NCBI GenBank assembly: GCA_016930085.1
Contig: JAFGHO010000028.1
Coordinates: forward strand, 1-64,000
Direction: 5' to 3'
Source of the DNA: Spirochaetales bacterium
GTDB lineage: Bacteria; Spirochaetota; Spirochaetia; SZUA-6; JAFGRV01
Length of the DNA: 64,000 nucleotides
Notes under the pieces: model-generated
What the model was told of the DNA's origin: nothing
What the model saw: the letters and a program-made list of their open reading frames with translations, nothing else
Databases searched by the model: none
Shown here: positions 1 to 64,000 of the stretch, piece by piece
Numbering within the stretch: position 1 is the first letter of the stretch
How the letters are laid out: each line of letters starts with the position of its first letter
Made by a program: the position numbers and the translations under genes

Positions 1-84
1 CGGAAAGTATCTTTCAGGCAACGGAAAGTATCTTTCAGGCAACGGAAAGTATCTTTCAGGCAACGGAAAGTATCTTTCAGGCAA
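1..84. repeat. 21-bp tandem repeat, four perfect copies
   Basis: Four identical 21-bp units (starting cggaaagtatctttcaggc) run head to tail from the first base, so the array probably continues left of the window. The unit is 7 codons long and all three plus-strand frames stay open through it. In the frame of the downstream AraC-type gene it would encode the heptad ESIFQAT. It ends 11 bases before that gene's first ATG. It could be an intergenic VNTR, the 3' end of an upstream gene, or an N-terminal extension of the regulator. Confidence 0.95.
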
Positions 85-95
85 CGGCGGCCGCC

Positions 96-1049
96 ATGAC
101 GGATACATCGCTATACATTGAGCTGAACATGGAAGAAAACCGGATTATTTCATTACAGCGCGTTCTCAATATCAGCATATTACAGCAGTTTCTCGACGAA
201 TTCGAACTGTTGACCGGACTGTCCTCGACCCTTGTCGATGAGCGGGGAAAGATGATTACCGCGCCGCGGGGTTCGCGTGAGTTCTGTCTGATCCTGGGAA
301 AATCGTCCATGCGCAGGTGCTGCAGGGAATCCGACCGGGAGGGCTGCGCGAAGGCAGCGGCCCTCAAACGCCCTTATATCTATCAATGTCATGCCGGCCT
401 CATCGATATCGTTATCCCGATTATTATCCGCGACAGGTACGTGGGCGCCATTCTTACCGGGCAGACCAGAGTCGGGGAAATGAACATGGACCGGTTCGAC
501 CGCTTCATCGGGCTTCCCGAAGTCAACGACAAGAAAGATATCCTTCTCGATGCGTTCCACCGGCTTCCGGTAAAAGATATGAAAACGATCGAAGCGGGTT
601 CGGAAATGCTTTTCAATATCGTCAACTACATCGTCGACATCGAGATGGAAAATGTCGAACTGAAACGAAAATCGAAAGGCGGCGGCAGGTCCCGGCAGGA
701 AATCGTCGAAGAGGCAAAGGAGTATATCCATTCGCATTTCGATCAGGAAATAAAACTCGCGGATATCGCGCGGACGGCCTGTGTCAGCGACTATTACATG
801 AGTCATATGTTCAAGGATGAAACGGGGATTTCATTCATCGATTATGTCACTTCAGTGAGAATCGAAAAAGCGAAGAACCTCCTTCGGAACACCTCCCTCG
901 ATATCATCGATATCGCCTTTCGGGTGGGCTACAATGATTCGAACTACTTCAGCCATGTGTTCAGAAAAAAGGAAGGGCTTTCACCGACAGGCTACCGCCG
1001 GAAGAAGACGCATATCACCCCCTATTTCGATTCGGATGTCAGGGAGTGA
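96..1049 (+). CDS. PocR-domain AraC-family transcriptional regulator
   Basis: Probable ligand-responsive DNA-binding activator. Residues about 25-170 match the PocR sensory domain, with a cysteine-rich stretch (FCLILG, RRCCRES, EGCAKA, YQCHAG) like the conserved cysteines of that family. Residues about 200-305 form the two helix-turn-helix motifs of the AraC family (IKLADIARTACVS, then the SPTGYRR ending). Two starts are possible, ATG 96 and ATG 129; neither has a clear ribosome site. The frame is also open upstream through the 21-bp repeat to the window edge, so the N-terminus is uncertain. PocR domains often sense small diols or related metabolites in other bacteria; the ligand here is unknown. 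It stands alone, with a lipoprotein gene converging on it. Confidence 0.85.
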   Translation: MTDTSLYIELNMEENRIISLQRVLNISILQQFLDEFELLTGLSSTLVDERGKMITAPRGSREFCLILGKSSMRRCCRESDREGCAKAAALKRPYIYQCHAGLIDIVIPIIIRDRYVGAILTGQTRVGEMNMDRFDRFIGLPEVNDKKDILLDAFHRLPVKDMKTIEAGSEMLFNIVNYIVDIEMENVELKRKSKGGGRSRQEIVEEAKEYIHSHFDQEIKLADIARTACVSDYYMSHMFKDETGISFIDYVTSVRIEKAKNLLRNTSLDIIDIAFRVGYNDSNYFSHVFRKKEGLSPTGYRRKKTHITPYFDSDVRE

Positions 1050-1119
1050 GAAAAAAGACTTTCATCGGGAAACGCTTCCGCTTGATATATCGAGGCATAT
1101 CAACCGGCCGTTGTCGGCA

Positions 1120-1569
1120 TCAACCTGGAGGTATTACACTCCAGCCGCTGACATCTATATTAACGTTATCGTCTTCCGTAATGGAAATATTCGTATCGCC
1201 CGAATCTCCGGCATAATCTCCCGTATCAGGTATCGAGTCCCCGCCGCCCGAAGCGTTTCCATTGACATCGATAAATCCGCACCCGATATAAGTCCCCTCG
1301 GGAATATCCTCCAATGTCATCGATGCCGCATCGCCGGAGATGACGGCGCTTCCCCATACGACCGCCTCCGCCATACAATCGCTTGTCGTCAGTTTCGCAT
1401 AGATGGTTTCACCGTCATGAGCGCCGGCACCGTCAAGATCGGCGATATTGATAAAATCGAAGACGACCGTATAACCGTCGCCTGAACCGTCACCGTCGGA
1501 TTCGCATGAAACAAAAGCAAGGAAAGCAATTATCACAACAATCGCCAAAGAAATGCTTTTTTTGTTCAT
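1120..1569 (-). CDS. small lipoprotein, function unknown
   Basis: 149 residues. The N-terminus is a lipoprotein signal peptide: lysines, a hydrophobic stretch, then FVSC ending at Cys21. After it comes an Asp/Gly/Ser-rich segment and an acidic, beta-rich domain with many Asp and Gly residues (for example GDSIPDTGDYAGDSGD), a composition seen in calcium-binding surface proteins. A good AGGAGG ribosome site sits five bases before ATG 1569. I do not recognise the family. It is monocistronic by appearance and probably anchored in a membrane facing the periplasm or the outside. Confidence 0.75.
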   Translation of the reverse strand: MNKKSISLAIVVIIAFLAFVSCESDGDGSGDGYTVVFDFINIADLDGAGAHDGETIYAKLTTSDCMAEAVVWGSAVISGDAASMTLEDIPEGTYIGCGFIDVNGNASGGGDSIPDTGDYAGDSGDTNISITEDDNVNIDVSGWSVIPPG

Positions 1570-1674
1570 ATTTTCCTCCTATTATATTTGAAAATAAAAA
1601 ATTTTTACGGGACACCCCGTCGATATCCACAGGAAAAAGTATAATTTATTTATCCGCAGCTATCAAGTAAAAGG

Positions 1675-3123
1675 TTATTGCCGTTCAAGCGACGTCTCTT
1701 CGATCACATCGATGTTGAATATCACCCAGTCGCCCCGGTTCAGGCGGAGATAAAGCCTTTCTTTGACTTTCATGCCGAAATACTCGATTCCGGCGCTCGA
1801 ACCGGGGCTCCCCGCATCTTCGGATTCAGTGTGCCACCGCTCGTAGGACGCGAGAAAAGCGGGATCCGGTTCCCCATGGAGTTCCGAAATCTCGAGCCGC
1901 GCCACGCCGTGAAGAATGGTATACGGCCGGAGTTCAGGCCTCCCCTTTTTGTCCCATTCATCGGCGGATATATAAAAACTTGTCTTTTCATAAGCAAGCC
2001 GCTGGCGCGTGATCACGTAAAGGTTTGTCACCACTTCGACATTGTCCTTTCCCGCATTCCCGACCACACAATCACCGAGGGTCAATGGATCGAGGTTATT
2101 GATGCTCCGGTAGTATGCCTCCACCACTTCCTTTGGACTCATCCCATTCGTGGCCCTGGTTCTGAAAAAAATATTGTGGACGATCGAGCCAAGAAAGACG
2201 AAAGCGACCAGGGAAACGATGCCGATTCCAAGAATCATTCTGAAGTTCTTCTGCCAGAATATTTTCCTCCGATACGATGCGGTATACCGCATTTTTTCCA
2301 TTCGTACTTCTTCCGTCACCCGCTTTAATTCCTCATCCGACAACTGCCGTTCGAACCCCTCCTTCGACCATTTTTCGAACGATTCCATCCACTCGTCGAG
2401 TGACGGCGGCCGTACGCTTTTTCTGTCCAGCGCGAGACCGATCATCGCAGCCACGTCGTCTCTCAATGAGGGAACGGCCGCCTTCGGCGTGGTGACGTCG
2501 AGGTTCCTCATCCGGTTGTGTATCTCTTCCTCTTCTTCCGCGTGGAACGGGAAGAGGCCTGTCAACGAGTGATACAGCAGCACGGCCGTACAAAATGAAA
2601 TACTCTGTTCCCCCCGCAGGTCCGGATGGGTGACGATCGTTTTTAGATATATTTTCTCCCTGCGGTTCCGGATGTCGGTGATCTCTTTCATGATATCGGG
2701 CGGCAGAAAAAGGACGCCCCCGTCGTTTAAAAACACGACCGAATGCAGGTATATTCTGAAGAGGGGAAGCGTTCTCTCCTTTAACAGGTTAAAGGCGCCA
2801 ACGAGTTTTTCGAGCAGGGGCAGGAGATCTTTCGGGGACGCATCGAGCAGGTCCGCGAGGAGGATCCCCTTTTCTTCAGGACCGTAGAGGAAGGTCTCCT
2901 CCCCCACCCTGGTAAAGCCGGTAAACTTCCAGTCGATGATCTGGAGCCCGCGGACGATCATGCCGGGCGAATGCTTCATGTTGCTCAATTTCGTAAGCAT
3001 GAAGCTGCTCCCCCGGACCCCGGTGGGTACCCCCAGAAATGTTTTTCCGTTTACCAGAATCGGGCGGGGAAGGGCGTCCGCGATAATTTCCTTTATGTTG
3101 TTCATGCCGTCATAGTACCCCAT
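1675..3123 (-). CDS. kinase-like (pseudokinase) membrane protein
   Basis: 482 residues. The first 270 or so resemble the C-terminal lobe of a eukaryotic-type protein kinase or its companion proteins (YLKTIVTHPDLRGEQSISFCTAVLLYHSLTG looks like the activation-loop/F-helix region), but no ATP-binding glycine loop, HRD or DFG motif is visible, so catalysis is doubtful. One transmembrane helix follows (about residues 295-318, IGIVSLVAFVFLGSIV), then a roughly 160-residue extracytoplasmic domain. The start is uncertain: ATG 3123 lacks a clear ribosome site and ATG 3105 is possible. A regulatory membrane protein is the best description. Confidence 0.6.
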   Translation of the reverse strand: MGYYDGMNNIKEIIADALPRPILVNGKTFLGVPTGVRGSSFMLTKLSNMKHSPGMIVRGLQIIDWKFTGFTRVGEETFLYGPEEKGILLADLLDASPKDLLPLLEKLVGAFNLLKERTLPLFRIYLHSVVFLNDGGVLFLPPDIMKEITDIRNRREKIYLKTIVTHPDLRGEQSISFCTAVLLYHSLTGLFPFHAEEEEEIHNRMRNLDVTTPKAAVPSLRDDVAAMIGLALDRKSVRPPSLDEWMESFEKWSKEGFERQLSDEELKRVTEEVRMEKMRYTASYRRKIFWQKNFRMILGIGIVSLVAFVFLGSIVHNIFFRTRATNGMSPKEVVEAYYRSINNLDPLTLGDCVVGNAGKDNVEVVTNLYVITRQRLAYEKTSFYISADEWDKKGRPELRPYTILHGVARLEISELHGEPDPAFLASYERWHTESEDAGSPGSSAGIEYFGMKVKERLYLRLNRGDWVIFNIDVIEETSLERQ

Positions 3124-3224
3124 GCGGGGATTTCATTCAACAGGCTTTGCGGGGGGAAGAAAGGATATAGTAAGAAAATGAACATTTCGTACCTGCCCGC
3201 ACAACCCCCGCGGTAATTGCCGTT

Positions 3225-3626
3225 TTATATGACGATTTTCAACCCGTGCGGCTTGTATCCCTCAAGCCGCCTGTCCGCGGTTAAAAGCGTCATATCGTTT
3301 CGTATGCACTGCCACACGATAAGCCTGTCAAAGGGATCTTTGTGGTCCGCGATAAACGGAAGACGGTGGGACGCCGCGAGATCCTCGCCGCTTATGTCGA
3401 AAATACGAAACCCCGCAGCGGATGCGGCATCGAGAATTTCTTCGGGGGTCGTCCCTTCGAGCCTGAGCTTGCCGATCGAGTACTTGAGCGCTATTTCCCA
3501 GAAACTGATTTTGCTCGCGAAAGCAACCGTCCGGGTATCCGTGAGGATTTCCATGACGGATGTGCTGATTCCGGAAGGCTCGATAAGCGCCCAGAGGAGG
3601 TAATGGGTATCAACGAGGTAATTCAT
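3225..3626 (-). CDS. PIN-domain toxin (VapC-like)
   Basis: 133 residues with the PIN ribonuclease fold: an N-terminal VDTHYLLWAL motif carrying the first catalytic Asp, a central Glu, and the late DPFDRLIVWQC acidic motif. PIN toxins cleave RNA, often initiator tRNA or rRNA, until bound by their antitoxin. The gene follows a Phd-type antitoxin on the same strand with a 4-base overlap, the usual layout of a type II toxin-antitoxin pair. DTHxLLW PIN proteins are commonly paired with Phd-like antitoxins, as here. Confidence 0.85.
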   Translation of the reverse strand: MNYLVDTHYLLWALIEPSGISTSVMEILTDTRTVAFASKISFWEIALKYSIGKLRLEGTTPEEILDAASAAGFRIFDISGEDLAASHRLPFIADHKDPFDRLIVWQCIRNDMTLLTADRRLEGYKPHGLKIVI

Positions 3627-3862
3627 TCACCCGCCAGCTCTTCAGGTGTCATTTCAAAATCATCGGAAAAGGCGCAGGCCGCTTTCTCCCTGAGAATGCC
3701 TGGTTTGATACCATTCTCACCCGCAAATTGAGAGAAGGGAATGATAACCGCTATCTTTTTTTTCTTTTTTCCATACGATATCACGATGTGCTCGCCGTTT
3801 TTCACAGCCTCGATCACCTCGGAGAAATGGCTTTTTAATTTGCCGACGGGCATTGTTTTCAT
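3623..3862 (-). CDS. Phd/YefM-type antitoxin
   Basis: About 79 residues from ATG 3862 (MKTMPVGKLKSHFSEV). The N-terminal half has the Phd/YefM DNA-binding pattern (KSHFSEVIEAVKNGEHIVISYG followed by a lysine run) and the acidic C-terminus (DDFEMTPEELAGE) would bind the toxin. A GTG 15 bases further upstream is an alternative start, but the protein similarity begins later. It overlaps the PIN toxin by 4 bases. A promoter whose -35 lies inside a small palindrome just upstream suggests autorepression. Confidence 0.8.
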   Translation of the reverse strand: MKTMPVGKLKSHFSEVIEAVKNGEHIVISYGKKKKKIAVIIPFSQFAGENGIKPGILREKAACAFSDDFEMTPEELAGE

Positions 3863-3868
3863 ATAATA

Positions 3869-3900
3869 AAGGTACACCGATCAGACAAACTTGTCAAGTT
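3869..3900 (-). promoter_or_regulatory. promoter and palindrome of the phd-vapC pair
   Basis: Reading the minus strand, TTGACA (3897-3892), a 17-base spacer and TACCTT (3874-3869) form a sigma-70-like promoter. The -35 box lies within the small palindrome AACTT-gtc-AAGTT (3888-3900), a plausible operator for the antitoxin. The -10 is weak. Confidence 0.5.
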
Positions 3901-4011
3901 GTCAGGAAAATATAATACAGCAACAGGCAGCGCTTACTAAAAAATTGATCATTCATGTGGAATTATACGCTTCATATTTCACCAATTTCTCCCTTTTATA
4001 CATTTTTCCTC

Positions 4012-4053
4012 TTGAAAATGTAGATTAAAAGTATTATTCTTACTGGTAAGAGT
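4012..4053 (+). promoter_or_regulatory. promoter and operator dyad of the abrB-vapC pair
   Basis: TTGAAA (4012-4017), 17-base spacer and TATTCT (4035-4040). A dyad, ATTCTTAC-tg-GTAAGAGT (4036-4053, 7 of 8 bases paired), covers the -10 and start site. A ribosome site (gaaggag) follows at 4061-4067. This fits autorepression by the AbrB-fold antitoxin encoded next. Confidence 0.6.
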
Positions 4054-4073
4054 ATTACTTGAAGGAGTGAATA

Positions 4074-4301
4074 ATGCGCGTGACATCCAAAGGACAGGTA
4101 ACCATTCCGCTCGCTTTGCGGGAAAAATACGGCATAAATGAAAATGTCGAGGTCGAGTTTTTCGATGACAAGGGAAAAATATATATCGAAATAATCAAAA
4201 ACCCGGAAAACAAACAAAACAGATTCGAAAAATTCAGGGGTATCGCGACCGTCAAAATGTCGACCGACGACATCATGGCGCTTACCAGGGGGGAACGGTG
4301 A
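4074..4301 (+). CDS. AbrB/MazE-fold antitoxin (VapB-like)
   Basis: 75 residues. The N-terminus (MRVTSKGQVTIPLALREKYGI) is the textbook SpoVT/AbrB swapped-hairpin DNA-binding domain, and the basic, then acidic, tail would contact a toxin. It overlaps the downstream PIN-domain gene by 4 bases (GTGA). A ribosome site lies at the proper distance. It should both neutralise the toxin and repress its own promoter, where a dyad covers the -10 box. Confidence 0.9.
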   Translation: MRVTSKGQVTIPLALREKYGINENVEVEFFDDKGKIYIEIIKNPENKQNRFEKFRGIATVKMSTDDIMALTRGER

Positions 4302-4702
4302 AGCAAATTCTGGTCGATTCGAATGTGATTCTCGATATTTTTGAAAACGATCCGGTATGGTTCGACTGGTCCGCCGGTGTACTCGACGGGTATTCGCGGG
4401 ACCATCTGTTGTGTATCAATCCGGTCATTTACACGGAAATATCCATCGGGTTCGACCGGATCGAAGATCTGGAAAAGACCGTTTTCGAATGCGGATTCCG
4501 GTTGATCGAAATTCCAAAGGAGGCCCTCTTTCTCGCAGGAAAGGCTTTCATGCAATATCGAAGGGGAAAAGGCGTCAAAACGACCACGCTGCCTGATTTC
4601 TTTATCGGGGCCCACGCGGCGGTAATGTCGCTGGAACTGATCACGAGAGATGCAAAAAGAATCGGCTATTATTTCCCCTCCGTACGAATAATATGTCCGT
4701 AG
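4298..4702 (+). CDS. PIN-domain toxin (VapC-like)
   Basis: 134 residues from GTG 4298. PIN-domain acidic residues are visible: Asp in ILVDSNVILDIF, Glu in VIYTEISIGF, Asp in LPDFFIGAHA and Asp in ITRDAKR. All catalytic positions of an active RNase appear present. It forms a type II pair with the AbrB-fold antitoxin. This pair and the phd-vapC pair stand back to back, sharing the 3863-4073 intergenic space. The two PIN proteins are not close in sequence, so this is not a recent duplication. Confidence 0.9.
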   Translation: MKQILVDSNVILDIFENDPVWFDWSAGVLDGYSRDHLLCINPVIYTEISIGFDRIEDLEKTVFECGFRLIEIPKEALFLAGKAFMQYRRGKGVKTTTLPDFFIGAHAAVMSLELITRDAKRIGYYFPSVRIICP

Positions 4703-4730
4703 ATTGAAAAAACGGGTAACGGCCCGTTTA

Positions 4731-5294
4731 TCAGGGAAGCCCGAACTCCTTTTCGTTGAAAACGGAGGCTGAAAATATTTCGATCGACGTATCCGGCTGC
4801 TTCCAGCAGTCACCGGTAAGCCCCGCCTTCATGCAGGTATGGGAGAGAAAGGTGGAAAGATCCCAGTTGTTGTCCGTCGCTACCTGGGGCAGAAGCAAAC
4901 CCGAAGCGAATCCCCTCCTGATCATTATCCCGTGTTTGCCGACTTCTATTTCATCGACATCGTCTATCTTTCGAAGCGGCGACAGGACCGATATTTCGAT
5001 TTCGAGACTGCCGGTTTCGTCTTTGGTCACGGGAGGAAACCGCGGGTCACTGAACGCACTCGAGGCAGCGACATCCTTGACCGTGACAAAAAGGGGTTTG
5101 ACGGCAACGACATATCCGATACAGCCCCGCAGCCTTCCCTTCTTGTGAAGGGTAACGAACGCCCCGCAGGGTTCGAGAAGGGCCGGCGTGGGTTCAGGAT
5201 AATCGGATATCTCCCCTGTAAAATGATGCAGGATCGATGTCCGGGCCACAACAAGGAGAATTCTTTTTTCCTCGTCCGTCAGATTAAACTCCAT
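4731..5294 (-). CDS. AMMECR1 domain protein
   Basis: 187 residues carrying the AMMECR1 fold, with the family signature LRGCIGYV near residue 56 and the typical ending that contacts DNNWDLSTFLSHTC. The start ATG 5294 lies inside the last codons of the upstream MEMO1-family gene (11-base overlap), so the two are translationally coupled. In many bacteria and archaea AMMECR1, MEMO1 and a radical SAM enzyme occur together (AmmeMemoRadiSam system). The biochemical role is not established. The matching radical SAM protein is not next to them. Confidence 0.88.
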   Translation of the reverse strand: MEFNLTDEEKRILLVVARTSILHHFTGEISDYPEPTPALLEPCGAFVTLHKKGRLRGCIGYVVAVKPLFVTVKDVAASSAFSDPRFPPVTKDETGSLEIEISVLSPLRKIDDVDEIEVGKHGIMIRRGFASGLLLPQVATDNNWDLSTFLSHTCMKAGLTGDCWKQPDTSIEIFSASVFNEKEFGLP

Positions 5295-6138
5295 CGTTTT
5301 CCTCGTTATATATAGCGATCGACGCGTAGTTCACCTTTTTTTTCCTGTTTTGTTCGATACTCAGCGAGCTGTTCTGTTCGATCACCCTGAGCCGGTAATT
5401 GACATTGTTGAAAGACAGGATCGAGGCGATACATCCCGCTCCGCATGAACTCAGTGTTTTGTTTTCTTTCTGAGCAACAATACCTTTCCAGTTTTTCTCG
5501 ATGATAAGCGAGATGAGAAGCTCCGTTTCCCTGTCCGCGTCCTCTTCCCTGATATAACCGCTCATGTTTGCCGTTATGACGAACAATGTATGCATATAGT
5601 GCGGAGAGAATGTCAATTGGAGGGCGTTGCTGAGCATTTTTATATTGCGCATGGCCGAGTTACCCAGCAGCACCGGAATAATCGATGCCTGGGGGAAAAG
5701 ATGCCGAATAAATGGAAGCTGCACTTCAATACAGTGTTCCTCCAGATGGGGGAGATCCTTGCAGAGAATCTCCGTGCTGCACGAATGCATTTCCTCCACC
5801 ATTTCCTGATTCACCGGGATCGAACCGATCGGTGTAAGAAAAAACTTGGATTCGGGCAGAAAGATTCCGTTGGAAGGATTATTATGAATCGGTGCAATGA
5901 TTACGATGTATTTTATCGTCCGTTTCAGGGCGGATTTAAAGGCGGAAGCGATGATGCCTCCCGCATAGGAATAACCGGCATGCGGTGAAACAATGGCAAA
6001 AGCATTTCCCGGTTTCTCCGGTGATTCATTCAGAAGCTTTTCGAGAAGCGATCGAAGCTTATCTTCTTCCGAAGGATAAAATATCCCGTTAACGATTGAA
6101 CCCCGTATTTTCCCCTCTGCCTGAGATTTCTTAGCCAT
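5284..6138 (-). CDS. MEMO1 family protein (AmmeMemoRadiSam system protein B)
   Basis: 284 residues. Conserved MEMO1 features are visible: SPHAGYSYAGGI near residue 52, IIAPIHNNP, then HCIEVQLPFIRHLFP and the late SCGAGCIAS segment. MEMO proteins share the fold of class III extradiol dioxygenases, with histidines in the equivalent metal pocket; bacterial members have no settled function. First gene of a two-gene operon with AMMECR1. The first Met lies at 6138, next to the NFACT gene end, with a 33-base gap. Confidence 0.88.
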   Translation of the reverse strand: MAKKSQAEGKIRGSIVNGIFYPSEEDKLRSLLEKLLNESPEKPGNAFAIVSPHAGYSYAGGIIASAFKSALKRTIKYIVIIAPIHNNPSNGIFLPESKFFLTPIGSIPVNQEMVEEMHSCSTEILCKDLPHLEEHCIEVQLPFIRHLFPQASIIPVLLGNSAMRNIKMLSNALQLTFSPHYMHTLFVITANMSGYIREEDADRETELLISLIIEKNWKGIVAQKENKTLSSCGAGCIASILSFNNVNYRLRVIEQNSSLSIEQNRKKKVNYASIAIYNEENDGV

Positions 6139-6171
6139 ATAGTAAGATTATTATTGATTGAACCCGAGAAA

Positions 6172-7596
6172 TCAATATAGAGGTTTCAATTTTTTTAACT
6201 TTTCAATCCGTCTCATATCAAGAACGACGTAGAGATTCTTTTCCTGTGTCGGAATGACCATTCCCACCTTTCCCTTTTTGACACGATGCAGGTATTTCAC
6301 GCGGGTATAATAAACATCCCCTTTCCCGGATTCCTTCCCCTTGCTGTAAAACACGGCGAGATTCCCCGCATCGAGCATTGTCTGAAGGGGGATGCTTCTG
6401 CCCGTTTTCGATCTGACAAAAACATAGGCACCCGGATAATCACGGATATGGAACCAGTAATCGTTCCCGCGAACATACTTTCTCAATAAAAGATCATTTT
6501 CCCTGCCGGTTTTACCCACGATTATCTGGAAATCACCTGAAAAAAAAGCGAGACCGGGGCGCCCCGGCGAAGGCGTTTTTTGCGGTTTCTTACGGAACGT
6601 TCGTTTCAGAGACGAGAGGGTTTCGAGGCTGTCGTCATGCTGAAGAAGGGCCCTCTTTTTCCTGACGGCATCCAGTTCCCTTTTAAGTCTTTTTTCCCGC
6701 TGCTCCAGAGATCGTAAAGCGCTTTTTGCCTTTTTGTATTTATCATAATATCGCTTTGCATTGTCCTGTGGAGAAAGGGTGGGGTTCAGTTCGATAGCTA
6801 TCATTTTATTGTTGCTGAAAAAATCATACGTTTCGAGCCATTTGTCTCCCTTGCCGATATTATGAAGATTACTCGCAACTATATCCCCCATTTCCCTGAA
6901 ACGTTCGAAATTGTCGTATTCGGCTATTTGTTTCACTGTTTTCTCATACAGGGCACAAAGATACGACTCGTTCTCGTTTAATGCGTGGGTTATGGAATCG
7001 TAAAGCTTTTTCTTCCTGTCCCCATCTTCCTGACTGAAAAAATAATCTCCGATTTTTTTATTGAACGGGCCCTCTCCGGGTAGTTCCCTGATACGGTATT
7101 TCTCTCCCTTTTCCACCCCGGGTTTTATATCCCGGTTTTTTTCCGGATTATAGAAACCCCCTGATATTTCCCCCCGTTTCGGCCGCCGGTAACAGGCATC
7201 GAGGATTGTTCCGTTTTCCTCGGTGACGATCATATTCGCCGCCCCTCCCCACAACCGGATCCAGATGAGGGTATCCCGCTCTTCTTTCCTTACTTCCAGC
7301 TTGACAATCCGTTCGCATCCGATTTGATACGCCCGCATTATCCTCCCCCCCTTCACATAAGAACGGAGCAATCCCGCGAAACGCTGTATTTTTTTGGGAT
7401 TCGTAAACTTTCTTTCGGCCGAATGTATCCGGCATGAGGAAGGCGATAATGAAACATAAAGGGTAAGACTGTCGCGGGGCCGGTAAAGATCAAAGAGAAT
7501 AACCGAATGAACGGGCTGGTGTACCTGTTGAATGATACTTCCTTCAAGAGAGAGTTCGGAAAGTATAAGGTCGATTTCCTTCCAGTTAAGCAGCAA
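6172..7596 (-). CDS. NFACT family protein (RqcH/Rqc2-like)
   Basis: 474 residues. The layout is the NFACT-N domain (about 1-200), a helical coiled-coil middle (about 285-330, rich in Lys, Arg and Glu) and the NFACT-R/DUF814 domain (about 355-465, with GNDYWFHIRDYPGAYVF). Bacterial RqcH binds 60S-like stalled large subunits with peptidyl-tRNA and adds alanine tails. At roughly 570 residues the usual protein is longer, so the helical arm seems short. The Asp-Arg pair needed for tailing in RqcH aligns by eye with GCERIV, giving Glu-Arg. The start is TTG 7596 behind a GGGGG ribosome site at seven bases. Confidence 0.85.
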   Translation of the reverse strand: MLLNWKEIDLILSELSLEGSIIQQVHQPVHSVILFDLYRPRDSLTLYVSLSPSSCRIHSAERKFTNPKKIQRFAGLLRSYVKGGRIMRAYQIGCERIVKLEVRKEERDTLIWIRLWGGAANMIVTEENGTILDACYRRPKRGEISGGFYNPEKNRDIKPGVEKGEKYRIRELPGEGPFNKKIGDYFFSQEDGDRKKKLYDSITHALNENESYLCALYEKTVKQIAEYDNFERFREMGDIVASNLHNIGKGDKWLETYDFFSNNKMIAIELNPTLSPQDNAKRYYDKYKKAKSALRSLEQREKRLKRELDAVRKKRALLQHDDSLETLSSLKRTFRKKPQKTPSPGRPGLAFFSGDFQIIVGKTGRENDLLLRKYVRGNDYWFHIRDYPGAYVFVRSKTGRSIPLQTMLDAGNLAVFYSKGKESGKGDVYYTRVKYLHRVKKGKVGMVIPTQEKNLYVVLDMRRIEKLKKLKPLY

Positions 7597-7611
7597 TCGG
7601 ATTCCCCCTTT

Positions 7612-8154
7612 TTAGCGTATATTCGATAAAAAAATATCGGCATCGTCCGGTGAAAAAAAGACGAGACAGACTTTTTCCGGTTTATCGTTGGAGGTCAGAA
7701 AATCCTTGATGACCCCATAGACTAAAACCGCCGCTTTTTCCTTTGGATAGCCGTATACACCTGTGGAAATCGACGGGAACGCGATAACGTTCATCTTCAT
7801 CCCGGATGCGATTGCAAGACAACTTGTATATGCCCCGGCAAGGACTTCCGGTTCCCCTTTGCCGCCCCCGTGCCACACGGGCCCGACCGTATGGATGACA
7901 TGGGAAGCGGGAAGGTCTCCCCCTCCCGTAAGGACCGCCATACCGGGGGGAAGACCATCGGGGTATGCGGTTGCACGTATTTTTTTGCATTCTTCCAGAA
8001 TCGCATGACCGCCGCGCCTGTGAATCGCCCCGTCGACACCGCCGCCGCCCATGAGCGAAGAGTTCGCCGCATTGACGATCGCATCGACGGCCTTATCCGT
8101 GATATCGCCGGTTTCAATAACGAGTCTGCCCCCCAAAAGGGATTTCAGTATCAT
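7612..8154 (-). CDS. macrodomain protein (ADP-ribose hydrolase, YmdB/MacroD type)
   Basis: 180 residues spanning a complete single macrodomain. Signature segments are GDITDKAVDAIVNAANSSLMGGGGVDGAIH near the start (ADP-ribose and diphosphate binding), HVIHTVGPVWHGG in the middle, and the diphosphate loop FPSISTGVYGYP. These are the catalytic segments of MacroD-type enzymes that remove mono-ADP-ribose or hydrolyse O-acetyl-ADP-ribose. AGGAGG stands seven bases before ATG 8154. It is followed, 15 bases on, by the RqcH-like gene in the same direction, so the two may be co-transcribed. Confidence 0.93.
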   Translation of the reverse strand: MILKSLLGGRLVIETGDITDKAVDAIVNAANSSLMGGGGVDGAIHRRGGHAILEECKKIRATAYPDGLPPGMAVLTGGGDLPASHVIHTVGPVWHGGGKGEPEVLAGAYTSCLAIASGMKMNVIAFPSISTGVYGYPKEKAAVLVYGVIKDFLTSNDKPEKVCLVFFSPDDADIFLSNIR

Positions 8155-8310
8155 AGGATTCCTCCTGCTTGCGCGTCAGGCATTATGGTAAAATAAATAC
8201 GGTTTTTTGTACAGTGACCGTTTTCCTTTATCATGCAACCGACGCATCACCTCAACGATTATATTGTCCCGGTTGAAAGAGGCGCCCGCCTGTAGTACTA
8301 TTTCCTTATC

Positions 8311-9381
8311 ATGGATGCATCCGACTGGCACTGGCAGCTTGTACACAGAAAAACCGTAGCGGAAGATTTTTCGGCGCATTTCACCCTTCGTGAGGATGAA
8401 AGACTTTTTTTCGAACGGACTGAGGGCCGCGTAATCCTTCCCGTTGCCGTAACGCCGTATTATCTCAAACTCGCCGACCCGCTCGATCCGGCGGACCCGA
8501 TACGAAAGCAGTTTCTTCCTTCTTCAAAGGAGTTTGAGGTAAAGGAATATGAATCACAAGACCCCCTCGCTGAAAAAAAATTCGAAGCAGTCCCTTCGCT
8601 AATCCGCCGGTATACGAACAGGGCTGTCCTGCGTGTCACCAATCTCTGCGCCGTCTATTGCCGGCATTGCTATCGACGGGGGTTCGCCGCCACAGGCCGC
8701 AAGACAATCGATCGTAACGGACTCGAAGAGGCGCTCGCCTTTCTTTCCGCAAACACGGAAATCGGCGAACTGCTCGTTTCGGGGGGAGATCCCCTTGTCC
8801 TCGATGATGGCGTCATCCTGGAGATTCTCGATGCGATCCGTTCCCTGAAACGGCACCTGCTTATACGAATATGCACCCGTGTCCCGGTCGTTCTCCCCCA
8901 GCGAATCACAACGGTGTTGTGCCGTGAGTTAAAAAAAAGGGGCCCCCTCTGGTTCGTGACACAGTTCAATCACAGCCGGGAAATTACCGGTCAGAGCAGG
9001 CAGGCGGTTTCCCGGCTGATCTCATCCGGCTTTCCCGTACTGAACCAGAGTGTTCTGTTAATGGGGGTTAACGATAGCGTGGAGGAACTCACCCTTCTCT
9101 TCAATGGGCTTGCCTGCCTCCCGGTCAAGCCGTATTATCTTTTTCAGGGGGATCTCGCGGCAGGCACCTCCCATTTCCGTCTCCCGCTTTCAAAAGGACT
9201 TTCATTGTACAAACGGCTTTCATCGTCGCTTTCGGGAATAGCCCTCCCCTTTTACGCCGTGGATCTTCCCGGAGGCGGCGGAAAGGTGATGCTTCCGCAC
9301 GTTACCGTTGAGCGTGCCGGTAACCAATGGTATGCGATCGAAGATTACGACGGGACACGCCACCGTTATCCCGCCGAGTAA
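8311..9381 (+). CDS. KamA family radical SAM aminomutase (EpmB/YjeK-like)
   Basis: 356 residues. The radical SAM motif is CAVYCRHC (Cys113, Cys117, Cys120). The PLP lysine lies in DLPGGGGKVMLPH (Lys325), as in lysine 2,3-aminomutase, and NQSVLLMGVND is another family hallmark. The length matches EpmB, which isomerises lysine for elongation factor P modification, rather than the longer clostridial lysine 2,3-aminomutase with its C-terminal zinc domain. No EF-P or EpmA gene is in the window, so the substrate is unproven. Confidence 0.88.
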   Translation: MDASDWHWQLVHRKTVAEDFSAHFTLREDERLFFERTEGRVILPVAVTPYYLKLADPLDPADPIRKQFLPSSKEFEVKEYESQDPLAEKKFEAVPSLIRRYTNRAVLRVTNLCAVYCRHCYRRGFAATGRKTIDRNGLEEALAFLSANTEIGELLVSGGDPLVLDDGVILEILDAIRSLKRHLLIRICTRVPVVLPQRITTVLCRELKKRGPLWFVTQFNHSREITGQSRQAVSRLISSGFPVLNQSVLLMGVNDSVEELTLLFNGLACLPVKPYYLFQGDLAAGTSHFRLPLSKGLSLYKRLSSSLSGIALPFYAVDLPGGGGKVMLPHVTVERAGNQWYAIEDYDGTRHRYPAE

Positions 9382-9406
9382 CGAATTTTCCCTGAAAAAC
9401 CGCCGG

Positions 9407-10219
9407 TCACAACTGGTAAAAGACCGTTTCCTGAGGAAAATGATTTCTCCGTTGAAGAAAATCCTGTGTGAGAAAAAAAGGATTGTCCGAAAGCTTGATC
9501 ACCGTATTATGGCCGTTGGTGCCGTTTTTCGAACCGTTTTTCGGCCGCCTGTATATCCGCTTCATCGCCTTGATTACCTTGATCGCAAGTTCGAACGCGA
9601 CATTGAGATCGGGAAAGTGAATCATGATTAGGGAGTTTCCCGTATATTCATTCTTTTTTATTTTATACCTGAAATTAAAAAGAATATGATTGGCGTTTTT
9701 GAGATGAATATAACAGAGTGTGCCCGTTCCGTCCTTGTCGAAAAATATCTGGGTATCCCATGAAATCTGTTCGGTCGCATGGTGCCATTTTTTCTGGGTG
9801 ATAATCGTGGTAATATCGATCTTTTTTTCCGGCAATTGCTCATCCAAAACGAAGTCATTACAGGAAAGGCCGGGCGGATATTCGAAGCTGTCTTCGAAGA
9901 TGTATCTCCAGATATAGGAGAGGAGATCCCTTGCCTCGTCCTGTCTCAGAAACGTAAGACGAGCGGTTTCCCTGAGGAGAGAAACATAATCGAAATCATC
10001 CGCATTCAGAATATATCTGAGAGCTTCCCTTACTTCATTCAGATCGCTTTCACCGGACAGTTTTTTTTCCATATAGGTCAATACATTGTCCAGCTCCGTC
10101 CGGAAAATAAACGAACGGTAATCCTGAAAAGCGGGATCGTCATTCAATGTTTCCTGAAGTTTCCAAAGAAAGTCGGACAGATATTGCTTCAAATACTTAA
10201 GTGAAATATTCCTTTTCAT
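9407..10219 (-). CDS. conserved hypothetical protein, 270 residues
   Basis: I do not recognise this family. The first 110 residues look helical and charged (for example DLNEVREALRYILNADDFDYVSLLRETARL). The middle is beta-rich (KWHHATEQISWDTQIFFDKDGTGTLCYIHLKN), and the C-terminus is basic and asparagine-rich (RRPKNGSKNGTNGHN). No signal peptide or membrane span is visible, so it should be cytoplasmic. It sits alone, with a good promoter 65 bases upstream. It runs convergently against the KamA gene with 25 bases between the stops. Confidence 0.65.
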   Translation of the reverse strand: MKRNISLKYLKQYLSDFLWKLQETLNDDPAFQDYRSFIFRTELDNVLTYMEKKLSGESDLNEVREALRYILNADDFDYVSLLRETARLTFLRQDEARDLLSYIWRYIFEDSFEYPPGLSCNDFVLDEQLPEKKIDITTIITQKKWHHATEQISWDTQIFFDKDGTGTLCYIHLKNANHILFNFRYKIKKNEYTGNSLIMIHFPDLNVAFELAIKVIKAMKRIYRRPKNGSKNGTNGHNTVIKLSDNPFFLTQDFLQRRNHFPQETVFYQL

Positions 10220-10283
10220 TTCTCTTATCCCTTCTCATTACATAAACGTCTTTATTAAACTTTTTTTATTTGCTTTCATTAAA

Positions 10284-10312
10284 AAAATAATAAAATTATT
10301 TCACGTTTTCAA
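10284..10312 (-). promoter_or_regulatory. sigma-70-like promoter for the 9407-10219 gene
   Basis: On the minus strand TTGAAA (10312-10307), a 17-base AT-rich spacer, and TATTTT (10289-10284), placed about 65 bases ahead of ATG 10219. Confidence 0.55.
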
Positions 10313-10429
10313 GCATTGGAATGATTTTTGTTGAAATTTATCGATATCATGAAATCGAGCAAAAAAAATTGAATTGTTTCCCTGATTTACGGCAAAAAAG
10401 GCCGATATTCTGTTACCGCCGCTCATGAA

Positions 10430-11218
10430 TCACTTAAAAGAACCTGAATGAGTGGAATACCAGTAAAACATGAGTATCCCGAAAGCGACGGAGACATTCA
10501 GGGACCGTTTCGCGCCGCCGAGCGGGATCGAAACACGGCCGCAACCGCTGTCGGCAAGCGCGAGGGCTTCGGGACTCAATCCCAATTCTTCCGACCCGAT
10601 AAGAACACAGCCGGTCTCCGGGAAACGAAAGGAATGTATCGGTGTTCCGCCGAGTTCGAGAGCAAAGATACCTTCGGGTGTGGAAATCGAATCCAGTGAG
10701 CCTCGGGTCCACGGTACGACATCCGAACAGCCGCGCGATGTTCTCAACGCCTTTTTATGTTCGGGAGAGGGTGTTATTGCGGTCAGATAGATCCGGGAGA
10801 CGCCGAATGCTTCGGCGGACCTGAATATCGCGCCCACATTAAAAGGAGAACGAAGATCCTCGAGAAAAACGCTTGCCGGAAAAACGATCCGTTTTTCCGG
10901 ATCGAGAGCACCGGTTTCCGGAAGTATAAAATCCCATTCGACGGGTTCGCTGCCAAGGAGGGAGAGAAGGATATGACGAACGGTATTCAAAAATCGCCTT
11001 TCCTTCCCTGGCGTCTCGATATCAGTAATATGTTCCCTGATATATCCGGAAAGCTCGGGCGGGAAATGGGGTTCACAGCCGGTGAGAATTTCCCCGATAT
11101 ACGGAAAATCGATGATTTCTCCCCGCGAAACTTCCACTTCCGCCTGTTTGAGAATCATGACAAGTTTCCTCAGTCTTGTTTTATACGGCAGCCGTATGAG
11201 TTTCTTCAATGTAAACAT
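10430..11218 (-). CDS. SpoU/TrmH family RNA 2'-O-methyltransferase
   Basis: 262 residues. The C-terminal 150 residues carry the SPOUT motifs 1-3: PFNVGAIFRSAEAFGVSRIYL, then LIGSEELGLSPEAL, then SIPLGGAKRSLNVSVAFGILMF. These build the trefoil knot that binds S-adenosylmethionine, with the motif 1 Arg catalytic in the family. The first 100 residues are an unplaced helical extension. The target is probably a tRNA or rRNA ribose, but which one cannot be read from the sequence. It lies 12 bases downstream of the degenerate alcohol dehydrogenase gene and probably shares its transcript. Confidence 0.88.
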   Translation of the reverse strand: MFTLKKLIRLPYKTRLRKLVMILKQAEVEVSRGEIIDFPYIGEILTGCEPHFPPELSGYIREHITDIETPGKERRFLNTVRHILLSLLGSEPVEWDFILPETGALDPEKRIVFPASVFLEDLRSPFNVGAIFRSAEAFGVSRIYLTAITPSPEHKKALRTSRGCSDVVPWTRGSLDSISTPEGIFALELGGTPIHSFRFPETGCVLIGSEELGLSPEALALADSGCGRVSIPLGGAKRSLNVSVAFGILMFYWYSTHSGSFK

Positions 11219-11230
11219 CGGCGTCCCCGT

Positions 11231-12379
11231 TCAATATGCGGCCTTGATGATGTCATAAATTTCATCGGGCTTTACTTCCCGCGAAACTTCACTGATCATC
11301 CTGAAGGAACATGCCGTCTCGATCACACCGGACATATCTTCGAGACTCACATCGAAATCCCTCAACCGGGAAGGTATTTTAAGAAAGGCAAGCAGCCTGC
11401 GCACCCCGCCAACAGCCTTTTTTACCGCATCGTGGGGCGATAGTCCTTCGGTCGATTCTCCCAGGAGAATCGCGATACGCGCGAGTTTTTCTTCGCTTGT
11501 TGCGGCATGAAACTCGAGGACGTAGGGCAGGAGGATCGAAGAGACCCAGGACTTGGGCACTAAAAGGCGCGCATTCAGGGCATAGGAAAGCGCCGTCCCG
11601 ATTCCCGCACGGACGTGGGTGAGTCCCATCGCGACAAGAAAGCCCGCCGTCGCTGCATGGACACGGTGCGTACCGTCTTCCGGATGCTCGACCAGCAAGG
11701 GGATAAACGAATTGAGGGTATCGATCGCTTTTCTGAAAACGAGGTCGGAGAAAAAAGTGCTTTTATCCGAAAGATAACCCTCGATAGCAAGCAGAAGGGT
11801 CGAGAGAACGGTCGTGCCCGTATATTTAAGGGGAAGGGAACTGCTCAATTCCGGATCGATGATTACGAGTCTCGTGATGTCCGGTTGCGTCACTCCGATG
11901 ATCCCCTTCCTGTCCCGTGCGTCGACCAGGAGATATTCGTCCGTCAGCATAAAGGGATTCCTGCATGTTGTCGGTACTTCGATATAGGGGAGTGGTTCCC
12001 CCGCCGGTTTAAATCCCAGCAGAAATTGATCGATACTCCTGCCCGTGGGGGATGTCATGGCAATACATTTCGCCGTACAGAGTGTTTTTATTCCTCCGAG
12101 GCCGATAACCGCATCCGCGTGAGAAACCCTCGCCAAGCTGACGCCATTCTCGGCCACAACGCTTGTCGAGTTGGGAACTACCTCATCGAAGGTAATATGC
12201 TTGATCCCCTTGTTCTCGAGTATTTCCTGCACGCGCTGAATGGTATTGTTTTCATAGAGAATTGCTTCGGTCACGATGAGGACCCGTTCGGCAATCTCCG
12301 AAACAAGACCCCCGATACGGTGTATCGTATCAACGCCCAAAACAACCTTTGACGGAATATGAAGGTACAAATCCGACAA
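11231..12379 (-). CDS. iron-containing alcohol dehydrogenase-like protein with lost metal ligands
   Basis: 382 residues with the overall group III (iron) alcohol dehydrogenase fold: an N-terminal dehydroquinate-synthase-like NAD domain and a helical C-terminal domain. Key residues are changed. The nucleotide motif GGGSxxD reads GLGGIKTLC (residues 93-101). PTTxGTGSE reads PTTCRNPFML. The metal-binding Asp and His of the MDALTHAIE motif read STLLLAIE (Ser193, Leu197). Of the later histidines only one near GLTHV is kept. It may be a non-metal or non-catalytic homologue. First gene of a pair with the SpoU methyltransferase. Confidence 0.7.
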   Translation of the reverse strand: MSDLYLHIPSKVVLGVDTIHRIGGLVSEIAERVLIVTEAILYENNTIQRVQEILENKGIKHITFDEVVPNSTSVVAENGVSLARVSHADAVIGLGGIKTLCTAKCIAMTSPTGRSIDQFLLGFKPAGEPLPYIEVPTTCRNPFMLTDEYLLVDARDRKGIIGVTQPDITRLVIIDPELSSSLPLKYTGTTVLSTLLLAIEGYLSDKSTFFSDLVFRKAIDTLNSFIPLLVEHPEDGTHRVHAATAGFLVAMGLTHVRAGIGTALSYALNARLLVPKSWVSSILLPYVLEFHAATSEEKLARIAILLGESTEGLSPHDAVKKAVGGVRRLLAFLKIPSRLRDFDVSLEDMSGVIETACSFRMISEVSREVKPDEIYDIIKAAY

Positions 12380-12393
12380 TTTTACGGCTCCTT

Positions 12394-12430
12394 AAAAAGA
12401 AAAAGCGGAGAAGGTATCAAGCTTCTCCGC
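12394..12430 (-). terminator. intrinsic terminator downstream of flgM
   Basis: GCGGAGAAG (12405-12413) pairs with CTTCTCCGC (12422-12430) around an 8-base loop. Read on the minus strand the hairpin is followed by tttttcttttt, the expected U-tract. It lies 48 bases after the flgM stop and separates that gene from the alcohol dehydrogenase. Confidence 0.9.
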
Positions 12431-12477
12431 CTTTACATTATCCATCAGTTTTCCTGACATTATCACATTATTGACGA

Positions 12478-12762
12478 CTATATTTCAAAATATTTCATTA
12501 TTTCGTCTGCAACGGCCTCTATCACCCTGTCGTTGATGTAAGAAGGATCTTCGAGTTTCTTTTTTACCTCTTCTACCCGATCTTTCCGTACCGCAGGTGA
12601 TGTTTTTGCAAGTTCTGTTGCATTATAGACCTCTGCTTTTGATTTTGCCTCTTCGGAGAGATTGATGGAGTCTTTGTTGTGAGTCTTCTTGGTCTTTGCA
12701 GCGTTATCGACTTTATTGTATTTGGAGATTGGATCAGGTACGTTTATTCTCTCGATGGTCAT
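12478..12762 (-). CDS. flgM: anti-sigma-28 factor FlgM
   Basis: 94 residues, the usual size. The C-terminal half has the FlgM pattern that binds the flagellar sigma factor FliA: INLSEEAKSKAEVYN, then VRKDRVEEVKKKLEDPSYINDRVIEAVADEIMKYF. FlgM holds FliA inactive until the flagellar hook is finished and FlgM is exported. Ribosome site gaaaggaaggg precedes ATG 12762. A sigma-28-like promoter lies upstream and an intrinsic terminator downstream, so the gene is its own unit and probably under FliA feedback. It is the only flagellar gene in the window. Confidence 0.85.
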   Translation of the reverse strand: MTIERINVPDPISKYNKVDNAAKTKKTHNKDSINLSEEAKSKAEVYNATELAKTSPAVRKDRVEEVKKKLEDPSYINDRVIEAVADEIMKYFEI

Positions 12763-12787
12763 TATAGAACCCTTCCTTTCATCTTAT

Positions 12788-12815
12788 ATATCGGAAAAAC
12801 TTTATATAAACTTAA
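12788..12815 (-). promoter_or_regulatory. sigma-28 (FliA)-like promoter of flgM
   Basis: On the minus strand TTAAGTTT (12815-12808), 12-base spacer and TCCGATAT (12795-12788), close to the flagellar consensus TAAAGTTT-N11-GCCGATAA (7 of 8 and 6 of 8 matches). An exact TAAAGTTT also occurs at 12804-12797 but too near the -10. Confidence 0.6.
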
Positions 12816-12993
12816 CATTTTTTTTATCAAATTTGCACATAATACTACCATTTTTATCCACCCATGGATTCATTTTGTCCCTTTCAGTGAAATCAGTCAA
12901 GTAAAATTCATTTTTTTATTAATGTGACTGTACTTTAATTTCGTTTGAAATTCCCATAAATTTGAGGGAATTCCGGGAAATTTTAAAAAAAAT

Positions 12994-13022
12994 TTGCGAA
13001 ACCACGGTATCACGGCTATACT
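12994..13022 (+). promoter_or_regulatory. sigma-70-like promoter
   Basis: TTGCGA (12994-12999), 17-base spacer, TATACT (13017-13022). Expected start near 13029, 33 bases before the small ATG at 13062. Confidence 0.65.
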
Positions 13023-13061
13023 ATCAGTGAGAAAGGAACCAGCCGGCCGGGAGCAAAAAAA

Positions 13062-13211
13062 ATGAAGAAAAAGACACGGCTTAAAGGTAAAAAACCTTCA
13101 TCTTTTCCAAAAGAATCGATAAAGAATATAATGATGAACGAAGGAAAGTTTCTTCATGGGACCAGGGGCAAGCCGCAAAGAGGAGCCCGTGGAAACAAGA
13201 AATATTCATGA
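13062..13211 (+). CDS. 49-residue basic peptide
   Basis: A short open frame beginning MKKKTRLKGKKPSSFPK and ending KPQRGARGNKKYS. It holds about one Lys or Arg in three and no hydrophobic stretch, which suggests nucleic-acid or ribosome contact. Support: a good promoter at 12994-13022, a gggag ribosome site 9 bases before the ATG, and overlap of its 3' end with the probable start of the zinc-ribbon gene, as in translational coupling. I do not recognise the family and it could be a leader peptide. Confidence 0.5.
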   Translation: MKKKTRLKGKKPSSFPKESIKNIMMNEGKFLHGTRGKPQRGARGNKKYS

Positions 13212-13605
13212 AGGAGTAGCAATCAATCTACCGGTTTTAGTCATTATCGGAATAATCCTTATCTGTATCACCGGCTTGGTCATCACGTATGTCATGAAAC
13301 ATCCGGTGCCGCGGACAATGGACCGGAAGCGGAAAATGAAATGCCCGCTTTGTCAATCATGGCTTTTGCCCGGAGAACGAATCCGGACGGAATCATGGCC
13401 CGGAAAAAAGGATGAAAAAAGAGTCTATCTCTACGGATGCCGGTTCTGTCACGGCGAGAAAGCAACCGTGAAAAAAAAGTGTCCGGTTTGTAAAAGGCAG
13501 ATCCACGCCGGCGCATATCTCATCGGCAGGATGTGGAGGCGGGAGGGGAAAAACCGTGTCCATATTGAGGGCTGCACTGTCTGCCTGAAAATCAAAACGG
13601 GGTAA
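13156..13605 (+). CDS. single-pass membrane protein with two zinc-ribbon motifs
   Basis: 149 residues from ATG 13156; GTG 13189 is an alternative start with AGAGGAG just before it. A hydrophobic helix (LPVLVIIGIILICITGLVITYV, about residues 25-46) is followed by a basic domain with four CxxC pairs: CPLC, CRFC, CPVC, CTVC. These should form two zinc ribbons on one side of the membrane. The repeated halves (KMKCPLCQSWLLPGERIR and KKKCPVCKRQIHAGAYLI) suggest internal duplication. Function unknown. It follows, and overlaps, the 49-residue basic peptide. Confidence 0.7.
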   Translation: MGPGASRKEEPVETRNIHEGVAINLPVLVIIGIILICITGLVITYVMKHPVPRTMDRKRKMKCPLCQSWLLPGERIRTESWPGKKDEKRVYLYGCRFCHGEKATVKKKCPVCKRQIHAGAYLIGRMWRREGKNRVHIEGCTVCLKIKTG

Positions 13606-13612
13606 GCGCTTA

Positions 13613-13682
13613 AGAAAAACATCCGTCTCAAGCGATATGATATGAACGATTCGACAATCAAGTCCGGATATCGGTGAGACGG
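13613..13682 (-). terminator. probable terminator after glmS
   Basis: CCGTCTCA (13623-13630) pairs with TGAGACGG (13675-13682), extended by CGATAT (13633-13638) with ATATCG (13668-13673). On the minus strand the hairpin leads into atgtttttctt. It may also act on the convergent zinc-ribbon gene. Confidence 0.6.
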
Positions 13683-13683
13683 T

Positions 13684-15507
13684 TTATTCGACCGTCACGC
13701 TTTTTGCCAGATTTCTCGGCTGATCGACATCCCTGCCGAGTTCGAGCGCGCAATAATAGGCAAAAAGCTGAAGGGGTATCACCATGATAAAGGGATAAAA
13801 GAGTTCGTGCACACGCGGCACCTCGATGGTCTCGTCCGCGATGTTTTTTATCATCTCGTCGCCTTCGACACAAATCGCTATCACCTTTCCGTTTCTGGCC
13901 TTTACCTCCTTCATGTTTGAAATTATTTTTTCCCGCAGATTATCGTCGGGGACAAGAAAGATACTCGGGGTTTCTTCGTTGATAAGCGCGATCGGACCGT
14001 GTTTTATTTCCGCCGCGCTGTACCCTTCCGCATGAATATAGGAGATTTCCTTCAGTTTAAGTGCCCCTTCTAAAGCAACCGGATAATTGATTCCCCTGCC
14101 GAGAAAAAGAAAATCCTTGTAATGGGCGTATTTTTTTGCCATCGCCTGTATTTTTTTTCGCGACCGGAGGATCCACTCGATCTTCGAAGGAATCCCCTGA
14201 ATGTCTTCGATATACATCAAACCGGTTCTGTAGGATAGATCCCTCATGCGAGCCATGAGGAGAGAGAAAAGGTAAAACACCGTGATCTGGGAGGTAAAGG
14301 CCTTTGTCGAAGCTACAGCGATTTCAGGACCCGAGTGGATATACACGCCGCCGTCCGAATCGCGGGCGATACTCGAACCGACGACATTACAGATCCCGAG
14401 CACCGTCGCCCCCTTCCGCTGGAGCTCCTTCATCGCGCACAGGGTGTCCGTGGTCTCTCCGGACTGCGATACGGCAAAATAAAGGGTATTCCGTTCGATG
14501 ATCGGATTCCGGTACCGGACTTCGGAAGCGAGTTCCGCGATTGCCGGTATCCGAGGTATGGACTCGAGCAGGTACGCTCCGACCATTCCCGCATGATAAG
14601 AAGTGCCGGCCGCGATTATTTTTATACGTTCGATATTGATGAGTTCCTTTGTGGATAGATTCAATCCCCCGAGATGGGCCGTGGCCTGTTCAAAATCGAT
14701 CCTCCCGCTCATTGCCCGTTTGACGGATTCGGGCTGTTCGAAAATTTCCTTTTCCATGAAACAGGGAAACCCGTTCTTTTCGATTTCCTGGAGTTCCCAG
14801 CTTATCTGTTCGATGTCCTTTGCTATTTCCCTGTTGTTTATATCAGTCGTCAAAAATCCCTCGGGGGTAAGCGAAACAACCTCCCAATCTTCGAGATAGA
14901 CCGCCTGTTTCGTATGCGCGATAATGGCGGTGACATCGGATGCGACGAACATTTCATTCTCGCCGACCCCGACGACCAGGGGGGATCCGTTCCGCGCCCC
15001 GATGATTCTCTGCGGCTCGTCCGCGTGAATGCAGACGATACCATATGTCCCCTTGAGAAGGGGAATCGCCTGCTTCACCGCCTTTTCGAGATCACCCGAG
15101 TAATATTTCTCGATAAGGTGGGCGATGACTTCGGAATCCGTTTCCGTAATAAAGGTATGGCCTTCGGTCGAGAGCATCCCTTTCAGACTTTCGTAGTTTT
15201 CGATGATTCCGTTGTGGACGATCGATATTTTCCCGCTGCAATCGACGTGCGGATGGGCGTTGATATTGTTGACGCCGCCATGGGTTGCCCACCGTGTATG
15301 ACCTATGCCGAAATGCCCGTTCAACCTGGCCGGAATGATGGAATTAAGGTCCTTTATCTTTCCCTTTGTTTTGACCACATCAAGGTGCCCCTCTTTCCCG
15401 ATTGCTATACCGGCTGAATCATAGCCCCGGTATTCGAGCCGCTTCAATCCCTCGACAAGCACCTGAGTCGCGTTTTTAGGACCGCAGTAACCGATGATAC
15501 CACACAT
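13684..15507 (-). CDS. glmS: glutamine--fructose-6-phosphate aminotransferase (isomerizing)
   Basis: 607 residues, the normal length. It begins MCGIIGYCG, where Cys2 is the N-terminal nucleophile of the glutaminase domain, and has HTRWATHG. Two SIS domains follow with AAGTSYHAG, SQSGETTDT and SKAFTSQ, and it ends RDVDQPRNLAKSVTVE, the typical ending. It makes glucosamine-6-phosphate, the first committed step to peptidoglycan and other amino sugars. No glmS ribozyme was recognised in the short upstream region (15508-15688). The divergent neighbour is a CDF transporter. Confidence 0.97.
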   Translation of the reverse strand: MCGIIGYCGPKNATQVLVEGLKRLEYRGYDSAGIAIGKEGHLDVVKTKGKIKDLNSIIPARLNGHFGIGHTRWATHGGVNNINAHPHVDCSGKISIVHNGIIENYESLKGMLSTEGHTFITETDSEVIAHLIEKYYSGDLEKAVKQAIPLLKGTYGIVCIHADEPQRIIGARNGSPLVVGVGENEMFVASDVTAIIAHTKQAVYLEDWEVVSLTPEGFLTTDINNREIAKDIEQISWELQEIEKNGFPCFMEKEIFEQPESVKRAMSGRIDFEQATAHLGGLNLSTKELINIERIKIIAAGTSYHAGMVGAYLLESIPRIPAIAELASEVRYRNPIIERNTLYFAVSQSGETTDTLCAMKELQRKGATVLGICNVVGSSIARDSDGGVYIHSGPEIAVASTKAFTSQITVFYLFSLLMARMRDLSYRTGLMYIEDIQGIPSKIEWILRSRKKIQAMAKKYAHYKDFLFLGRGINYPVALEGALKLKEISYIHAEGYSAAEIKHGPIALINEETPSIFLVPDDNLREKIISNMKEVKARNGKVIAICVEGDEMIKNIADETIEVPRVHELFYPFIMVIPLQLFAYYCALELGRDVDQPRNLAKSVTVE

Positions 15508-15691
15508 ATTTTGTCCCCCTCATCTGTCTCAACATTTTCCAGCTTCATTTACTATTATACTATACCATCTTAATCCGGTTTCACACAAGTGCGGGAAATG
15601 CCCCGAAAAAAGTGGAAAATAAACCTTGCCGGACCATCTTTTTTGATTATAATTGAATTTCTCAAATACTTTTAAAGGACGATAATCGGTG

Positions 15692-16621
15692 ATGCTTGAC
15701 CGGCAACGGGCGCGCGCCATATACAGGACATCTTTAATCGCGGTAGCGGGAAACGCACTCCTTTCGGTGAGCAAGATTGCCGCCGGTCTCTTTTCCGGAA
15801 GCCTCGCCGTCACCGGAGACGGTATCGACAGTGCCACCGATATCATCACATCGTTTGTTACGATGATTGCCGCACAGATTATTTCAAAACCCCCGGATGT
15901 ACGGCATCCGTACGGGCATCGCCGCGCGGAAGCGGTCGCCACCAAAATTGTCGCCTTTATCATTTTTTTTATCGGTGTCCAGCTTATTATCACCACCGTC
16001 ACCGGCATACTGGAAGGCAAGGTCCGTGAAATACCGGGGATACTCGCCCTTGTCGTTACCCTGATTTCGATAGCGGGCAAAACCACCCTCGCCGTCATCC
16101 TGTTTCGGGAAGGGAAAAAAAACAGAAGCGCAATGCTTCTGGCAAACGCGCAGAATATGAGAAACGATATCTTCATCTCCGTGAGTGTTCTCTCCGGGCT
16201 GATTTTCACCTACGCCTTTCGTATGCCGGTGATCGACTATGTTGTGGCGATCCTCGTTAGTCTCTGGATCATAAAATCGGCGATACAAATATTTCTGGAA
16301 TCAAGTCTGGAAGTCATGGACGGTCTCAAGGATGAATCGCTTTACAATATTATTTTCACCGCCGTCGGTGAAGTGCCGGGTGCGGCGAATCCCCACAGAA
16401 CACGGATCCGCTGCATCGGCGATATGTATATCATCAGTCTCGATATCGAGGTACATCCTGAAATTAAAGTGAGAGAAGGCCATTCGATCGCCGCCGCCGT
16501 GGAGGAAAAGATAAAAGAAAGGCTCGAAAACGTCTACGATATCATCGTCCATGTCGAACCGAGCGGCAATGTCGAACGTGATGAAAAATACGGCCTTTCA
16601 GAAAAGAATATCAACGATTGA
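15692..16621 (+). CDS. cation diffusion facilitator (CDF) family transporter
   Basis: About 309 residues from ATG 15692 (a GTG directly before is possible; aaaggac is the ribosome site). Five or six membrane helices are followed by a cytoplasmic domain of about 85 residues. Metal-site motifs are DSATDIITS in the second helix (Asp-x-x-x-Asp), HPYGHRRAEAVAT between helices, and NMRNDIFIS in the fifth. The Asp-rich first site resembles manganese or iron exporters more than the His-Asp zinc exporters. It would expel divalent metal in exchange for protons. Confidence 0.9.
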   Translation: MLDRQRARAIYRTSLIAVAGNALLSVSKIAAGLFSGSLAVTGDGIDSATDIITSFVTMIAAQIISKPPDVRHPYGHRRAEAVATKIVAFIIFFIGVQLIITTVTGILEGKVREIPGILALVVTLISIAGKTTLAVILFREGKKNRSAMLLANAQNMRNDIFISVSVLSGLIFTYAFRMPVIDYVVAILVSLWIIKSAIQIFLESSLEVMDGLKDESLYNIIFTAVGEVPGAANPHRTRIRCIGDMYIISLDIEVHPEIKVREGHSIAAAVEEKIKERLENVYDIIVHVEPSGNVERDEKYGLSEKNIND

Positions 16622-16633
16622 TGAACATTTTCG

Positions 16634-16663
16634 AAAAAAGACATCCGGTCTCCGGCCGGACCG
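16634..16663 (-). terminator. intrinsic terminator after the 2-hydroxyacid dehydrogenase gene
   Basis: CGGTC (16646-16650) and GACCG (16659-16663) enclose a GC-rich 8-base loop. On the minus strand it is followed, after six bases, by tttttt (16639-16634). Confidence 0.6.
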
Positions 16664-16703
16664 AGCGAACCCGTCCGTACAATCCTCTATAAAACACCGG
16701 TTA

Positions 16704-17657
16704 TCATCGGTACCGCTTCCGGTACTTTAGCACAACCTCCCGGCTGAACAGCGAAAGATAATTCGGCGAAATTGCCGAGGCATGGGGCATAATAAAAATG
16801 TAGGGCGACCGCCTGAGGGGAGAGGCTTCCGGGAGGGGTTCTTCCCCGAAAACATCGAGATATGCCGCCTCGATCGACCTTTTGGAAAGCGCAGAAAGCA
16901 ATGCCGCTTCATCGATGGCGTTACCGCGGCCCACATTATAGATTACCGCATGAGAGGGCAGCAGGGAAATTCTTTTTTTATCGATTATATTGGCGGTTTC
17001 CGCTCCCCCGGGCAGGGCCAGCACAAGGTGGTCCGTTTCGGGAAGTATTCGATCGAGATCGGCAGGCGTCAGGACCTTATCCCCCTTTTCAAAATATTGA
17101 GGAGGATTCAGATTCGTTCTATTGATCCCGGTAATCCGCATCCCGAATGGTTTGGCAAGCCTTCCCACCCATCTGCCGATATGACCGAAACCGCACACGA
17201 GGAGGTGTGATCCCCGCAGCGGCCGCATATGTTCCTGTACGATTGCACGGGGCCAGCGTTCCTTTTCCTGGGCGCGTATCGTATCGCGAATTCCCCGTAC
17301 CTGTGCGAGCATCATGGCAAGAACCGTTTCTCCCATGAGTTCGCCGTGAAAGGTACAATAATCGATTGTCAATCCCGGAGGCGGGGTGACGGAAAAATAA
17401 TCCCTGCCGGCGGCGGGGGTGATAATCCACATCAACTTCGGGGCTTTCTTTAGCCATTCCTGTTTAAAATACCAGACAAGGGCGATTTCGGTTTCGGAGA
17501 GTCCGGAAAGAAACTCCTCCTCTGTTTTACAAACGACGATCCGGGTTTCGGGAAGGGCGTCCTGTAGATATCGAGCGTTATCTTCCGAAAAGTTCCAGCA
17601 AGAGACAACAGGATGGGTAATAAATACCGATATCAGTTTCACCTCAGAACTGGACAC
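16704..17657 (-). CDS. D-isomer-specific 2-hydroxyacid dehydrogenase
   Basis: About 317 residues from GTG 17657. The longer open frame upstream only shadows the TraB-like gene. The NAD-binding fold shows GFGHIGRWVGRLAKPFGM; catalytic Arg is in NVGRGNAIDEAAL, Glu in DVFGEEPLPEASPL and His in IMPHASAISPN. The family oxidises or reduces 2-hydroxyacids such as glycerate, lactate or glyoxylate derivatives; the substrate cannot be assigned. The start overlaps the end of the preceding lipoprotein gene by 14 bases, so it is the last gene of an operon reading 20.2 to 16.7 kb. Confidence 0.88.
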   Translation of the reverse strand: MSSSEVKLISVFITHPVVSCWNFSEDNARYLQDALPETRIVVCKTEEEFLSGLSETEIALVWYFKQEWLKKAPKLMWIITPAAGRDYFSVTPPPGLTIDYCTFHGELMGETVLAMMLAQVRGIRDTIRAQEKERWPRAIVQEHMRPLRGSHLLVCGFGHIGRWVGRLAKPFGMRITGINRTNLNPPQYFEKGDKVLTPADLDRILPETDHLVLALPGGAETANIIDKKRISLLPSHAVIYNVGRGNAIDEAALLSALSKRSIEAAYLDVFGEEPLPEASPLRRSPYIFIMPHASAISPNYLSLFSREVVLKYRKRYR

Positions 17658-18573
17658 ACCGATACCCCTTTTCTTCGAGCCGCCGGACAATCCCCGTCTC
17701 TCCGATAAGGTGTGCCGCCCCGACAACCACAAAATACACACGGTCGGTTTCCAGGTATCCCTCGATTTTTTGGACCATGTTTGCGTTCCGCTCATGAAGC
17801 AGCTTGTCATAAACGGGAAGCAGTTCCCGGTCTTTCTGCATACTCTCAAAAAGAAGGGTCTCGAGCCGCTCCGTATCACCTGTTTTCCAGGCTTCCAAAA
17901 ATTCATCTATTTCCTCATCCGAGTTATCGAGTCCGGAAATCGTCGAATAAAGGAATTGCTCCTGAAGTTCGTCGGATAAACCGTCAAAAAGATCGACCTG
18001 AAACTCGATGCTTTCGAGTTCCCTGATCTCCTTGTTTCCCCTCGCCTTTTTTAAAAAGTACATATCGATTCCCAGCTCCGGATCATATCCCTTGTCAGCC
18101 AGTTTCAGCGTTTCTATGGTCATGGCGACCGCCCATGGTTTAAAAAGTTTGAAAAATCCGATTCCCAAACCCAGATCGTCGAGCGTCTTCCGCGTCAGTT
18201 CGTAAAGCTCTTCAGAAATATGCATTTTCAGGGTTTCACCGGGCGGATACATGGTTCTTTCGTAGAAGTCCTCACCGGCTGCCGCGGCCGTGACATCGAT
18301 TTCCACAACCAGAATATCCGAATAATCGAAGGCCTGCTCGATAATGTCCGCAAGCGGATAGACTTCCTTCGGCGCCAGATGAATCGAGCCGAGGAGATAG
18401 CAGGTTGTCGTCTCCGATTCGACTTCCCATAAAAAGATTTTTGTACTGCCGGTCCCCTTCTCCTGCGTACTTCCACAGGCGTTTAAAAGAAAAAAGACGA
18501 GGAGTAAGGAAACCCCGGTCCGGCAGGAAACATAACGGCCGGTTTTGTTCCCGCTGATATTGTATTTCATCAT
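17644..18573 (-). CDS. TraB/GumN family lipoprotein
   Basis: About 309 residues from the tandem ATG at 18573 (aaaggaatca ahead of it). The N-terminus is a lipoprotein signal ending LLNAC. The TraB/GumN fold is shown by CYLLGSIHLAPKEVYPL near the start, and by two Glu/His motifs, with VVGAAHLIGETGIVRRLEEKGY at the end. These proteins resemble the TIKI metalloproteases, so a periplasmic or outer-membrane-anchored protease-like role is possible but untested. It is co-directional with the nitrilase gene and the 2-hydroxyacid dehydrogenase. Confidence 0.85.
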   Translation of the reverse strand: MMKYNISGNKTGRYVSCRTGVSLLLVFFLLNACGSTQEKGTGSTKIFLWEVESETTTCYLLGSIHLAPKEVYPLADIIEQAFDYSDILVVEIDVTAAAAGEDFYERTMYPPGETLKMHISEELYELTRKTLDDLGLGIGFFKLFKPWAVAMTIETLKLADKGYDPELGIDMYFLKKARGNKEIRELESIEFQVDLFDGLSDELQEQFLYSTISGLDNSDEEIDEFLEAWKTGDTERLETLLFESMQKDRELLPVYDKLLHERNANMVQKIEGYLETDRVYFVVVGAAHLIGETGIVRRLEEKGYRCVQF

Positions 18574-18617
18574 TGATTCCTTTCCTGCCCGTGAAAAGAA
18601 ACGGTTCCGACAGGATC

Positions 18618-19457
18618 TCATTCGCAATGGGCCTGCAACGAAAAGACATCCCGCCGGATGTGGTCGAGGCAGGGCAACTCCTTTCGGATGTTATCCTGAA
18701 TCGAAAAATCAATTTCACCTGTCAGTATACATTCTTTTTCATCATGTTCAATACCCGGCGCACGCGAGGTGATCCGGCCCCAGGGATCGACGATCATACT
18801 GTGGCCATACGACAATTGTCCCGCGCCCGAGGGACCGACCTGATTTGCCGCAATGATAAACAGCTGGTTTTCGACAGCCCGCGCCCTTACAAGGAGTTCC
18901 CAGTGCGCCCTGCCTGTCGTATGGGTAAAGGCGGCGGGAAGAAAGACGACCCGTATCCCCCGCACCGTAAGGCTTCGAAAAAGCTCCGGGAAGCGGAGGT
19001 CGTAGCAGACCGCGAACCCGGAGGGGATGCCGCTTACGATTGAGGTAACAGGGGCCTTTCCCCTGGCAAGAAACGCGGATTCCTTTATCACGACCTCGTC
19101 CCCGAGATCGATATCGAAAAGGTGCATTTTCATATATTCCACAGGGGTCTTATCCCCTTTCGGAAAATGAACCGCACAACTCGCCGCTTTCCCATCTTCC
19201 GTCTGTTTCAGAAGGCCGGCTACGATATCGACATGATTATCGGCCGCGAAGCCGGAAAATGTCGCGTACCAGTCGCTTTTACCCCCCGCTTCCCCCTCCC
19301 GGCGCGCTGTGGAAAGCGGGCCGAAATAATTGACATATTCGGGTAAAACGATGACATCCGGCCGCGATGCTTGTGCCCTCTCGAGTAACCGTTTCACCTT
19401 GCAGAGATTATTTTGCTTGTCCAAACCGGAATTGATCTGGATGATGGAGACTGTCAA
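18618..19457 (-). CDS. carbon-nitrogen hydrolase (nitrilase superfamily)
   Basis: 279 residues. The catalytic triad is visible: Glu in VIVLPEYVNYF, Lys in YMKMHLFDID and Cys in GFAVCYDLRFPELFR. The layout is that of Nit-type amidases, such as deaminated glutathione amidase or omega-amidase; which one is unclear. It would be a soluble cytoplasmic enzyme. Six bases separate it from the UVR-motif gene upstream, and it is followed by the TraB-like gene, so a four-gene operon is likely. Confidence 0.92.
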   Translation of the reverse strand: MTVSIIQINSGLDKQNNLCKVKRLLERAQASRPDVIVLPEYVNYFGPLSTARREGEAGGKSDWYATFSGFAADNHVDIVAGLLKQTEDGKAASCAVHFPKGDKTPVEYMKMHLFDIDLGDEVVIKESAFLARGKAPVTSIVSGIPSGFAVCYDLRFPELFRSLTVRGIRVVFLPAAFTHTTGRAHWELLVRARAVENQLFIIAANQVGPSGAGQLSYGHSMIVDPWGRITSRAPGIEHDEKECILTGEIDFSIQDNIRKELPCLDHIRRDVFSLQAHCE

Positions 19458-19463
19458 TCGGTT

Positions 19464-20231
19464 TTATCCTGTATTACTTTCTTTTTTACCCTTGAGTCTG
19501 TTTATTTTATCCCTGATTTCGGCGGCTTTTTCATAATTTTCCGATTCAACCGCCTTTTCAAGATCCATCTGAAGCTTTTCGACGTCGGTGAGACTGTTGT
19601 CGGAAATCTCCAAAAGCGTCATTCTGAGTGTTTCAAGCGCCCTGCTTTTTTCTATTTTAAATGTCGGTGTGTCTATCACGGGAATATTCTGAATAAAATC
19701 GATCGCGGACTTGAGTATTTCCTTCGCGACCCCTTTCAGCTTTTTTTGCATCTGAATCATCGCGTTCGAAAGCGCGTTCATTCTGAGGATATACGGCCTG
19801 TACTGGAGAAGTTCGTTCTTGTAATCGTCTTCTTCCAAAAACCGATCGACGAGTTCACAGATTTTGAGGTTATGTTCGGTATCCTTCGCGGTTCTTTCAA
19901 AATCACCGATCTGATAGAGGATGAGATAGCGTGCGTAATACAGCATTCCTTCATCCTGAAGCAGCAGAAAATCGTCACGGCTCAAACGAAAATTATCGTC
20001 CGAAGTAAAAAGGAGTTTGTGGTATTCCAGCCTGTCGAGAAATTCCCGAAGGACGGATTCCTTGTTGAACGGATGTTTTCCGTCCGGACGACCTTCGAGT
20101 TCGTATTGTTCGATTCCAAGTGGCTGCCGCACCTGAATAATCTCCCTCCCGTCCTTGAGCCGGAGTACCCGTATATGGTTATCAGGATCGTAGTCCCATT
20201 CATTTAATATTTCCGTAATATCGAGTTTCAT
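19464..20231 (-). CDS. UVR-motif protein of unknown function
   Basis: About 255 residues from ATG 20231 (aagggttctg before it). The final 35 residues contain a UVR motif (VEKLQMDLEKAVESENYEKAAEIRDKINRLK), the helical hairpin found in UvrB, UvrC and McsA-type proteins. The first 220 residues have no obvious enzymatic motif; they are rich in charged helices and start with a beta-rich segment (NHIRVLRLKDGREIIQVRQPLG). It is probably an adaptor with protein-binding function. It begins the operon that continues with the nitrilase. Confidence 0.7.
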   Translation of the reverse strand: MKLDITEILNEWDYDPDNHIRVLRLKDGREIIQVRQPLGIEQYELEGRPDGKHPFNKESVLREFLDRLEYHKLLFTSDDNFRLSRDDFLLLQDEGMLYYARYLILYQIGDFERTAKDTEHNLKICELVDRFLEEDDYKNELLQYRPYILRMNALSNAMIQMQKKLKGVAKEILKSAIDFIQNIPVIDTPTFKIEKSRALETLRMTLLEISDNSLTDVEKLQMDLEKAVESENYEKAAEIRDKINRLKGKKESNTG

Positions 20232-20341
20232 CAGAACCCTTGCACACTCCTTATTATTAATATATACCAATTTATAACAATGTAAACAATTTTTTTATGA
20301 AGCGGCTATCTTTTTACGGGAAAAATAACAAGGATGTGCGT

Positions 20342-21037
20342 ATGAATGATATAAAAATCATCTCTCTGGGCGGATCGATAATCGCGCCGGAGAAGGTCGA
20401 CATTGAATTTCTCAAGGCTTTTTTCGATCTTGTCGCGACGTATCTGGATCGTGGTGAATCGCGAAAAATCATTTTAGTATGCGGTGGGGGAAGTCCCGCG
20501 CGTGAATATCAGCGTGCCTACAAAGCGATCGTCACTTCCGGAGAACACGATGCGGCGGACAGGATCGGGATTGCGGCGACCCGGCTGAACGCGGCGCTGA
20601 TGAAAGAAATCTTTTCTGTATATTGCCTCAATGACGTCGTCACCGATCCCACCTCGGTTGTGCGGTTTGACGGGAAAATCCTTGTCGCTGCGGGCTGGAA
20701 ACCCGGATTTTCAACCGATTACGATGCGGTGATCCTTGCAGAGCGATTTTCAGCGGATCAGGTGATAAATCTCTCGAATCTCGCAAAAATCTATACCGAC
20801 GATCCGAAAAAAAATCCCGCTGCTACCCCGCTCGATACCGTCGGCTGGGAAGATTTCAGGCACATTGTCGGGGAGGGCTGGGAACCGGGGAAAAACGCCC
20901 CCTTTGACCCGATTGCGGCAAAGCGTGCCGCGGCATGCGGCATGCGCGTTATTTTTGCAAACGGCCGCGACCTCGATAACGTGAAGCATATCCTTAACGG
21001 AAAGCCGTTTGAAGGAACGGTTATCGGTCCCGGATGA
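20342..21037 (+). CDS. UMP kinase, archaeal-like type
   Basis: About 231 residues from ATG 20342 (aagga nine bases before). Amino-acid kinase family fold: IISLGGSIIAP at the start for phosphate binding, VCGGGSPAREYQ, GWKPGFSTDYDAVILAERF, and NLSNLAKIYTDDPKKNP. The GWKPGxSTDYDAVxLAE motif is characteristic of archaeal-type UMP kinases rather than the usual bacterial PyrH. It phosphorylates UMP to UDP with ATP. A standard bacterial pyrH may lie elsewhere; if not, this is the only UMP kinase. It overlaps the end of the radical SAM gene on the other strand by 17 bases. Confidence 0.8.
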   Translation: MNDIKIISLGGSIIAPEKVDIEFLKAFFDLVATYLDRGESRKIILVCGGGSPAREYQRAYKAIVTSGEHDAADRIGIAATRLNAALMKEIFSVYCLNDVVTDPTSVVRFDGKILVAAGWKPGFSTDYDAVILAERFSADQVINLSNLAKIYTDDPKKNPAATPLDTVGWEDFRHIVGEGWEPGKNAPFDPIAAKRAAACGMRVIFANGRDLDNVKHILNGKPFEGTVIGPG

Positions 21038-22094
21038 GATTATCATCATCGGAAAAATGCCAGACCGGTATTGCGCATGATGAAGGAAACGGATTCCTTC
21101 TGCCGAAATCAGGCAGCCAGTCGCCGTCATTCGCAGGATCCTGGATGAAACCGTCATCAATCCCGATGCGCCGGATTATATCCATCACTTCTTCATATTC
21201 TTCCCGATTCACATATCGATCCGGCGCCTCATTCTCTTTCATATCGGATATGCCGACCGGAATAAACTGGAACATGAGGGAAAGCATCGCCTCCGGTTCG
21301 AGATTGTTTTTATACCATTCCAAAACGGCCCGTGTCTGAGGAATTCCGCCCGGAATGACAAGATGCCGCATAACCAGACCGCTTTTCAACATCCCGTTCT
21401 CCATGGAACGGGTTTTTTTACCGGACATTAATGAAATTGCCCGTACCGCTTTTTCCGGATATGAGGGTGAGTAAAAAAAACGGCGTGCAAACGCCCCATC
21501 CAGTGTCTTCATATCCGGAATATAAATATCGACTACAACATCCAGAAGTTTCAGAATGTCCGTCTCCTCAAATCCGGAAGAATTCCAGACAACGGGAATG
21601 AGGAGTCCCGCCTCCTTTGCCCGTAAAACGGCCCGGATAACGCCCGGGATAAAATGGGTCGCGGTGACGAGATTGATATTCTCGGCTCCCCTTTTCTGAA
21701 GCGTGAGAAAAATTCCGCAGAGTTCATCCGCGGTGACCGTCCCGCCCATTCCTTCCCGGCTTATCTGATAATTCTGGCAAAAGCGGCACCTGAGTGTACA
21801 ACCGGAAAAAAAGACGGTACCCGATCCTCCCGTTCCTGAAATCGGCGGTTCCTCTCCGAAATGCAGGCACGCGGAGGCAATCCTGATTTCCGATGTTTCA
21901 CCGCAGAATCCCCTCTCCCCTTTCAGCCTGTCCACACCGCATTGACGGGGGCAGAGCATGCAATGCGAGTAAAGTTCCTTATAAAGCCCGTCGAATCCGT
22001 CCATCAAGGAAAAGCTACAACATTTTTTTATGTGAGACAATCGGGGTGCAAGGATCTTTTCCCGTAACCCCGTAATGATGAAGTACCCGTACAC
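21021..22094 (-). CDS. PflX-like radical SAM protein (COG1313 type)
   Basis: Up to 357 residues. The radical SAM motif is CTLRCRFC (Cys-x3-Cys-x2-Cys) inside FFSGCTLRCRFCQNYQIS, the pattern of PflX-like proteins. An N-terminal CMLCPRQCGVDR, with GFCG soon after, adds more Fe-S ligands typical of pyruvate formate-lyase-activase relatives. Substrate unknown. GTG 22094 gives the longest form; ATG 22004 (MDGFDGLYKEL) fits the family's usual start better, though neither has a good ribosome site. It is not the AmmeMemoRadiSam partner of the 4.7-6.1 kb pair. Confidence 0.8.
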   Translation of the reverse strand: MYGYFIITGLREKILAPRLSHIKKCCSFSLMDGFDGLYKELYSHCMLCPRQCGVDRLKGERGFCGETSEIRIASACLHFGEEPPISGTGGSGTVFFSGCTLRCRFCQNYQISREGMGGTVTADELCGIFLTLQKRGAENINLVTATHFIPGVIRAVLRAKEAGLLIPVVWNSSGFEETDILKLLDVVVDIYIPDMKTLDGAFARRFFYSPSYPEKAVRAISLMSGKKTRSMENGMLKSGLVMRHLVIPGGIPQTRAVLEWYKNNLEPEAMLSLMFQFIPVGISDMKENEAPDRYVNREEYEEVMDIIRRIGIDDGFIQDPANDGDWLPDFGRRNPFPSSCAIPVWHFSDDDNLIRDR

Positions 22095-22279
22095 CGGCTT
22101 GTATAGACTGATATGCGCCGACCGCTGCCTTTACAGACGGCCTTTTTTGCCGTAACAATGGTTTTCAAACCGTACCGATATTGATAGAATGGTCCGTACC
22201 AAGCCGGCGGCGTGTAACGATCCGTTTCGCGAACAAGACCGAACAAAAAACACAATATATGAAAGCGGGGCAAAGGTAT

Positions 22280-22900
22280 ATGGCAAAAAAATATTATGCG
22301 GTCTGGCGGGGCCGCACCATCGGTATATTCGATTCCTGGGAGGCGTGTAAGGAACAGATCGACCATTACGCAAATGCCGGTTTCAAATCATTCAATACTC
22401 TGGAAGCAGCCGAGGATGCCCTGAAACAACACGGCATACGGCGGACGGCACATAATGTGACGAACGCGGAAACCCGGTCATGTGAAAAAGGATATCGACC
22501 GGTACTCGACAGTATAGCCGTGGACGCGGCGTGTTCCGGGAATCCCGGCGTAATGGAATACCGGGGGGTATATACGAAGACGGGAAAGCAACTGTTCAAA
22601 GCCGGACCGTTTGAACGGGGAACGAATAATATCGGTGAGTTTCTCGCCATAGTTGACGCCCTGGAATATCTGGAAAAACAGGGGAAAGGTTGCCCGGTCT
22701 ATTCGGATTCCAGCGTCGCCATCTCGTGGGTCGGGAAAAAAAGCTGCGGGACAAAACTGCCGCTTGACGAAGATAATACGCTCGGCGGACTCATTGAGCG
22801 GGCGGTTGAAAAATTGCGTACCCGCTCATATCGGAATAAAATACTGAAGTGGGACACAAAGCGATGGGGAGAAATCCCCGCGGATTTTAACAGGAAATGA
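22280..22900 (+). CDS. ribonuclease H with N-terminal viroplasmin domain
   Basis: 206 residues from ATG 22280 (caaagg ahead). Residues 1-48 form the viroplasmin/RNase H N-terminal domain (YYAVWRGRTIGIFDSWEACKEQIDHYANAGFKSF), which binds RNA/DNA hybrids. Residues 75-206 are the RNase HI domain with the acidic catalytic set: Asp82 (VDAACSGNPG), Glu120 (IGEFLAI), Asp143 (YSDSS) and the last Asp in PADFNRK. It degrades RNA in hybrids. This arrangement is common in Bacteroidetes, clostridia and some spirochaetes. Confidence 0.93.
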   Translation: MAKKYYAVWRGRTIGIFDSWEACKEQIDHYANAGFKSFNTLEAAEDALKQHGIRRTAHNVTNAETRSCEKGYRPVLDSIAVDAACSGNPGVMEYRGVYTKTGKQLFKAGPFERGTNNIGEFLAIVDALEYLEKQGKGCPVYSDSSVAISWVGKKSCGTKLPLDEDNTLGGLIERAVEKLRTRSYRNKILKWDTKRWGEIPADFNRK

Positions 22901-23131
22901 CGGCTTCATGAAACCGGTCGACGCGGGAAATTACCGATCATCGATCGGCATTACTTGACTATATTACCTCAAGATACTAATATAGGGCCAGCAATATTGT
23001 CATATAAAAAACTGTCGATGATGAAACCGGTAGACGCGGTTTGGTCTTCAAGGCTATTGGACTGTTATTTTGCTGGCGTGATGAAACCGGTAGACGCGGT
23101 TTGGTCTTCAAGGCTATTGGACTGTTATTTT
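22901..23131 (+). repeat. partial copies of the tRNA-Leu 5' half: 60-bp tandem pair and an upstream fragment
   Basis: Two perfect 60-bp units lie at 23021-23080 and 23081-23140, each holding gctggcgtg plus atgaaaccggtagac, the same acceptor 5' strand and D-arm as the functional tRNA-Leu (gctggcgtgatgaaactggtagac). Each unit then continues into unrelated sequence instead of an anticodon arm. A further fragment, atgaaaccggtcgacgcggg, stands at 22908-22927. The last unit runs directly into the real tRNA. No other gene was found in this stretch. Confidence 0.9.
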
Positions 23132-23215
23132 GCTGGCGTGATGAAACTGGTAGACGTGCCAGACTCAAAATCTGGTGTCCTTCGGGACGTGTGGGTTCGA
23201 CTCCCACCGCCAGCA
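23132..23215 (+). tRNA. tRNA-Leu (CAA)
   Basis: 84 bases. Acceptor GCTGGCG (23132-23138) pairs with CGCCAGC (23208-23214), discriminator A at 23215, and CCA is not encoded. Anticodon stem CCAGA/TCTGG with loop CTCAAAA gives anticodon CAA. A long variable arm (TGTCC-ttcg-GGACG) and the T arm GTGGG-TTCGACT-CCCAC mark it as class II tRNA-Leu. It is preceded by the 5'-half duplications. Confidence 0.97.
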
Positions 23216-23582
23216 CTATTAAAAACAAAAAAGAAGCCGGGTATAACGGGAACGATCCCGGAAGTCTGCGTATCCGTTATCGATACGGACCGGACCGGTC
23301 TATCCGATGTGGTGACAAAAAAAGGCGAATCATTCAGAAAGATAACAAAACAATTTCATCCGTACCATATTATCATGAAAATATGTGATTATTGATCGTG
23401 ATTTGATACACAAAAATACCGATAATATTATCGATAATATTAGTAATGCGGATATTTGGAAGACCGTCATTATTTACATTTGGAATGAATATTTATGCAC
23501 TAAACAGGATAAGTCCGGCAGACTCCTGAAGGGCCTTCTTGTTAAAAGTGCTTGACTTTTTACCGGTAAGGGCGTATCAATT
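23216..23582. other. intergenic region upstream of PTS enzyme I
   Basis: 367 bases without a convincing gene. It holds a perfect 14-base palindrome CGATAATATTATCG (23420-23433), an AT-rich stretch, and a promoter-like element TTGACT (23552-23557), 17 bases, TATCAA (23575-23580). That element would start transcription near the second ATG (23589) of enzyme I and so produce a leaderless message. The palindrome is a possible operator. Confidence 0.5.
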
Positions 23583-25202
23583 ATGCAAATGATCAAATTT
23601 GGAGAAGAGACACGGCTTGCGGGGATAAAAATCAGTGAGGGAGTCGCCGTTGCGAGAGTTTGCCTTTTCAATGAAGATCGCCATGCAAATATCCCAATTT
23701 ACAAAGTTAATAAATCCGAAAGAAAAAAGGAAAAAGGACGCCTTATCCAGGCAATACAAATAGGAGCCGATCAGCTTTCCAGGGTCATCGTCGATGTTAA
23801 AAAGCGGATAGGTGATGCGGAATCGAAAATCTTTATCGCCCAGAAAATGATCCTCGAGGACACCAGCATCCACGACGAGATGTTCGACGATATAGAAAAT
23901 GAAGGGGCGAATGCCGAAGCCGCCGTCATACGGGTGTTGGATTCCTACGAAACGAGGCTGCTGGACGTCGACAACGAATACATCAAGGCACGCGCGACCG
24001 ATATCGGGGAAATCAAGAGAAGGCTTTTGGACATTCTCTCCGAAGTCACGCCGTCGTTTCTCTGTACCGGCATAGCGCAATGTCAGCGGGGAAAAAACAG
24101 GATTATCGTCGCCCGGGAACTCACGCCCAGCCTTACCGTCGGACTCGAAAAACAGCAGATTGTCGGTTTCGTAACCGAACACGGCGGTATATCATCCCAC
24201 GCGGCGATACTCGCACGGGCCATGGGAATTCCGGCGGTAAGCGGCATCCAGAATATTCACAGCATGGTATCCTGCGGGACGGAGATACTCCTGAACGGAA
24301 ATGAAGGAAATGTCATCATATGGCCCTCCCAGAAAACGATCGCACAATATAAAAGCGGCAAGGTATATATTCCGAAGGGACTGTATGCCGTTGATCCCGT
24401 CGACGGGATGAAAGTGATGGCGAACATAAGCAGGCATCAGGATATCGAGGAGGCGGTCATCGTAAAAGCGGAAGGTGTCGGGCTCTACAGAACCGAATTC
24501 GAATTTCTGGCACAGGGAGAAATACTCTCCGAAGACGAACAGTTCAAGCGGTACAAGACGGTTGTGATGGCCATGAAAGGGCAGCCGGTCTATTTCAGAC
24601 TGATCGACGTCGGCGGCGACAAGACCGCGGATTTTCTCGATCTTCCCGCGGAAATAAATCCGGCACTGGGATTCAGGGGCAGCAGACTTCTTGTCGCACG
24701 AAACGAACTTCTCGCACCGCAGGCACGGGCATTGGTCCGTGCTTCCGAATTCGGTCCGGTCTGGGTGCTTTACCCCATGATCGTGGATCTCGAACAATTT
24801 TTAATCATGAAACAGCGTTTTCTCGAAGAAACGGCGGATCTCAACCCGGGAGAAATAAAGCATGGGGTAATGTTCGAGGTACCGTCCGCATGTCTCGAGG
24901 CGAAAAAAATACTCAAACATGCCGATTTCGCCAGCATCGGAACCAACGACCTCATTCAATACCTCTATGCGGTCGACCGGGACAATGAATATGTCGCCTA
25001 TGATTATAATCCCGACAAGGAAGCCCTGTGGAATCTGATAACGTTAATCGCCAAGGCGGCGAAAGATGAAAACCGTCCCCTTTCCGTTTGCGGAGAAATA
25101 GCGGGCAACAAAAAATATATCATCCGTCTCAAAGAGATCGGTATTACGCGTATCAGTGTCGGCATTCGCCAGATACCGGAATTAAGAATGGGATTAAAAT
25201 AA
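23583..25202 (+). CDS. ptsI: PTS enzyme I (phosphoenolpyruvate--protein phosphotransferase)
   Basis: 539 residues, slightly shorter than typical (about 570). The active His206 lies in GGISSHAAILARAMGIPAV. The PEP-binding C-terminal barrel shows VGLYRTEF, GFRG, FASIGTNDLIQYLYAVDR and the SVCGEIAGN cysteine. It takes phosphate from PEP and passes it to HPr. No HPr or sugar permease is in the window; two EIIA-type proteins lie at 40.7-42.4 kb, so the PTS here may be regulatory. ATG 23583 has aaggg ten bases before it; ATG 23589 could serve a leaderless message. Confidence 0.93.
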   Translation: MQMIKFGEETRLAGIKISEGVAVARVCLFNEDRHANIPIYKVNKSERKKEKGRLIQAIQIGADQLSRVIVDVKKRIGDAESKIFIAQKMILEDTSIHDEMFDDIENEGANAEAAVIRVLDSYETRLLDVDNEYIKARATDIGEIKRRLLDILSEVTPSFLCTGIAQCQRGKNRIIVARELTPSLTVGLEKQQIVGFVTEHGGISSHAAILARAMGIPAVSGIQNIHSMVSCGTEILLNGNEGNVIIWPSQKTIAQYKSGKVYIPKGLYAVDPVDGMKVMANISRHQDIEEAVIVKAEGVGLYRTEFEFLAQGEILSEDEQFKRYKTVVMAMKGQPVYFRLIDVGGDKTADFLDLPAEINPALGFRGSRLLVARNELLAPQARALVRASEFGPVWVLYPMIVDLEQFLIMKQRFLEETADLNPGEIKHGVMFEVPSACLEAKKILKHADFASIGTNDLIQYLYAVDRDNEYVAYDYNPDKEALWNLITLIAKAAKDENRPLSVCGEIAGNKKYIIRLKEIGITRISVGIRQIPELRMGLK

Positions 25203-25367
25203 GACCTGCCCCCCAGTGCAGAAACGTGCGCGTCCATACCACCATCCATTTATATAACGGCAACCGCAAACCACTTGATTCTTGCGCATTATTTGATTAA
25301 TTTATGTAACGAAGCAATCAAATACATATATAGCATGTTTTGAGAATGTCGTTTTATTTCGGTTTTT

Positions 25368-26132
25368 ATGAAACAGGTAAGAGTCTTTAATAGTCTGCAA
25401 ACTCTTTCACGGTCATGCGCTTCTTTTTTATCCGACCGGATAGAAAAAGCCTGCCATGACGGCAAAACGTTCGATATTATTCTTACCGGTGGAAACACCC
25501 CGATCGATTGTTACAATGAACTCGCCTCGATTCTATCGGACGGACGGTTTCCTTTGAAAAACATCAATTGGTTTTTCGGGGACGAACGATGGGTGCCCGC
25601 CGACCATGAAGACAGCAATGAAAGAATGGTACGGAAATACCTGCTCGGCAAACTAAAGATACCGGAAGAAAATATTTTCTCCTGGAAAGCATGTACAAAG
25701 GAACCGTATAAATGTGCATTTGATTATAACCGTATCATCCATGAACACTTTATTGACAGGAATAAAGTACCCGATATCCTTCTTCTCGGCATGGGAGAAG
25801 ACGGCCATACGGCGTCGCTTTTTCCCCAAAGCAGGGTGCTTTTGGAAGCGGGAGAATTCGAGACGGTATCGAAGGACCTGCCGGTCTTCGCGGCTTCAGT
25901 CTATGTTCCCGGACTCAATACATGGCGGCTTTCTCTCACGCCGCGGATTCTTAACCGGGCACAGCAGATCATCTTCCTCATAAGCGGAGAAAAAAAACGT
26001 GAAAGTTTCAAAAAAGTGATGAACGGCACTTCCGATATCCCCGCGGCGTGGATTCAGGCGAAACATTGCATTTATTTCGTAACAACGGATATCTGGTCCA
26101 ACGGCGCATCGCCGCACAGCCGCAATCGGTAA
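25368..26132 (+). CDS. pgl: 6-phosphogluconolactonase
   Basis: 254 residues, normal length. Family motifs are LTGGNTPIDCYN (phosphate loop), NWFFGDERWVPADHEDSNERMVRKYLL, LLGMGEDGHTASLFPQS and TPRILNRAQQIIFLISG. It hydrolyses 6-phosphogluconolactone in the oxidative pentose phosphate pathway. The gene stands alone, 165 bases after enzyme I; no zwf is nearby. Confidence 0.95.
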   Translation: MKQVRVFNSLQTLSRSCASFLSDRIEKACHDGKTFDIILTGGNTPIDCYNELASILSDGRFPLKNINWFFGDERWVPADHEDSNERMVRKYLLGKLKIPEENIFSWKACTKEPYKCAFDYNRIIHEHFIDRNKVPDILLLGMGEDGHTASLFPQSRVLLEAGEFETVSKDLPVFAASVYVPGLNTWRLSLTPRILNRAQQIIFLISGEKKRESFKKVMNGTSDIPAAWIQAKHCIYFVTTDIWSNGASPHSRNR

Positions 26133-26311
26133 GATCAGGCTTTTTTCCCGATGATTTATTGCCATAATCCGCCATTAGGAATATAGTACAGAAAACAGGC
26201 AGACGCCCGAAGGGTGTAAATTAAGGTAAAAACCGGGACTGAAAACGTATCATAAAAAAACGGTTCCCGACCGGAGAAAGCACAGGGCGGTCTGTCAGGC
26301 AAAGATCGTGT

Positions 26312-27130
26312 ATGACAAAGGTTGATATTCAAAAAAAATACGCCATGTTAAAAAACCGTCTCAAGGAACTGGGGAAGGTCATCGTCGCCTATTCGGGCGG
26401 CGTCGACTCGACATTGCTTCTCCGGTGTGCGGTCGAGGTACTCGGAAATGAAAATGTATTGGCCGTTACCGCCGGTTCCGAGATGATTCCCGCTTCCGAA
26501 TTGAACGATGCGACGGCGTATACAAAAGACAACGGCATTGCACATCTTGTCATTGCGGCATCGGGGTTACATGAAATAAACGAGAAGGGGAATCCCCCGG
26601 ACCGCTGCTATCATTGTAAAAAAAGCCTTTTTTTAAAAATCACAGCGATTGCGGAGAAAAGAAATTTTACCCACGTGATCGAGGGCTCCAATACGGATGA
26701 CGATAACGACTACAGGCCGGGTAAAAAGGCCCTCGAGGAGTGTGGCGTGCTGTCCCCCCTCAGGGAGGCGGGGCTTGGCAAGGAAGAAATACGAAAGCTT
26801 TCAAAAGCGGAACACCTTCCCTCGTGGGATAAACCTGCGCGGGCCTGTCTTGTTTCGAGATTCCCGTATTATATGACGATACACAATGATATGTTGAAAA
26901 AGGTCGAGCGGGCGGAAGAATTTCTCATAGAGCAGGGATTCACCCTCTGCCGGGTTCGCTGTTTCGGTGATAAAGCCCTGATTGAAGTCGAAAAAACCAG
27001 GGTTCGGGAGGCCCGGCGTATCCTGCAGAAAATTGAAAGTGTTCTGCATGAAATCGGATTCAGGGAAGTGGAAATCGATCCCGACGGATACCGGACAGGC
27101 AGAATGAACGTTTTTAATGAAAAAGAATGA
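26312..27130 (+). CDS. larE: LarE-like ATP-dependent sulfur transferase
   Basis: 272 residues. It has the PP-loop SGGVDSTLLL (residues 28-33 and on) of AMP-forming enzymes and the LarE segments RCYHCKKSLF, GSNTDDDNDYRPG and KPARACLVSRFPY. LarE adds sulfur to the nickel-pincer cofactor of lactate racemase. Three cysteines (Cys99, Cys102, Cys179) suggest the cluster-bearing version that can act catalytically rather than the single sacrificial cysteine. No LarA, LarB or LarC is in the window. The last codons overlap the start of the YgjP-type gene. Confidence 0.87.
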   Translation: MTKVDIQKKYAMLKNRLKELGKVIVAYSGGVDSTLLLRCAVEVLGNENVLAVTAGSEMIPASELNDATAYTKDNGIAHLVIAASGLHEINEKGNPPDRCYHCKKSLFLKITAIAEKRNFTHVIEGSNTDDDNDYRPGKKALEECGVLSPLREAGLGKEEIRKLSKAEHLPSWDKPARACLVSRFPYYMTIHNDMLKKVERAEEFLIEQGFTLCRVRCFGDKALIEVEKTRVREARRILQKIESVLHEIGFREVEIDPDGYRTGRMNVFNEKE

Positions 27131-27860
27131 GTTTATCGTTTCAGGTACCATCAAGCTTCCCCTTACCATATATTGCGAGAAAAGGAAGAACTCCCGTATT
27201 TCAATCGGCAAAAAAGGGATTTATATAAGGCTTCCGCTTACCATGACCGAAACCGAGAAAAAAGCCCAGGTCAAAAAGTTTACCGATTGGGCAAAAAAAA
27301 AGATGGAAATCAGACGTGAATACCTTGAAAGACATCTTAAGCCTGGTTCGGGAAGAAGCTATCGCGACGGAGATGTCCTCCGGCTGAACAAAGGATCATA
27401 TATTATCAGACTGTCATATACGGATAAAAAAACAAGCTCGTCCGCGATTACCGGGAAAGAAATACGACTCATTATCTCCTCCCGGCTTACCGAAGAAGAA
27501 CGATTAAAGGAATGTACCGCCCTTCTGAGCAGATGTATAGCAAAACAACGGCTTCCGGCGTTAAAAAAACGGATAGAAGAGCTAAATAAAAAACACTTTC
27601 GAAAGAAAACAGGAAAAATATTTTATAAATACAATAAATCGAATTGGGGAAGCTGCTCTTCGAGAGGGAATATCAATATTTCGACCCGCCTTCTCTTTGC
27701 ACCGGAGGGCGTCCTCGATTACGTCTGTGTCCATGAACTTGCCCACCTGATCGAAAAAAATCATTCACACAGATTCTGGTCGCTTGTGAGGAAGGTTATG
27801 CCGGACTATAAAAAAAGAAAAAATTGGCTGAAGGAAAACTACGACCGGTGCTGGTTTTAG
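27117..27860 (+). CDS. YgjP-type zinc metallopeptidase (DUF45)
   Basis: 247 residues. The zinc-binding motif HELAHLIEKNHSHRFW (HExxH plus a later His) and the WGSCSSRGNINISTRLL segment are the hallmarks of the YgjP/DUF45 family. The first 130 residues are basic and variable. Its substrate is unknown; a C-terminal KKRKNWLKEN stretch is also family-typical. It starts within the last codons of larE (14-base overlap), so the two are co-translated. Confidence 0.88.
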   Translation: MKKNEFIVSGTIKLPLTIYCEKRKNSRISIGKKGIYIRLPLTMTETEKKAQVKKFTDWAKKKMEIRREYLERHLKPGSGRSYRDGDVLRLNKGSYIIRLSYTDKKTSSSAITGKEIRLIISSRLTEEERLKECTALLSRCIAKQRLPALKKRIEELNKKHFRKKTGKIFYKYNKSNWGSCSSRGNINISTRLLFAPEGVLDYVCVHELAHLIEKNHSHRFWSLVRKVMPDYKKRKNWLKENYDRCWF

Positions 27861-27888
27861 TGCGGTTGACGACGGGATACACCGATAC

Positions 27889-28503
27889 TCATTCATTTTT
27901 CCGGGCCGTCATAAGATATATTTTCTGTCCGTGATCCATAAACTTGTTCGCATACACGGAAAGAAACACCTCTTCGGGAGGATTGTCATCCATTAGTGTA
28001 AAACCGGGATGAAGAAGGAGCAGGAGTTTTGCCTGTACCGAATAATCAAAAAAATCCGTCGCAAAAGAGAGTCTTCCGCCCGGCTTCAATGTGTTACAGA
28101 GAATATCCAGATTCGATTTTCTAATAAACCGCCTTCTCCTATGTCTGGTTTTCGGCCACGGATCGGGAAAATAAACATGATAATGATCGATACAGCGCGG
28201 CGGCAATCTTTGAAGAAGGACCTCCGCCTTTTCCTGAACCACGGTAATATTATGAAGCGATCTGTTTTTAATCTTTTTGAGAATCTTGAGGCATCGTTTC
28301 TTTTTTAATTCAATACCGATTAAAAAAGTATCCTTTGCTTTTTCACCATATGCGACAAGAAAATGACCGTTTCCGCTGCCGATTTCTATCTCAATCCGCC
28401 CCCGGGAAAGGGTTGAAATGGCTTCTGCAACAATTGAATCAACTTCTTCAATTCGCCTTATTGTTATTGCCGGATCTGCGTCCCCGTGACTTTTTTCTTG
28501 CAT
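27889..28503 (-). CDS. trmB: tRNA (guanine-N7-)-methyltransferase
   Basis: 204 residues. SAM-binding motif EIEIGSGNGHFL near residue 40, catalytic/guanine-binding FPDPWPKTRHRRRRF in the middle and LSFATDFFDYS are diagnostic of TrmB, which makes m7G46 in tRNA. The start ATG 28503 falls inside the last 55 bases of the DEAD-box gene on the same strand, implying coupling of tRNA modification with that RNA-related protein. A shorter start may exist. Confidence 0.95.
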   Translation of the reverse strand: MQEKSHGDADPAITIRRIEEVDSIVAEAISTLSRGRIEIEIGSGNGHFLVAYGEKAKDTFLIGIELKKKRCLKILKKIKNRSLHNITVVQEKAEVLLQRLPPRCIDHYHVYFPDPWPKTRHRRRRFIRKSNLDILCNTLKPGGRLSFATDFFDYSVQAKLLLLLHPGFTLMDDNPPEEVFLSVYANKFMDHGQKIYLMTARKNE

Positions 28504-30028
28504 AATTGACGTTTATTACCTTACCCTTGAGTTCTTTACCGGAGAGAACGGAAATCGCACGTGAAGCATGCCGCGAGGATATGTCGAGAAACGAATAATT
28601 GTCGAGTACCTTGACTTCTTTGATTTCAGAACGCTTTATTTTCAGATGTTCGGTGAACAGGGAGACGAGGTCATTCGGAAAAACATGCCTGTTCTTGCCC
28701 ACACTGATAAAAAGGGTGGTGATTGCGGATTTCTTTTTCCCGAACCTTTTCCCCATTAATTCCTTGAAAAGATACGCCATAAAATAGGACCGCATATAAA
28801 AAGGAACATGTTGTTTTACCATTTTTTTCAAGGCATTCAGATCATCCGCATCTTCCTCTTCCCTGATTTTCTTGATAATTTCCGCTGTCATCCCTTTCAC
28901 CACATCTTTTTCCGAAGGGAGCGGTTCTTTTTTGATATCCACGTTTTTCATCTCCTCCGTTGTCGTTAATTTGTTCATGTCCTTGCCGGTTATAAAAAAA
29001 ATAATCTCTTTGATTCCGTGCGATTCCATCGCCGTCAATCCGGAATAACAGCCGGACTGAACCGGGACATCAAAATAGAGTATATGTGACGGCCAGAAAG
29101 ATTTCGGATTTTGAATGTCTGCCGGCGAGGCAACAAGAACAGGAATCTTTTTCTGATTAAAGGCGTTACAAATTTTATCCTTCTTGCCTTCCTCGATTTT
29201 ATTCGAGTACCTTTTGACGGGAAAGCCGCCGTGCTTCAGGGAACGCATCAGTATCGAGATGGTTTCTTCATTATCAGCGTAAAGTAACAGTGAATTTATC
29301 GATTTTGTCGTAATAAACTCGCAAAGCACGCTTATTCTTTTCTGCTGGCTTATCTTTTCAATATCAAGCCATGAATAATCCGGTCTTTCGTTTTCTTTTT
29401 CCCATTCCTGTCTGCCTACCGTCAGGGGACGATGAAGCGTCGACAGCAGGTTGTCAAGAGAAGATAACGGGACGGGAGAGAAAAGGATCGTCTGTAACTG
29501 CTGAGGCAGTTTCGTCGCGATAAAATGCAGGTCCGGTTCAAATCCCGGAAACTTCTCCATATCCGTTCCGTCAATCACCTGAAACTGCAAGCCATCGAAA
29601 GAGAGATTTCCCCTTCTTATATGATCGATCACCCTGCTTGTTGTTCCGATGACGATATCGGGTTTTTGTGAAAGCAGACGGAATTCCTTCCTGCTTCCCT
29701 TCTCGCTGCCTATAAGGGTAACATTCACCTCTTTTGAGAAATATTGTATGAATTTATGGAACTCTCTGGTTATTTTTTTAACCCGGTCAAATGATGATGT
29801 AAGGACTAATGCTTTTATCCCTGCCCTATTTTTATGCATCATCTCCAAAACGGGAAGGATAAAAGCAGCAGTCTTACCTGTTCTATCACCGGCTTCAATA
29901 GCAATATTTTTTCCCTTTAAAATAACGGGAATCACCTTTTTCTGCAAAGGAGTCGGCTTCAGATAGCCTGCTTTGCGTAAAAGCTCTCCTATTTCTTTTT
30001 TCCAGAGAGTGTGAGCTTTTTTAAACAT
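28448..30028 (-). CDS. degenerate DEAD-box protein with DbpA-type RNA-binding domain
   Basis: 526 residues. Two RecA-like domains (about 1-210 and 230-370) are followed by a C-terminal DbpA-like RRM (about 445-515). The Q motif (PTPLQKKVIP) and Walker A (AGDRTGKT, residues 46-53) are kept. Motif II reads DGTD (153-156) instead of DEAD, motif III reads FSPV, and no HRxGRxGR motif VI is visible. ATP hydrolysis is therefore doubtful. The DbpA domain in the family binds 23S rRNA hairpin 92. It may be an RNA-binding scaffold. It is co-transcribed with trmB. Confidence 0.85.
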   Translation of the reverse strand: MFKKAHTLWKKEIGELLRKAGYLKPTPLQKKVIPVILKGKNIAIEAGDRTGKTAAFILPVLEMMHKNRAGIKALVLTSSFDRVKKITREFHKFIQYFSKEVNVTLIGSEKGSRKEFRLLSQKPDIVIGTTSRVIDHIRRGNLSFDGLQFQVIDGTDMEKFPGFEPDLHFIATKLPQQLQTILFSPVPLSSLDNLLSTLHRPLTVGRQEWEKENERPDYSWLDIEKISQQKRISVLCEFITTKSINSLLLYADNEETISILMRSLKHGGFPVKRYSNKIEEGKKDKICNAFNQKKIPVLVASPADIQNPKSFWPSHILYFDVPVQSGCYSGLTAMESHGIKEIIFFITGKDMNKLTTTEEMKNVDIKKEPLPSEKDVVKGMTAEIIKKIREEEDADDLNALKKMVKQHVPFYMRSYFMAYLFKELMGKRFGKKKSAITTLFISVGKNRHVFPNDLVSLFTEHLKIKRSEIKEVKVLDNYSFLDISSRHASRAISVLSGKELKGKVINVNYARKKSRGRRSGNNNKAN

Positions 30029-30058
30029 ATAAACCTGTCAAAAAACTATTTATCGTTA

Positions 30059-30087
30059 ACTATAGCACGTCTTTCGCATTTGGTCAA
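30059..30087 (-). promoter_or_regulatory. sigma-70-like promoter of the DEAD-box/trmB operon
   Basis: On the minus strand TTGACC (30087-30082), 17-base spacer and TATAGT (30064-30059). Expected start near 30052, 24 bases before ATG 30028. Confidence 0.65.
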
Positions 30088-30283
30088 GTTTTTACAAATT
30101 ATTTGGCGGAAACATTTCCGGTTTCACGATGACAAAAAAAGGCAAGAATATGGTCAATGGCATACTTCATTCTCCATTCGCTGTGCTATATTAGTAATAT
30201 ATCGACGTGTAACTTTCTTATTGAACCGAAGGTTATGATAGGGAGCGGAAAAAAGACCGATAATTAATGCAAGGGGTGCGGTT

Positions 30284-31474
30284 ATGAAGCGAAAAGCATT
30301 TATTTTCTTACTGTTCATACTATCCGTGAGTTTTCTTCAGGCGGAAATGCTTCAATTTAAATATATAAAGGGAGAAAAATACAAAATTCTGACAAAAGTA
30401 AATGAAAAAGTATATGTGAACGGTGAATTACATCACACTGCAGAGATATTGACAAAAATCGCGTTCGACGTCACCGACGCCGTCGAAAAAAAATGGCAGA
30501 TATCCGGCAAATATCAGACGTCCGAAAAAGCGGCCGTCAACTCTGAAATATACAAACTCGATGAGGAGTTTACCTCCAACTTCTGGATTGATTCACAGGG
30601 CAGGTATGAGATCGACAAGAATTATCTCTATCCTCTTGTAAGAAATATTCCTCTGTTTCCTTTGAAAGATATCAATCCCGGATACAAGTGGAAGGCGAAA
30701 GCCGAAGAGATTCAATATTTCAGACCATTTAATATACAAGCCCCGATATCCATCCCGATCGAAGTCGACTACGAATATGTAAAAAACCAGGTGATTGATG
30801 GTGTAAAATGCGCGGTTTTAAAGCTTAACTACAACTTGTACCGTGAATTTCCCGAATTAAAAGGCCTGTCCGACTGGTTTCCGATTCTCATTTTCGGCAA
30901 GGTCGAACAGGTATTTTACTGGGATATCGCAAAAGGAAGATATCACTCCTATACGGATGATTTTGATATTATCTATGGGTTTAACGACAATACATTATAT
31001 GAATATGTCGGTACCTCGACGGGAGCGTTTATCGAATCACCGAAAATGGATAAAGCGAAGATCGAAGAGGAAATAAGGGAAACAATTGAAAAAGAAAAAA
31101 TAGAGGATACGTCGGTACGTTCCGACGACACGGGTGTCACGATAACGCTCCAGGATATCAATTTTCTCCCCGAATCGGACATGCTTTTACCCAAAGAACA
31201 GAAGAAACTCAAGGCTATCGCGAATATACTTAAAAAATATGCCTCACGGGATATTCTTATCGCGGGCCATACGGCGCTGGCCGGAACGGAAGAAGGACGG
31301 AGGTTACTATCGGAGAAACGGGCAAAAGCCGTGGGAGAATATCTGTTTCTTTTGGGCGTAAAAAACAACATGATATTCAAAGGGTATGGTTCCAGGTATC
31401 CTGTTGCGGAAAACGATACGGAAGAAGGAATGAAACAAAACAGGCGTGTCGAAATCAAGATTCTGGAAAATTAG
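30284..31474 (+). CDS. OmpA-family outer-membrane protein
   Basis: 396 residues. Signal peptide (MKRKAFIFLLFILSVSFLQAE) is followed by a beta-rich domain of about 270 residues. The C-terminal OmpA domain (about 285-395) has DILIAGHTALAGTEEGRRLLSEKRAKAVGEYL and NRRVEIKIL, the peptidoglycan-binding pattern. It should anchor the outer membrane to the cell wall. It is not a classic 8-stranded OmpA porin; the N-terminal part is unassigned. An 85-base gap leads to the next lipoprotein in the same direction. Confidence 0.88.
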   Translation: MKRKAFIFLLFILSVSFLQAEMLQFKYIKGEKYKILTKVNEKVYVNGELHHTAEILTKIAFDVTDAVEKKWQISGKYQTSEKAAVNSEIYKLDEEFTSNFWIDSQGRYEIDKNYLYPLVRNIPLFPLKDINPGYKWKAKAEEIQYFRPFNIQAPISIPIEVDYEYVKNQVIDGVKCAVLKLNYNLYREFPELKGLSDWFPILIFGKVEQVFYWDIAKGRYHSYTDDFDIIYGFNDNTLYEYVGTSTGAFIESPKMDKAKIEEEIRETIEKEKIEDTSVRSDDTGVTITLQDINFLPESDMLLPKEQKKLKAIANILKKYASRDILIAGHTALAGTEEGRRLLSEKRAKAVGEYLFLLGVKNNMIFKGYGSRYPVAENDTEEGMKQNRRVEIKILEN

Positions 31475-31559
31475 ACCGGCCCGGCCAAGGATATAAAAGA
31501 ATTGTCGAAGCCGGAGGAGGCTTGACGTTTCATATCGTAAGGGGGTATTGTCGAAACCA

Positions 31560-32282
31560 ATGCGAAAAGCGACTTCGTTTATAATAACCTTTTTTGTCAT
31601 CCTCGTGTTTTTTTCCTGCTCTGTCAGACAGGATATTTCGATAGCCGTCGACGGAAGCGGTCAATCGACACTTTCGGTCGAACTCAAACCGGTTTTTCTC
31701 CTCTATATTCTGGATCTTGCCGAAGCGATGTCCGACGAAGAGTTTTCCGAGGATATGGATATTTTCGAGATACAGGAGATTAAAAAGGAACTGGGGAAAC
31801 AGGAGGGGGTTAAAGCGCTGACCGTTACTTCCCCTTCCCAGGAAAAACTGGAAGTGACGCTTTCTTTTACCCGGATCGCCCGGCTGTTACATCTACAATC
31901 TGAAAACACTCTCACCCCTCTCCTGACATTTAAAAACAGCCAGGGATTGAAAATACTTCATTTTCACCTTGAAAAAGAGAATTACACAATTATCACCGAA
32001 CTCTTTCCCATACTTGACAATCCCGTATTCCAAAACCTTGCCCCCCAACCGAAAGAAAATATCTCCCAACGCGAATACCTTGACATTGTCGAGTTCGCCA
32101 TGGGCGAAGAGGGACGTATTGCCGTTAAAAAGGAAATCGTGAAGGTGACGGTGACCGTAAAGGGAACGATTGTCTCCCAGAAGGGCGGATATATCAAAGA
32201 CGGCATCGTTTACTTTGATATTCCGCTGCTCGACGTCCTTCTCCTCTCAGAACCACTCGATTATGAGATAGTATTCAGATAA
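31560..32282 (+). CDS. lipoprotein, LppM-like
   Basis: 240 residues from ATG 31560; TTG 31548 is an alternative. The signal peptide ends in FFSC (Cys at the lipobox). The mature part starts with a beta segment (SVRQDISIAVDGSGQSTLSVEL) resembling the start of the 56.3-kb lipoprotein (VESRIKLNADGSGHIFFSY), the DUF3153/LppM-like pattern. An acidic middle segment and a long beta-rich tail follow. Both would face the periplasm or outer surface. Function unknown. Confidence 0.7.
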   Translation: MRKATSFIITFFVILVFFSCSVRQDISIAVDGSGQSTLSVELKPVFLLYILDLAEAMSDEEFSEDMDIFEIQEIKKELGKQEGVKALTVTSPSQEKLEVTLSFTRIARLLHLQSENTLTPLLTFKNSQGLKILHFHLEKENYTIITELFPILDNPVFQNLAPQPKENISQREYLDIVEFAMGEEGRIAVKKEIVKVTVTVKGTIVSQKGGYIKDGIVYFDIPLLDVLLLSEPLDYEIVFR

Positions 32283-32395
32283 TATATACGCCCGACACAT
32301 ATTCACGGGAAAAGATTACCCGGATGAACGCGGATGGGAAAAATGTTCCCGTCTTTCCCCCTTTCATATAATTCCCCGGTATGTAAAGAAAGAAA

Positions 32396-32424
32396 TCAGA
32401 CCGTCCGGAGACGAAACCGTCTGA
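32396..32424 (+). promoter_or_regulatory. imperfect inverted repeat upstream of the sigma-54 promoter
   Basis: TCAGACCGT (32396-32404) and ACCGTCTGA (32416-32424) pair at 8 of 9 positions. It sits 8 bases before the sigma-54 -24 element, a candidate binding site for the NtrC-type regulator encoded at 34323. Confidence 0.5.
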
Positions 32425-32431
32425 AAAATCC

Positions 32432-32447
32432 TGGCATACATTTTGCA
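32432..32447 (+). promoter_or_regulatory. sigma-54 promoter
   Basis: TGGCATACATTTTGCA has the GG-N10-GC spacing (GG at 32433-32434, GC at 32445-32446), matching the TGGCAC-N5-TTGCA consensus with one mismatch. Start expected near 32458. The next gene's aaggagg lies at 32472-32478. Confidence 0.8.
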
Positions 32448-32482
32448 TTTAATATAATGAACATATAGTCAAGGAGGCTGAT

Positions 32483-32977
32483 ATGAAAATAAAAAAACTT
32501 TTCCTGATAACGATACTGCTTGTCTCGACGGGATTCATTTTTGCAAACGGACAGAATGAATCAAACAATCCCCGCCGTGAACGGTGGGAAAACCTTATCG
32601 AATCCAAGGAAAAAATCACGGTGACCGGCGCACTCGTCATCAAAAACAGAATAATGCCCGAACTCAATACGGGGACAGCCGTCTATCTTCTCGCCGTCCC
32701 CCGGTTCGCCGTCTTACAACTCGAGATTAAAGATGGAGAGCAGGTAACCGTCGAAGGCGTCCTTCTCAAAGCGAACGGAGAATGCCCCATGAACACGCTC
32801 GAAGAAGGAGAAGAAATCTTTGTCGTCACTCGGGCGATTGTGAAAGGCAAAGAGTATGATCTCAAAGAAGCGTTCGGCGGAACGGATTTTCCTCGACGGG
32901 GCGGCCCGGGAGGTAAAAACCCCGGCAGACATCCCGGCCACTTCCCTCAGCGGGGAGACGGCAGCTGTTTCGAGTAA
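32483..32977 (+). CDS. small exported protein, probable target or partner of the two-component system
   Basis: 164 residues with a signal peptide (MKIKKLFLITILLVSTGFIFANG). The mature part has a beta-rich segment (KITVTGALVIKNRIMPELNTG, then LEIKDGEQVTVEGVLL) that looks like an OB-fold. The tail is basic and Gly/Pro/His/Arg-rich (GGPGGKNPGRHPGHFPQRGDG). Its position, sigma-54 promoter, and downstream histidine kinase plus NtrC regulator recall zraP of the ZraPSR zinc-stress system, but the sequence is not ZraP-like. It is probably periplasmic. The hairpins after the gene may make it more abundant than the kinase. Confidence 0.8.
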   Translation: MKIKKLFLITILLVSTGFIFANGQNESNNPRRERWENLIESKEKITVTGALVIKNRIMPELNTGTAVYLLAVPRFAVLQLEIKDGEQVTVEGVLLKANGECPMNTLEEGEEIFVVTRAIVKGKEYDLKEAFGGTDFPRRGGPGGKNPGRHPGHFPQRGDGSCFE

Positions 32978-32981
32978 AGAA

Positions 32982-33036
32982 CCGGAACCGTTTGTTCCGG
33001 GCCGGCCGCAGAATAATCTGCGGCTGGCTTTTTTTT
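32982..33036 (+). terminator. tandem hairpins and terminator between the exported protein and the histidine kinase
   Basis: A first hairpin CCGGAAC/GTTCCGG (32982-33000) is followed by GCCGGCCGCAG (33001-33011) paired with CTGCGGCTGGC (33018-33028), ending in eight T. This is an intrinsic terminator, perhaps partial. Confidence 0.85.
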
Positions 33037-33062
33037 CCTAAACAGGATAAGGTATACATACC

Positions 33063-34319
33063 ATGAAGCCCGTCAACCTGAGCGAGTATCTGTTTTACAT
33101 CGTTCTCATTTTCCTCTTTACTGGTATGGCCTTACTCATTTTCGTCTTGTTTCGCGGCGAAGCGGAACGGAACAGGCTCCTTCTTGAATACGAAGCCGAA
33201 CGGATGACCGCGTTTCTTTCGGAATCGATGCTGCGCAATCAGTTGAACGGGAACATCGAGATCGACGAAAGGGTCATCGGATTCGGTGTCTATGACTGGA
33301 ATGGTGAAAAAATACAGACATGGCGGAACGCGCCCGAAAAACTGAATAGCGCCGATATGGAAAGAACCGCGAGACGAATTCGTTACGATAAAAAAAATAA
33401 AAGCCTTGTCATTATCAGGCGAATCGGGAGGCACCCGATGACCAATCCCGACGATATAGCGGAACACATGAGAAGAATGCCGAGAATGCAGCCCGGCCGA
33501 CCCCCCGCTATCATTTATTTGGAATTCGACGCTTCATCATATATGAACAAGTACGGTCTTAACCGTATTTCGAGAATAGGCATCCCCGCGTTTCTCCTTT
33601 TAACAATGATTGTGACGATGCTTCTTTACAAAAAAAATACGGAATACAGAAAAAAACTCGTCGCACAGGCACAACTCGCCCAGCTGGGCGAAATGGCCCG
33701 TACACTTTCGCATGAAATTAAAAATCCGCTTGGTGCGATGCGAATACAGACAGGCTATCTTAAGAAGACATTGCCGAAAAAAAACCTGGCGGATTTGGTC
33801 CTTATCGAGGAGGAAATCGAGCGCCTGACACTCCTCACCAGAAGAATTTCCGATTTTGTCCGCGATCCCGCGGGAAAACCGGAAAAAATCAACCTGAACA
33901 CATTTATCGTCGATCTTCTCAAACGATACAATCACCCCGTTACATTCAGGAACACGGCCGGTTCGGATGTCACGATTCTTTTTGACAGGGACAGACTCCG
34001 GTCACTGCTTGAAAACGTCATCATGAACGCGATCGAAAGCCATGAATCGACCAAAGAGGAACACGTATTTCAGGTCGATATTGAACTGTCACGAACCAAA
34101 CACGGCGTTCGTGTTTCCGTGCTTGATTCGGGCAAGGGTATCGGGGGTGAATCGGTGGAACATCTTTTCGATCCTTTTTATACCACAAAAACACGCGGTT
34201 CCGGCATGGGACTTGCCATCGCAAAACGATTCTGCGAGGCAAGCGGCGGCGAAATAAGGCTTTTCCCCAGGGACGGGGGCGGCACCGAAGTGAGGATACT
34301 GTTCAGAAAGCGGGGGTAG
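33063..34319 (+). CDS. sensor histidine kinase
   Basis: 418 residues. Transmembrane helix at about 11-30, a periplasmic domain of about 135 residues that contains a Met/Pro/Arg/His-rich loop (GRHPMTNPDDIAEHMRRMPRM), second helix at about 171-189, then HisKA with His217 in TLSHEIKNPLGAMRIQ and a HATPase domain (DSGKGIGGE, FYTTKTRGSGMGLAIAK). Autophosphorylates and should pass phosphate to the regulator that starts four bases later. The Met/His-rich loop suggests a metal or redox ligand, without proof. Confidence 0.93.
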   Translation: MKPVNLSEYLFYIVLIFLFTGMALLIFVLFRGEAERNRLLLEYEAERMTAFLSESMLRNQLNGNIEIDERVIGFGVYDWNGEKIQTWRNAPEKLNSADMERTARRIRYDKKNKSLVIIRRIGRHPMTNPDDIAEHMRRMPRMQPGRPPAIIYLEFDASSYMNKYGLNRISRIGIPAFLLLTMIVTMLLYKKNTEYRKKLVAQAQLAQLGEMARTLSHEIKNPLGAMRIQTGYLKKTLPKKNLADLVLIEEEIERLTLLTRRISDFVRDPAGKPEKINLNTFIVDLLKRYNHPVTFRNTAGSDVTILFDRDRLRSLLENVIMNAIESHESTKEEHVFQVDIELSRTKHGVRVSVLDSGKGIGGESVEHLFDPFYTTKTRGSGMGLAIAKRFCEASGGEIRLFPRDGGGTEVRILFRKRG

Positions 34320-34322
34320 CGT

Positions 34323-35672
34323 ATGCGAGTGCTTATTGCCGACGATGAAATGAATATCCGTGATTCTATCGTACGTTACCTGAAACTCGAAGGTATCGAG
34401 GGAATACCTGCGGAAAACGGGCTTTCGGCAAAAAGGTTGTTCGAGACCGAACCTTTCGACGCGGCCGTCATTGATCTCCGGATGCCCGGCATGGACGGGA
34501 TATCACTCCTTCGCTGGCTTAAAAACGACAGGCCGCTCCTTCCCGTTATTATGATTTCCGCTTACGGGGAAGTACGCGATGCAGTCGAAGCCATGAAACA
34601 GGGCGCCGGTGATTACATCGTCAAACCATTCGATCCCGAAGAACTGATCCTCCGGATAAAAAGGCTTGTGGAAGACCAGCGCCGTCACGATAGTTTTCTC
34701 GCGGGTCAATCGATCGCTGAAAAAAACGATATGTGGGTCAGCGAATCACCGGTATATAAAAAAATCAACAAACTCATAGAGAAAGTGTCCGCTTCGGATT
34801 CGATTGTTTTAGTTACAGGAGAAAGCGGCACGGGCAAGGAGGTGACCGCTCAAGCGATACACCGGCTTTCATCAAGGGCATCGCATCCTTTTATTCCGAT
34901 CAATATCGGCGGGGTTCCCGAAACCCTGCTTGAAAGCGAACTGTTTGGCTATGAAAAAGGTGCATTCACGGGAGCTTCATCACGAAAAATCGGTATGTTC
35001 GAACTTGCTTCCTCAGGCACCCTCTTTCTCGATGAAATCGGCGATATGCCGATCCACCTCCAGGTAAAACTGCTGCGTTTTCTCCAGGAAAAAATTATCC
35101 GCCGGCTCGGGGGAACGGAACCCATCCCGCTTGATGTGCGTATCATTTGTGCAACCAACAGGAACCTTAAAACCCTGATCGATGAAGGCCGGTTCCGTGA
35201 AGACCTCTTTTTCCGGCTCAACGTGGTCTCGATCCATCTCCCCCCACTTCGCGACCGCAAAGAAGATATTCCAAAACTCACCGGTTTTTTTATCGAACGC
35301 TTCAACCGGACCATGCGGGGGGCGGAAAATAAAATCGGAGGTATTACCCCGGAGGCCCTCAGACTCCTCAACGACTACTCATTCCCCGGAAATATCCGAG
35401 AACTTGAAAATCTTGTCGAACGCGCGTTTATCCTTTCAGAGGCAGATATACTGACCGTAAAGGATTTCGATCTTCCACAAGAAGCAAAGGTCGTATCATC
35501 CCCGGCAGGGACATTGCAAGAGATGGAAAAAAAGGCTATTCTCGCCGCGTTACACCGCTGGGAAGGGAATAGGACAAAGACTGCTATTGAACTGGGGATT
35601 ACCAGAAGAACCCTTTTTAACAAAATCAGGGAGTACGGACTCCGGGAAGACGGTGAGTCATCCCGAGTATAG
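34323..35672 (+). CDS. NtrC-family sigma-54-dependent response regulator
   Basis: 449 residues in the standard order. Receiver domain with phospho-acceptor Asp51 (VIDLRMPGMDG). AAA+ domain with Walker A VTGESGTGKE, the sigma-54 contact loop GAFTGA and Arg fingers. Fis-type helix-turn-helix at the end (GNRTKTAIELGITRRTLFNKI). It partners the kinase directly upstream and is the obvious activator of the sigma-54 promoter at 32432-32447, so the cassette looks self-regulated. Confidence 0.96.
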   Translation: MRVLIADDEMNIRDSIVRYLKLEGIEGIPAENGLSAKRLFETEPFDAAVIDLRMPGMDGISLLRWLKNDRPLLPVIMISAYGEVRDAVEAMKQGAGDYIVKPFDPEELILRIKRLVEDQRRHDSFLAGQSIAEKNDMWVSESPVYKKINKLIEKVSASDSIVLVTGESGTGKEVTAQAIHRLSSRASHPFIPINIGGVPETLLESELFGYEKGAFTGASSRKIGMFELASSGTLFLDEIGDMPIHLQVKLLRFLQEKIIRRLGGTEPIPLDVRIICATNRNLKTLIDEGRFREDLFFRLNVVSIHLPPLRDRKEDIPKLTGFFIERFNRTMRGAENKIGGITPEALRLLNDYSFPGNIRELENLVERAFILSEADILTVKDFDLPQEAKVVSSPAGTLQEMEKKAILAALHRWEGNRTKTAIELGITRRTLFNKIREYGLREDGESSRV

Positions 35673-35772
35673 TCGTTGCCTATAAAGGCCGCCGCTGTAA
35701 TCGATATTTGTTTCAGCGCCCTGTTCATATTTATATGCAGCTAACAGCTAAAAAGGATCTTTACATAATCTC

Positions 35773-36118
35773 TCATGCATACCATTTATAGAAAACAAAA
35801 AACCCGGCGAGCAGGATAAAAAGAATCCTGCGATATAGTTCCACCGTATATGCTCGTTCAAGTAAAACACGGAAAAAAAACAAAACACCAGGAGGGTGAT
35901 AATCTCCTGGATGGTTTTCAATTGCGCCGCAGAAAAAACCGTGTGTCCTATCCTGTTCGCAGGGACCTGAAAGCAGTATTCGACAAACGCGATGAGCCAG
36001 CTTATGACGACGACAAGCCATATCGGGATCGCCTTGAATTCAGGTGTCCGTACCACGCGAACGTCATAAAAACATTTGAACAAACAAGCAGGGTAATAGC
36101 GATAAGTGCGGTCGTCAC
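35773..36118 (-). pseudogene. DUF486 DMT-like membrane protein, two frameshifts
   Basis: DUF486 is a small drug/metabolite-transporter-like membrane protein of about 110 residues. Here its three parts lie in three frames. The N-terminal part starts at GTG 36118 (TTALIAITLLVCSNVFMTFAWYGHLN). The middle is shifted by one base near 36045 (IPIWLVVVISWLIAFVEYCFQVPANRIGHT onward). The last segment is shifted again near 35835 (ILFILLAGFFVFYKWYA). Each shift equals one missing base. The GTG overlaps the stop of the YkgJ gene (GTGA), as expected for a coupled gene. Either a decayed gene or assembly errors. Confidence 0.8.
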
Positions 36119-36624
36119 CTATCGCCTCTTTTCATGTCATCCATGAGGTTCATACTCTCCTCGACCAGCTCCCTGTACAATGTTTTTCTCCACGCTTCAG
36201 CCATACTCTCGTTTAAACCGATCGATTCATGGATCGTTTCTGGGCCATTGAGAAGTTCAACCGGACATTCATCCGCTAATCCCGTCAACCTTTCTTCATT
36301 ATATACATACGGATGCAAACGGCAGACCAGGGGCCGCGTCTCGAGTGAAAGCAGACACCCTTTGCCGGAAAGGAAGATACAATGAAGCTGCCGTCCCCGT
36401 TTCAACACCCTTCTTCTCCCGCCGCTTTTTAGTGTATAGTAATTCCATTGCGGATCGTCCGTCTGTTCGATATATGAACGATCGGAGGGAACCCTGTATT
36501 CATAGAAATCCTCATATCCCGTACTTTCGCTTATTCTTTCAACATCACCCAGGGTTATAAATATATCTCTGCCGACACAGCAGCAGGAAGACTTTATTCC
36601 GGCACATAATATACATAATCTCAT
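36115..36624 (-). CDS. YkgJ-family cysteine cluster protein
   Basis: 169 residues. The metal-cluster cysteines are visible: CILCAGIKSSCCC at the start, CIFLSGKGCLL in the middle and RPLVCRLHPY later, as in YkgJ/PF03692 proteins, which bind zinc or iron. Function unsettled. It overlaps the DUF486 remnant by four bases and would have been co-translated with it. Confidence 0.85.
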   Translation of the reverse strand: MRLCILCAGIKSSCCCVGRDIFITLGDVERISESTGYEDFYEYRVPSDRSYIEQTDDPQWNYYTLKSGGRRRVLKRGRQLHCIFLSGKGCLLSLETRPLVCRLHPYVYNEERLTGLADECPVELLNGPETIHESIGLNESMAEAWRKTLYRELVEESMNLMDDMKRGDR

Positions 36625-37053
36625 AGTCGTTACACCTTTTTCGATCTTTTCGACAGATGGATCTGTCTTGTCTGATATTCAATATTCCCAAGAAGTCTTA
36701 ATTGTATGAAAAGGTCGTATTACTGGTAGGTTAATGATGCGATACTCACCGCTACTTTACATTCCATAAAACACCTGTCCGTAAAAAAACCGGTACCGGA
36801 AAACAGCGATTGGGAAAAACCCTGCGGTACGTTCCGGTTCCCGACAATAACAATCACACACAAGGCAGATAGAATATGCCAAAAAAAAACACCGGTGTCA
36901 AGTATTCATGTGATAAAAAGCTTATCTATCTGTACACTGTCTTCCTCAACGGCTCCCCGCAAGAGGCAGTCCGATGGTAAAGACGTTCACGGAACGGTTC
37001 CCTCACATTGCCCGAAACGTCATCACAATTATTCCTTAACCGGAGGATAACTG
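36625..37053. other. intergenic region, no gene found
   Basis: 429 bases between the YkgJ gene and the end of the isomerase gene, both on the minus strand. It contains two 10-base palindromes (ccggtaccgg near 36790, acaccggtgt near 36890). A weak minus-strand promoter-like pair, TTGACA (36901-36896) and TATTCT about 19 bases on, may serve the YkgJ gene. No coding or RNA gene was recognised. Confidence 0.4.
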
Positions 37054-38535
37054 TTAATGAAACGGGTTTTCGGTCACGTATACATCCCCTGCCGGCTTGT
37101 TATAATAGATATCCCGTACACCAAGGAGTCCAAGTGCACCGAACAGGTATTTTCCGAGATGTTTATAGGTCAAGGCCGTATGATGCGGAAACCTGTTTTC
37201 GATCAACACATGCCGGTAAAAACGTCCCATCTCCGTAATCCCGATCACGCCGATACTGCCGAACGAATGCGGCTCGAGTGGTAAAACCTCCCCCTGCGCG
37301 CAGTACGCCTTTAGCCGGGTGTCTGCCGTTGATTGAAGCCGGAAAATGGTAACGTCTCCCGGAAGCATCCTTCCTTCAAGGGTTCCCCGTGTAATGTCGG
37401 GTTCTTTTCCCGGTTCCATCAGCCTGTGCATGATACGCTGATAATTGATTTTCGGGTCGCAGATAAAACAGGACGGTGTATTGCCGCAATGGAATCCCAT
37501 AAATAAATCGGAAGACTTATATTGTTTGCATGCCGTCTTCTCTTTTTCTATCAGGTCACGGGGGACGGTATTGTTGATATCGAGGATTGTCGCCGGTGAT
37601 TCACCGGCGCAGGTGAGGATATATTCACTTAATGCCCCGTAAATATCGACCTCACATGAAACGGGGATTCCCCTCAGGGCCAGCCGTGAATTGACATAAC
37701 AGGGAACAAACCAGAAATATTTCTCGAAAGAAGGCCAGCATTTATTCGCGAAAATGCCGTAATCGCACGCGCCGAGGTTCTCTTCAAAAAAATTCATCAG
37801 GGCGATCTCGTATCGGGCCAGTTTGGCGAGAAGCCCGGGATAGGTATTGCCGCCCTTTAGTTCCCGCCGCATGTCGTTTACCAGATCCGGAATACGTGGA
37901 TCATTCTCTGCGGAACGATAGATATCATACAGATCGAGTTCGCTGTTCTCCATAATTTCGATACCCAGATCATAAAGCGGTTTGATCGGAGCGTTACAGG
38001 CGACAAAATCATGGGGCCGGGGCCCGAACGAAAAAATCTTGAGCCGCTTCAGACTCAATATAATTCTTGCAACCGGCAGAAAATCCCCGATCATCGCAGC
38101 AATCTCGTCGGGAACTCCGACAGGATACTCCGGAATGAACGGAACGGCTTTTTTCAAACCGCAATTGTAGGAAGCACTCAACAATCCGCAATACGCGTCG
38201 CCTCTGCCATTGACAAGGTCGTTTCCGCTTTCTTCGGCGGCGGCCACCATCATGACGGGCCCCTGAAACCGCTTTGCCAAAAGCGATGTCGATATCTCCG
38301 GTCCGAAATTTCCAAGATAGATGATAAGGGTGTTTACCTTCTTATCCTCCATTTCCCGTAATGCCCCGGGCACGTCTTTTTCACTCTCGACAATCGTCTC
38401 TATGTCCGTGAGTTCGATCTTTTTTTCCGCGGCTTTTTGAAGAACCACTTTTTTTCTTCTTGCCGACAATTCGGTCGGAAAACAATCCCTGCTGACTGCG
38501 ATAATACCGGGATTGATATGGGCGATATTTTTCAT
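37054..38535 (-). CDS. L-fucose/L-arabinose isomerase family protein
   Basis: About 493 residues from ATG 38535 (aaggag nine bases earlier). The family pattern is visible in an N-terminal alpha/beta domain (NTLIIYLGNFGPE), CEVDIYGALSEYI (a metal-site Glu/Asp segment) and a late His-rich HCGNTPSCF region. It interconverts an aldose and a ketose; which sugar cannot be told. It is the last gene of an operon with a polyol-type dehydrogenase and AraD, so it fits pentose or pentitol use. Confidence 0.85.
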   Translation of the reverse strand: MKNIAHINPGIIAVSRDCFPTELSARRKKVVLQKAAEKKIELTDIETIVESEKDVPGALREMEDKKVNTLIIYLGNFGPEISTSLLAKRFQGPVMMVAAAEESGNDLVNGRGDAYCGLLSASYNCGLKKAVPFIPEYPVGVPDEIAAMIGDFLPVARIILSLKRLKIFSFGPRPHDFVACNAPIKPLYDLGIEIMENSELDLYDIYRSAENDPRIPDLVNDMRRELKGGNTYPGLLAKLARYEIALMNFFEENLGACDYGIFANKCWPSFEKYFWFVPCYVNSRLALRGIPVSCEVDIYGALSEYILTCAGESPATILDINNTVPRDLIEKEKTACKQYKSSDLFMGFHCGNTPSCFICDPKINYQRIMHRLMEPGKEPDITRGTLEGRMLPGDVTIFRLQSTADTRLKAYCAQGEVLPLEPHSFGSIGVIGITEMGRFYRHVLIENRFPHHTALTYKHLGKYLFGALGLLGVRDIYYNKPAGDVYVTENPFH

Positions 38536-38555
38536 TGTAGCATACTCCTTGCGTA

Positions 38556-39266
38556 TCATAGAGATCGGCCGCTATACTGTCCATAATAGGCATTGCTGCC
38601 GTGTTTGCGATCATGGTGTTTGCGGATGAGTGTGTTCTTTATGTGTTTCGTGTAAGGATTGATGTTAAGCGTGATGCAGGCCGTTTTTGCAATTTCTTCA
38701 AGCATAATACTGTTGTCAACCGCCTTTTCCGGCGTTTCTCCCCAGGTGAATGGACCATGACAGGCAACGAGGACCATTTGTATTTCCCGGTAGGAAAGAT
38801 TTTTAAAAGTCCGGACGATAAGCCTTCCAGTTTCGATTTCATAATCTCCCGATATCGCCTTATCACTCATCACTTTTGTACATGGTATTTCCGATGCGGT
38901 GAAATCCGCGTGGGTCGTCCCGAACACGGGAATCGGTTTTTTTGCCTGTGCCCAGGCGACCGCAAATGTCGAGTGCGTATGAACCACACCTCCGATCAGG
39001 AGGAAATGCGAGTAGAGACAGGAATGTGTTTTGGTGTCCGTCGATGGATTGAGATCGCCTTCAATAACATTGTTGTCCAGATCGACGATCACCATCTTCT
39101 CCGGAGAGAGTTCCTCGTACGGAACGCCGCTCGGCTTTATGGCAAAAATTTTTCGGTTCCTGTCAATGCAGCTTGCATTCCCAAAGGTTTTTTTAACAAT
39201 ACCTTGCCTCTCAAGTTCCATGTTGCATCGATATACCCTTTCCTTAAGGGCTTTAAAATCACTCAT
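38556..39266 (-). CDS. L-ribulose-5-phosphate 4-epimerase (AraD-like)
   Basis: 236 residues from ATG 39266 (aggag before it). Class II aldolase fold: GNASCIDRNRKIFAIKPSG, then zinc ligands in HTHSTFAVAWAQ and the third His in VACHGPFTWG. The family epimerises L-ribulose-5-phosphate to D-xylulose-5-phosphate, the entry to the pentose phosphate pathway. Relatives with other phosphorylated sugars exist. It sits between the dehydrogenase and the isomerase. Confidence 0.9.
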   Translation of the reverse strand: MSDFKALKERVYRCNMELERQGIVKKTFGNASCIDRNRKIFAIKPSGVPYEELSPEKMVIVDLDNNVIEGDLNPSTDTKTHSCLYSHFLLIGGVVHTHSTFAVAWAQAKKPIPVFGTTHADFTASEIPCTKVMSDKAISGDYEIETGRLIVRTFKNLSYREIQMVLVACHGPFTWGETPEKAVDNSIMLEEIAKTACITLNINPYTKHIKNTLIRKHHDRKHGSNAYYGQYSGRSL

Positions 39267-39475
39267 CTCCTCGACTCCATTTCCAAATAATAAAAACAAG
39301 GGCATCCGGTATAAAAAGGTCATACGAGCGATACCGGAATCCTTGTGTCGCGCTTTCCCATCGCCGATCCGGATATGCGTTAACGATAACACATAAGGGC
39401 CGGACACCCTCTTTCCCGATTCCGTTTATAAGCCGGAATCCATTTCCCGGGTATGTTTATATCGCCCGGTATTCT

Positions 39476-40513
39476 CTACGCTATCGCGATCATTGCTTTT
39501 ACGACATTCTCCCTGTAGCCGGAAACGATCGAAAACGCCCTCGATATCTCTTCGAGCTGAAATCGATGCGTTATCATAAATCCCGGATCGAGGTTGCCTG
39601 AAGCGACCGCATCGATCACGATACCGGTACACTCATTCTGACGTCTGATATTCCGGATACATATTTCTTTTCGCCGTGCCATATCCGCCTGAAAGCGGTA
39701 ATGCGAAAAACCAGGGATACCAATGACGGCAAGGGTACCTCCCGGCTTAAGGAGCAAGAGGGCCTGTTCAAGGGCTTCCTGCTTTCCGCAGCACTCGAAC
39801 ACGAAATCCAGCTGAAGCGGTTCATGTTTCCCGATCTCACTCACGACATCGATGCTGTTTGGATTTCCCGTCCACGAGGCGCCGTGCTTCCGGGCTATAT
39901 CACACCGGTAATCCAGCAAATCGGTGACATATGTCCGGCCGGCCCCCTTCATGAGACAGACCAGCATGACACTCAACCCTATCGGGCCGGCGCCGAGTAT
40001 CCCGATATTTCTACCCGTCACGTCTCCGACACTTTGAACGGCATAATACCCGATGGAAAGGGGTTCGCAGATCGTGGCGATTTCCAGGGGCATCGAATCC
40101 GGAACCGGATAACAGCTTTCCTGCGGCATAACGACATATTCGGTATAGCAGCCCTCGAGCTGCCCCGGACAACCCAGAAATTTCAGGCTTCTGCATGTAT
40201 GCGGTCTTCCCGCTTTACATTGGTCACAGGAAAAGCATGATACCGCCGGATCAATCGCCACCCTGTCGCCGGGAGAGACCCGATTGACCCCGGAAGCGAC
40301 CGCAACCACGGTACCGCTCATTTCATGACCGAGGATTTGGGGAAATGATATCACCTGTTCACCGATATTGCCGTTCTCGTAATAATGAATGTCCGATCCG
40401 CATATTCCCGCCACCCCCACTTTGACGAGGACATCGGTCTCATTCCGTAATGATACCGGAGGGATGTCACAAATCTCTATTTTCTTCCTGTCAACGAGCC
40501 GGGCCGCTTTCAT
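39476..40513 (-). CDS. zinc-dependent medium-chain alcohol dehydrogenase (sorbitol dehydrogenase-like)
   Basis: 345 residues from ATG 40513. Medium-chain dehydrogenase with catalytic zinc ligands (GICGSDIHYYENG, LGHEMSGTVV), the structural zinc cysteines (CFSCDQCKAGRPHTC) and nucleotide motif GILGAGPIGLSVM. The sequence most resembles sorbitol/xylitol dehydrogenases, which oxidise polyols to ketoses. As first gene of an operon with AraD and an isomerase it suggests conversion of a pentitol or sugar into xylulose-5-phosphate. No kinase or transporter is adjacent. Confidence 0.88.
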   Translation of the reverse strand: MKAARLVDRKKIEICDIPPVSLRNETDVLVKVGVAGICGSDIHYYENGNIGEQVISFPQILGHEMSGTVVAVASGVNRVSPGDRVAIDPAVSCFSCDQCKAGRPHTCRSLKFLGCPGQLEGCYTEYVVMPQESCYPVPDSMPLEIATICEPLSIGYYAVQSVGDVTGRNIGILGAGPIGLSVMLVCLMKGAGRTYVTDLLDYRCDIARKHGASWTGNPNSIDVVSEIGKHEPLQLDFVFECCGKQEALEQALLLLKPGGTLAVIGIPGFSHYRFQADMARRKEICIRNIRRQNECTGIVIDAVASGNLDPGFMITHRFQLEEISRAFSIVSGYRENVVKAMIAIA

Positions 40514-40617
40514 ATCTTGTTTCAATAGTAAATATTTGTGAATCGAAAGTCAAGATGCATCGGTCTCGCCCGGTATGAGAATCACCTAAAAAAAAGAACT
40601 ATTTGCGTATCAGGGTA

Positions 40618-40652
40618 TTTACAATTTCCAATAATTGACTATAATAGACAAT
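40618..40652 (+). promoter_or_regulatory. promoter with overlapping dyad for the HTH-EIIA gene
   Basis: TTTACA (40618-40623), 16-base spacer and a perfect TATAAT (40640-40645). A dyad, ATTGACTAT-a-ATAGACAAT (40634-40652, 7 of 9 paired), covers the -10 and start site, as an operator would. It lies in the space shared with the divergent dehydrogenase operon. Confidence 0.6.
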
Positions 40653-40666
40653 AGTGGACTTTAATT

Positions 40667-41395
40667 ATGGCTGATATTGACAGAAAAGAAGAACTTGCTG
40701 ATTTTATGACCCTTGCCGAGGTAGCCCAATACCTCAGGGTGGCCGAAAAGACCATTTTCAGGATGATTCACCGGGGGGAGATTCCCTGTGTGAGAATCGG
40801 AAGCCAGTGGCGGTTCGAGCGGTCCGCGATCACCGGATGGCTGGAATCGAAAACCGGAAAAAAAACACAACATGAACTGATCAGGCTTATCGAATCGGAC
40901 ACCCCGATTGTTCCCGTTTCCAGACTCACACAAAAAGAGTTTATCATCACGGACATGAAACCGGGAACGAAAAAAGAAATACTGGAACAATTGGTCAAGC
41001 CTCTCCGTGACAGGGGAATAGTCGATGACGGCGAAGAACTTATCAGAAAGCTGCTGCAGCGGGAAAAAATGGCGTCGACGGCATTATGGAAGGGAATCGC
41101 GTTTCCCCATGTCAGGAACCCGCGTGAAATCAAAATTCGGCAGCCCCTTCTGGTCTTCGGGATGTGCAGAAAGGGAACCGATTTCGAATCGATCGACGGG
41201 GACAAGACCTTTCTTTTCTGTCTCCTCTGCATCAACAGTATGACCGCACATCTTCGGGTTCTTGCGCGACTGGCGGAGTGTTTTAAAAGCGGTGACCTTC
41301 TCAAACGTTTTCTGGATGCGGAAAGTCCGGATGAGTTTCTTGGGATTCTCATTCGAATTGAAAAAAACTGCCCCAGACACGATTCGAACGTGTGA
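40667..41395 (+). CDS. helix-turn-helix/PTS EIIA fusion regulator
   Basis: 242 residues. Residues about 12-58 are an excisionase/MerR-like helix-turn-helix (TLAEVAQYLRVAEKTIFRMIHRGEIPCVRIGSQWRF). Residues about 85-235 are a fructose-type EIIA domain with phospho-accepting His148 in WKGIAFPHVR. Such a protein could bind DNA depending on PTS phosphorylation. The last ten codons lie inside the tRNA-Arg gene read on the other strand, so the end of the protein (NCPRHDSNV) is tRNA-derived. A dyad covers its own promoter. Confidence 0.85.
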   Translation: MADIDRKEELADFMTLAEVAQYLRVAEKTIFRMIHRGEIPCVRIGSQWRFERSAITGWLESKTGKKTQHELIRLIESDTPIVPVSRLTQKEFIITDMKPGTKKEILEQLVKPLRDRGIVDDGEELIRKLLQREKMASTALWKGIAFPHVRNPREIKIRQPLLVFGMCRKGTDFESIDGDKTFLFCLLCINSMTAHLRVLARLAECFKSGDLLKRFLDAESPDEFLGILIRIEKNCPRHDSNV

Positions 41396-41442
41396 CCTGC
41401 GGTTTAGGAAACCGACGCTCTATCCTGCTGAGCTACTGGGGC
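41369..41442 (-). tRNA. tRNA-Arg (CCT)
   Basis: 74 bases on the minus strand. Acceptor GCCCCAG (5' end at 41442) pairs with CTGGGGC, with discriminator A at 41369 and no encoded CCA. Anticodon loop TTCCTAA gives CCT; the stem is CGGT/ACCG with an unpaired closing position. T arm ACACG-TTCGAAT-CGTGT. Its 3' 27 bases overlap the end of the convergent HTH-EIIA gene. Confidence 0.92.
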
Positions 41443-41458
41443 CTGTCATTATATGCGG

Positions 41459-41487
41459 AGTCTACGATGTAATCGGCATAATGTCAA
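41459..41487 (-). promoter_or_regulatory. promoter of tRNA-Arg
   Basis: On the minus strand TTGACA (41487-41482), 17-base spacer and TAGACT (41464-41459), ending 16 bases before the tRNA 5' end. Confidence 0.65.
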
Positions 41488-41595
41488 TGGCCAAAGAGAG
41501 GGGGACGGGATTTTTCGACAATGGAAACCCTTTCGAGAGTGTGAATCGGAACAGGTAATGTTTATTTAATAAGATAACTATCCAAGGAGGAAACC

Positions 41596-42402
41596 ATGAA
41601 TCTTTTATCATTGATTAATCCGGATTGTATGGAAATCGATTCGACCGCTTCGGATAAAACAGAGGTACTCAAAGAAATAGCCGCGCTGGCAAAACGCAAT
41701 GGCATATTGAAAAACATAACAGAAGAAGCAATATTCGCCAAACTGGCGGAAAGGGAAGAAATAGGATCGACCGGATTTGAAAACAGCGTGGCGATTCCGC
41801 ATTGCAGTTTCGATACGATAAACGAGTTCGTCACAGGGATCTTAATCAATAAAAAGGGCGTCGATTTCAAATCGATCGACGGGAAAAAAACAAAAATATT
41901 CTTCTTTATTATCGGCCCCGCCGACCAGAGAAACAAACACATCAAGCTGCTGTCGTCAATTTCACGATTGATAAAAAAGAATATACAGACAATCCTGAAC
42001 GCGGGTTCAAAGGAGGACATTCTCCGTATCATAGAAAGCAACACAAAAACCGAAGACACGAAAATAATCGAAAAAGAGAAAGTGCTTTTTCATATCTTCA
42101 TTCAAACGGAAAAATATTTTAACGATATTCTGCAAATATTGTCCGAGGTCGTCGAAGGTTCGATTTCCGTTCTGTCGACCTATAACGCGGGGTATTACCT
42201 TCATAAGCTTCCGATTTACACATCGTTCTGGACGGACGAGAAAAAAAAATACAGCAAAATCATCATCGCAGTCGTCGATAAAACACTGGCAAACAATGTG
42301 ATCCGGAAAATTAACACGACCGTCGAGACGATCGAAAAAGAATCGGGGATTCTCATCACCGCCAATGAGTTGTTTTACTCGAACGGCCAGATAGATTTCT
42401 GA
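41596..42402 (+). CDS. PTS EIIA-like protein with C-terminal extension
   Basis: 268 residues. The first 150 form a fructose-type EIIA domain with His69 in FENSVAIPHCSFD. The remaining 120 residues (from about 160) are an extra domain with an alternating alpha/beta pattern (KVLFHIFIQTEKYFNDILQILSEVVEGSISVLST) not found in simple EIIA proteins and possibly ligand-binding. aaggagg precedes the ATG. It ends 22 bases before the antiporter, so the two are surely co-transcribed, which suggests EIIA control of ion transport. Confidence 0.87.
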   Translation: MNLLSLINPDCMEIDSTASDKTEVLKEIAALAKRNGILKNITEEAIFAKLAEREEIGSTGFENSVAIPHCSFDTINEFVTGILINKKGVDFKSIDGKKTKIFFFIIGPADQRNKHIKLLSSISRLIKKNIQTILNAGSKEDILRIIESNTKTEDTKIIEKEKVLFHIFIQTEKYFNDILQILSEVVEGSISVLSTYNAGYYLHKLPIYTSFWTDEKKKYSKIIIAVVDKTLANNVIRKINTTVETIEKESGILITANELFYSNGQIDF

Positions 42403-42424
42403 ACCCTAACATGGAGATACATTT

Positions 42425-43711
42425 ATGGAAATATTGAATACGATCCAGTCTTTTTTTACGAACCTGCACCTGCCGTTGATTCTCATTATCGGAACCGTCA
42501 CCTTTATCGGATTGTTTTTCGGAAAGACAATGAAATACATAAAACTGCCTTCGATCATCGGATTCATGATCATCGGGGTCGTTCTGGGACCTTCCCTCCT
42601 TGATATATTGAACGAACCGGTCATGAACAACCTCTCGTTCATAACGGAGATCGCTCTGGGATTCGTCGCGCTGGGTATAGGCCTGGAATTGCATTTAAAA
42701 GCCTTGAAAGAACAGGGGAAAAGCATCATATTGATAATTATCTCGGAATCATTCATGGCGTTTATCGTTGTCACCGCGGTCGTCTATGTCATTGCCCTGG
42801 TGAGTCCGGTACCGGACCATATCGCGCTTCCCCTCGCACTCCTCTTCGGTTCGATCGCACCCGCGAGCGCGCCCGCCGGTACGGTTGCCGTGATAAAGGA
42901 ATATAACGCGCGGGGAAGCCTCACCAAAGCCCTCTATGCGGTCGTGGGGTTCGACGACGGTCTCGGAATAATCATCTTCGGTTTTGCCGCTGCAATCGCA
43001 AAAAGCCTGCTGGAAAGTCAGACCGGAAACACGTCGAACATGATGACACTGATCGTCAATCCGCTGATGGAAATAGGGCTCAGTCTCGGTATCGGATGTG
43101 TATTCGGCGTACTGCTGCGTTTCATCGTAAAAAAATTACATTCAAATAAAGATATCTTTATCGTTATTTTCGCCTTTGTCTTTATAATCACGGGCATATG
43201 CGAGGTATTCCATCTTTCGGTCATTCTCACCAACATGGTGACCGGAATCATGCTGGTCAATTTGCTGGACAACACGAATATCAACAGAATCGGCGAAGAG
43301 CTTTCAAATGTTCTCCCCCTCCTGTTCATATTGTTTTTCACCCTCGCCGGATCGAATCTGAATGTATATGTCCTGCCTTCTCTGGGACTGATCGGCATTG
43401 TCTATGTCCTTTCACGATCGTTCGGTCTCATGAGCGGGGCATGGCTTGGGGCGTGTATCGGAGGAGCCGAGCCGAAAATAAAAAAATTCCTCGGAATGGG
43501 CATATTGTCCCAGGCCGGCGTCGCGATCGGCCTTTCGCTTATCGTAAAACAGAGGTTCGACGGTATCGGCGCCGACAACGCGGGGGGAATCATCGGGACG
43601 ACCATTATCACAACGATTACCGCAACGAGCATTATCTTTGAAATCATCGGTCCCATCCTGACGAAAATAGCCCTTCAAAAAGCCGGGGAAATCAGACCTG
43701 CCGGGAAATGA
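42425..43711 (+). CDS. cation:proton antiporter (CPA2/KefB type)
   Basis: 428 residues with about 12 membrane helices. Family features are GSIAPASAPAGTVAVIKEY and the paired acidic GFDDGLGIIIFG of Na+/H+ or K+/H+ exchangers. It lacks the C-terminal TrkA/RCK NAD-binding domain often found in KefB, so regulation may instead come from the EIIA-extension protein just upstream. It would exchange sodium or potassium for protons at the inner membrane. Confidence 0.92.
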   Translation: MEILNTIQSFFTNLHLPLILIIGTVTFIGLFFGKTMKYIKLPSIIGFMIIGVVLGPSLLDILNEPVMNNLSFITEIALGFVALGIGLELHLKALKEQGKSIILIIISESFMAFIVVTAVVYVIALVSPVPDHIALPLALLFGSIAPASAPAGTVAVIKEYNARGSLTKALYAVVGFDDGLGIIIFGFAAAIAKSLLESQTGNTSNMMTLIVNPLMEIGLSLGIGCVFGVLLRFIVKKLHSNKDIFIVIFAFVFIITGICEVFHLSVILTNMVTGIMLVNLLDNTNINRIGEELSNVLPLLFILFFTLAGSNLNVYVLPSLGLIGIVYVLSRSFGLMSGAWLGACIGGAEPKIKKFLGMGILSQAGVAIGLSLIVKQRFDGIGADNAGGIIGTTIITTITATSIIFEIIGPILTKIALQKAGEIRPAGK

Positions 43712-43790
43712 TACATGCGGCATCCGGATTCAGGATGCCTTCGGATTGCCTCGTCCCGAATCCTTCTCCCGTCTTCATCGTGTCCCGATC

Positions 43791-44060
43791 TTATCTCTCC
43801 GGCATTCCGTCGATATGCTCAAGACGCAGGTCCTGTATGACACCAATGCAGTAATACACACCTTCCCCGGGCTGGAATTCCATTACTTTAACGCGCCTGT
43901 CTGAAATATCTCCGCGACGGATGGTCCCGTTCGAATCGAACAAAAGCAATGCGGTGTTTTGGGCATTCTCGACAATAATCGCATGCGTTACGTCAGCGGG
44001 ATGTTCAGGACCCGTTCGCTCGAAAGCCATTGCATAAAAATCGCCGATTTCATGCGCCAC
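43791..44060 (-). CDS. small hypothetical protein, minus strand
   Basis: Up to 89 residues with internal GTG or ATG starts (ATG near 44030). The C-terminal part reads as a compact beta-rich domain (TALLLFDSNGTIRRGDISDRRVKVMEFQPGEGVYYCIGV). No ribosome site. Its first codons overlap the plus-strand frame at 43959-44330 if that uses its long start, so at most one of the two starts is right there. Family not recognised. Confidence 0.45.
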   Translation of the reverse strand: MAHEIGDFYAMAFERTGPEHPADVTHAIIVENAQNTALLLFDSNGTIRRGDISDRRVKVMEFQPGEGVYYCIGVIQDLRLEHIDGMPER

Positions 44061-44330
44061 AACATCAGAAACGCTTTTATCAATGAGGAGTTTTCCGTCA
44101 ACAGACTCAATTATGAAAACAATATCTATCAGGTGCGCAAGGAAGACATCCTCATCACGATCAGACAGGACGCATCATCCATCCTGTTGAGTACATCGCC
44201 TGCTAACGAACAGCTTGTCCGCCTCATCATCGTCGAGGTGATCGTCGAACTGAAAGACTTTTTTACCGGAATCGAGAAAATGAAAAATCTTGACGAGATC
44301 GGTTCGCGGATCATCAAGAAAACGATATGA
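44052..44330 (+). CDS. small hypothetical protein, plus strand
   Basis: About 92 residues from ATG 44052 (the frame stays open back to 43905, with TTG 43959 as a longer start). It has a coding-like pattern of hydrophobic and charged residues (NNIYQVRKEDILITIRQDASSILL, then LVRLIIVEVIVELKDFF). Not recognised. The same frame resumes after its TGA as a second open stretch up to 44507. It follows the antiporter by about 340 bases in the same direction. Confidence 0.5.
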   Translation: MRHNIRNAFINEEFSVNRLNYENNIYQVRKEDILITIRQDASSILLSTSPANEQLVRLIIVEVIVELKDFFTGIEKMKNLDEIGSRIIKKTI

Positions 44331-44372
44331 CCGATCCGTCACAGGAAAGGGAAAACACTGAAGAAAGACAAG

Positions 44373-44507
44373 ATGGTCCCCCTTTATATGGCCGAGCGGG
44401 GAAAAAGCAGCGCCGGCATCGAATTACCGGACATCGAAAACGACGATTCCGCATTTCCCATAATCCGGGGGGTTTTCGTTGACCATCTTTTTTTCACTAA
44501 TATGTGA
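44373..44507 (+). CDS. possible 44-residue protein
   Basis: Open frame from ATG 44373 (MVPLYMAERGKSSAGIELPD) to TGA 44505-44507. Codon usage by eye resembles neighbouring genes. Its 3' end overlaps the convergent helix-hairpin-helix gene by 11 bases. It is in the same frame as the 44052 gene, separated by one TGA, so it may be a read-through extension or the remains of a longer gene. Low certainty. Confidence 0.3.
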   Translation: MVPLYMAERGKSSAGIELPDIENDDSAFPIIRGVFVDHLFFTNM

Positions 44508-44901
44508 TCATTCTCGGAAGCTTCTTCGCCTGGGCAATCCAGTCGTTGACCTGTTTTTCAACCGGTATTTTCCGTACCAGTTTTTTCGAGGTATTGATAT
44601 CCTTCATTTTCTGAAAGAGATTGTCGGCCCTTCTCTGGCAAAGCTCGGGAATCGTATCGACTCCCGCCTCTTCGAGAAGATCGGCGTATTCCGACCCAAC
44701 GCCCTTTATCCTGAAAAGATCCACATGATTGACCCATTCGAGAACGAGTTTCGGCGTGATCCCCGAACCTTCGCTGATTTTTTTACGTCCATCCGGTGTC
44801 GCTCCCTTTTTGAGCAGATCGCCCGTAGAGCGTACTCCCGCTTTCTTCAACATTTTCGCGTATTTGACGCCGATTCCCTCGACTTCTTCAAGTTTCGCCA
44901 T
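44497..44901 (-). CDS. DUF4332 helix-hairpin-helix protein
   Basis: 134 residues from ATG 44901 (aaaggagcacgg before it). Two helix-hairpin-helix repeats of the DUF4332 type are visible: VEGIGVKYAKMLKKAGVRSTGDLLKKGA near the start and IKGVGSEYADLLEEAGVDTIPELCQR in the second half. The repeats resemble DNA-binding HhH folds, but the role in this family is unknown. It follows a glycine-zipper membrane gene closely on the same strand (16 bases). Confidence 0.9.
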   Translation of the reverse strand: MAKLEEVEGIGVKYAKMLKKAGVRSTGDLLKKGATPDGRKKISEGSGITPKLVLEWVNHVDLFRIKGVGSEYADLLEEAGVDTIPELCQRRADNLFQKMKDINTSKKLVRKIPVEKQVNDWIAQAKKLPRMITY

Positions 44902-44917
44902 TAATACCGTGCTCCTT

Positions 44918-45202
44918 TCATTTTTTGAATAGTTTCGCGACAAGTCCGACGATCGTCATGAGAACACCACCGCCCACGGCGCCCGATGCGACATTTGCCA
45001 GAATGCTCGCGATATCAAAAGAACCGGACGGCATGACGGCCACTCCGAGCATATTGAGAAGCTGGCCTCCGAGTCCGCCCCCGACAATACCCGCGATCGA
45101 ATTGACAACGACGCCCATGTCAATTGGTTTCACCAGCTTGCCGGTGATGTTTCCGCCGACGGCACCGCTTACCGCTTGTACGATCAATGCAATGACATTC
45201 AT
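44918..45202 (-). CDS. glycine-zipper membrane protein
   Basis: 94 residues, almost wholly hydrophobic. Two glycine-rich segments (AVSGAVGGNITGKLV, then SIAGIVGGGLGGQLL) alternate with helices and the C-terminus is basic (KLFKK). This resembles the glycine-zipper membrane proteins that oligomerise in bilayers. Function unknown. It is the first gene of a pair with the DUF4332 gene, expressed from the 45203-45417 interval, which contains no other feature I recognise. Confidence 0.75.
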   Translation of the reverse strand: MNVIALIVQAVSGAVGGNITGKLVKPIDMGVVVNSIAGIVGGGLGGQLLNMLGVAVMPSGSFDIASILANVASGAVGGGVLMTIVGLVAKLFKK

Positions 45203-45417
45203 TTTTTTCTCCTTTATATTACCATTGGTTTTCCATCTTCATAATCCAGAAATTATATTCGATGGTAATATTATTTATAGACCCGGCATACAAGAAAGTC
45301 AATAAATATTATAAGTTTCTTGTACTTTTTGCCTTTTTAAATACATTTGCATCCTTGTCCCCGTGGATACAATATCGTCAGCCGCGTGATAACACCGTTT
45401 TTCCGGTGATTCTCTCA

Positions 45418-47928
45418 TCAGAAATTTCTTTCTCCCAAAAGAACGTCCATCATCTCGAAATCGAGGATCGGCATTGCCTTCCCGTTATTATCGAGCCTGA
45501 ACCTGAGGTATTCGAAAAGGGGGCCGAACGGCGCCGCCGCTTCGGGTAACACGCTGCCGGCGTCAACCATACCGTCCGCCTTTTCGTTGACCGTTATCCC
45601 CAGCAGGGACAGAAAGGGGGCGTAGACCGACATGAAGTCGACCGCCGGAAGCTCGACAATCTCGACGCGTTCCTTTTCGGGAATGCCCGCCATTTCCTTT
45701 GCAATCGCGATCGCCTTCCATAACCCGCCGATTTCATCGGCAAGGCCCACTTCCTTTGCCGCGAGCCCCGACCAGATTCTTCCCTGCGCAATTTTCTCAA
45801 TCTCATCTTCCTCTTTATTTCGGCCGGAAGCCACTTTTGAGACAAACTGCTTGTAAATATAGGCGATGGTATCTTCGAGCATACGCCGTTCATCCTGATC
45901 CAGGTTACGGTCCGGTAATCCGAGCATGAGATACGGGAGGGCAAAACCGAATCCAAGATCCGCGTGGTCGCCCCGCTTTACGAAATCCGTGGTGATTCCC
46001 AGCTTTTCTTTCAATCCATTATCGTACATCCACCCCCCGATCGCGCCGATTGAACCGGTCAGGGTCTGCGGTGCGGTGCAGATCGCGTCCCCGTTCATGG
46101 AAAGCCAATACCCGCCCGAGCCCGCGACCAGGCCCTGAGAAATGACGACCGGCTTTTTCTTTTTACAGCGTTCGATCGCCTCGGCGACGAGGTCCGAAGC
46201 AAGGGGATCGCCGCCGGGCGAATCGACGCGGACCACAATGGCCCTGATAACAGGATCTTCCCCCGCCGCATCGATGACCTTCTCGAGCGAACGCGCCTTG
46301 ATTCCCGTATCCATGGCGCAGACACCGAGGGCGTAAACGACGGCGATCGTTTTGGGAACGCCCCAGTTTTTGTCATACGGCCCTTTCAGCGACATCATCG
46401 CCTCGGGGGGGATAAGGGCCGTCTTTCTCCCTTCGAGTTTTTCAATCTCCTCTTCAATCGCGTCCCACCTGCCGGCGGCATCGGCGAGGTTGTGAGATAT
46501 CGCGGTTTCGGCATTAAAGCGGATCACGGTATCCACCAGTGTATCGAATTCGTCTTCCGCTATTCCGCGCGCATCGCAAATTTCCTTTTTGACATAATCG
46601 TAAATATCACCGATATACCTGTCGTACTGTTCCCTGTTCGCGTCGGACATCGATTCCCTCGACAACGATTCCAAAGCGGATTTATAGGTATAGAGGCGGA
46701 TTTCCTCGAAACCGATCCCCAGTTTTTCCAGGCTGCCTTTATAAAAGGAAAAGCCCGCGAGGTAACCCTGAAGCATGATCCCGCCCAGGGGATCGATGAC
46801 GACCCTGTCCGCGACCGTCGCGAGATGGTAGAGATTGACCCCCCCGTTATCCAGGTATATGACGACATGTTTGCCCGACGCTTTGAAATCCTCGAGCATC
46901 CGGCGTATTTCCCATAACATTTCAGCGTCCGCCTGCAGTCCCGAGGTATTGACCGCGATTCCGGCGACCGACGGATCTTTTCCCGCGTTATCGATCTGTT
47001 TTAAAAGAGAAAGAAGCGTGTTCCGTTTACGGAAAAAGGAAACCCCCTGGTATTCGAGTGTTCCGTTCAATTCGAGTTTAACATAGTTGCCGCCCCCTGT
47101 CACCAGTGTATCGATCAATCCGGGTTCGGCGGCTCCCGCGCGCATGGTATATGTGAAACGGGTCATCCCCATCCCGGATGAAAAATGCGGTACGACGGCC
47201 AGGCTTGAATACCCCGATGATATTTTCAGTCCGATTGAAAAATCGAGCGTCTTCGGATAAAACCGTCCGGAACAATACAACCCTTCGATAAACGGAAATC
47301 GCGCAACAAGCCCGATACTCGAGGTGCCGTCAAGGAGTTCGTCAAAATCCCGGGAATCCTGTAGTGCATAATCGGCGAAAAGGGTAAGGAAATCGGCCCG
47401 AAACGGCCTTATGCCGGTTTCAAAAACCGCTTCATAGTGCTCTCCCGAAAAGGATGTACTCCCGGAAAGACCGAGCGAAAGGAAGGGGAAAGGCCGTGCG
47501 AGAAGTCCCATGACATAAAGGTTGTCGGCATCGAATATGCCCGAAGCGTCTTCCGTCCACTCGTATCCGAAGCCGACACTGAAGGCGGTATTACCGAAAC
47601 TGCTGGATATCCTGTACGTCGCCTTCCAGTCATCATTCAAGCCGAGTCTGTTCATGACACCGAAACCCAATCCGGGAAATGCCAGAAAAAATCCAAAGCG
47701 GTCAAAGGTATATTCGTCATCGGCCAGATTGGAGAAAGCAGTCATGGTATCGAACGATCTTACGTAACTCAACACGGCGGGGTTGACAAAACCGTAAAGC
47801 CCGATATCCATCTCCCCCGGGGGGGCGAGTAAAAACTGCGTATTATCGTGATACGGAGTGAATGGCGGCTGGGGAAAACAGGGAATCAATCCCAATAAAA
47901 ATAAAATTCCAAAGAATACTTTTTTCAC
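45418..47928 (-). CDS. outer-membrane beta-barrel fused to an SppA-type S49 signal-peptide peptidase
   Basis: 836 residues from GTG 47928 (aaaggagggag before it). It has a signal peptide (MKKVFFGILFLLGLIPCFPQ), then about 270 beta-rich residues with the alternating aromatic pattern of an outer-membrane barrel or PorV-like protein. S49 halves follow at about 300-480 and 525-740. The catalytic dyad is present: Lys416 (LYTYKSALESL) and Ser604 (VAGSGGYWLS). E. coli SppA has only the two S49 halves plus a membrane anchor, so the barrel is an addition. It may cut signal peptides or lipoprotein fragments, possibly outside the inner membrane. Confidence 0.88.
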   Translation of the reverse strand: MKKVFFGILFLLGLIPCFPQPPFTPYHDNTQFLLAPPGEMDIGLYGFVNPAVLSYVRSFDTMTAFSNLADDEYTFDRFGFFLAFPGLGFGVMNRLGLNDDWKATYRISSSFGNTAFSVGFGYEWTEDASGIFDADNLYVMGLLARPFPFLSLGLSGSTSFSGEHYEAVFETGIRPFRADFLTLFADYALQDSRDFDELLDGTSSIGLVARFPFIEGLYCSGRFYPKTLDFSIGLKISSGYSSLAVVPHFSSGMGMTRFTYTMRAGAAEPGLIDTLVTGGGNYVKLELNGTLEYQGVSFFRKRNTLLSLLKQIDNAGKDPSVAGIAVNTSGLQADAEMLWEIRRMLEDFKASGKHVVIYLDNGGVNLYHLATVADRVVIDPLGGIMLQGYLAGFSFYKGSLEKLGIGFEEIRLYTYKSALESLSRESMSDANREQYDRYIGDIYDYVKKEICDARGIAEDEFDTLVDTVIRFNAETAISHNLADAAGRWDAIEEEIEKLEGRKTALIPPEAMMSLKGPYDKNWGVPKTIAVVYALGVCAMDTGIKARSLEKVIDAAGEDPVIRAIVVRVDSPGGDPLASDLVAEAIERCKKKKPVVISQGLVAGSGGYWLSMNGDAICTAPQTLTGSIGAIGGWMYDNGLKEKLGITTDFVKRGDHADLGFGFALPYLMLGLPDRNLDQDERRMLEDTIAYIYKQFVSKVASGRNKEEDEIEKIAQGRIWSGLAAKEVGLADEIGGLWKAIAIAKEMAGIPEKERVEIVELPAVDFMSVYAPFLSLLGITVNEKADGMVDAGSVLPEAAAPFGPLFEYLRFRLDNNGKAMPILDFEMMDVLLGERNF

Positions 47929-47956
47929 AATCTCCCTCCTTTTCTCGTGTCGGATC

Positions 47957-47985
47957 AGAGTACTTTCGTATTGTCATTCTGTCAA
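47957..47985 (-). promoter_or_regulatory. sigma-70 promoter of the SppA fusion gene
   Basis: On the minus strand TTGACA (47985-47980), 17-base spacer, TACTCT (47962-47957). Transcription expected from about 47950, 22 bases before the GTG start. Confidence 0.75.
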
Positions 47986-48326
47986 GAACAGCACTGCATT
48001 GGAACACCGGTATTCCGGAAATTACAGACATATGGTATCATTTTGCCGTGAGTCAGGAAGCCGTCATACTATGGTAATAAACAGAATAACGGCCGTGACA
48101 TTGTATCGCTACGATCACGGGGACGCCACCCCGCGTCCCGATAAAAAGCGTTATATTACTTGACGCCGTTGGCTCTTCGGCTTATCTTTTTCAATGAACG
48201 TTGTTTTTACACCGATTTTGATATGAAAACCGAACGGTTGGATGGTTTTTTTTACATGACGTGATATATTGAAGTGGCAGCCGGTCGTCGGGACAACGGA
48301 AACCTGATTCAAAAGAAGGAGCGGTT
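47986..48326. other. intergenic region between sppA and prkA
   Basis: About 340 bases between two divergent genes. Apart from the sppA promoter at its left edge it holds only an AT-rich stretch near 48180-48270 and aaggag ahead of the PrkA start. No convincing promoter for prkA and no small gene were found. Confidence 0.4.
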
Positions 48327-50546
48327 ATGGATTCCAATCTTTATCAAATCTTCCAGAAAGCATCTGAAAACAGGCCTGAAGACGAAATTCTTTCTTTTCC
48401 CGATTATCTGGATCTTATCAAGCAAAAACCATGGATTACGCGAAATACCTTTCAACTGCTTCATGATATGATTCTCACAAGCGGTGTCGAATATACGATA
48501 ATACCAGGCAAACCCATACGCCACCGGTATAAATTTTTCGAGGACGAGCAGCTTGTCGGTGAGTACGTGGTGTTCGGCCAGCAGAAAGCAAAAGAAAACC
48601 TTGTTGAAAAAATCGATAATGCAAGCCGGGGGCTCGAGGCCTCCAAACGATTGTGGATCCTTCTGGGCCCCCCGGGGGCAGCCAAGTCACGCTCGATGGA
48701 CGGCATCAAACGAGCATTGAACATGTACTCAAAAACGGAAGAGGGGAGAACCTATACCCTTCTCATCCCCACCCTGGACGAACGGCTAAAGGAAAAAGCC
48801 CTCTTCAAGGAGGGAAATATTTATTATATCCAGGGGCCTATTTTCGAACGGCCGCTTCAGATAATTCCCCCTGCCTTGAGAAAGGATTTTCTTGCACAAC
48901 TCAACGCATCGCTCGATCCCGGCCGGGTCAAGGAGTTTCTTCACTCGCATCCCCAGTACGATAACGAATTCAGAATCAAGATAGACGGGCTGATCTCGCC
49001 CTTTGCCGATTTCATCATCAATGAATTCATGAATAAAAAAGAAATATCATTCGCAGAACTCATACCCTTTTTAAAAGTGAGGAGGATGATATACGACGCC
49101 AGAACTAAAGCAGGTATCGGCTCATACACACCGAGGGACGAAAAAAGCCAGGAAGCGGGGTCACTCGTCGGCAATATCGACTACAGCCTGCTTCCGCTCT
49201 TCGGCAGCGAATCTCATCCCCTTGTCCATGACTATAAAGGAGAGCTTTGCAGCGGCGCAAACGGGTTTGTCGAAATTCATGAAATACTCAAACTTTCTGA
49301 CAAATTTCTCTATGAAATGCTTTTTGCAACACAGGACAGGTTTTTTAAGCCCGAAGGCCAGCCGCCGATCCCCTTCAATGGGGTGATAATCGGACATACC
49401 AATTTTCACGAGTACAACATGTTCATGGCGAACAAAACGTTCGAGGCACTCCAGTCCCGAACCACATTCATAGAGATGCCGCTTTCTGTCAATTTCAAGG
49501 ACGAAGAGAATATCTATCTCTTTACCTATTCGAATGAACAGCGGAAATGGGTGAAAGCGAAGAAGCATACCGCCCACGTCGCCCCCCACAGCCTGCAATT
49601 CCTGAGTCTGGTCGCGGTGATGACGAGGCTATATGAATCAAAACAGAATCCCAATCTTTCCCTCCTGCAAAAAGGACTCATTTATGCGGGCCGGGCCGAC
49701 AGCGGTGTGGACAATAATATGGTACGGACAATTCTCGAGGAGTTCGAGTTCGTCAAACCCTCGGAGGGGACATTCGGACTCGATCCCCGTTTCATCCAGA
49801 ATGTTTTTGAAAACACCGAACATTTCCAGATCGACGAACATTATGCCAACATAAAGCGCCTGAAGGAGGAAAAGACCGATCCCGCCATGCTTACCTCAAT
49901 CGCACTGCAGAACCCCTGCGTCACCCCGCTCGATCTCTACGTGCGTATCGAAAACGCGTTGAAAGAGAATTTTGCGACAGACAAGACGCGGCTCAATCAC
50001 TATGTGGAAAAAATTCTTCCCCAGGTCAAGAAATGGATATTCGGCCAGATCGCGAGCGACGTTTACAGCGCGATACTCAGGGACGACACGGTTATCGAAA
50101 CGACATGGAAGAAATACACGGACCACGTCAGGGCTTATGCGCATAATACCACCGTGAAACACGAAGTCACCCAGGCCGATGTTCAGCCCGACGAACGGTT
50201 CATGCAGACCATCGAGCAGTATCTTGGCATTCCGGATAAAGACACCTTCCGGAAAGAGTTGAGTGACGCGATCGCGAGTGTCAGTTATTCGGTCCTTCTG
50301 AGTGACGAACCCTCGTACCAGAACGCGATTAAACGCTACGTATTCGAAAACGAGTTCAAGTCAAGGGAAAACATGAAACTGCTCGGCTGGATTAAAAGCG
50401 GCAGCAGCGCATCGAACGTCAATTCAAAGGAACAGGAACAATTGAACGAAACCGTCAAATACCTGATCAACAACCAGCGTTACTGCGGCAAATGTGCCTT
50501 TCAGGCACTTACCATCACGGCCAACTCCTCGAGTATTATGGTTTGA
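48327..50546 (+). CDS. prkA: PrkA serine protein kinase
   Basis: 739 residues. N-terminal AAA+ domain (about 20-400) with Walker A GPPGAAKS (114-121). The C-terminal PrkA domain (about 450-680) is related to cAMP-dependent kinases. Usually about 640 residues, so this has a longer tail (QRYCGKCAFQALTITANSSS at the end). In other bacteria prkA is often followed by yeaH/yhbH and spoVR/ycgB; neither is present here. It responds to starvation or stress in other bacteria, and in B. subtilis acts in sporulation control. Confidence 0.95.
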   Translation: MDSNLYQIFQKASENRPEDEILSFPDYLDLIKQKPWITRNTFQLLHDMILTSGVEYTIIPGKPIRHRYKFFEDEQLVGEYVVFGQQKAKENLVEKIDNASRGLEASKRLWILLGPPGAAKSRSMDGIKRALNMYSKTEEGRTYTLLIPTLDERLKEKALFKEGNIYYIQGPIFERPLQIIPPALRKDFLAQLNASLDPGRVKEFLHSHPQYDNEFRIKIDGLISPFADFIINEFMNKKEISFAELIPFLKVRRMIYDARTKAGIGSYTPRDEKSQEAGSLVGNIDYSLLPLFGSESHPLVHDYKGELCSGANGFVEIHEILKLSDKFLYEMLFATQDRFFKPEGQPPIPFNGVIIGHTNFHEYNMFMANKTFEALQSRTTFIEMPLSVNFKDEENIYLFTYSNEQRKWVKAKKHTAHVAPHSLQFLSLVAVMTRLYESKQNPNLSLLQKGLIYAGRADSGVDNNMVRTILEEFEFVKPSEGTFGLDPRFIQNVFENTEHFQIDEHYANIKRLKEEKTDPAMLTSIALQNPCVTPLDLYVRIENALKENFATDKTRLNHYVEKILPQVKKWIFGQIASDVYSAILRDDTVIETTWKKYTDHVRAYAHNTTVKHEVTQADVQPDERFMQTIEQYLGIPDKDTFRKELSDAIASVSYSVLLSDEPSYQNAIKRYVFENEFKSRENMKLLGWIKSGSSASNVNSKEQEQLNETVKYLINNQRYCGKCAFQALTITANSSSIMV

Positions 50547-50583
50547 CCCCGCCCGCAAGCGGGTCCCATTTCATGGTGATTCC

Positions 50584-50634
50584 AAATAAGGATATTTTCT
50601 ATTCGGGATGCCGGAGTTGGAGATATCCTTATTT
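50584..50634. repeat. 12-bp inverted repeat between convergent genes
   Basis: AAATAAGGATAT (50584-50595) and ATATCCTTATTT (50623-50634) are exact inverted copies 27 bases apart. The right arm includes the stop of the minus-strand exported-protein gene. It could form a weak bidirectional terminator but lacks a GC stem and T-tract. Confidence 0.7.
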
Positions 50635-51465
50635 GATCTCCCTGATATACACACCGTTCAGATGCCATGCTTTTTCTCCGGTCACCAGGGTTATGGGTTC
50701 GATAATCTGCGCCACGATAAGCACGGTGGCATTCACATCGATCATCGCCCCGGACACATTTCGTGTACTTTTACGCCTGTACAATTTAAAGGTTTCGGTG
50801 CCGGTAAAGGTGATAATCGTCTTGTAGCTCTTCACTTCGTCGTACCCTACCCATGTGCCGTATAAAATTTCCACACGCACCTCAAATTTCTTCAGGTCTC
50901 CCGGATATGCCGATTCCAGTATCAGCCTGTTGACGAACGAGACGTCTTCTCCGGACAGTGATGATGAGGCAAGGGCGAGGAGGTCCTTATCGGAAACAAC
51001 GGATTTCAGACGCGAAGGCTCATAAAGCGGACCGTTTTCGATAATGGTATTTAGTTCGGCAACAAGTTCCCTGACAAGGAGGACCGTCCCGGATGAGGCA
51101 CTTCCGTAAGCTTTGATTTTTGTCCGCAATTGATCAGAAACCGATTCCATGAGCATTCGCGACAGGGGATCTTTTCCGTTTTTCAATTTCAAAATGAAAT
51201 TCGAAGGGACGGGAAAATCGTCGGGCGAGAGAAAAAACGCATTTGATTTTGCGGGTTTGACGACGGACATTGTACCGTTAAGGAGAACGAGTTTATTGGT
51301 ATCGATCGCATCATAATTTCCGCTTTCAAGTGACCGACTCAGTACCTCGAGGGTCACTGAAAAGTCGATAATATCGTCAAAATCTGTTCGGGAAACGGGA
51401 AAAACAAAAGGAAGCTGCAGTATAAACAGGGCAAAAATAATGAGAATTATTCCCTTTTTTTTCAT
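50629..51465 (-). CDS. exported protein of unknown function
   Basis: 278 residues from ATG 51465 (gggggaatt before it). A signal peptide (MKKKGIILIIFALFILQLPFVFP) is followed by charged and beta-rich sequence without recognised motifs (SVTLEVLSRSLESGNYDAI, then KFEVRVEILYGTWVGYDEVKSYK). It should be periplasmic or in the outer membrane. It is downstream of trmJ on the same strand with a 45-base gap; no functional link is evident. Confidence 0.7.
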   Translation of the reverse strand: MKKKGIILIIFALFILQLPFVFPVSRTDFDDIIDFSVTLEVLSRSLESGNYDAIDTNKLVLLNGTMSVVKPAKSNAFFLSPDDFPVPSNFILKLKNGKDPLSRMLMESVSDQLRTKIKAYGSASSGTVLLVRELVAELNTIIENGPLYEPSRLKSVVSDKDLLALASSSLSGEDVSFVNRLILESAYPGDLKKFEVRVEILYGTWVGYDEVKSYKTIITFTGTETFKLYRRKSTRNVSGAMIDVNATVLIVAQIIEPITLVTGEKAWHLNGVYIREIK

Positions 51466-51510
51466 AATTCCCCCTTTCATTTCAAATAATATCGATATCG
51501 ATACGGCGGG

Positions 51511-52305
51511 TCAATAACCGCCCCTATGTTTTACGACAAGCCCGCTGATTTTTCGAAATACCGTTTCGAGTCTTTTCGCCTCCCTTCCCGACAGCCCGGC
51601 GCGGGCAAGAATATCCTTGAAAAAACGGCCGAGATCTTCCGGTTTGCCCCTTGTAAAAAACCCGATGTGTTTGAGTGAGTGAATCATCACGGAGACCAGC
51701 AGTTTCAGTTTTTCATCCGTTATCGGTGTATATCGTGAGTGCGATCCGGCGGTTGTTGATTCCCTGTATAACAGGTAGGCAAGAATTTGAACGGCGTGAG
51801 AAAGGTTGAGTGAAGGGAAAAGGGGTGAACTCGGGATGTGTACGGCCACATGGCAGAGAGCGAGTTCGGCATCCGAAAGCCCCGATTCTTCATTTCCGAA
51901 TACAAAAGCCGCTTTTCCGTTCGGATGCTGCATTATTTTTGCTATCGCCTCTTCCGGCGACAGGGAAAAGTATTTCCTTTTTTTCCCCCTCCGCCTCGTT
52001 ACTCCCAGAACGAGAGAAATATCCCCGATCGCCTCTTCAAGCCGGCTTACCGTCATCGCTTGTTCGAACACATCATATGCATGAATGGCGAGATTTTTTA
52101 CCTCGGTGAGATCAAGCCTTTTCCTTCCGACAATGGCAAGCGACTTCACGTGCATTGTTTTCATTGCCCTGCATACCGCACCGACATTTTTCGCATCCTG
52201 CGGATGAACCAGAATGATGCGAATATTCTCCAAAGCACTGTCCATAACAAAGGATACCATATCGTTGCTTGTCTCGACAACCTGCACCGGACCCCCGTTC
52301 ATCAT
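51511..52305 (-). CDS. TrmJ-like tRNA 2'-O-methyltransferase (TrmH family)
   Basis: 264 residues (ATG 52305 or 52302; MDSALENIRI at residue 21 is the core start). Three SPOUT motifs are clear: NVGAVCRAMKTMHVKSLAIV, then AFVFGNEESGLSDAEL, then IPSSPLFPSLNLSHAVQILAYLLY. TrmJ methylates ribose 32 of tRNA. The C-terminal extension (from about 185) is helical as in TrmJ. No ribosome site is evident upstream. Confidence 0.9.
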   Translation of the reverse strand: MMNGGPVQVVETSNDMVSFVMDSALENIRIILVHPQDAKNVGAVCRAMKTMHVKSLAIVGRKRLDLTEVKNLAIHAYDVFEQAMTVSRLEEAIGDISLVLGVTRRRGKKRKYFSLSPEEAIAKIMQHPNGKAAFVFGNEESGLSDAELALCHVAVHIPSSPLFPSLNLSHAVQILAYLLYRESTTAGSHSRYTPITDEKLKLLVSVMIHSLKHIGFFTRGKPEDLGRFFKDILARAGLSGREAKRLETVFRKISGLVVKHRGGY

Positions 52306-52711
52306 CCCGAATCAGGCGAAAACCGCGCTGCCGGACCGTATACCGTATGGCAAACAAAAGCATATACGGCGTATCCGGCGATAAAAGTTCATATTTTTAA
52401 GTTTTTACCCGTTAAATTCCACTTCTCTTTGATATAAAAACGTGTAAAATACGTGAAAACGATTGGAAAACTATGATAATGTAGTTATTATTGATAAACT
52501 GTAATAAATCCGGGATAGTCTTTTGAAATAGACAAAAATTACCGATGATATGATATGGATAGAATGCAGGTGAGAGAAACCGGCAAACATGATACTTTTT
52601 TTTGAATTTTATTTGACAAATACCTGTATGATTTATAATATATAAACTGTATCAGTGAGGTTGATTTTTTTTATGCAATCGTGTAAATATAATTGGGCAT
52701 AAAGGAATACT
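52306..52711. other. intergenic region carrying the promoter of the STAS/PspA cluster
   Basis: 406 bases, AT-rich, without a gene. A strong promoter lies at 52613-52641 (separate entry). The long untranslated leader after it (about 65 bases) may contain regulatory structure, though no riboswitch was recognised. Confidence 0.5.
52613..52641 (+). promoter_or_regulatory. strong sigma-70 promoter of the STAS/PspA cluster
   Basis: TTGACA (52613-52618), exactly 17 bases, TAATAT (52636-52641). Transcription should start near 52648. No sigma-54 element, which controls pspA in E. coli, is present. Confidence 0.85.
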
Positions 52712-53260
52712 ATGAATAATGAAATAGTTCCTGGTTTTGATGACGAAAAGGACGATAGTCTAAAAATACGACTCCAGAATTTCAAAGATATAAATGGACT
52801 TGTTGCCTTATACCTGACAGGCTATATTGACACATATAATTCCAACAACTTTCAAAAACGTGTGGGAAAAGCGATTGAATCGGGATTTACAAAGCTTATT
52901 TTTCATTGCGGCGGACTAAACTATGTGTCAAGTACCGGAATCGGGTCATTTACGGCGTTTCTTAAATCCGTCAAACCGCGCGGAGGAGATATTGTCCTCC
53001 TCGAGATTCAACCCAAGGTATATGAAGTGTTTCAACTCCTCGGTTTTTCTCAATTTTTCAATATCAAAGACAACCTCGAAGAAGCGGTTGCTTTTTTCAG
53101 AAAAACAACAGACGAATTAAAACCAGAAATATTCCCCAAAATTTTCAAATGCCCTATTTGCTCTAAAAAATTAAAAGCCATAAAAGCCGGTCGATTTCGA
53201 TGTTCCGAATGTAAAAGCATCCTGGTGATCGATAATACGGGCCAGGTATTACTTGGGTAA
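52712..53260 (+). CDS. STAS domain protein with C-terminal zinc ribbon
   Basis: 182 residues. Residues about 18-120 are an anti-sigma-factor-antagonist STAS domain (LVALYLTGYIDTYNSNNFQKRV, then LNYVSSTGIGSFTAFL, where the Ser-Ser pair carries the usual phosphorylated Ser). A zinc ribbon ends the protein (CPICSKKL and CSECKSIL). STAS proteins act in partner-switching with a kinase and a phosphatase, but none is in the cluster. First gene behind a strong promoter; it opens the PspA cluster. Confidence 0.88.
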   Translation: MNNEIVPGFDDEKDDSLKIRLQNFKDINGLVALYLTGYIDTYNSNNFQKRVGKAIESGFTKLIFHCGGLNYVSSTGIGSFTAFLKSVKPRGGDIVLLEIQPKVYEVFQLLGFSQFFNIKDNLEEAVAFFRKTTDELKPEIFPKIFKCPICSKKLKAIKAGRFRCSECKSILVIDNTGQVLLG

Positions 53261-53308
53261 GGAATCATCGTTTCTTTATCCAAAATATTAAATATATGGG
53301 AGAGGCTT

Positions 53309-53692
53309 ATGAATATCAAAGAGAAAATAGAGAATTATTTTATCGAGCTCGATGTCCCCTATGAGCGAAAAGAGGATAACCTCTGGATTATTTCAGACGA
53401 AAGCAGGTCGCTTCAAAATATCGCGGTTACTCTGGAGGATTCTATTGTGACAATTACCGTCAATGTTATGCAAGTGCCAAATAAAGGGAAGGAAGAACTT
53501 TTCAGCAAGCTTTTAGCACTCAATGCAACGGATTTAATGCATGGTGCTTATGCAATTGAAGGAAATGCAATCGTCCTTCTTGATACGCTTGAGGGAGAAA
53601 CCCTCGATTTAAAGGAACTGCAGGCTTCTCTTGACGCAATTGGATTGGCACTGACCCAACACTACAAGGTACTTGCAGAGTATCGAAATTAA
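53309..53692 (+). CDS. YbjN-like/type III chaperone-like protein
   Basis: 127 residues. The sequence follows the YbjN/CesT-like pattern of beta strands and two helices (MNIKEKIENYFIELDVPYERKEDNLWII, then GKEELFSKLLALNATDLMHGAYAIEGNAIVLLDTLEG). Proteins of this fold bind and keep partner proteins soluble. It stands 19 bases before pspA, so it may be a PspA-associated chaperone. Assigned by overall pattern only. Confidence 0.65.
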   Translation: MNIKEKIENYFIELDVPYERKEDNLWIISDESRSLQNIAVTLEDSIVTITVNVMQVPNKGKEELFSKLLALNATDLMHGAYAIEGNAIVLLDTLEGETLDLKELQASLDAIGLALTQHYKVLAEYRN

Positions 53693-53710
53693 GAAAAGGA
53701 GGTCTTTCGT

Positions 53711-54400
53711 ATGGGAATTTTTAAGAGAGTATCAGACGTATTCAAGGCAAATATAAATGATTTGATCAGCAAGGCAGAAGATCCGGAAAAAATGCTCAAT
53801 CAGATGATTATCGATATGAACGAACATCTTATTGATGCAAAAAAAGGTGTCGCCTCTGCAATCGCCGATGAAAAAAGACTCGAACGGCAGATGAATGAAA
53901 ATCTTCAGAAAGCACAGGAATGGGAAGGCAAGGCAATGATCGCCCTCAAGGCCGGAAAAGAAGATCTTGCAAAACAGGCACTGCTTCGCAAACAGGAGTA
54001 TGCGAACTATCATGGTGAGTTAAAACCCCAATGGGAAGCGCAGCACGCCGCAGTGTCGAAACTCAAGGATTCATTACGGGCACTTCAACAGAAAATTGAG
54101 GAAGCCCAGAGAAAGAAGAATATCCTTATTGCACGGGCAAAGAGGGCCGAGACGACAAAGAAAATCCAGCAGACCATGGGCTCGATGGCAAACAATAATG
54201 CTTTTGCCGTGTTCGACAGAATGTCCCAGAAGGTCGACAGAATAGAGGCAGAAGCCGATGCGCTGGGAGAACTCGAAGATATGAGCGCATCATCCGACCT
54301 GGACAAACAATTCAAGGAACTCGAGTCTTCGGGGACGAGTGCCGACCTCCTTCTCGAGGAATTGAAGGCAAAAATGGACAAAGAAGGCGGCGGGGAGTAA
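53711..54400 (+). CDS. pspA: PspA/IM30 (Vipp1) family membrane-stress protein
   Basis: 229 residues of continuous coiled coil. Typical PspA start MGIFKRVSDVFKANINDLISKAEDPEKMLNQMI and the conserved helices with heptad Leu/Ala pattern. Ends with an acidic tail. PspA-family proteins bind stressed membranes and form rings like ESCRT-III. Ribosome site aaggagg precedes ATG 53711. No PspB, PspC or PspF is in the window, so control may run through the STAS protein and the winged-helix regulator around it. Confidence 0.95.
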   Translation: MGIFKRVSDVFKANINDLISKAEDPEKMLNQMIIDMNEHLIDAKKGVASAIADEKRLERQMNENLQKAQEWEGKAMIALKAGKEDLAKQALLRKQEYANYHGELKPQWEAQHAAVSKLKDSLRALQQKIEEAQRKKNILIARAKRAETTKKIQQTMGSMANNNAFAVFDRMSQKVDRIEAEADALGELEDMSASSDLDKQFKELESSGTSADLLLEELKAKMDKEGGGE

Positions 54401-54447
54401 TAGAAAACAAATTCAGAGTCAATATCATCACCGGCAGTCAATCCCTG

Positions 54448-55041
54448 GTGGAACGAATAAAGTTTTATTTCAGGGAACGTGACGATATTGAGATTCTTTT
54501 TTCCGAAAAACCGCTTACTGAAGACAAAGCGGATATCTATATCGCTCCGGCAGAAGAAATCGAGGCGATTCTGGACCGGAGAAATACGGCGGACAACGGG
54601 CTTCCGATAATCGGATACGGAAGCCCTTCTTATTTACGAAAGGCATTTCTATCAGGGTGTTCGGATTATCTTAAAGACGAGTGGGCGATTGACGAGCTTG
54701 ATGTCAGGCTTACCCGTATCAAGAACATCTGTGAAAAGCATTATTCTTTTCCCTGGGGCAGTATCTCCTTCAGGGGAACCGGGGCAATAACTGCCTTGGG
54801 AATCGCCCCCCTCTCTATACATGAATATAAAATACTTACCCGTTTGCTGAGACAACGGGGAAAAACCGTCAGCAGAGAAGTGTTGTTTTATACGATCTGG
54901 AACAAAAGAGGAAACACTAAAAGCAGGGTGCTGGATGTCCATATATCCTCTCTCCGTAAAAAATTGACAAAAATAATTCCAAAGCCCGAAGCGGACACAT
55001 TCATAAAAACGATTAAAAACGGAGGATATATGATCCAATGA
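54448..55041 (+). CDS. winged-helix transcriptional regulator with degenerate receiver
   Basis: 197 residues from GTG 54448. The C-terminal half is an OmpR-type winged helix (LSIHEYKILTRLLRQRGKTVSREVLFYTIW, then LDVHISSLRKKL and the FIKTIKNGGYMI ending). The first 100 residues have the length of a receiver but none of its acidic-pocket residues or phospho-Asp, so it is probably not phosphorylated. The frame remains open upstream to the pspA stop, encoding a plausible beta strand (KFRVNIITGSQSLVERI) without a standard start codon; a non-canonical start is possible. It overlaps the phosphatase gene by four bases. Confidence 0.82.
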   Translation: MERIKFYFRERDDIEILFSEKPLTEDKADIYIAPAEEIEAILDRRNTADNGLPIIGYGSPSYLRKAFLSGCSDYLKDEWAIDELDVRLTRIKNICEKHYSFPWGSISFRGTGAITALGIAPLSIHEYKILTRLLRQRGKTVSREVLFYTIWNKRGNTKSRVLDVHISSLRKKLTKIIPKPEADTFIKTIKNGGYMIQ

Positions 55042-55586
55042 AAAGCTTCTTAACCGAATTGAAAAAAAAACAGAAAAAGCGGCCCCTGCGCATCGTCTTT
55101 GTCTGTACGGCTAACTGTTGCCGTTCACCTGTCGCCGAAATTCTCTTTGAAAAAATGCTTCTCAGTCGATTCAATTCGCTTTCCGATATGAACAGATACA
55201 TCATTATCGAATCCGCCGGCACCTCATATGACGATATGCCGATCTCGCAAAACTCGGCGCACATGCTCATGAGAGAAGAGGGGGTACCGGTACGGCGGTG
55301 TCAGCGGCATCGCGGGAGACTGATCACTAAAATCGAAAAACCCGATCTTATTCTTACGATGACCCGGCAACAAACGGACGCGGTAAAAACATCGGTTCCC
55401 CGCTGGGCCGACCGTGTCTTCACCCTGGGAGGTTTTGTCCGGAATAAGGACGGAGAGTCCGGTTTTGACATCCCGGATCCGATCGGAGGGCCGTTATCGG
55501 AATACAGACGAATGAAAGACCGGATAAAATCCGATCTGAAGTTGCTTCTTGAAGAAGCCGGGCTTTCCGGTCTTCTCGATCGATAA
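55038..55586 (+). CDS. low-molecular-weight protein tyrosine phosphatase family protein
   Basis: 182 residues. The active-site loop CTANCCRS (Cys23 to Arg29, the CX5R motif) and DPIGGPLSEYR, in place of the usual general-acid DP loop, are present. It is shorter of hydrophobic signal and cytoplasmic. The two consecutive Cys after the loop are reminiscent of arsenate reductases. ATG overlaps the winged-helix stop (ATGA). In this cluster it may dephosphorylate a protein involved in envelope stress. Confidence 0.9.
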   Translation: MKSFLTELKKKQKKRPLRIVFVCTANCCRSPVAEILFEKMLLSRFNSLSDMNRYIIIESAGTSYDDMPISQNSAHMLMREEGVPVRRCQRHRGRLITKIEKPDLILTMTRQQTDAVKTSVPRWADRVFTLGGFVRNKDGESGFDIPDPIGGPLSEYRRMKDRIKSDLKLLLEEAGLSGLLDR

Positions 55587-55680
55587 TATCCTGCTGTTGA
55601 TTCGGGTATATCCCGGATCAAAAATCATCGTTACGGAAGACGGATTATCAATAATACAGTCTATAAAGGGGTAAAAAAAG

Positions 55681-56016
55681 ATGAAAACAAAGAAGGAGTA
55701 TGTTCTGGGAATAATAGCGGCTCCTCAGGATGACGCCGAACATATTGCCAGGGTAATCGTGGAAAAACGCCTTGCCGCGTGCATACAAATCGCCGGTCCG
55801 ATATCGAGTTTTTACTGGTGGAAAGGAAAGGTGGAAAAGGATACAGAAGCCCTCATGTTTATAAAAACAAAAGAAAAATGCACAAAAAGCATAGAGGAGG
55901 TCTTAAAAACGATCCATCCCTACGAGATCCCGGAACTCATCTTTCTACCGATATCGGCCGGACTCCCGTCATATTTCAACTGGATCGATGAAACAGTGTC
56001 CGCTGCGCCGGTTTGA
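55681..56016 (+). CDS. cutA: CutA1 divalent-cation tolerance protein
   Basis: 111 residues with the trimeric CutA fold: IAAPQDDAEHIARVIVEKRLAACIQI at the start, SFYWWKGKVEKDTEALMFIKTK in the middle and HPYEIPELIFLPISAG near the end, all family signatures. The aspartate-histidine copper-binding set is partly visible. CutA proteins bind divalent metals or affect copper tolerance, although the role is debated. 94 bases separate it from the phosphatase, so it may be in the same transcript. Confidence 0.93.
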   Translation: MKTKKEYVLGIIAAPQDDAEHIARVIVEKRLAACIQIAGPISSFYWWKGKVEKDTEALMFIKTKEKCTKSIEEVLKTIHPYEIPELIFLPISAGLPSYFNWIDETVSAAPV

Positions 56017-56257
56017 TTACAGCGACGGGAAGAATATACCGAATACGGGGCTTTTTCGCTGGCAATATTGGATTAATTGTATTATCCTTCATAGAAGGAG
56101 GGATATGTCTCACATCTTTTTATATCGAACGGATGCATCAGCAGCCGGATAAAAAAGCAACGCGGTGAAAATAAATATAAATTATCCTAGTATTCCCGGA
56201 ATACCGGAACAGTGGTGTGGACATTGTGGGGGATTATCTTATATTAAGGAGCCTGAA

Positions 56258-56902
56258 ATGAAGAAATCTATTATTATCGTTATCGTTATCATGACTGCTT
56301 TTTTTCTCGCGTCCTGTTTGGGGGTTGAAAGCAGGATCAAACTCAATGCCGATGGTTCGGGCCATATCTTTTTCTCGTACAGGATCTCGCAGATGCTGCT
56401 CAATATGGGAAAAGAGGCTGAAGGCGAAGGCGAGGAATCGTCTGCAGAGGGAGGAAGCGACATGCCGCTTCCCATTACCAAGGAAGATTTTGAGGAACAG
56501 GTCGAAGGCATTGAAGGATTGCGTGTGGTCAATGTAACACAGGAAGAGAATGAAAAGGATCTCATAATCAATGCGGAACTCGAGTTCGATAATGTCGAAA
56601 AACTCAATGACTCTGAAACCTTCTCCGAATGGACGATCAGTTATAAAAAAGAAGGGGGAACATATATCTACAAGCAACTCATCACCGAGGGGTCGGAGGA
56701 AGATGTCGATGAAGAGAGTATCGCGATGATCGAGTCGATGTTCGCCGGTTACGAACTGGCATTCAGCGTCGAAACCCCGAAACCGATCAAGGAACATAAT
56801 ATCGGTGAGCTTTCCGCCGACAAAAAGACCTGTACTTACCGCATTCCCATATCCAATATGATGTCGGTAAAGGACAGGCTTGAACTCATTATCAAGTGGT
56901 AA
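56258..56902 (+). CDS. lipoprotein, LppM-like
   Basis: 214 residues from ATG 56258, behind an ideal aaggag. The signal peptide ends FFLASC (lipobox). The start of the mature part (VESRIKLNADGSGHIFFSY) resembles the lipoprotein at 31560 (QDISIAVDGSGQSTLSVEL), a DUF3153/LppM-like beta element. A Glu-rich stretch follows (EAEGEGEESSAEGG). It is extracytoplasmic; role unknown. Confidence 0.8.
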   Translation: MKKSIIIVIVIMTAFFLASCLGVESRIKLNADGSGHIFFSYRISQMLLNMGKEAEGEGEESSAEGGSDMPLPITKEDFEEQVEGIEGLRVVNVTQEENEKDLIINAELEFDNVEKLNDSETFSEWTISYKKEGGTYIYKQLITEGSEEDVDEESIAMIESMFAGYELAFSVETPKPIKEHNIGELSADKKTCTYRIPISNMMSVKDRLELIIKW

Positions 56903-56936
56903 GATAACGAGTGAAGAGCTGTTTCCCTTTATTGAA

Positions 56937-56978
56937 CGGGCATTACCGGGGAGGAGAGATACCCGCCGGTAATGCCCG
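56937..56978 (+). repeat. 13-bp perfect inverted repeat (hairpin)
   Basis: CGGGCATTACCGG (56937-56949) and CCGGTAATGCCCG (56966-56978) form a perfect stem with a 16-base loop. No T-tract follows on either strand (AAACGGGAATAAAAATA downstream). It could be a Rho-independent-like terminator without U-tract, an RNA processing signal or a regulatory site between the lipoprotein and chemotaxis genes. Confidence 0.85.
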
Positions 56979-57014
56979 AAACGGGAATAAAAATATATTC
57001 AAAATGGTTTGCAT

Positions 57015-59285
57015 ATGTGCCGCGGACGACTATACTTTAATTTTGTGAGTCCCTTAATAAAAAGTTTACTACATTTATTCATTTTGCTTTCATTCACGGT
57101 TCCGGCAGCCGGAGATACGATTCACTCGATTGAAAAAAGAACCGCAGTTTCATCGACATGGCGTTTCAGATTCGACGACCATCCACGATACAAAAACACC
57201 GGGTTTGACGATGCAGGCTGGAAAAAAGGTGTGCTTCCCTACAAGGCGGACCTCGATACATCAAAACCGCACGACGCCCTGTTTCTCTGGATTCGGGGTT
57301 CTTTCACCGTTACCAAACGCCTTGAGGGTGAAAAAATCTTTCTGCTTTTGGGGAAAACTTTCGGAGCGGTCGAAGTATTTGTCAATGGCGTCCTCACGGG
57401 GTTTCACGGAAGCTTTCCGCCTGATTTTAATTTTGACGATGCATCTCTCAAACAGTACGCCATACCTCCGGAAATCGTCCGCTACGACGAACCCAACCTC
57501 ATCGCGGTAAGGATGTTTCATGAATACGGAAAGTTCGAGATACCCGAAATTTCAATCGGCAATTATGATGAATACATTTTCGACGGCATGGTACTCAACT
57601 TCATCAATGTGGAAATATACCGGATTTTCAGCGCGCTTTGCCTTATACTCGGCGGTTATTACATCCTTCACTATGCTTTCCGCAGAAAAGAAAAAACCAA
57701 CCTTTATTTCGCACTCACCAATATCTGTTTCTCCCTTTATTTTCTCAATATGGGTCTCGAGGTTAGCTTTCTGCCTTACCGGATTGCGGGTGCCTTTTCC
57801 CAATCGTTTCTTCCACTTTTCTTTGGGTTGCTCGTCGTGTTTTTCGTTAATTACCTTCATATATGCGACAATACATGGTTCAAACGGATCATCATGGCCA
57901 AGGCTGTCCTTCTCTCTCTTCTTTTCTATCTGAACGCGGGATCGAGGGACATCATCCCGAACCTGTTCACCCTGGTACTTATCCCTTCCGGACTCGAACT
58001 TGTCTTTCTTGTGGTTATTTCCGTTATCGCGGTCATCCGTCAAAACCGGGACGCCATCCCCATCATGATCGGCTCATTCATCGGTTTCGTTTTAGGGATG
58101 CATGACATGATCTGTCAGATTTCCGGTACAACTCCGATCGCGTGGCTTCAGGGCACGGGTATTTTCTTCTTCAATATGTCGATGTTCGTTTCTTTATCGA
58201 TAAAAACGATCCGCGCGTTCAAAGATCTTGAAATATATTCGGCCGAAATTTCACGAAAAACCGGCGAACTCAGAACATATATCGAAAACATCCGGGAAGT
58301 ATCCGAAACCGTATCAAATTTGAGCAAAACACTCGGGGAAAGTATCGCGTCCGCTTCCGCCTCGATCCGGGAAATGACATCACGGTCGGCTTGTATTTCC
58401 GATGACATGAAACAGCAAAATGATGTGGTGAATAAAACCGAGGAAATGGTAATGTTACTCCTTGATTCGCTGGAAGGGATCTATAAAGGACTCGAAGCGC
58501 AGACGGAACAGGTCACTCATACATCGGCGACAATTAATCAGATGCTTAAAAACACGGGTGTTATATCAAAAAATGTCGAATTCACATCGGAATTCGTGAG
58601 TCAGCTCGAAGAAATGACGGGGAAAGGTGAAAAGGCGGTCCTTAAGTCCGCCAGGTCGATAGAGGAAATCATGGACGTTTCCTTTAACGCGAATAAAATC
58701 ATCGATGCGGTGAGTGATCTCGCGGAACAGACCAACATTCTGGCCATTAACGCGGCCATCGAAGCTGCCCATGCGGGCAATTACGGAACCGGTTTTGCCG
58801 TCGTCGCAGGAGAAATAAAACGGCTAGCGGGCGGTTCGGCGGAACGTTCGGCGGAAATTCTCAAGCACATAACAAGCATCATCCGCAAAATCGAGGAGGG
58901 GGTTTCGACAAACAACCAGGTCATCGAAATATTCAAGGCAATCAGCGGCAAAACCGCTTCAACCGTCGACCAGGTGCAATCCATATACACGGCGATTCTC
59001 GAACAAAAAACGGCCAGCGAACAGGTACTGCATTCACTGGAAAGGCTGAGTACGACATCACAGGAAATAAAACAACAGGCGGACAAACAAAGTTCGGGAA
59101 GCAGGATCATCCGAGGACACATTGAAGGGTTGGTCGATTCCACGACAAACGTCATGAACGCGGTCGCGAGCATATCGACGGAGATCAGCGAAATGGTAAA
59201 CAATATAAGTCATATTAAAGGGATCATGACGGAAAGCATGAAGATCACCGACCGGTTGAAAGACCTTCTTCGAGATACATCATAA
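57015..59285 (+). CDS. methyl-accepting chemotaxis protein with 7TM sensory module
   Basis: About 756 residues from ATG 57015. Signal peptide, then an extracytoplasmic jelly-roll-like domain (about 25-190, LFLWIRGSFTVTKRLEGEKIFLLLGKTF) as in 7TMR-DISM receptors. About seven membrane helices occupy 205-415. The rest is a cytoplasmic coiled coil with the receptor tip EQTNILAINAAIEAAHAG. It lacks a HAMP domain. It would signal to CheW/CheA (elsewhere). Its 3' end overlaps the M14 peptidase gene by 41 bases on the other strand. Confidence 0.92.
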   Translation: MCRGRLYFNFVSPLIKSLLHLFILLSFTVPAAGDTIHSIEKRTAVSSTWRFRFDDHPRYKNTGFDDAGWKKGVLPYKADLDTSKPHDALFLWIRGSFTVTKRLEGEKIFLLLGKTFGAVEVFVNGVLTGFHGSFPPDFNFDDASLKQYAIPPEIVRYDEPNLIAVRMFHEYGKFEIPEISIGNYDEYIFDGMVLNFINVEIYRIFSALCLILGGYYILHYAFRRKEKTNLYFALTNICFSLYFLNMGLEVSFLPYRIAGAFSQSFLPLFFGLLVVFFVNYLHICDNTWFKRIIMAKAVLLSLLFYLNAGSRDIIPNLFTLVLIPSGLELVFLVVISVIAVIRQNRDAIPIMIGSFIGFVLGMHDMICQISGTTPIAWLQGTGIFFFNMSMFVSLSIKTIRAFKDLEIYSAEISRKTGELRTYIENIREVSETVSNLSKTLGESIASASASIREMTSRSACISDDMKQQNDVVNKTEEMVMLLLDSLEGIYKGLEAQTEQVTHTSATINQMLKNTGVISKNVEFTSEFVSQLEEMTGKGEKAVLKSARSIEEIMDVSFNANKIIDAVSDLAEQTNILAINAAIEAAHAGNYGTGFAVVAGEIKRLAGGSAERSAEILKHITSIIRKIEEGVSTNNQVIEIFKAISGKTASTVDQVQSIYTAILEQKTASEQVLHSLERLSTTSQEIKQQADKQSSGSRIIRGHIEGLVDSTTNVMNAVASISTEISEMVNNISHIKGIMTESMKITDRLKDLLRDTS

Positions 59286-60198
59286 TCTTTGCCAGCACCC
59301 GTTCGTGGGTTTGCCGCGTCGTTTCGTTCTTCCCGGCGGGGACGATATCCGGCGATTCATACGACGGCAATTCGATATCGACGGACGTTATCCCGTTTTC
59401 GCCGCACCAATTGATGAGTTCACCCGTCACGTGGTTTGAAGTTATCCATGTGTTCAAATAAGTATATCCGGCGGTTTCGGCGATCCGGGCAGCAAATCGA
59501 ACGGTTTCTTCATCCGGCTTGCCATAGAACCGGTATCCCGGCTGTACCGAGCCGTTTTTATACGCCGAGTGATACGAGATGAGATATACCTTCTTTACCT
59601 TCCTCTTTACTTCGTCAAGAAGCCAGTCGACTATCGCCCGGACTTCCGGTTCGGAAGCAGGAGTTTGCCCCCCGCTTCCTTCGATCCTCCTGAATGGGGA
59701 TATCGCGTCACTCCTCCAGTTCGAAGTGGGAAAATTCCTGTTGAGATCCACACCGTGGATATTCTTCCGGCCGGATTGTTCAAAACCATCGGGATTCAGG
59801 AGGGGGACGAAAAAAAGGCGCAGGGGGCGCGGAACGAGATTCGGTTTTTCCGTGTATATACCCATCAGATCACCGACGAGCGCGGCGGTGTTCCGCTCAT
59901 TTCCGTGTATCCCCCCGATAACGACAAGACCGGTTTCATATCCCGCGCCCACTTCGACGACCTTTATGGATTTATCGTTAACGGATTGCCCGATGATCGA
60001 AGAAGCAACCAGACAGGCGGCGCTGCTCGACCGATTCATCTGGATGTAATCGCGGCCTCTTTCTTTATCCCCCGGATTTATACAGGAGCAGATCACGGGA
60101 AGCACAGCGAAAATAAAAACAAGCCGCAACCACCCTGTTTTTACCCCGTGTTTTATCGGACAACACGTCATATTCGAAAAAAACATCATGGCTACCAT
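59245..60198 (-). CDS. M14-family zinc carboxypeptidase lipoprotein (MpaA-like)
   Basis: 317 residues. The signal peptide ends in ICSC (lipoprotein Cys39). The zinc motif is HGNE (His98, Glu101), with GVDLNRNFP, a third zinc His in ISYHSAY and the catalytic Glu in SVDIELPSYESPD. These are the marks of M14 carboxypeptidases, most like murein-peptide amidase MpaA and relatives. It may cleave peptidoglycan peptides at the cell surface. It converges on the MCP gene with 41 bases of overlap. Confidence 0.88.
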   Translation of the reverse strand: MVAMMFFSNMTCCPIKHGVKTGWLRLVFIFAVLPVICSCINPGDKERGRDYIQMNRSSSAACLVASSIIGQSVNDKSIKVVEVGAGYETGLVVIGGIHGNERNTAALVGDLMGIYTEKPNLVPRPLRLFFVPLLNPDGFEQSGRKNIHGVDLNRNFPTSNWRSDAISPFRRIEGSGGQTPASEPEVRAIVDWLLDEVKRKVKKVYLISYHSAYKNGSVQPGYRFYGKPDEETVRFAARIAETAGYTYLNTWITSNHVTGELINWCGENGITSVDIELPSYESPDIVPAGKNETTRQTHERVLAKIMMYLEEGLSTGR

Positions 60199-60235
60199 TG
60201 GCTTCCCGCGGCTGCGACCGCGCCGTTTTCCCCTG

Positions 60236-61546
60236 TCACATGAGTTCCTTAATCTTCTCGATACACAATCCCCTGGGAACGCAAACCTGGTTTCTTGTGC
60301 CGAGGTGTTTTATCGTCACGTTTCCTTCCCTTAATTCATCTTCGCCGAGTATGAGGAGAATAGTGAATCCTTTCTTTTCCGCGAAGCGTATCTGTTTGGT
60401 AAACTTGTCATTCTCCGCCAGATATATCGCGTTTGCAATATCGGCCTGACGAAGTTCATCCGAGAGTTTGAAATAATGTTCCGACGGCATACCAAGAAAC
60501 CGTGTAATGAGTACCTTTTTCCGGTTTTTGATATCTTCGGGGATAAGACGATGAAGCTCGAGAAAATGCTGAAATGTCACATCACCCAGACCGAATCCGA
60601 TCCCGGAAATCGAAATGTCCTTGAACATACCCACAAGATTGTCGTATCGCCCGCCTCCGAAAAGACTTCTTCTGTTTTCGGATGAGGTGTCGTACACCTC
60701 GAAAACGGTTCCCGTATAATAATCGAACCCCCTGATAATGGAAAAATCAAACCCGCCGTATCTATCCAGCCCCGTCTTCTGAAGAAGAAGAAAAAGCCTG
60801 TAAAGTTCCCTGGCCCCTTCGGAATCGATTCCCATCCTCCCGGCGATATCTGCAAAACTCAGTGTAAATATCTCCTCGAGTTTGTCGATTGTTTTTGCCG
60901 ATAGTCCGATATCTTTGAGCCATCCGCGGTAGGTCTCCGGTGCGATCTTGGATTTTTTATCCACTGCTTTCGAAATAATCCCCACCTGATCCTGCTTTAT
61001 TTTGAGAATATCGGTAAGCACATCATTGAAAAATTTCCGGTTGCTGATCTTTATCCTGAACATCGTTTCATCCGCCTGAAACGCCCGCATGATCGAGATA
61101 ATAACCGATACGATTTCAACATCCGCCTCGATCGCATCCGAACCGAAAATATCCACATTCACCTGCCAGTGTTCCCTCAGACGCCCTTTCTGCGGTTTTT
61201 CGTACCGCAGAAAATTTGCAACACTGTACCAGCGAAGGGGAAACGTGAGGGACTCGAGCCGTGCCGCGACCATGCGTGCGACCGAAGGGGTCATCTCCGG
61301 CCGGATGGCAACCTTACGCCCTCCTTTGTCTTCAAAAAGGTAAAGCTGTTCTTTTGCGACTTCGTCCCCGCTTTTTGCGGCATAGATATCAAACGGTTCA
61401 AGAAGCGGACTGTGGTATTCTTCATACCCGTAGCTTTCCACGACGTGACGGACCGTTGAAAAGTACCAGTTACGGTACACCATGTCATCCGGATAAAAAT
61501 CACGGGTTCCCTTATACGATTTATCGGACAATCTGTTGCTTTCCAT
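60236..61546 (-). CDS. hisS: histidyl-tRNA synthetase
   Basis: 436 residues, standard length. Class II core with motif 1 (GTRDFYPDD at the start), motif 2 (FLRYEKPQKGRLREHWQVNVDIFG), the histidine-specific loop with GGRYDNLV, and the anticodon domain at the end (RFAEKKGFTILLILGEDEL). It charges tRNA-His. 37 bases separate it from the peptidase gene. ATG 61546. Confidence 0.97.
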   Translation of the reverse strand: MESNRLSDKSYKGTRDFYPDDMVYRNWYFSTVRHVVESYGYEEYHSPLLEPFDIYAAKSGDEVAKEQLYLFEDKGGRKVAIRPEMTPSVARMVAARLESLTFPLRWYSVANFLRYEKPQKGRLREHWQVNVDIFGSDAIEADVEIVSVIISIMRAFQADETMFRIKISNRKFFNDVLTDILKIKQDQVGIISKAVDKKSKIAPETYRGWLKDIGLSAKTIDKLEEIFTLSFADIAGRMGIDSEGARELYRLFLLLQKTGLDRYGGFDFSIIRGFDYYTGTVFEVYDTSSENRRSLFGGGRYDNLVGMFKDISISGIGFGLGDVTFQHFLELHRLIPEDIKNRKKVLITRFLGMPSEHYFKLSDELRQADIANAIYLAENDKFTKQIRFAEKKGFTILLILGEDELREGNVTIKHLGTRNQVCVPRGLCIEKIKELM

Positions 61547-61645
61547 AGTTATATCCTTATTGCTTTATTTCCGGTATCGGCTCGATTTATATTGAATCAC
61601 TATAAAAAGTAGCGGTGATTTGGTCAAGCGGCTAAGAAAAGGCCA

Positions 61646-62800
61646 TTATTTCGCCAGCTCCGGGAACGTCTCCCCTTCTCCCAGAACGCGGTGTATCTTC
61701 GACATCCATTCGCTTATATTAATCCCCTGCGGACACAGTTCTTCACACTGACCGCACGCCGTACATTGATCGGCCCGTTTGTTTTTCGGCATGTTTCGAT
61801 ACCCTACCCGGACCTCTCCTGGACTTTCATACATGACGCCGTCATTATAGAGTGACATATTCCATGGAATATCGATCCCGGACGGACACGGCATACAATA
61901 CCGGCACATCGTGCAGGGAATCGGACAGTACCGTTTATATGCCGCCCTGACTCTCTCGTACAATGCATGTTCTTCATCAGAGAGATTGTTTTGCAGGGCA
62001 CGGCCGGCATAAAGAAGGTTTTCGCGTACATGGCGGGGAGAACTCATTCCACTCAGAACGGTGGTGACCTCGGGCTGATCCCACAACCATCGAAGCGCCC
62101 ATTCCACCGGTGTACGCTTTGTGTGCGCGACATCCCATATCGAACCGATGTGCGGGGGAGACTCAACGAGTTTTCCGCCTAAAAGTGGTTCCATCACGAC
62201 CACCGCCATTCCTTTCGATGCCGCATGAAGAAGCCCTCTTTTCCCCGCCTGGTTGTCGACGTCGATGTAATTGTACTGAATCTGGCAGAATGTCCACTCG
62301 TAATCATCGGTTATATGGATAAAATCCTTGTATTCTCCGTGGAATGAAAATCCCAGATATCGTATCGATCCATCCGATATCTTTTTCTCGGCCCATTCCA
62401 CTGCGCCGCATTGCTTTAGTCGAGCCCAGCTTTCCCCGTTCAAAGCGTGAAAAAGATAAAAATCGATCGTATCCGTTTTCAGCTTCCCACGCTGTTCGTT
62501 GAAAATTCGTTCACAGTCATCCTGCGTTTTTACAAGCCATGGGGGGAGTTTCGTCGCGAGCATCACGTTTTTCCCGTAACCGTCGCCGAGTATTTTTCCC
62601 AAAAAAGACTCGCTTTTTTTATTATGATACGGATACGCCGTATCAAAATAGTTTACACCGTTATCGATCGCCGTATGAATCATTTCCGTTGCCGTTTCTT
62701 CGTCGATTTCCCCGGTATCCTTTACCATGGGTAGTCTCATCGCGCCAAAACCCAGTATCGATACGTCGATATCCAGTTTGCCGAATTTGTTATATCGCAT
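61646..62800 (-). CDS. aldo/keto reductase with C-terminal 4Fe-4S domain
   Basis: 384 residues. Residues 1-285 form the barrel (MRYNKFGKLDIDVSILGFGAMRLP, YFDTAYPYHNKKSESFLG with catalytic Asp/Tyr/Lys set, then DFYLFHALNGE for the His). Residues 290-375 contain two ferredoxin-like cysteine motifs (CPIPCTMCRYCMPCPSG and CTACGQCEELCPQG), so electrons may pass to iron-sulfur clusters. This type (COG1453) is found in anaerobes. Substrate unknown. A ribosome site gaggagc precedes ATG 62800. Confidence 0.93.
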   Translation of the reverse strand: MRYNKFGKLDIDVSILGFGAMRLPMVKDTGEIDEETATEMIHTAIDNGVNYFDTAYPYHNKKSESFLGKILGDGYGKNVMLATKLPPWLVKTQDDCERIFNEQRGKLKTDTIDFYLFHALNGESWARLKQCGAVEWAEKKISDGSIRYLGFSFHGEYKDFIHITDDYEWTFCQIQYNYIDVDNQAGKRGLLHAASKGMAVVVMEPLLGGKLVESPPHIGSIWDVAHTKRTPVEWALRWLWDQPEVTTVLSGMSSPRHVRENLLYAGRALQNNLSDEEHALYERVRAAYKRYCPIPCTMCRYCMPCPSGIDIPWNMSLYNDGVMYESPGEVRVGYRNMPKNKRADQCTACGQCEELCPQGINISEWMSKIHRVLGEGETFPELAK

Positions 62801-62971
62801 TGACCTTGCTCCTCATATCATACATATTAATGAAATATCCGGTAAAAGACAACACCCTGCCGGTATGCGCGGCGATGCGCCCGAAACATTCGGACGGACG
62901 TGTTCGCCCCCGGAATATTTTCCCTTTTTTCACGGCATTATATTCCGATATTTAGGAAAGGAGTATGCCCT

Positions 62972-63772
62972 TTGAAGATCAAAAAGTATACATACCCGAC
63001 TGTCATGGCATTTACCGTCATGGCACTGGCTGCGGTTGGATGCGCGTCACGCCCGGTCATTGTCCCGGTCACCCCGGCTATCGTGGAAAAAGAAGAAATT
63101 GTTCCCGTCCTTGAAGAAAAAATCGTATTTTCCGATAAATTCGACGACAATCTCAACGGGTGGACGACGAACGGCGATCACAAGACAATCTCCCGCATCG
63201 AAGAGGGTCACTATTTCCTTGAAAACAAAAAAAAGCATGAAGCGACATTTTCATGTCTTCCCATTACCATAACCAACCGGCACGATTTTATCATCGAAAG
63301 CAAAATCATCAAGATCGCGGGTAAAGGCGAATGCAGTTACGGTATAACATGGGGGGCCGATCCCGATAAAAAAAACGCTTCATTTATCATTATTTTTGAG
63401 GATTACATCCTTTACGGAATACGTAAGAACAACGAGTGGGAAACCCTTATCAACTGGCAGCGGTCGACATTTGTCAACCGCAATCCGTCCGAAAATAAAA
63501 TTGCCGTCAGGCGTTTTAAAAACGAGTTGGAGGTCTTCGTTAACGAACACAGGCTGCTTGCGATATCGGAAAACCGGTTGTACGGGAATAACTTCGGATT
63601 TATTCTGTTTGGCGATATCCTCGTCAAAGCCGATTTTTTTCTCGTCACCGAATATATAATGACACCGGATACCGCTCCGTTCGATCCGGAAACGGCGACA
63701 TTACTCATCCAGCCCGGACATACCTATCTTTTTATCCCAAAAGAGGAAGATACCCCTCGGGAAAAGGATTAA
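62972..63772 (+). CDS. lipoprotein with a beta-jelly-roll-like domain
   Basis: About 266 residues from TTG 62972 (gaaaggag eight bases ahead). The signal peptide ends AAVGC (lipobox). Residues about 50-230 contain FSDKFDDNLNGWTTNG and YGITWGADPDKKNASFIIIFEDYILYGIRKNNEW, the alternating pattern of family-16-like or DUF1080-type carbohydrate-binding jelly-rolls, but no catalytic acid pair is visible. It may be a sugar-binding surface protein. It diverges from the aldo/keto reductase gene. Confidence 0.75.
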   Translation: MKIKKYTYPTVMAFTVMALAAVGCASRPVIVPVTPAIVEKEEIVPVLEEKIVFSDKFDDNLNGWTTNGDHKTISRIEEGHYFLENKKKHEATFSCLPITITNRHDFIIESKIIKIAGKGECSYGITWGADPDKKNASFIIIFEDYILYGIRKNNEWETLINWQRSTFVNRNPSENKIAVRRFKNELEVFVNEHRLLAISENRLYGNNFGFILFGDILVKADFFLVTEYIMTPDTAPFDPETATLLIQPGHTYLFIPKEEDTPREKD

Positions 63773-64000
63773 TATTGCCATATGCCACAAACGTTCCCGA
63801 AACGTGACGGCATGTAATATGGCTGAAGAAGAAAACCCGGGATTTCGTCGAAGAGGATATTGTAACATCCCTGAAATCGGTGTAATCTATACCTAAGAAA
63901 CTTTAATTGATACGGTAGCATTTGTCGGGTTTGTCCTGCTTTATGTAAAAACATTGAGTTCAACCCGTGTTTATTGAATAATTATACATAAAAGCCGGCA
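63773..64000. other. right-end intergenic sequence
   Basis: No gene found. An imperfect hairpin (gccatatgcc at 63777-63786 with ggcatgtaatatggc at 63809-63823, and an inner ACGTT/AACGT) lies just past the lipoprotein stop but has no T-tract. The window ends before any further gene is visible. Confidence 0.4.

What the first reader, a model, noticed from the sequence alone, without database searches (positions are those of the whole stretch)
52613..56016. PspA cassette with STAS/zinc-ribbon, YbjN-like, winged-helix and phosphatase partners
One strong sigma-70 promoter drives a STAS/zinc-ribbon protein, a YbjN-like protein, PspA, a receiver-degenerate winged-helix regulator and a tyrosine phosphatase, with CutA behind. 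Classical PspB/C/F are absent. Partner-switching by STAS and tyrosine dephosphorylation may replace them. This is a plausible undescribed envelope-stress system.
Basis: partly seen in the sequence, partly recalled or inferred. Interest (0 to 1): 0.65.

Follow-up and report, generated by a model that had tools for sequence, protein, structure and literature searches.

The report
Conserved spirochaete PspA stress-operon variant
Most of the spirochaetes examined here carry the same small operon, in which a membrane-repair protein (PspA) sits between its likely chaperone and a phosphorylation-blind gene regulator behind a very conserved signalling protein; it looks like an unstudied version of the bacterial membrane-stress response rather than an entirely new kind of system.

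Summary
At 52712-55041 lie STAS/zinc-ribbon (STASzn), CesT/YbjN-fold, PspA and winged-helix genes behind one near-consensus sigma-70 promoter. In 80 named spirochaete loci, 39 keep STASzn-CesT-PspA-wHTH in order, 21 lack only the CesT gene, and 74 of 78 keep the promoter (0.6% of shuffles do). PspB is absent from all 26 genomes checked; PspC and a sigma-54 site are absent here. The 'YbjN-like' protein has the CesT/Tir chaperone fold, like BacA beside a Pseudomonas PspA; in a phylum sample all seven strong matches sit directly upstream of pspA. The regulator is an OmpR-type pseudo-receiver without phospho-acceptor Asp. The tyrosine phosphatase and CutA are a local add-on (1 of 53 loci), so 'dephosphorylation replaces PspBCF' is not supported. 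STASzn is a core spirochaete gene that survives without PspA; in other classes it sits in a SpoIIE-STAS-RsbW module, but that kinase has no match in this genome. Best reading: a CesT-chaperoned PspA membrane-repair unit plus a phosphorylation-independent regulator, expressed with STASzn. CesT-PspA dyads are already described; the STASzn and pseudo-receiver linkage appears undescribed. New variant of a known kind.

The parts
52613..52641 (+). sigma-70-type promoter TTGACA-N17-TAATAT
   Evidence: 10/12 consensus; conserved in the family alignment and in 74 of 78 related loci against 9/1560 shuffles
52712..53260 (+). STASzn: STAS domain plus C-terminal zinc ribbon (Cys147/150/164/167), 182 aa
   Evidence: PF01740 5.5e-21; four Cys invariant, Thr75 at the SpoIIAA Ser58 position invariant in 24 sequences
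53309..53692 (+). CesT/Tir-YbjN-fold protein, 127 aa, probable PspA chaperone or regulator
   Evidence: PF22550 2e-28; AF2 pLDDT 92; Foldseek hits Tll0839 2plg, BacA 8q8o (TM 0.76), SicP, YbjN
53711..54400 (+). PspA/IM30, 229 aa, N-terminal amphipathic helix
   Evidence: PF04012 187.9 bits; only PspA in the genome; helical moment 0.50 for residues 1-18
54403..55041 (+). OmpR-type regulator with pseudo-receiver and C-terminal winged helix; start codon unresolved (GTG 54448 or a rare start near 54400)
   Evidence: PF00486 7.7e-18; AF2 pLDDT 92, receiver fold lacking helix 2; acceptor position Pro in 32/41
55038..55586 (+). low-molecular-weight protein tyrosine phosphatase, C-X5-R motif intact; not part of the conserved cassette
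   Evidence: PF01451 3.4e-20; overlaps wHTH by 4 bp; in 1 of 53 loci with long enough downstream sequence
55681..56016 (+). CutA1; not part of the conserved cassette
   Evidence: PF03091 1.6e-33; in 1 of 53 loci
51511..52305 (-). TrmJ-type RNA methyltransferase, divergent neighbour conserved in many relatives
   Evidence: TIGR00050 177.3 bits; upstream of STASzn in 40 of 80 loci

Best explanation
A spirochaete variant of the PspA envelope-maintenance system. A conserved housekeeping-type sigma-70 promoter expresses the operon at a basal level, not through PspF/sigma-54 induction. PspA is the ESCRT-III-like membrane-repair effector. The CesT-fold protein most likely binds PspA directly, holding or loading it as a chaperone. 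The OmpR-type regulator cannot be phosphorylated by a histidine kinase in the usual way; it is probably switched by protein contact (CesT protein, PspA or STASzn) and adjusts envelope genes, taking the role PspF or LiaR has elsewhere. STASzn is an older, general spirochaete signalling protein that heads the operon and may feed another signal into it through its conserved Thr/Ser site or zinc ribbon. Shown: gene content, order, promoter conservation, predicted folds, loss of acceptor Asp, strict CesT-PspA adjacency. Inferred: every protein contact, the regulator's targets and the stress signal.
For: Order conserved in 80 named loci: 39 full, 21 without CesT, 7 without wHTH at the locus, 8 STASzn-wHTH without PspA. 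Promoter in 74/78. In 149 phylum genomes the CesT profile has 7 strong matches (E<1e-30), and all 7 lie directly upstream of pspA. The CesT fold matches BacA, whose operon contains a PspA homologue and whose loss raises its partners' abundance; a BacA-BacB interaction is cited there as unpublished (PMC10948618). Pseudo-receiver: acceptor Asp replaced in 36/41, Thr by Tyr/Phe/His in 38/41, Lys by Glu/Asp in 31/41; Foldseek matches include the atypical regulators HP1043, RitR and CosR. The regulator profile is cassette-specific in the family: 1e-68 or better for the cassette gene, 1e-23 or weaker for other regulators; Treponema-like genomes without PspA have only weak matches.
Against: The regulator stays with STASzn in 8 loci where PspA is gone from the locus, so it may serve STASzn rather than PspA. 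It evolves fast (median identity 27%, against 79% for STASzn and 61% for PspA), and a conserved target site was not found. The CesT gene is missing from 21 cassettes, so it is dispensable. No membrane sensor is encoded in the cassette. No expression, interaction or stress data exist.
Confidence: 0.55

Rival explanations
1. STASzn runs a classical partner switch (phosphorylation by an RsbW-type kinase, dephosphorylation by a SpoIIE phosphatase) whose output controls PspA or the regulator.
For: STASzn aligns with SpoIIAA/RsbV and has an invariant Thr at the phospho-site. In relatives of another class it is flanked by a SpoIIE-domain sensor phosphatase and a HATPase_c_2 kinase. All 26 genomes tested encode SpoIIE proteins and 25 encode HATPase_c_2 matches over the cut-off; that profile also matches histidine kinases.
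Against: The kinase next to STASzn elsewhere has no match at E 0.001 in this genome, and at best a weak one in the cassette-bearing genomes tested. A 1.14-Mb Treponema-like genome keeps STASzn at 67% identity without PspA and with no HATPase_c_2 match above the cut-off. No kinase or SpoIIE gene is in the cassette.
Confidence: 0.2
2. Promoter sharing only: the PspA-CesT-regulator unit settled behind the strong promoter of the core gene STASzn and has no functional tie to it.
For: STASzn is found without PspA in Treponema-like genomes with the same upstream trmJ and has its own promoter in PspA-less loci. CesT-PspA dyads without STASzn occur in other classes.
Against: The linkage persists over dozens of families at PspA identities down to 47%, while the outer neighbours differ.
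Confidence: 0.3
3. One reading: tyrosine dephosphorylation by the LMW phosphatase is part of the core circuit and replaces PspB/C/F.
For: The phosphatase has an intact C-X5-R motif and overlaps the regulator gene by 4 bp, suggesting translational coupling in this genome.
Against: Present downstream in only 1 of 53 loci; truncated in one family member and separated by about 1 kb in another.
Confidence: 0.05

Closest known systems
CesT/Tir-PspA dyads (Ravi et al. 2024, PMC11237479), including YjfI-YjfJ and BacA-BacB (PMC10948618)
   Same: A CesT/YbjN-fold protein encoded directly upstream of a PspA homologue; fold match to BacA at TM 0.76.
   Different: Different sequence family (PF22550, not DUF2170); no flotillin/band-7, polyamine or YjfL genes in the flanks examined; instead a STAS/zinc-ribbon protein in front and an OmpR-type pseudo-receiver behind. 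The paper's main text does not contain the word STAS (supplements not read).
Classical E. coli Psp system (PspABC/PspF)
   Same: PspA effector.
   Different: No PspB or PspC in the genome, no sigma-54 promoter, no PspF-like gene in the cassette; constitutive-type sigma-70 promoter.
LiaH-LiaFSR and other PspA operons with two-component systems
   Same: A PspA homologue with a response-regulator-like transcription factor.
   Different: No histidine kinase, and the receiver lacks the phospho-acceptor; OmpR-type winged helix.
Atypical OmpR-family regulators (HP1043, ChxR, RitR, CosR)
   Same: Receiver fold without a working phosphorylation pocket, winged-helix output.
   Different: Those are not known to me to be PspA-linked; this family has its own G-C-x-D-Y-L-K-x-P-W motif.
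SpoIIAA/RsbV anti-sigma factor antagonists
   Same: STAS domain, conserved Ser-Thr-Gly at the phospho-site; related loci carry SpoIIE and RsbW partners.
   Different: Fused zinc ribbon, Thr instead of Ser at the phospho-position, and no kinase or phosphatase neighbour here.

Membership tests
PspA/IM30 | PspA_IM30 domain over the cut-off, N-terminal amphipathic helix | tested here: met
   187.9 bits vs 33.9; helical moment 0.50
Classical Psp (pspABC-pspF) | PspB and PspC encoded | tested here: not met
   PspB in 0/26 genomes; PspC absent in this genome, present in 3/26
Classical Psp (pspABC-pspF) | sigma-54 promoter before pspA operon | tested here: not met
   sigma-70-type promoter in 78/78 loci; only two weak sigma-54-like sites
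CesT/Tir-PspA dyad | CesT/Tir-fold protein directly upstream of pspA | tested here: met
   PF22550 2e-28, Foldseek, 18-bp gap; adjacency 7/7 in the phylum sample
CesT/Tir-PspA dyad | CesT protein binds PspA | not testable with these tools
   Needs pull-down or structure; a BacA-BacB interaction is only cited as unpublished
YbjN family (PF10722) | Profile score over the curated cut-off | tested here: not met
   21.3 bits vs 22; same fold, however
OmpR/PhoB response regulators | Winged-helix output domain | tested here: met
   PF00486 64.8 bits vs 26.2
OmpR/PhoB response regulators | Phospho-acceptor Asp, Thr/Ser and Lys in the receiver | tested here: not met
   Acceptor Pro in 32/41, Asp in 5/41; Thr position Tyr/Phe/His in 38/41; Lys position Glu/Asp in 31/41
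SpoIIAA/RsbV antagonists | STAS domain with phosphorylatable Ser/Thr | tested here: met
   TIGR00377 58.3 bits vs 53.45; Thr75 at the Ser58 position
SpoIIAA/RsbV antagonists | Cognate RsbW-type kinase | tested here: inconclusive
   The orthologous kinase is absent here, but other HATPase_c_2 proteins exist
LMW protein tyrosine phosphatase | C-X5-R-S/T catalytic loop | tested here: met
   CTANCCRS in the translated sequence; activity not tested

The most novel reading that the evidence does not exclude
A Psp system with a new, phosphorylation-free logic: the CesT protein and/or PspA, released by membrane damage, directly gate a pseudo-receiver transcription factor, with STASzn supplying a second input, so that one soluble four-protein complex both repairs the membrane and reports damage.
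Probability: 0.25. Interest if true: 0.7.

Novelty: new variant of a known kind. Interest (0 to 1): 0.5.

Why it matters
Envelope stress in spirochaetes is little studied, and this is a widespread candidate circuit in uncultured and a few cultured members. How pseudo-receivers are switched is described as a mystery (PMC12632262); here a pseudo-receiver family is genetically tied to a short list of candidate partners, which makes the question testable. STASzn, kept at high identity even in a 1.14-Mb Treponema-like genome, is a conserved spirochaete protein for which I found no functional study.

Tried and rejected
Tyrosine phosphatase and CutA as core partners: rejected by neighbourhood counts. 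Sigma-54/PspF-type control: rejected by promoter scans, though RpoN is in all 26 genomes. Cognate RsbW in this genome: not found. Rfam elements in the region: none. PDB sequence hits for the CesT protein: one marginal (Tll0839, E 0.008), resolved by fold search. Papers joining PspA with STAS, or on TP0233: none in the library; absence there is weak evidence. A conserved operator for the regulator was only looked for by eye in promoter alignments; some loci show two TTGAC boxes 11 bp apart, unexplained.

Full report
Observation. The second gene is better called a CesT/Tir-type protein: PF22550 at 2e-28, with the YbjN model just under its cut-off. The promoter TTGACA-N17-TAATAT lies 99 bases before the STAS gene. 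The genome (5.36 Mb, 135 contigs) holds a single PspA. One detail is unsettled: the winged-helix ORF has no common start codon before GTG 54448, yet the conserved first strand of its receiver-like domain is encoded upstream of that codon.

Conservation. Within the class, STASzn, CesT protein, PspA and winged-helix gene recur in the same order in many families. A scan with a STASzn alignment returned 80 named spirochaete loci. Of these, 39 carry all four in order, 21 lack the CesT gene, 8 lack CesT and PspA, 7 lack the winged-helix gene, and the remaining 5 show STASzn alone or with a cut-off CesT gene; 12 of the 80 lie close to a contig end. Median gaps are 52, 18 and 17.5 bases. An exact TTGACA with an acceptable -10 precedes STASzn in 74 of 78 loci against 9 of 1560 shuffles. 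The phosphatase and CutA are found in 1 of 53 loci with enough downstream sequence; in one family member the phosphatase is truncated. They are local.

Wider neighbourhood. The cassette usually sits in a longer block: rsmE, wecG-like, an NtrC-type ATPase, trmJ or the unnamed gene p10 on the other strand, a short-chain dehydrogenase, then the cassette, then one or two unnamed membrane proteins, a DnaJ-domain protein and murA (rsmE, wecG, dehydrogenase and murA are named from their sequences by eye). The window's family has kept the core but not most of the outer genes. Treponema-like genomes keep trmJ and STASzn but have no PspA.

The CesT-fold protein. AlphaFold2 gives a confident model (pLDDT 92). 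The best fold matches are Tll0839 (a YbjN-superfamily member), BacA, SicP, ExsC, YbjN and AmyR. BacA is encoded beside a PspA homologue, and its loss raises the abundance of the other operon products (PMC10948618). Ravi et al. describe CesT/Tir-PspA dyads as a recurring class (PMC11237479). In 149 genomes of the phylum the seven strong matches to our profile are all directly upstream of pspA (compare). A role as PspA's chaperone or regulator is the natural inference; binding is not shown.

The regulator. The N-terminal half folds as a receiver lacking helix 2 and aligns with a true receiver so that the acceptor Asp falls on a Pro; that position is Pro in 32 and Asp in 5 of 41 sequences, the Thr position is Tyr, Phe or His in 38, and the Lys position is Glu or Asp in 31. 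It keeps its own motif G-C-x-D-Y-L-K-x-P-W. Matches to the whole protein are OmpR-type regulators, among them the atypical HP1043, RitR and CosR. Phosphorylation control is therefore very unlikely; control by contact is inferred. In the window's family its profile finds the cassette gene far ahead of any other regulator. It evolves faster than its neighbours (median identity 27%).

STASzn. It is the most conserved member (median identity 79%), with four invariant zinc-ribbon cysteines and an invariant Ser-Thr at the SpoIIAA phospho-site. The genome has a 72% paralogue on another contig. In other classes it lies between a sensor SpoIIE phosphatase and an RsbW-type kinase, so the family can plausibly act in partner switching. 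That kinase has no match in this genome. In the cassette its role is open: input to the regulator, independent gene sharing a promoter, or a switch with an unlinked kinase.

Psp membership. PspA is met. PspB is absent from all 26 genomes, PspC from this one, and no sigma-54 site is seen although RpoN is encoded. No cassette protein has a transmembrane segment. It works like a Psp system by inference; it is not the classical one.

Verdict. A real, widely conserved spirochaete operon, best seen as a variant of the known CesT-PspA class with two additions, STASzn and a pseudo-receiver, for which I found no description in the papers searched. The function in envelope stress rests on PspA's known biology and has not been tested.

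Noticed in passing
L159, L160, L162, L174, L175, after the wHTH gene: In loci where wHTH follows STASzn without PspA, two to four consensus DnaA boxes (TGTGGATAA) lie within 500 bases after wHTH, the first next to or overlapping its stop codon, before murA: a possible replication-origin or DnaA-titration site.
   Followed up: partly
L127:1699-6387 (also L123, L126): STASzn between a HAMP/sCache SpoIIE phosphatase and a HATPase_c_2 kinase: a compact partner-switch module in other spirochaete classes.
   Followed up: partly
L116:2306-3397 and relatives: NtrC-type ATPase with no recognised N-terminal or DNA-binding domain and GAYTDA instead of the GAFTGA loop, conserved near the cassette.
   Followed up: no
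L100:8553-11284, L116:6174-9019, L112:7055-9769: Pair of unnamed membrane proteins (about 340 and 600 aa, no Pfam hit over cut-off) conserved downstream of the cassette, also in PspA-less genomes.
   Followed up: partly
G000:C60:17588-18124 (L113:5583-6125): Second STASzn copy in the same genome, 72% identical, two genes away from a TPR/HD-domain gene.
   Followed up: no
promoters of L176, L179, L187, L189, L195, L198 and others: Two TTGAC boxes 11 bp apart at the STASzn promoter, the spacing of OmpR/PhoB-type direct repeats; tandem promoters or an operator.
   Followed up: no
window 48327-50546: PrkA-type serine kinase gene with both PrkA domains, upstream of the cassette.
   Followed up: no
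L177 (record titled Planctomycetota): Carries the spirochaete cassette at 77% STASzn identity; likely a mis-binned contig.
   Followed up: no
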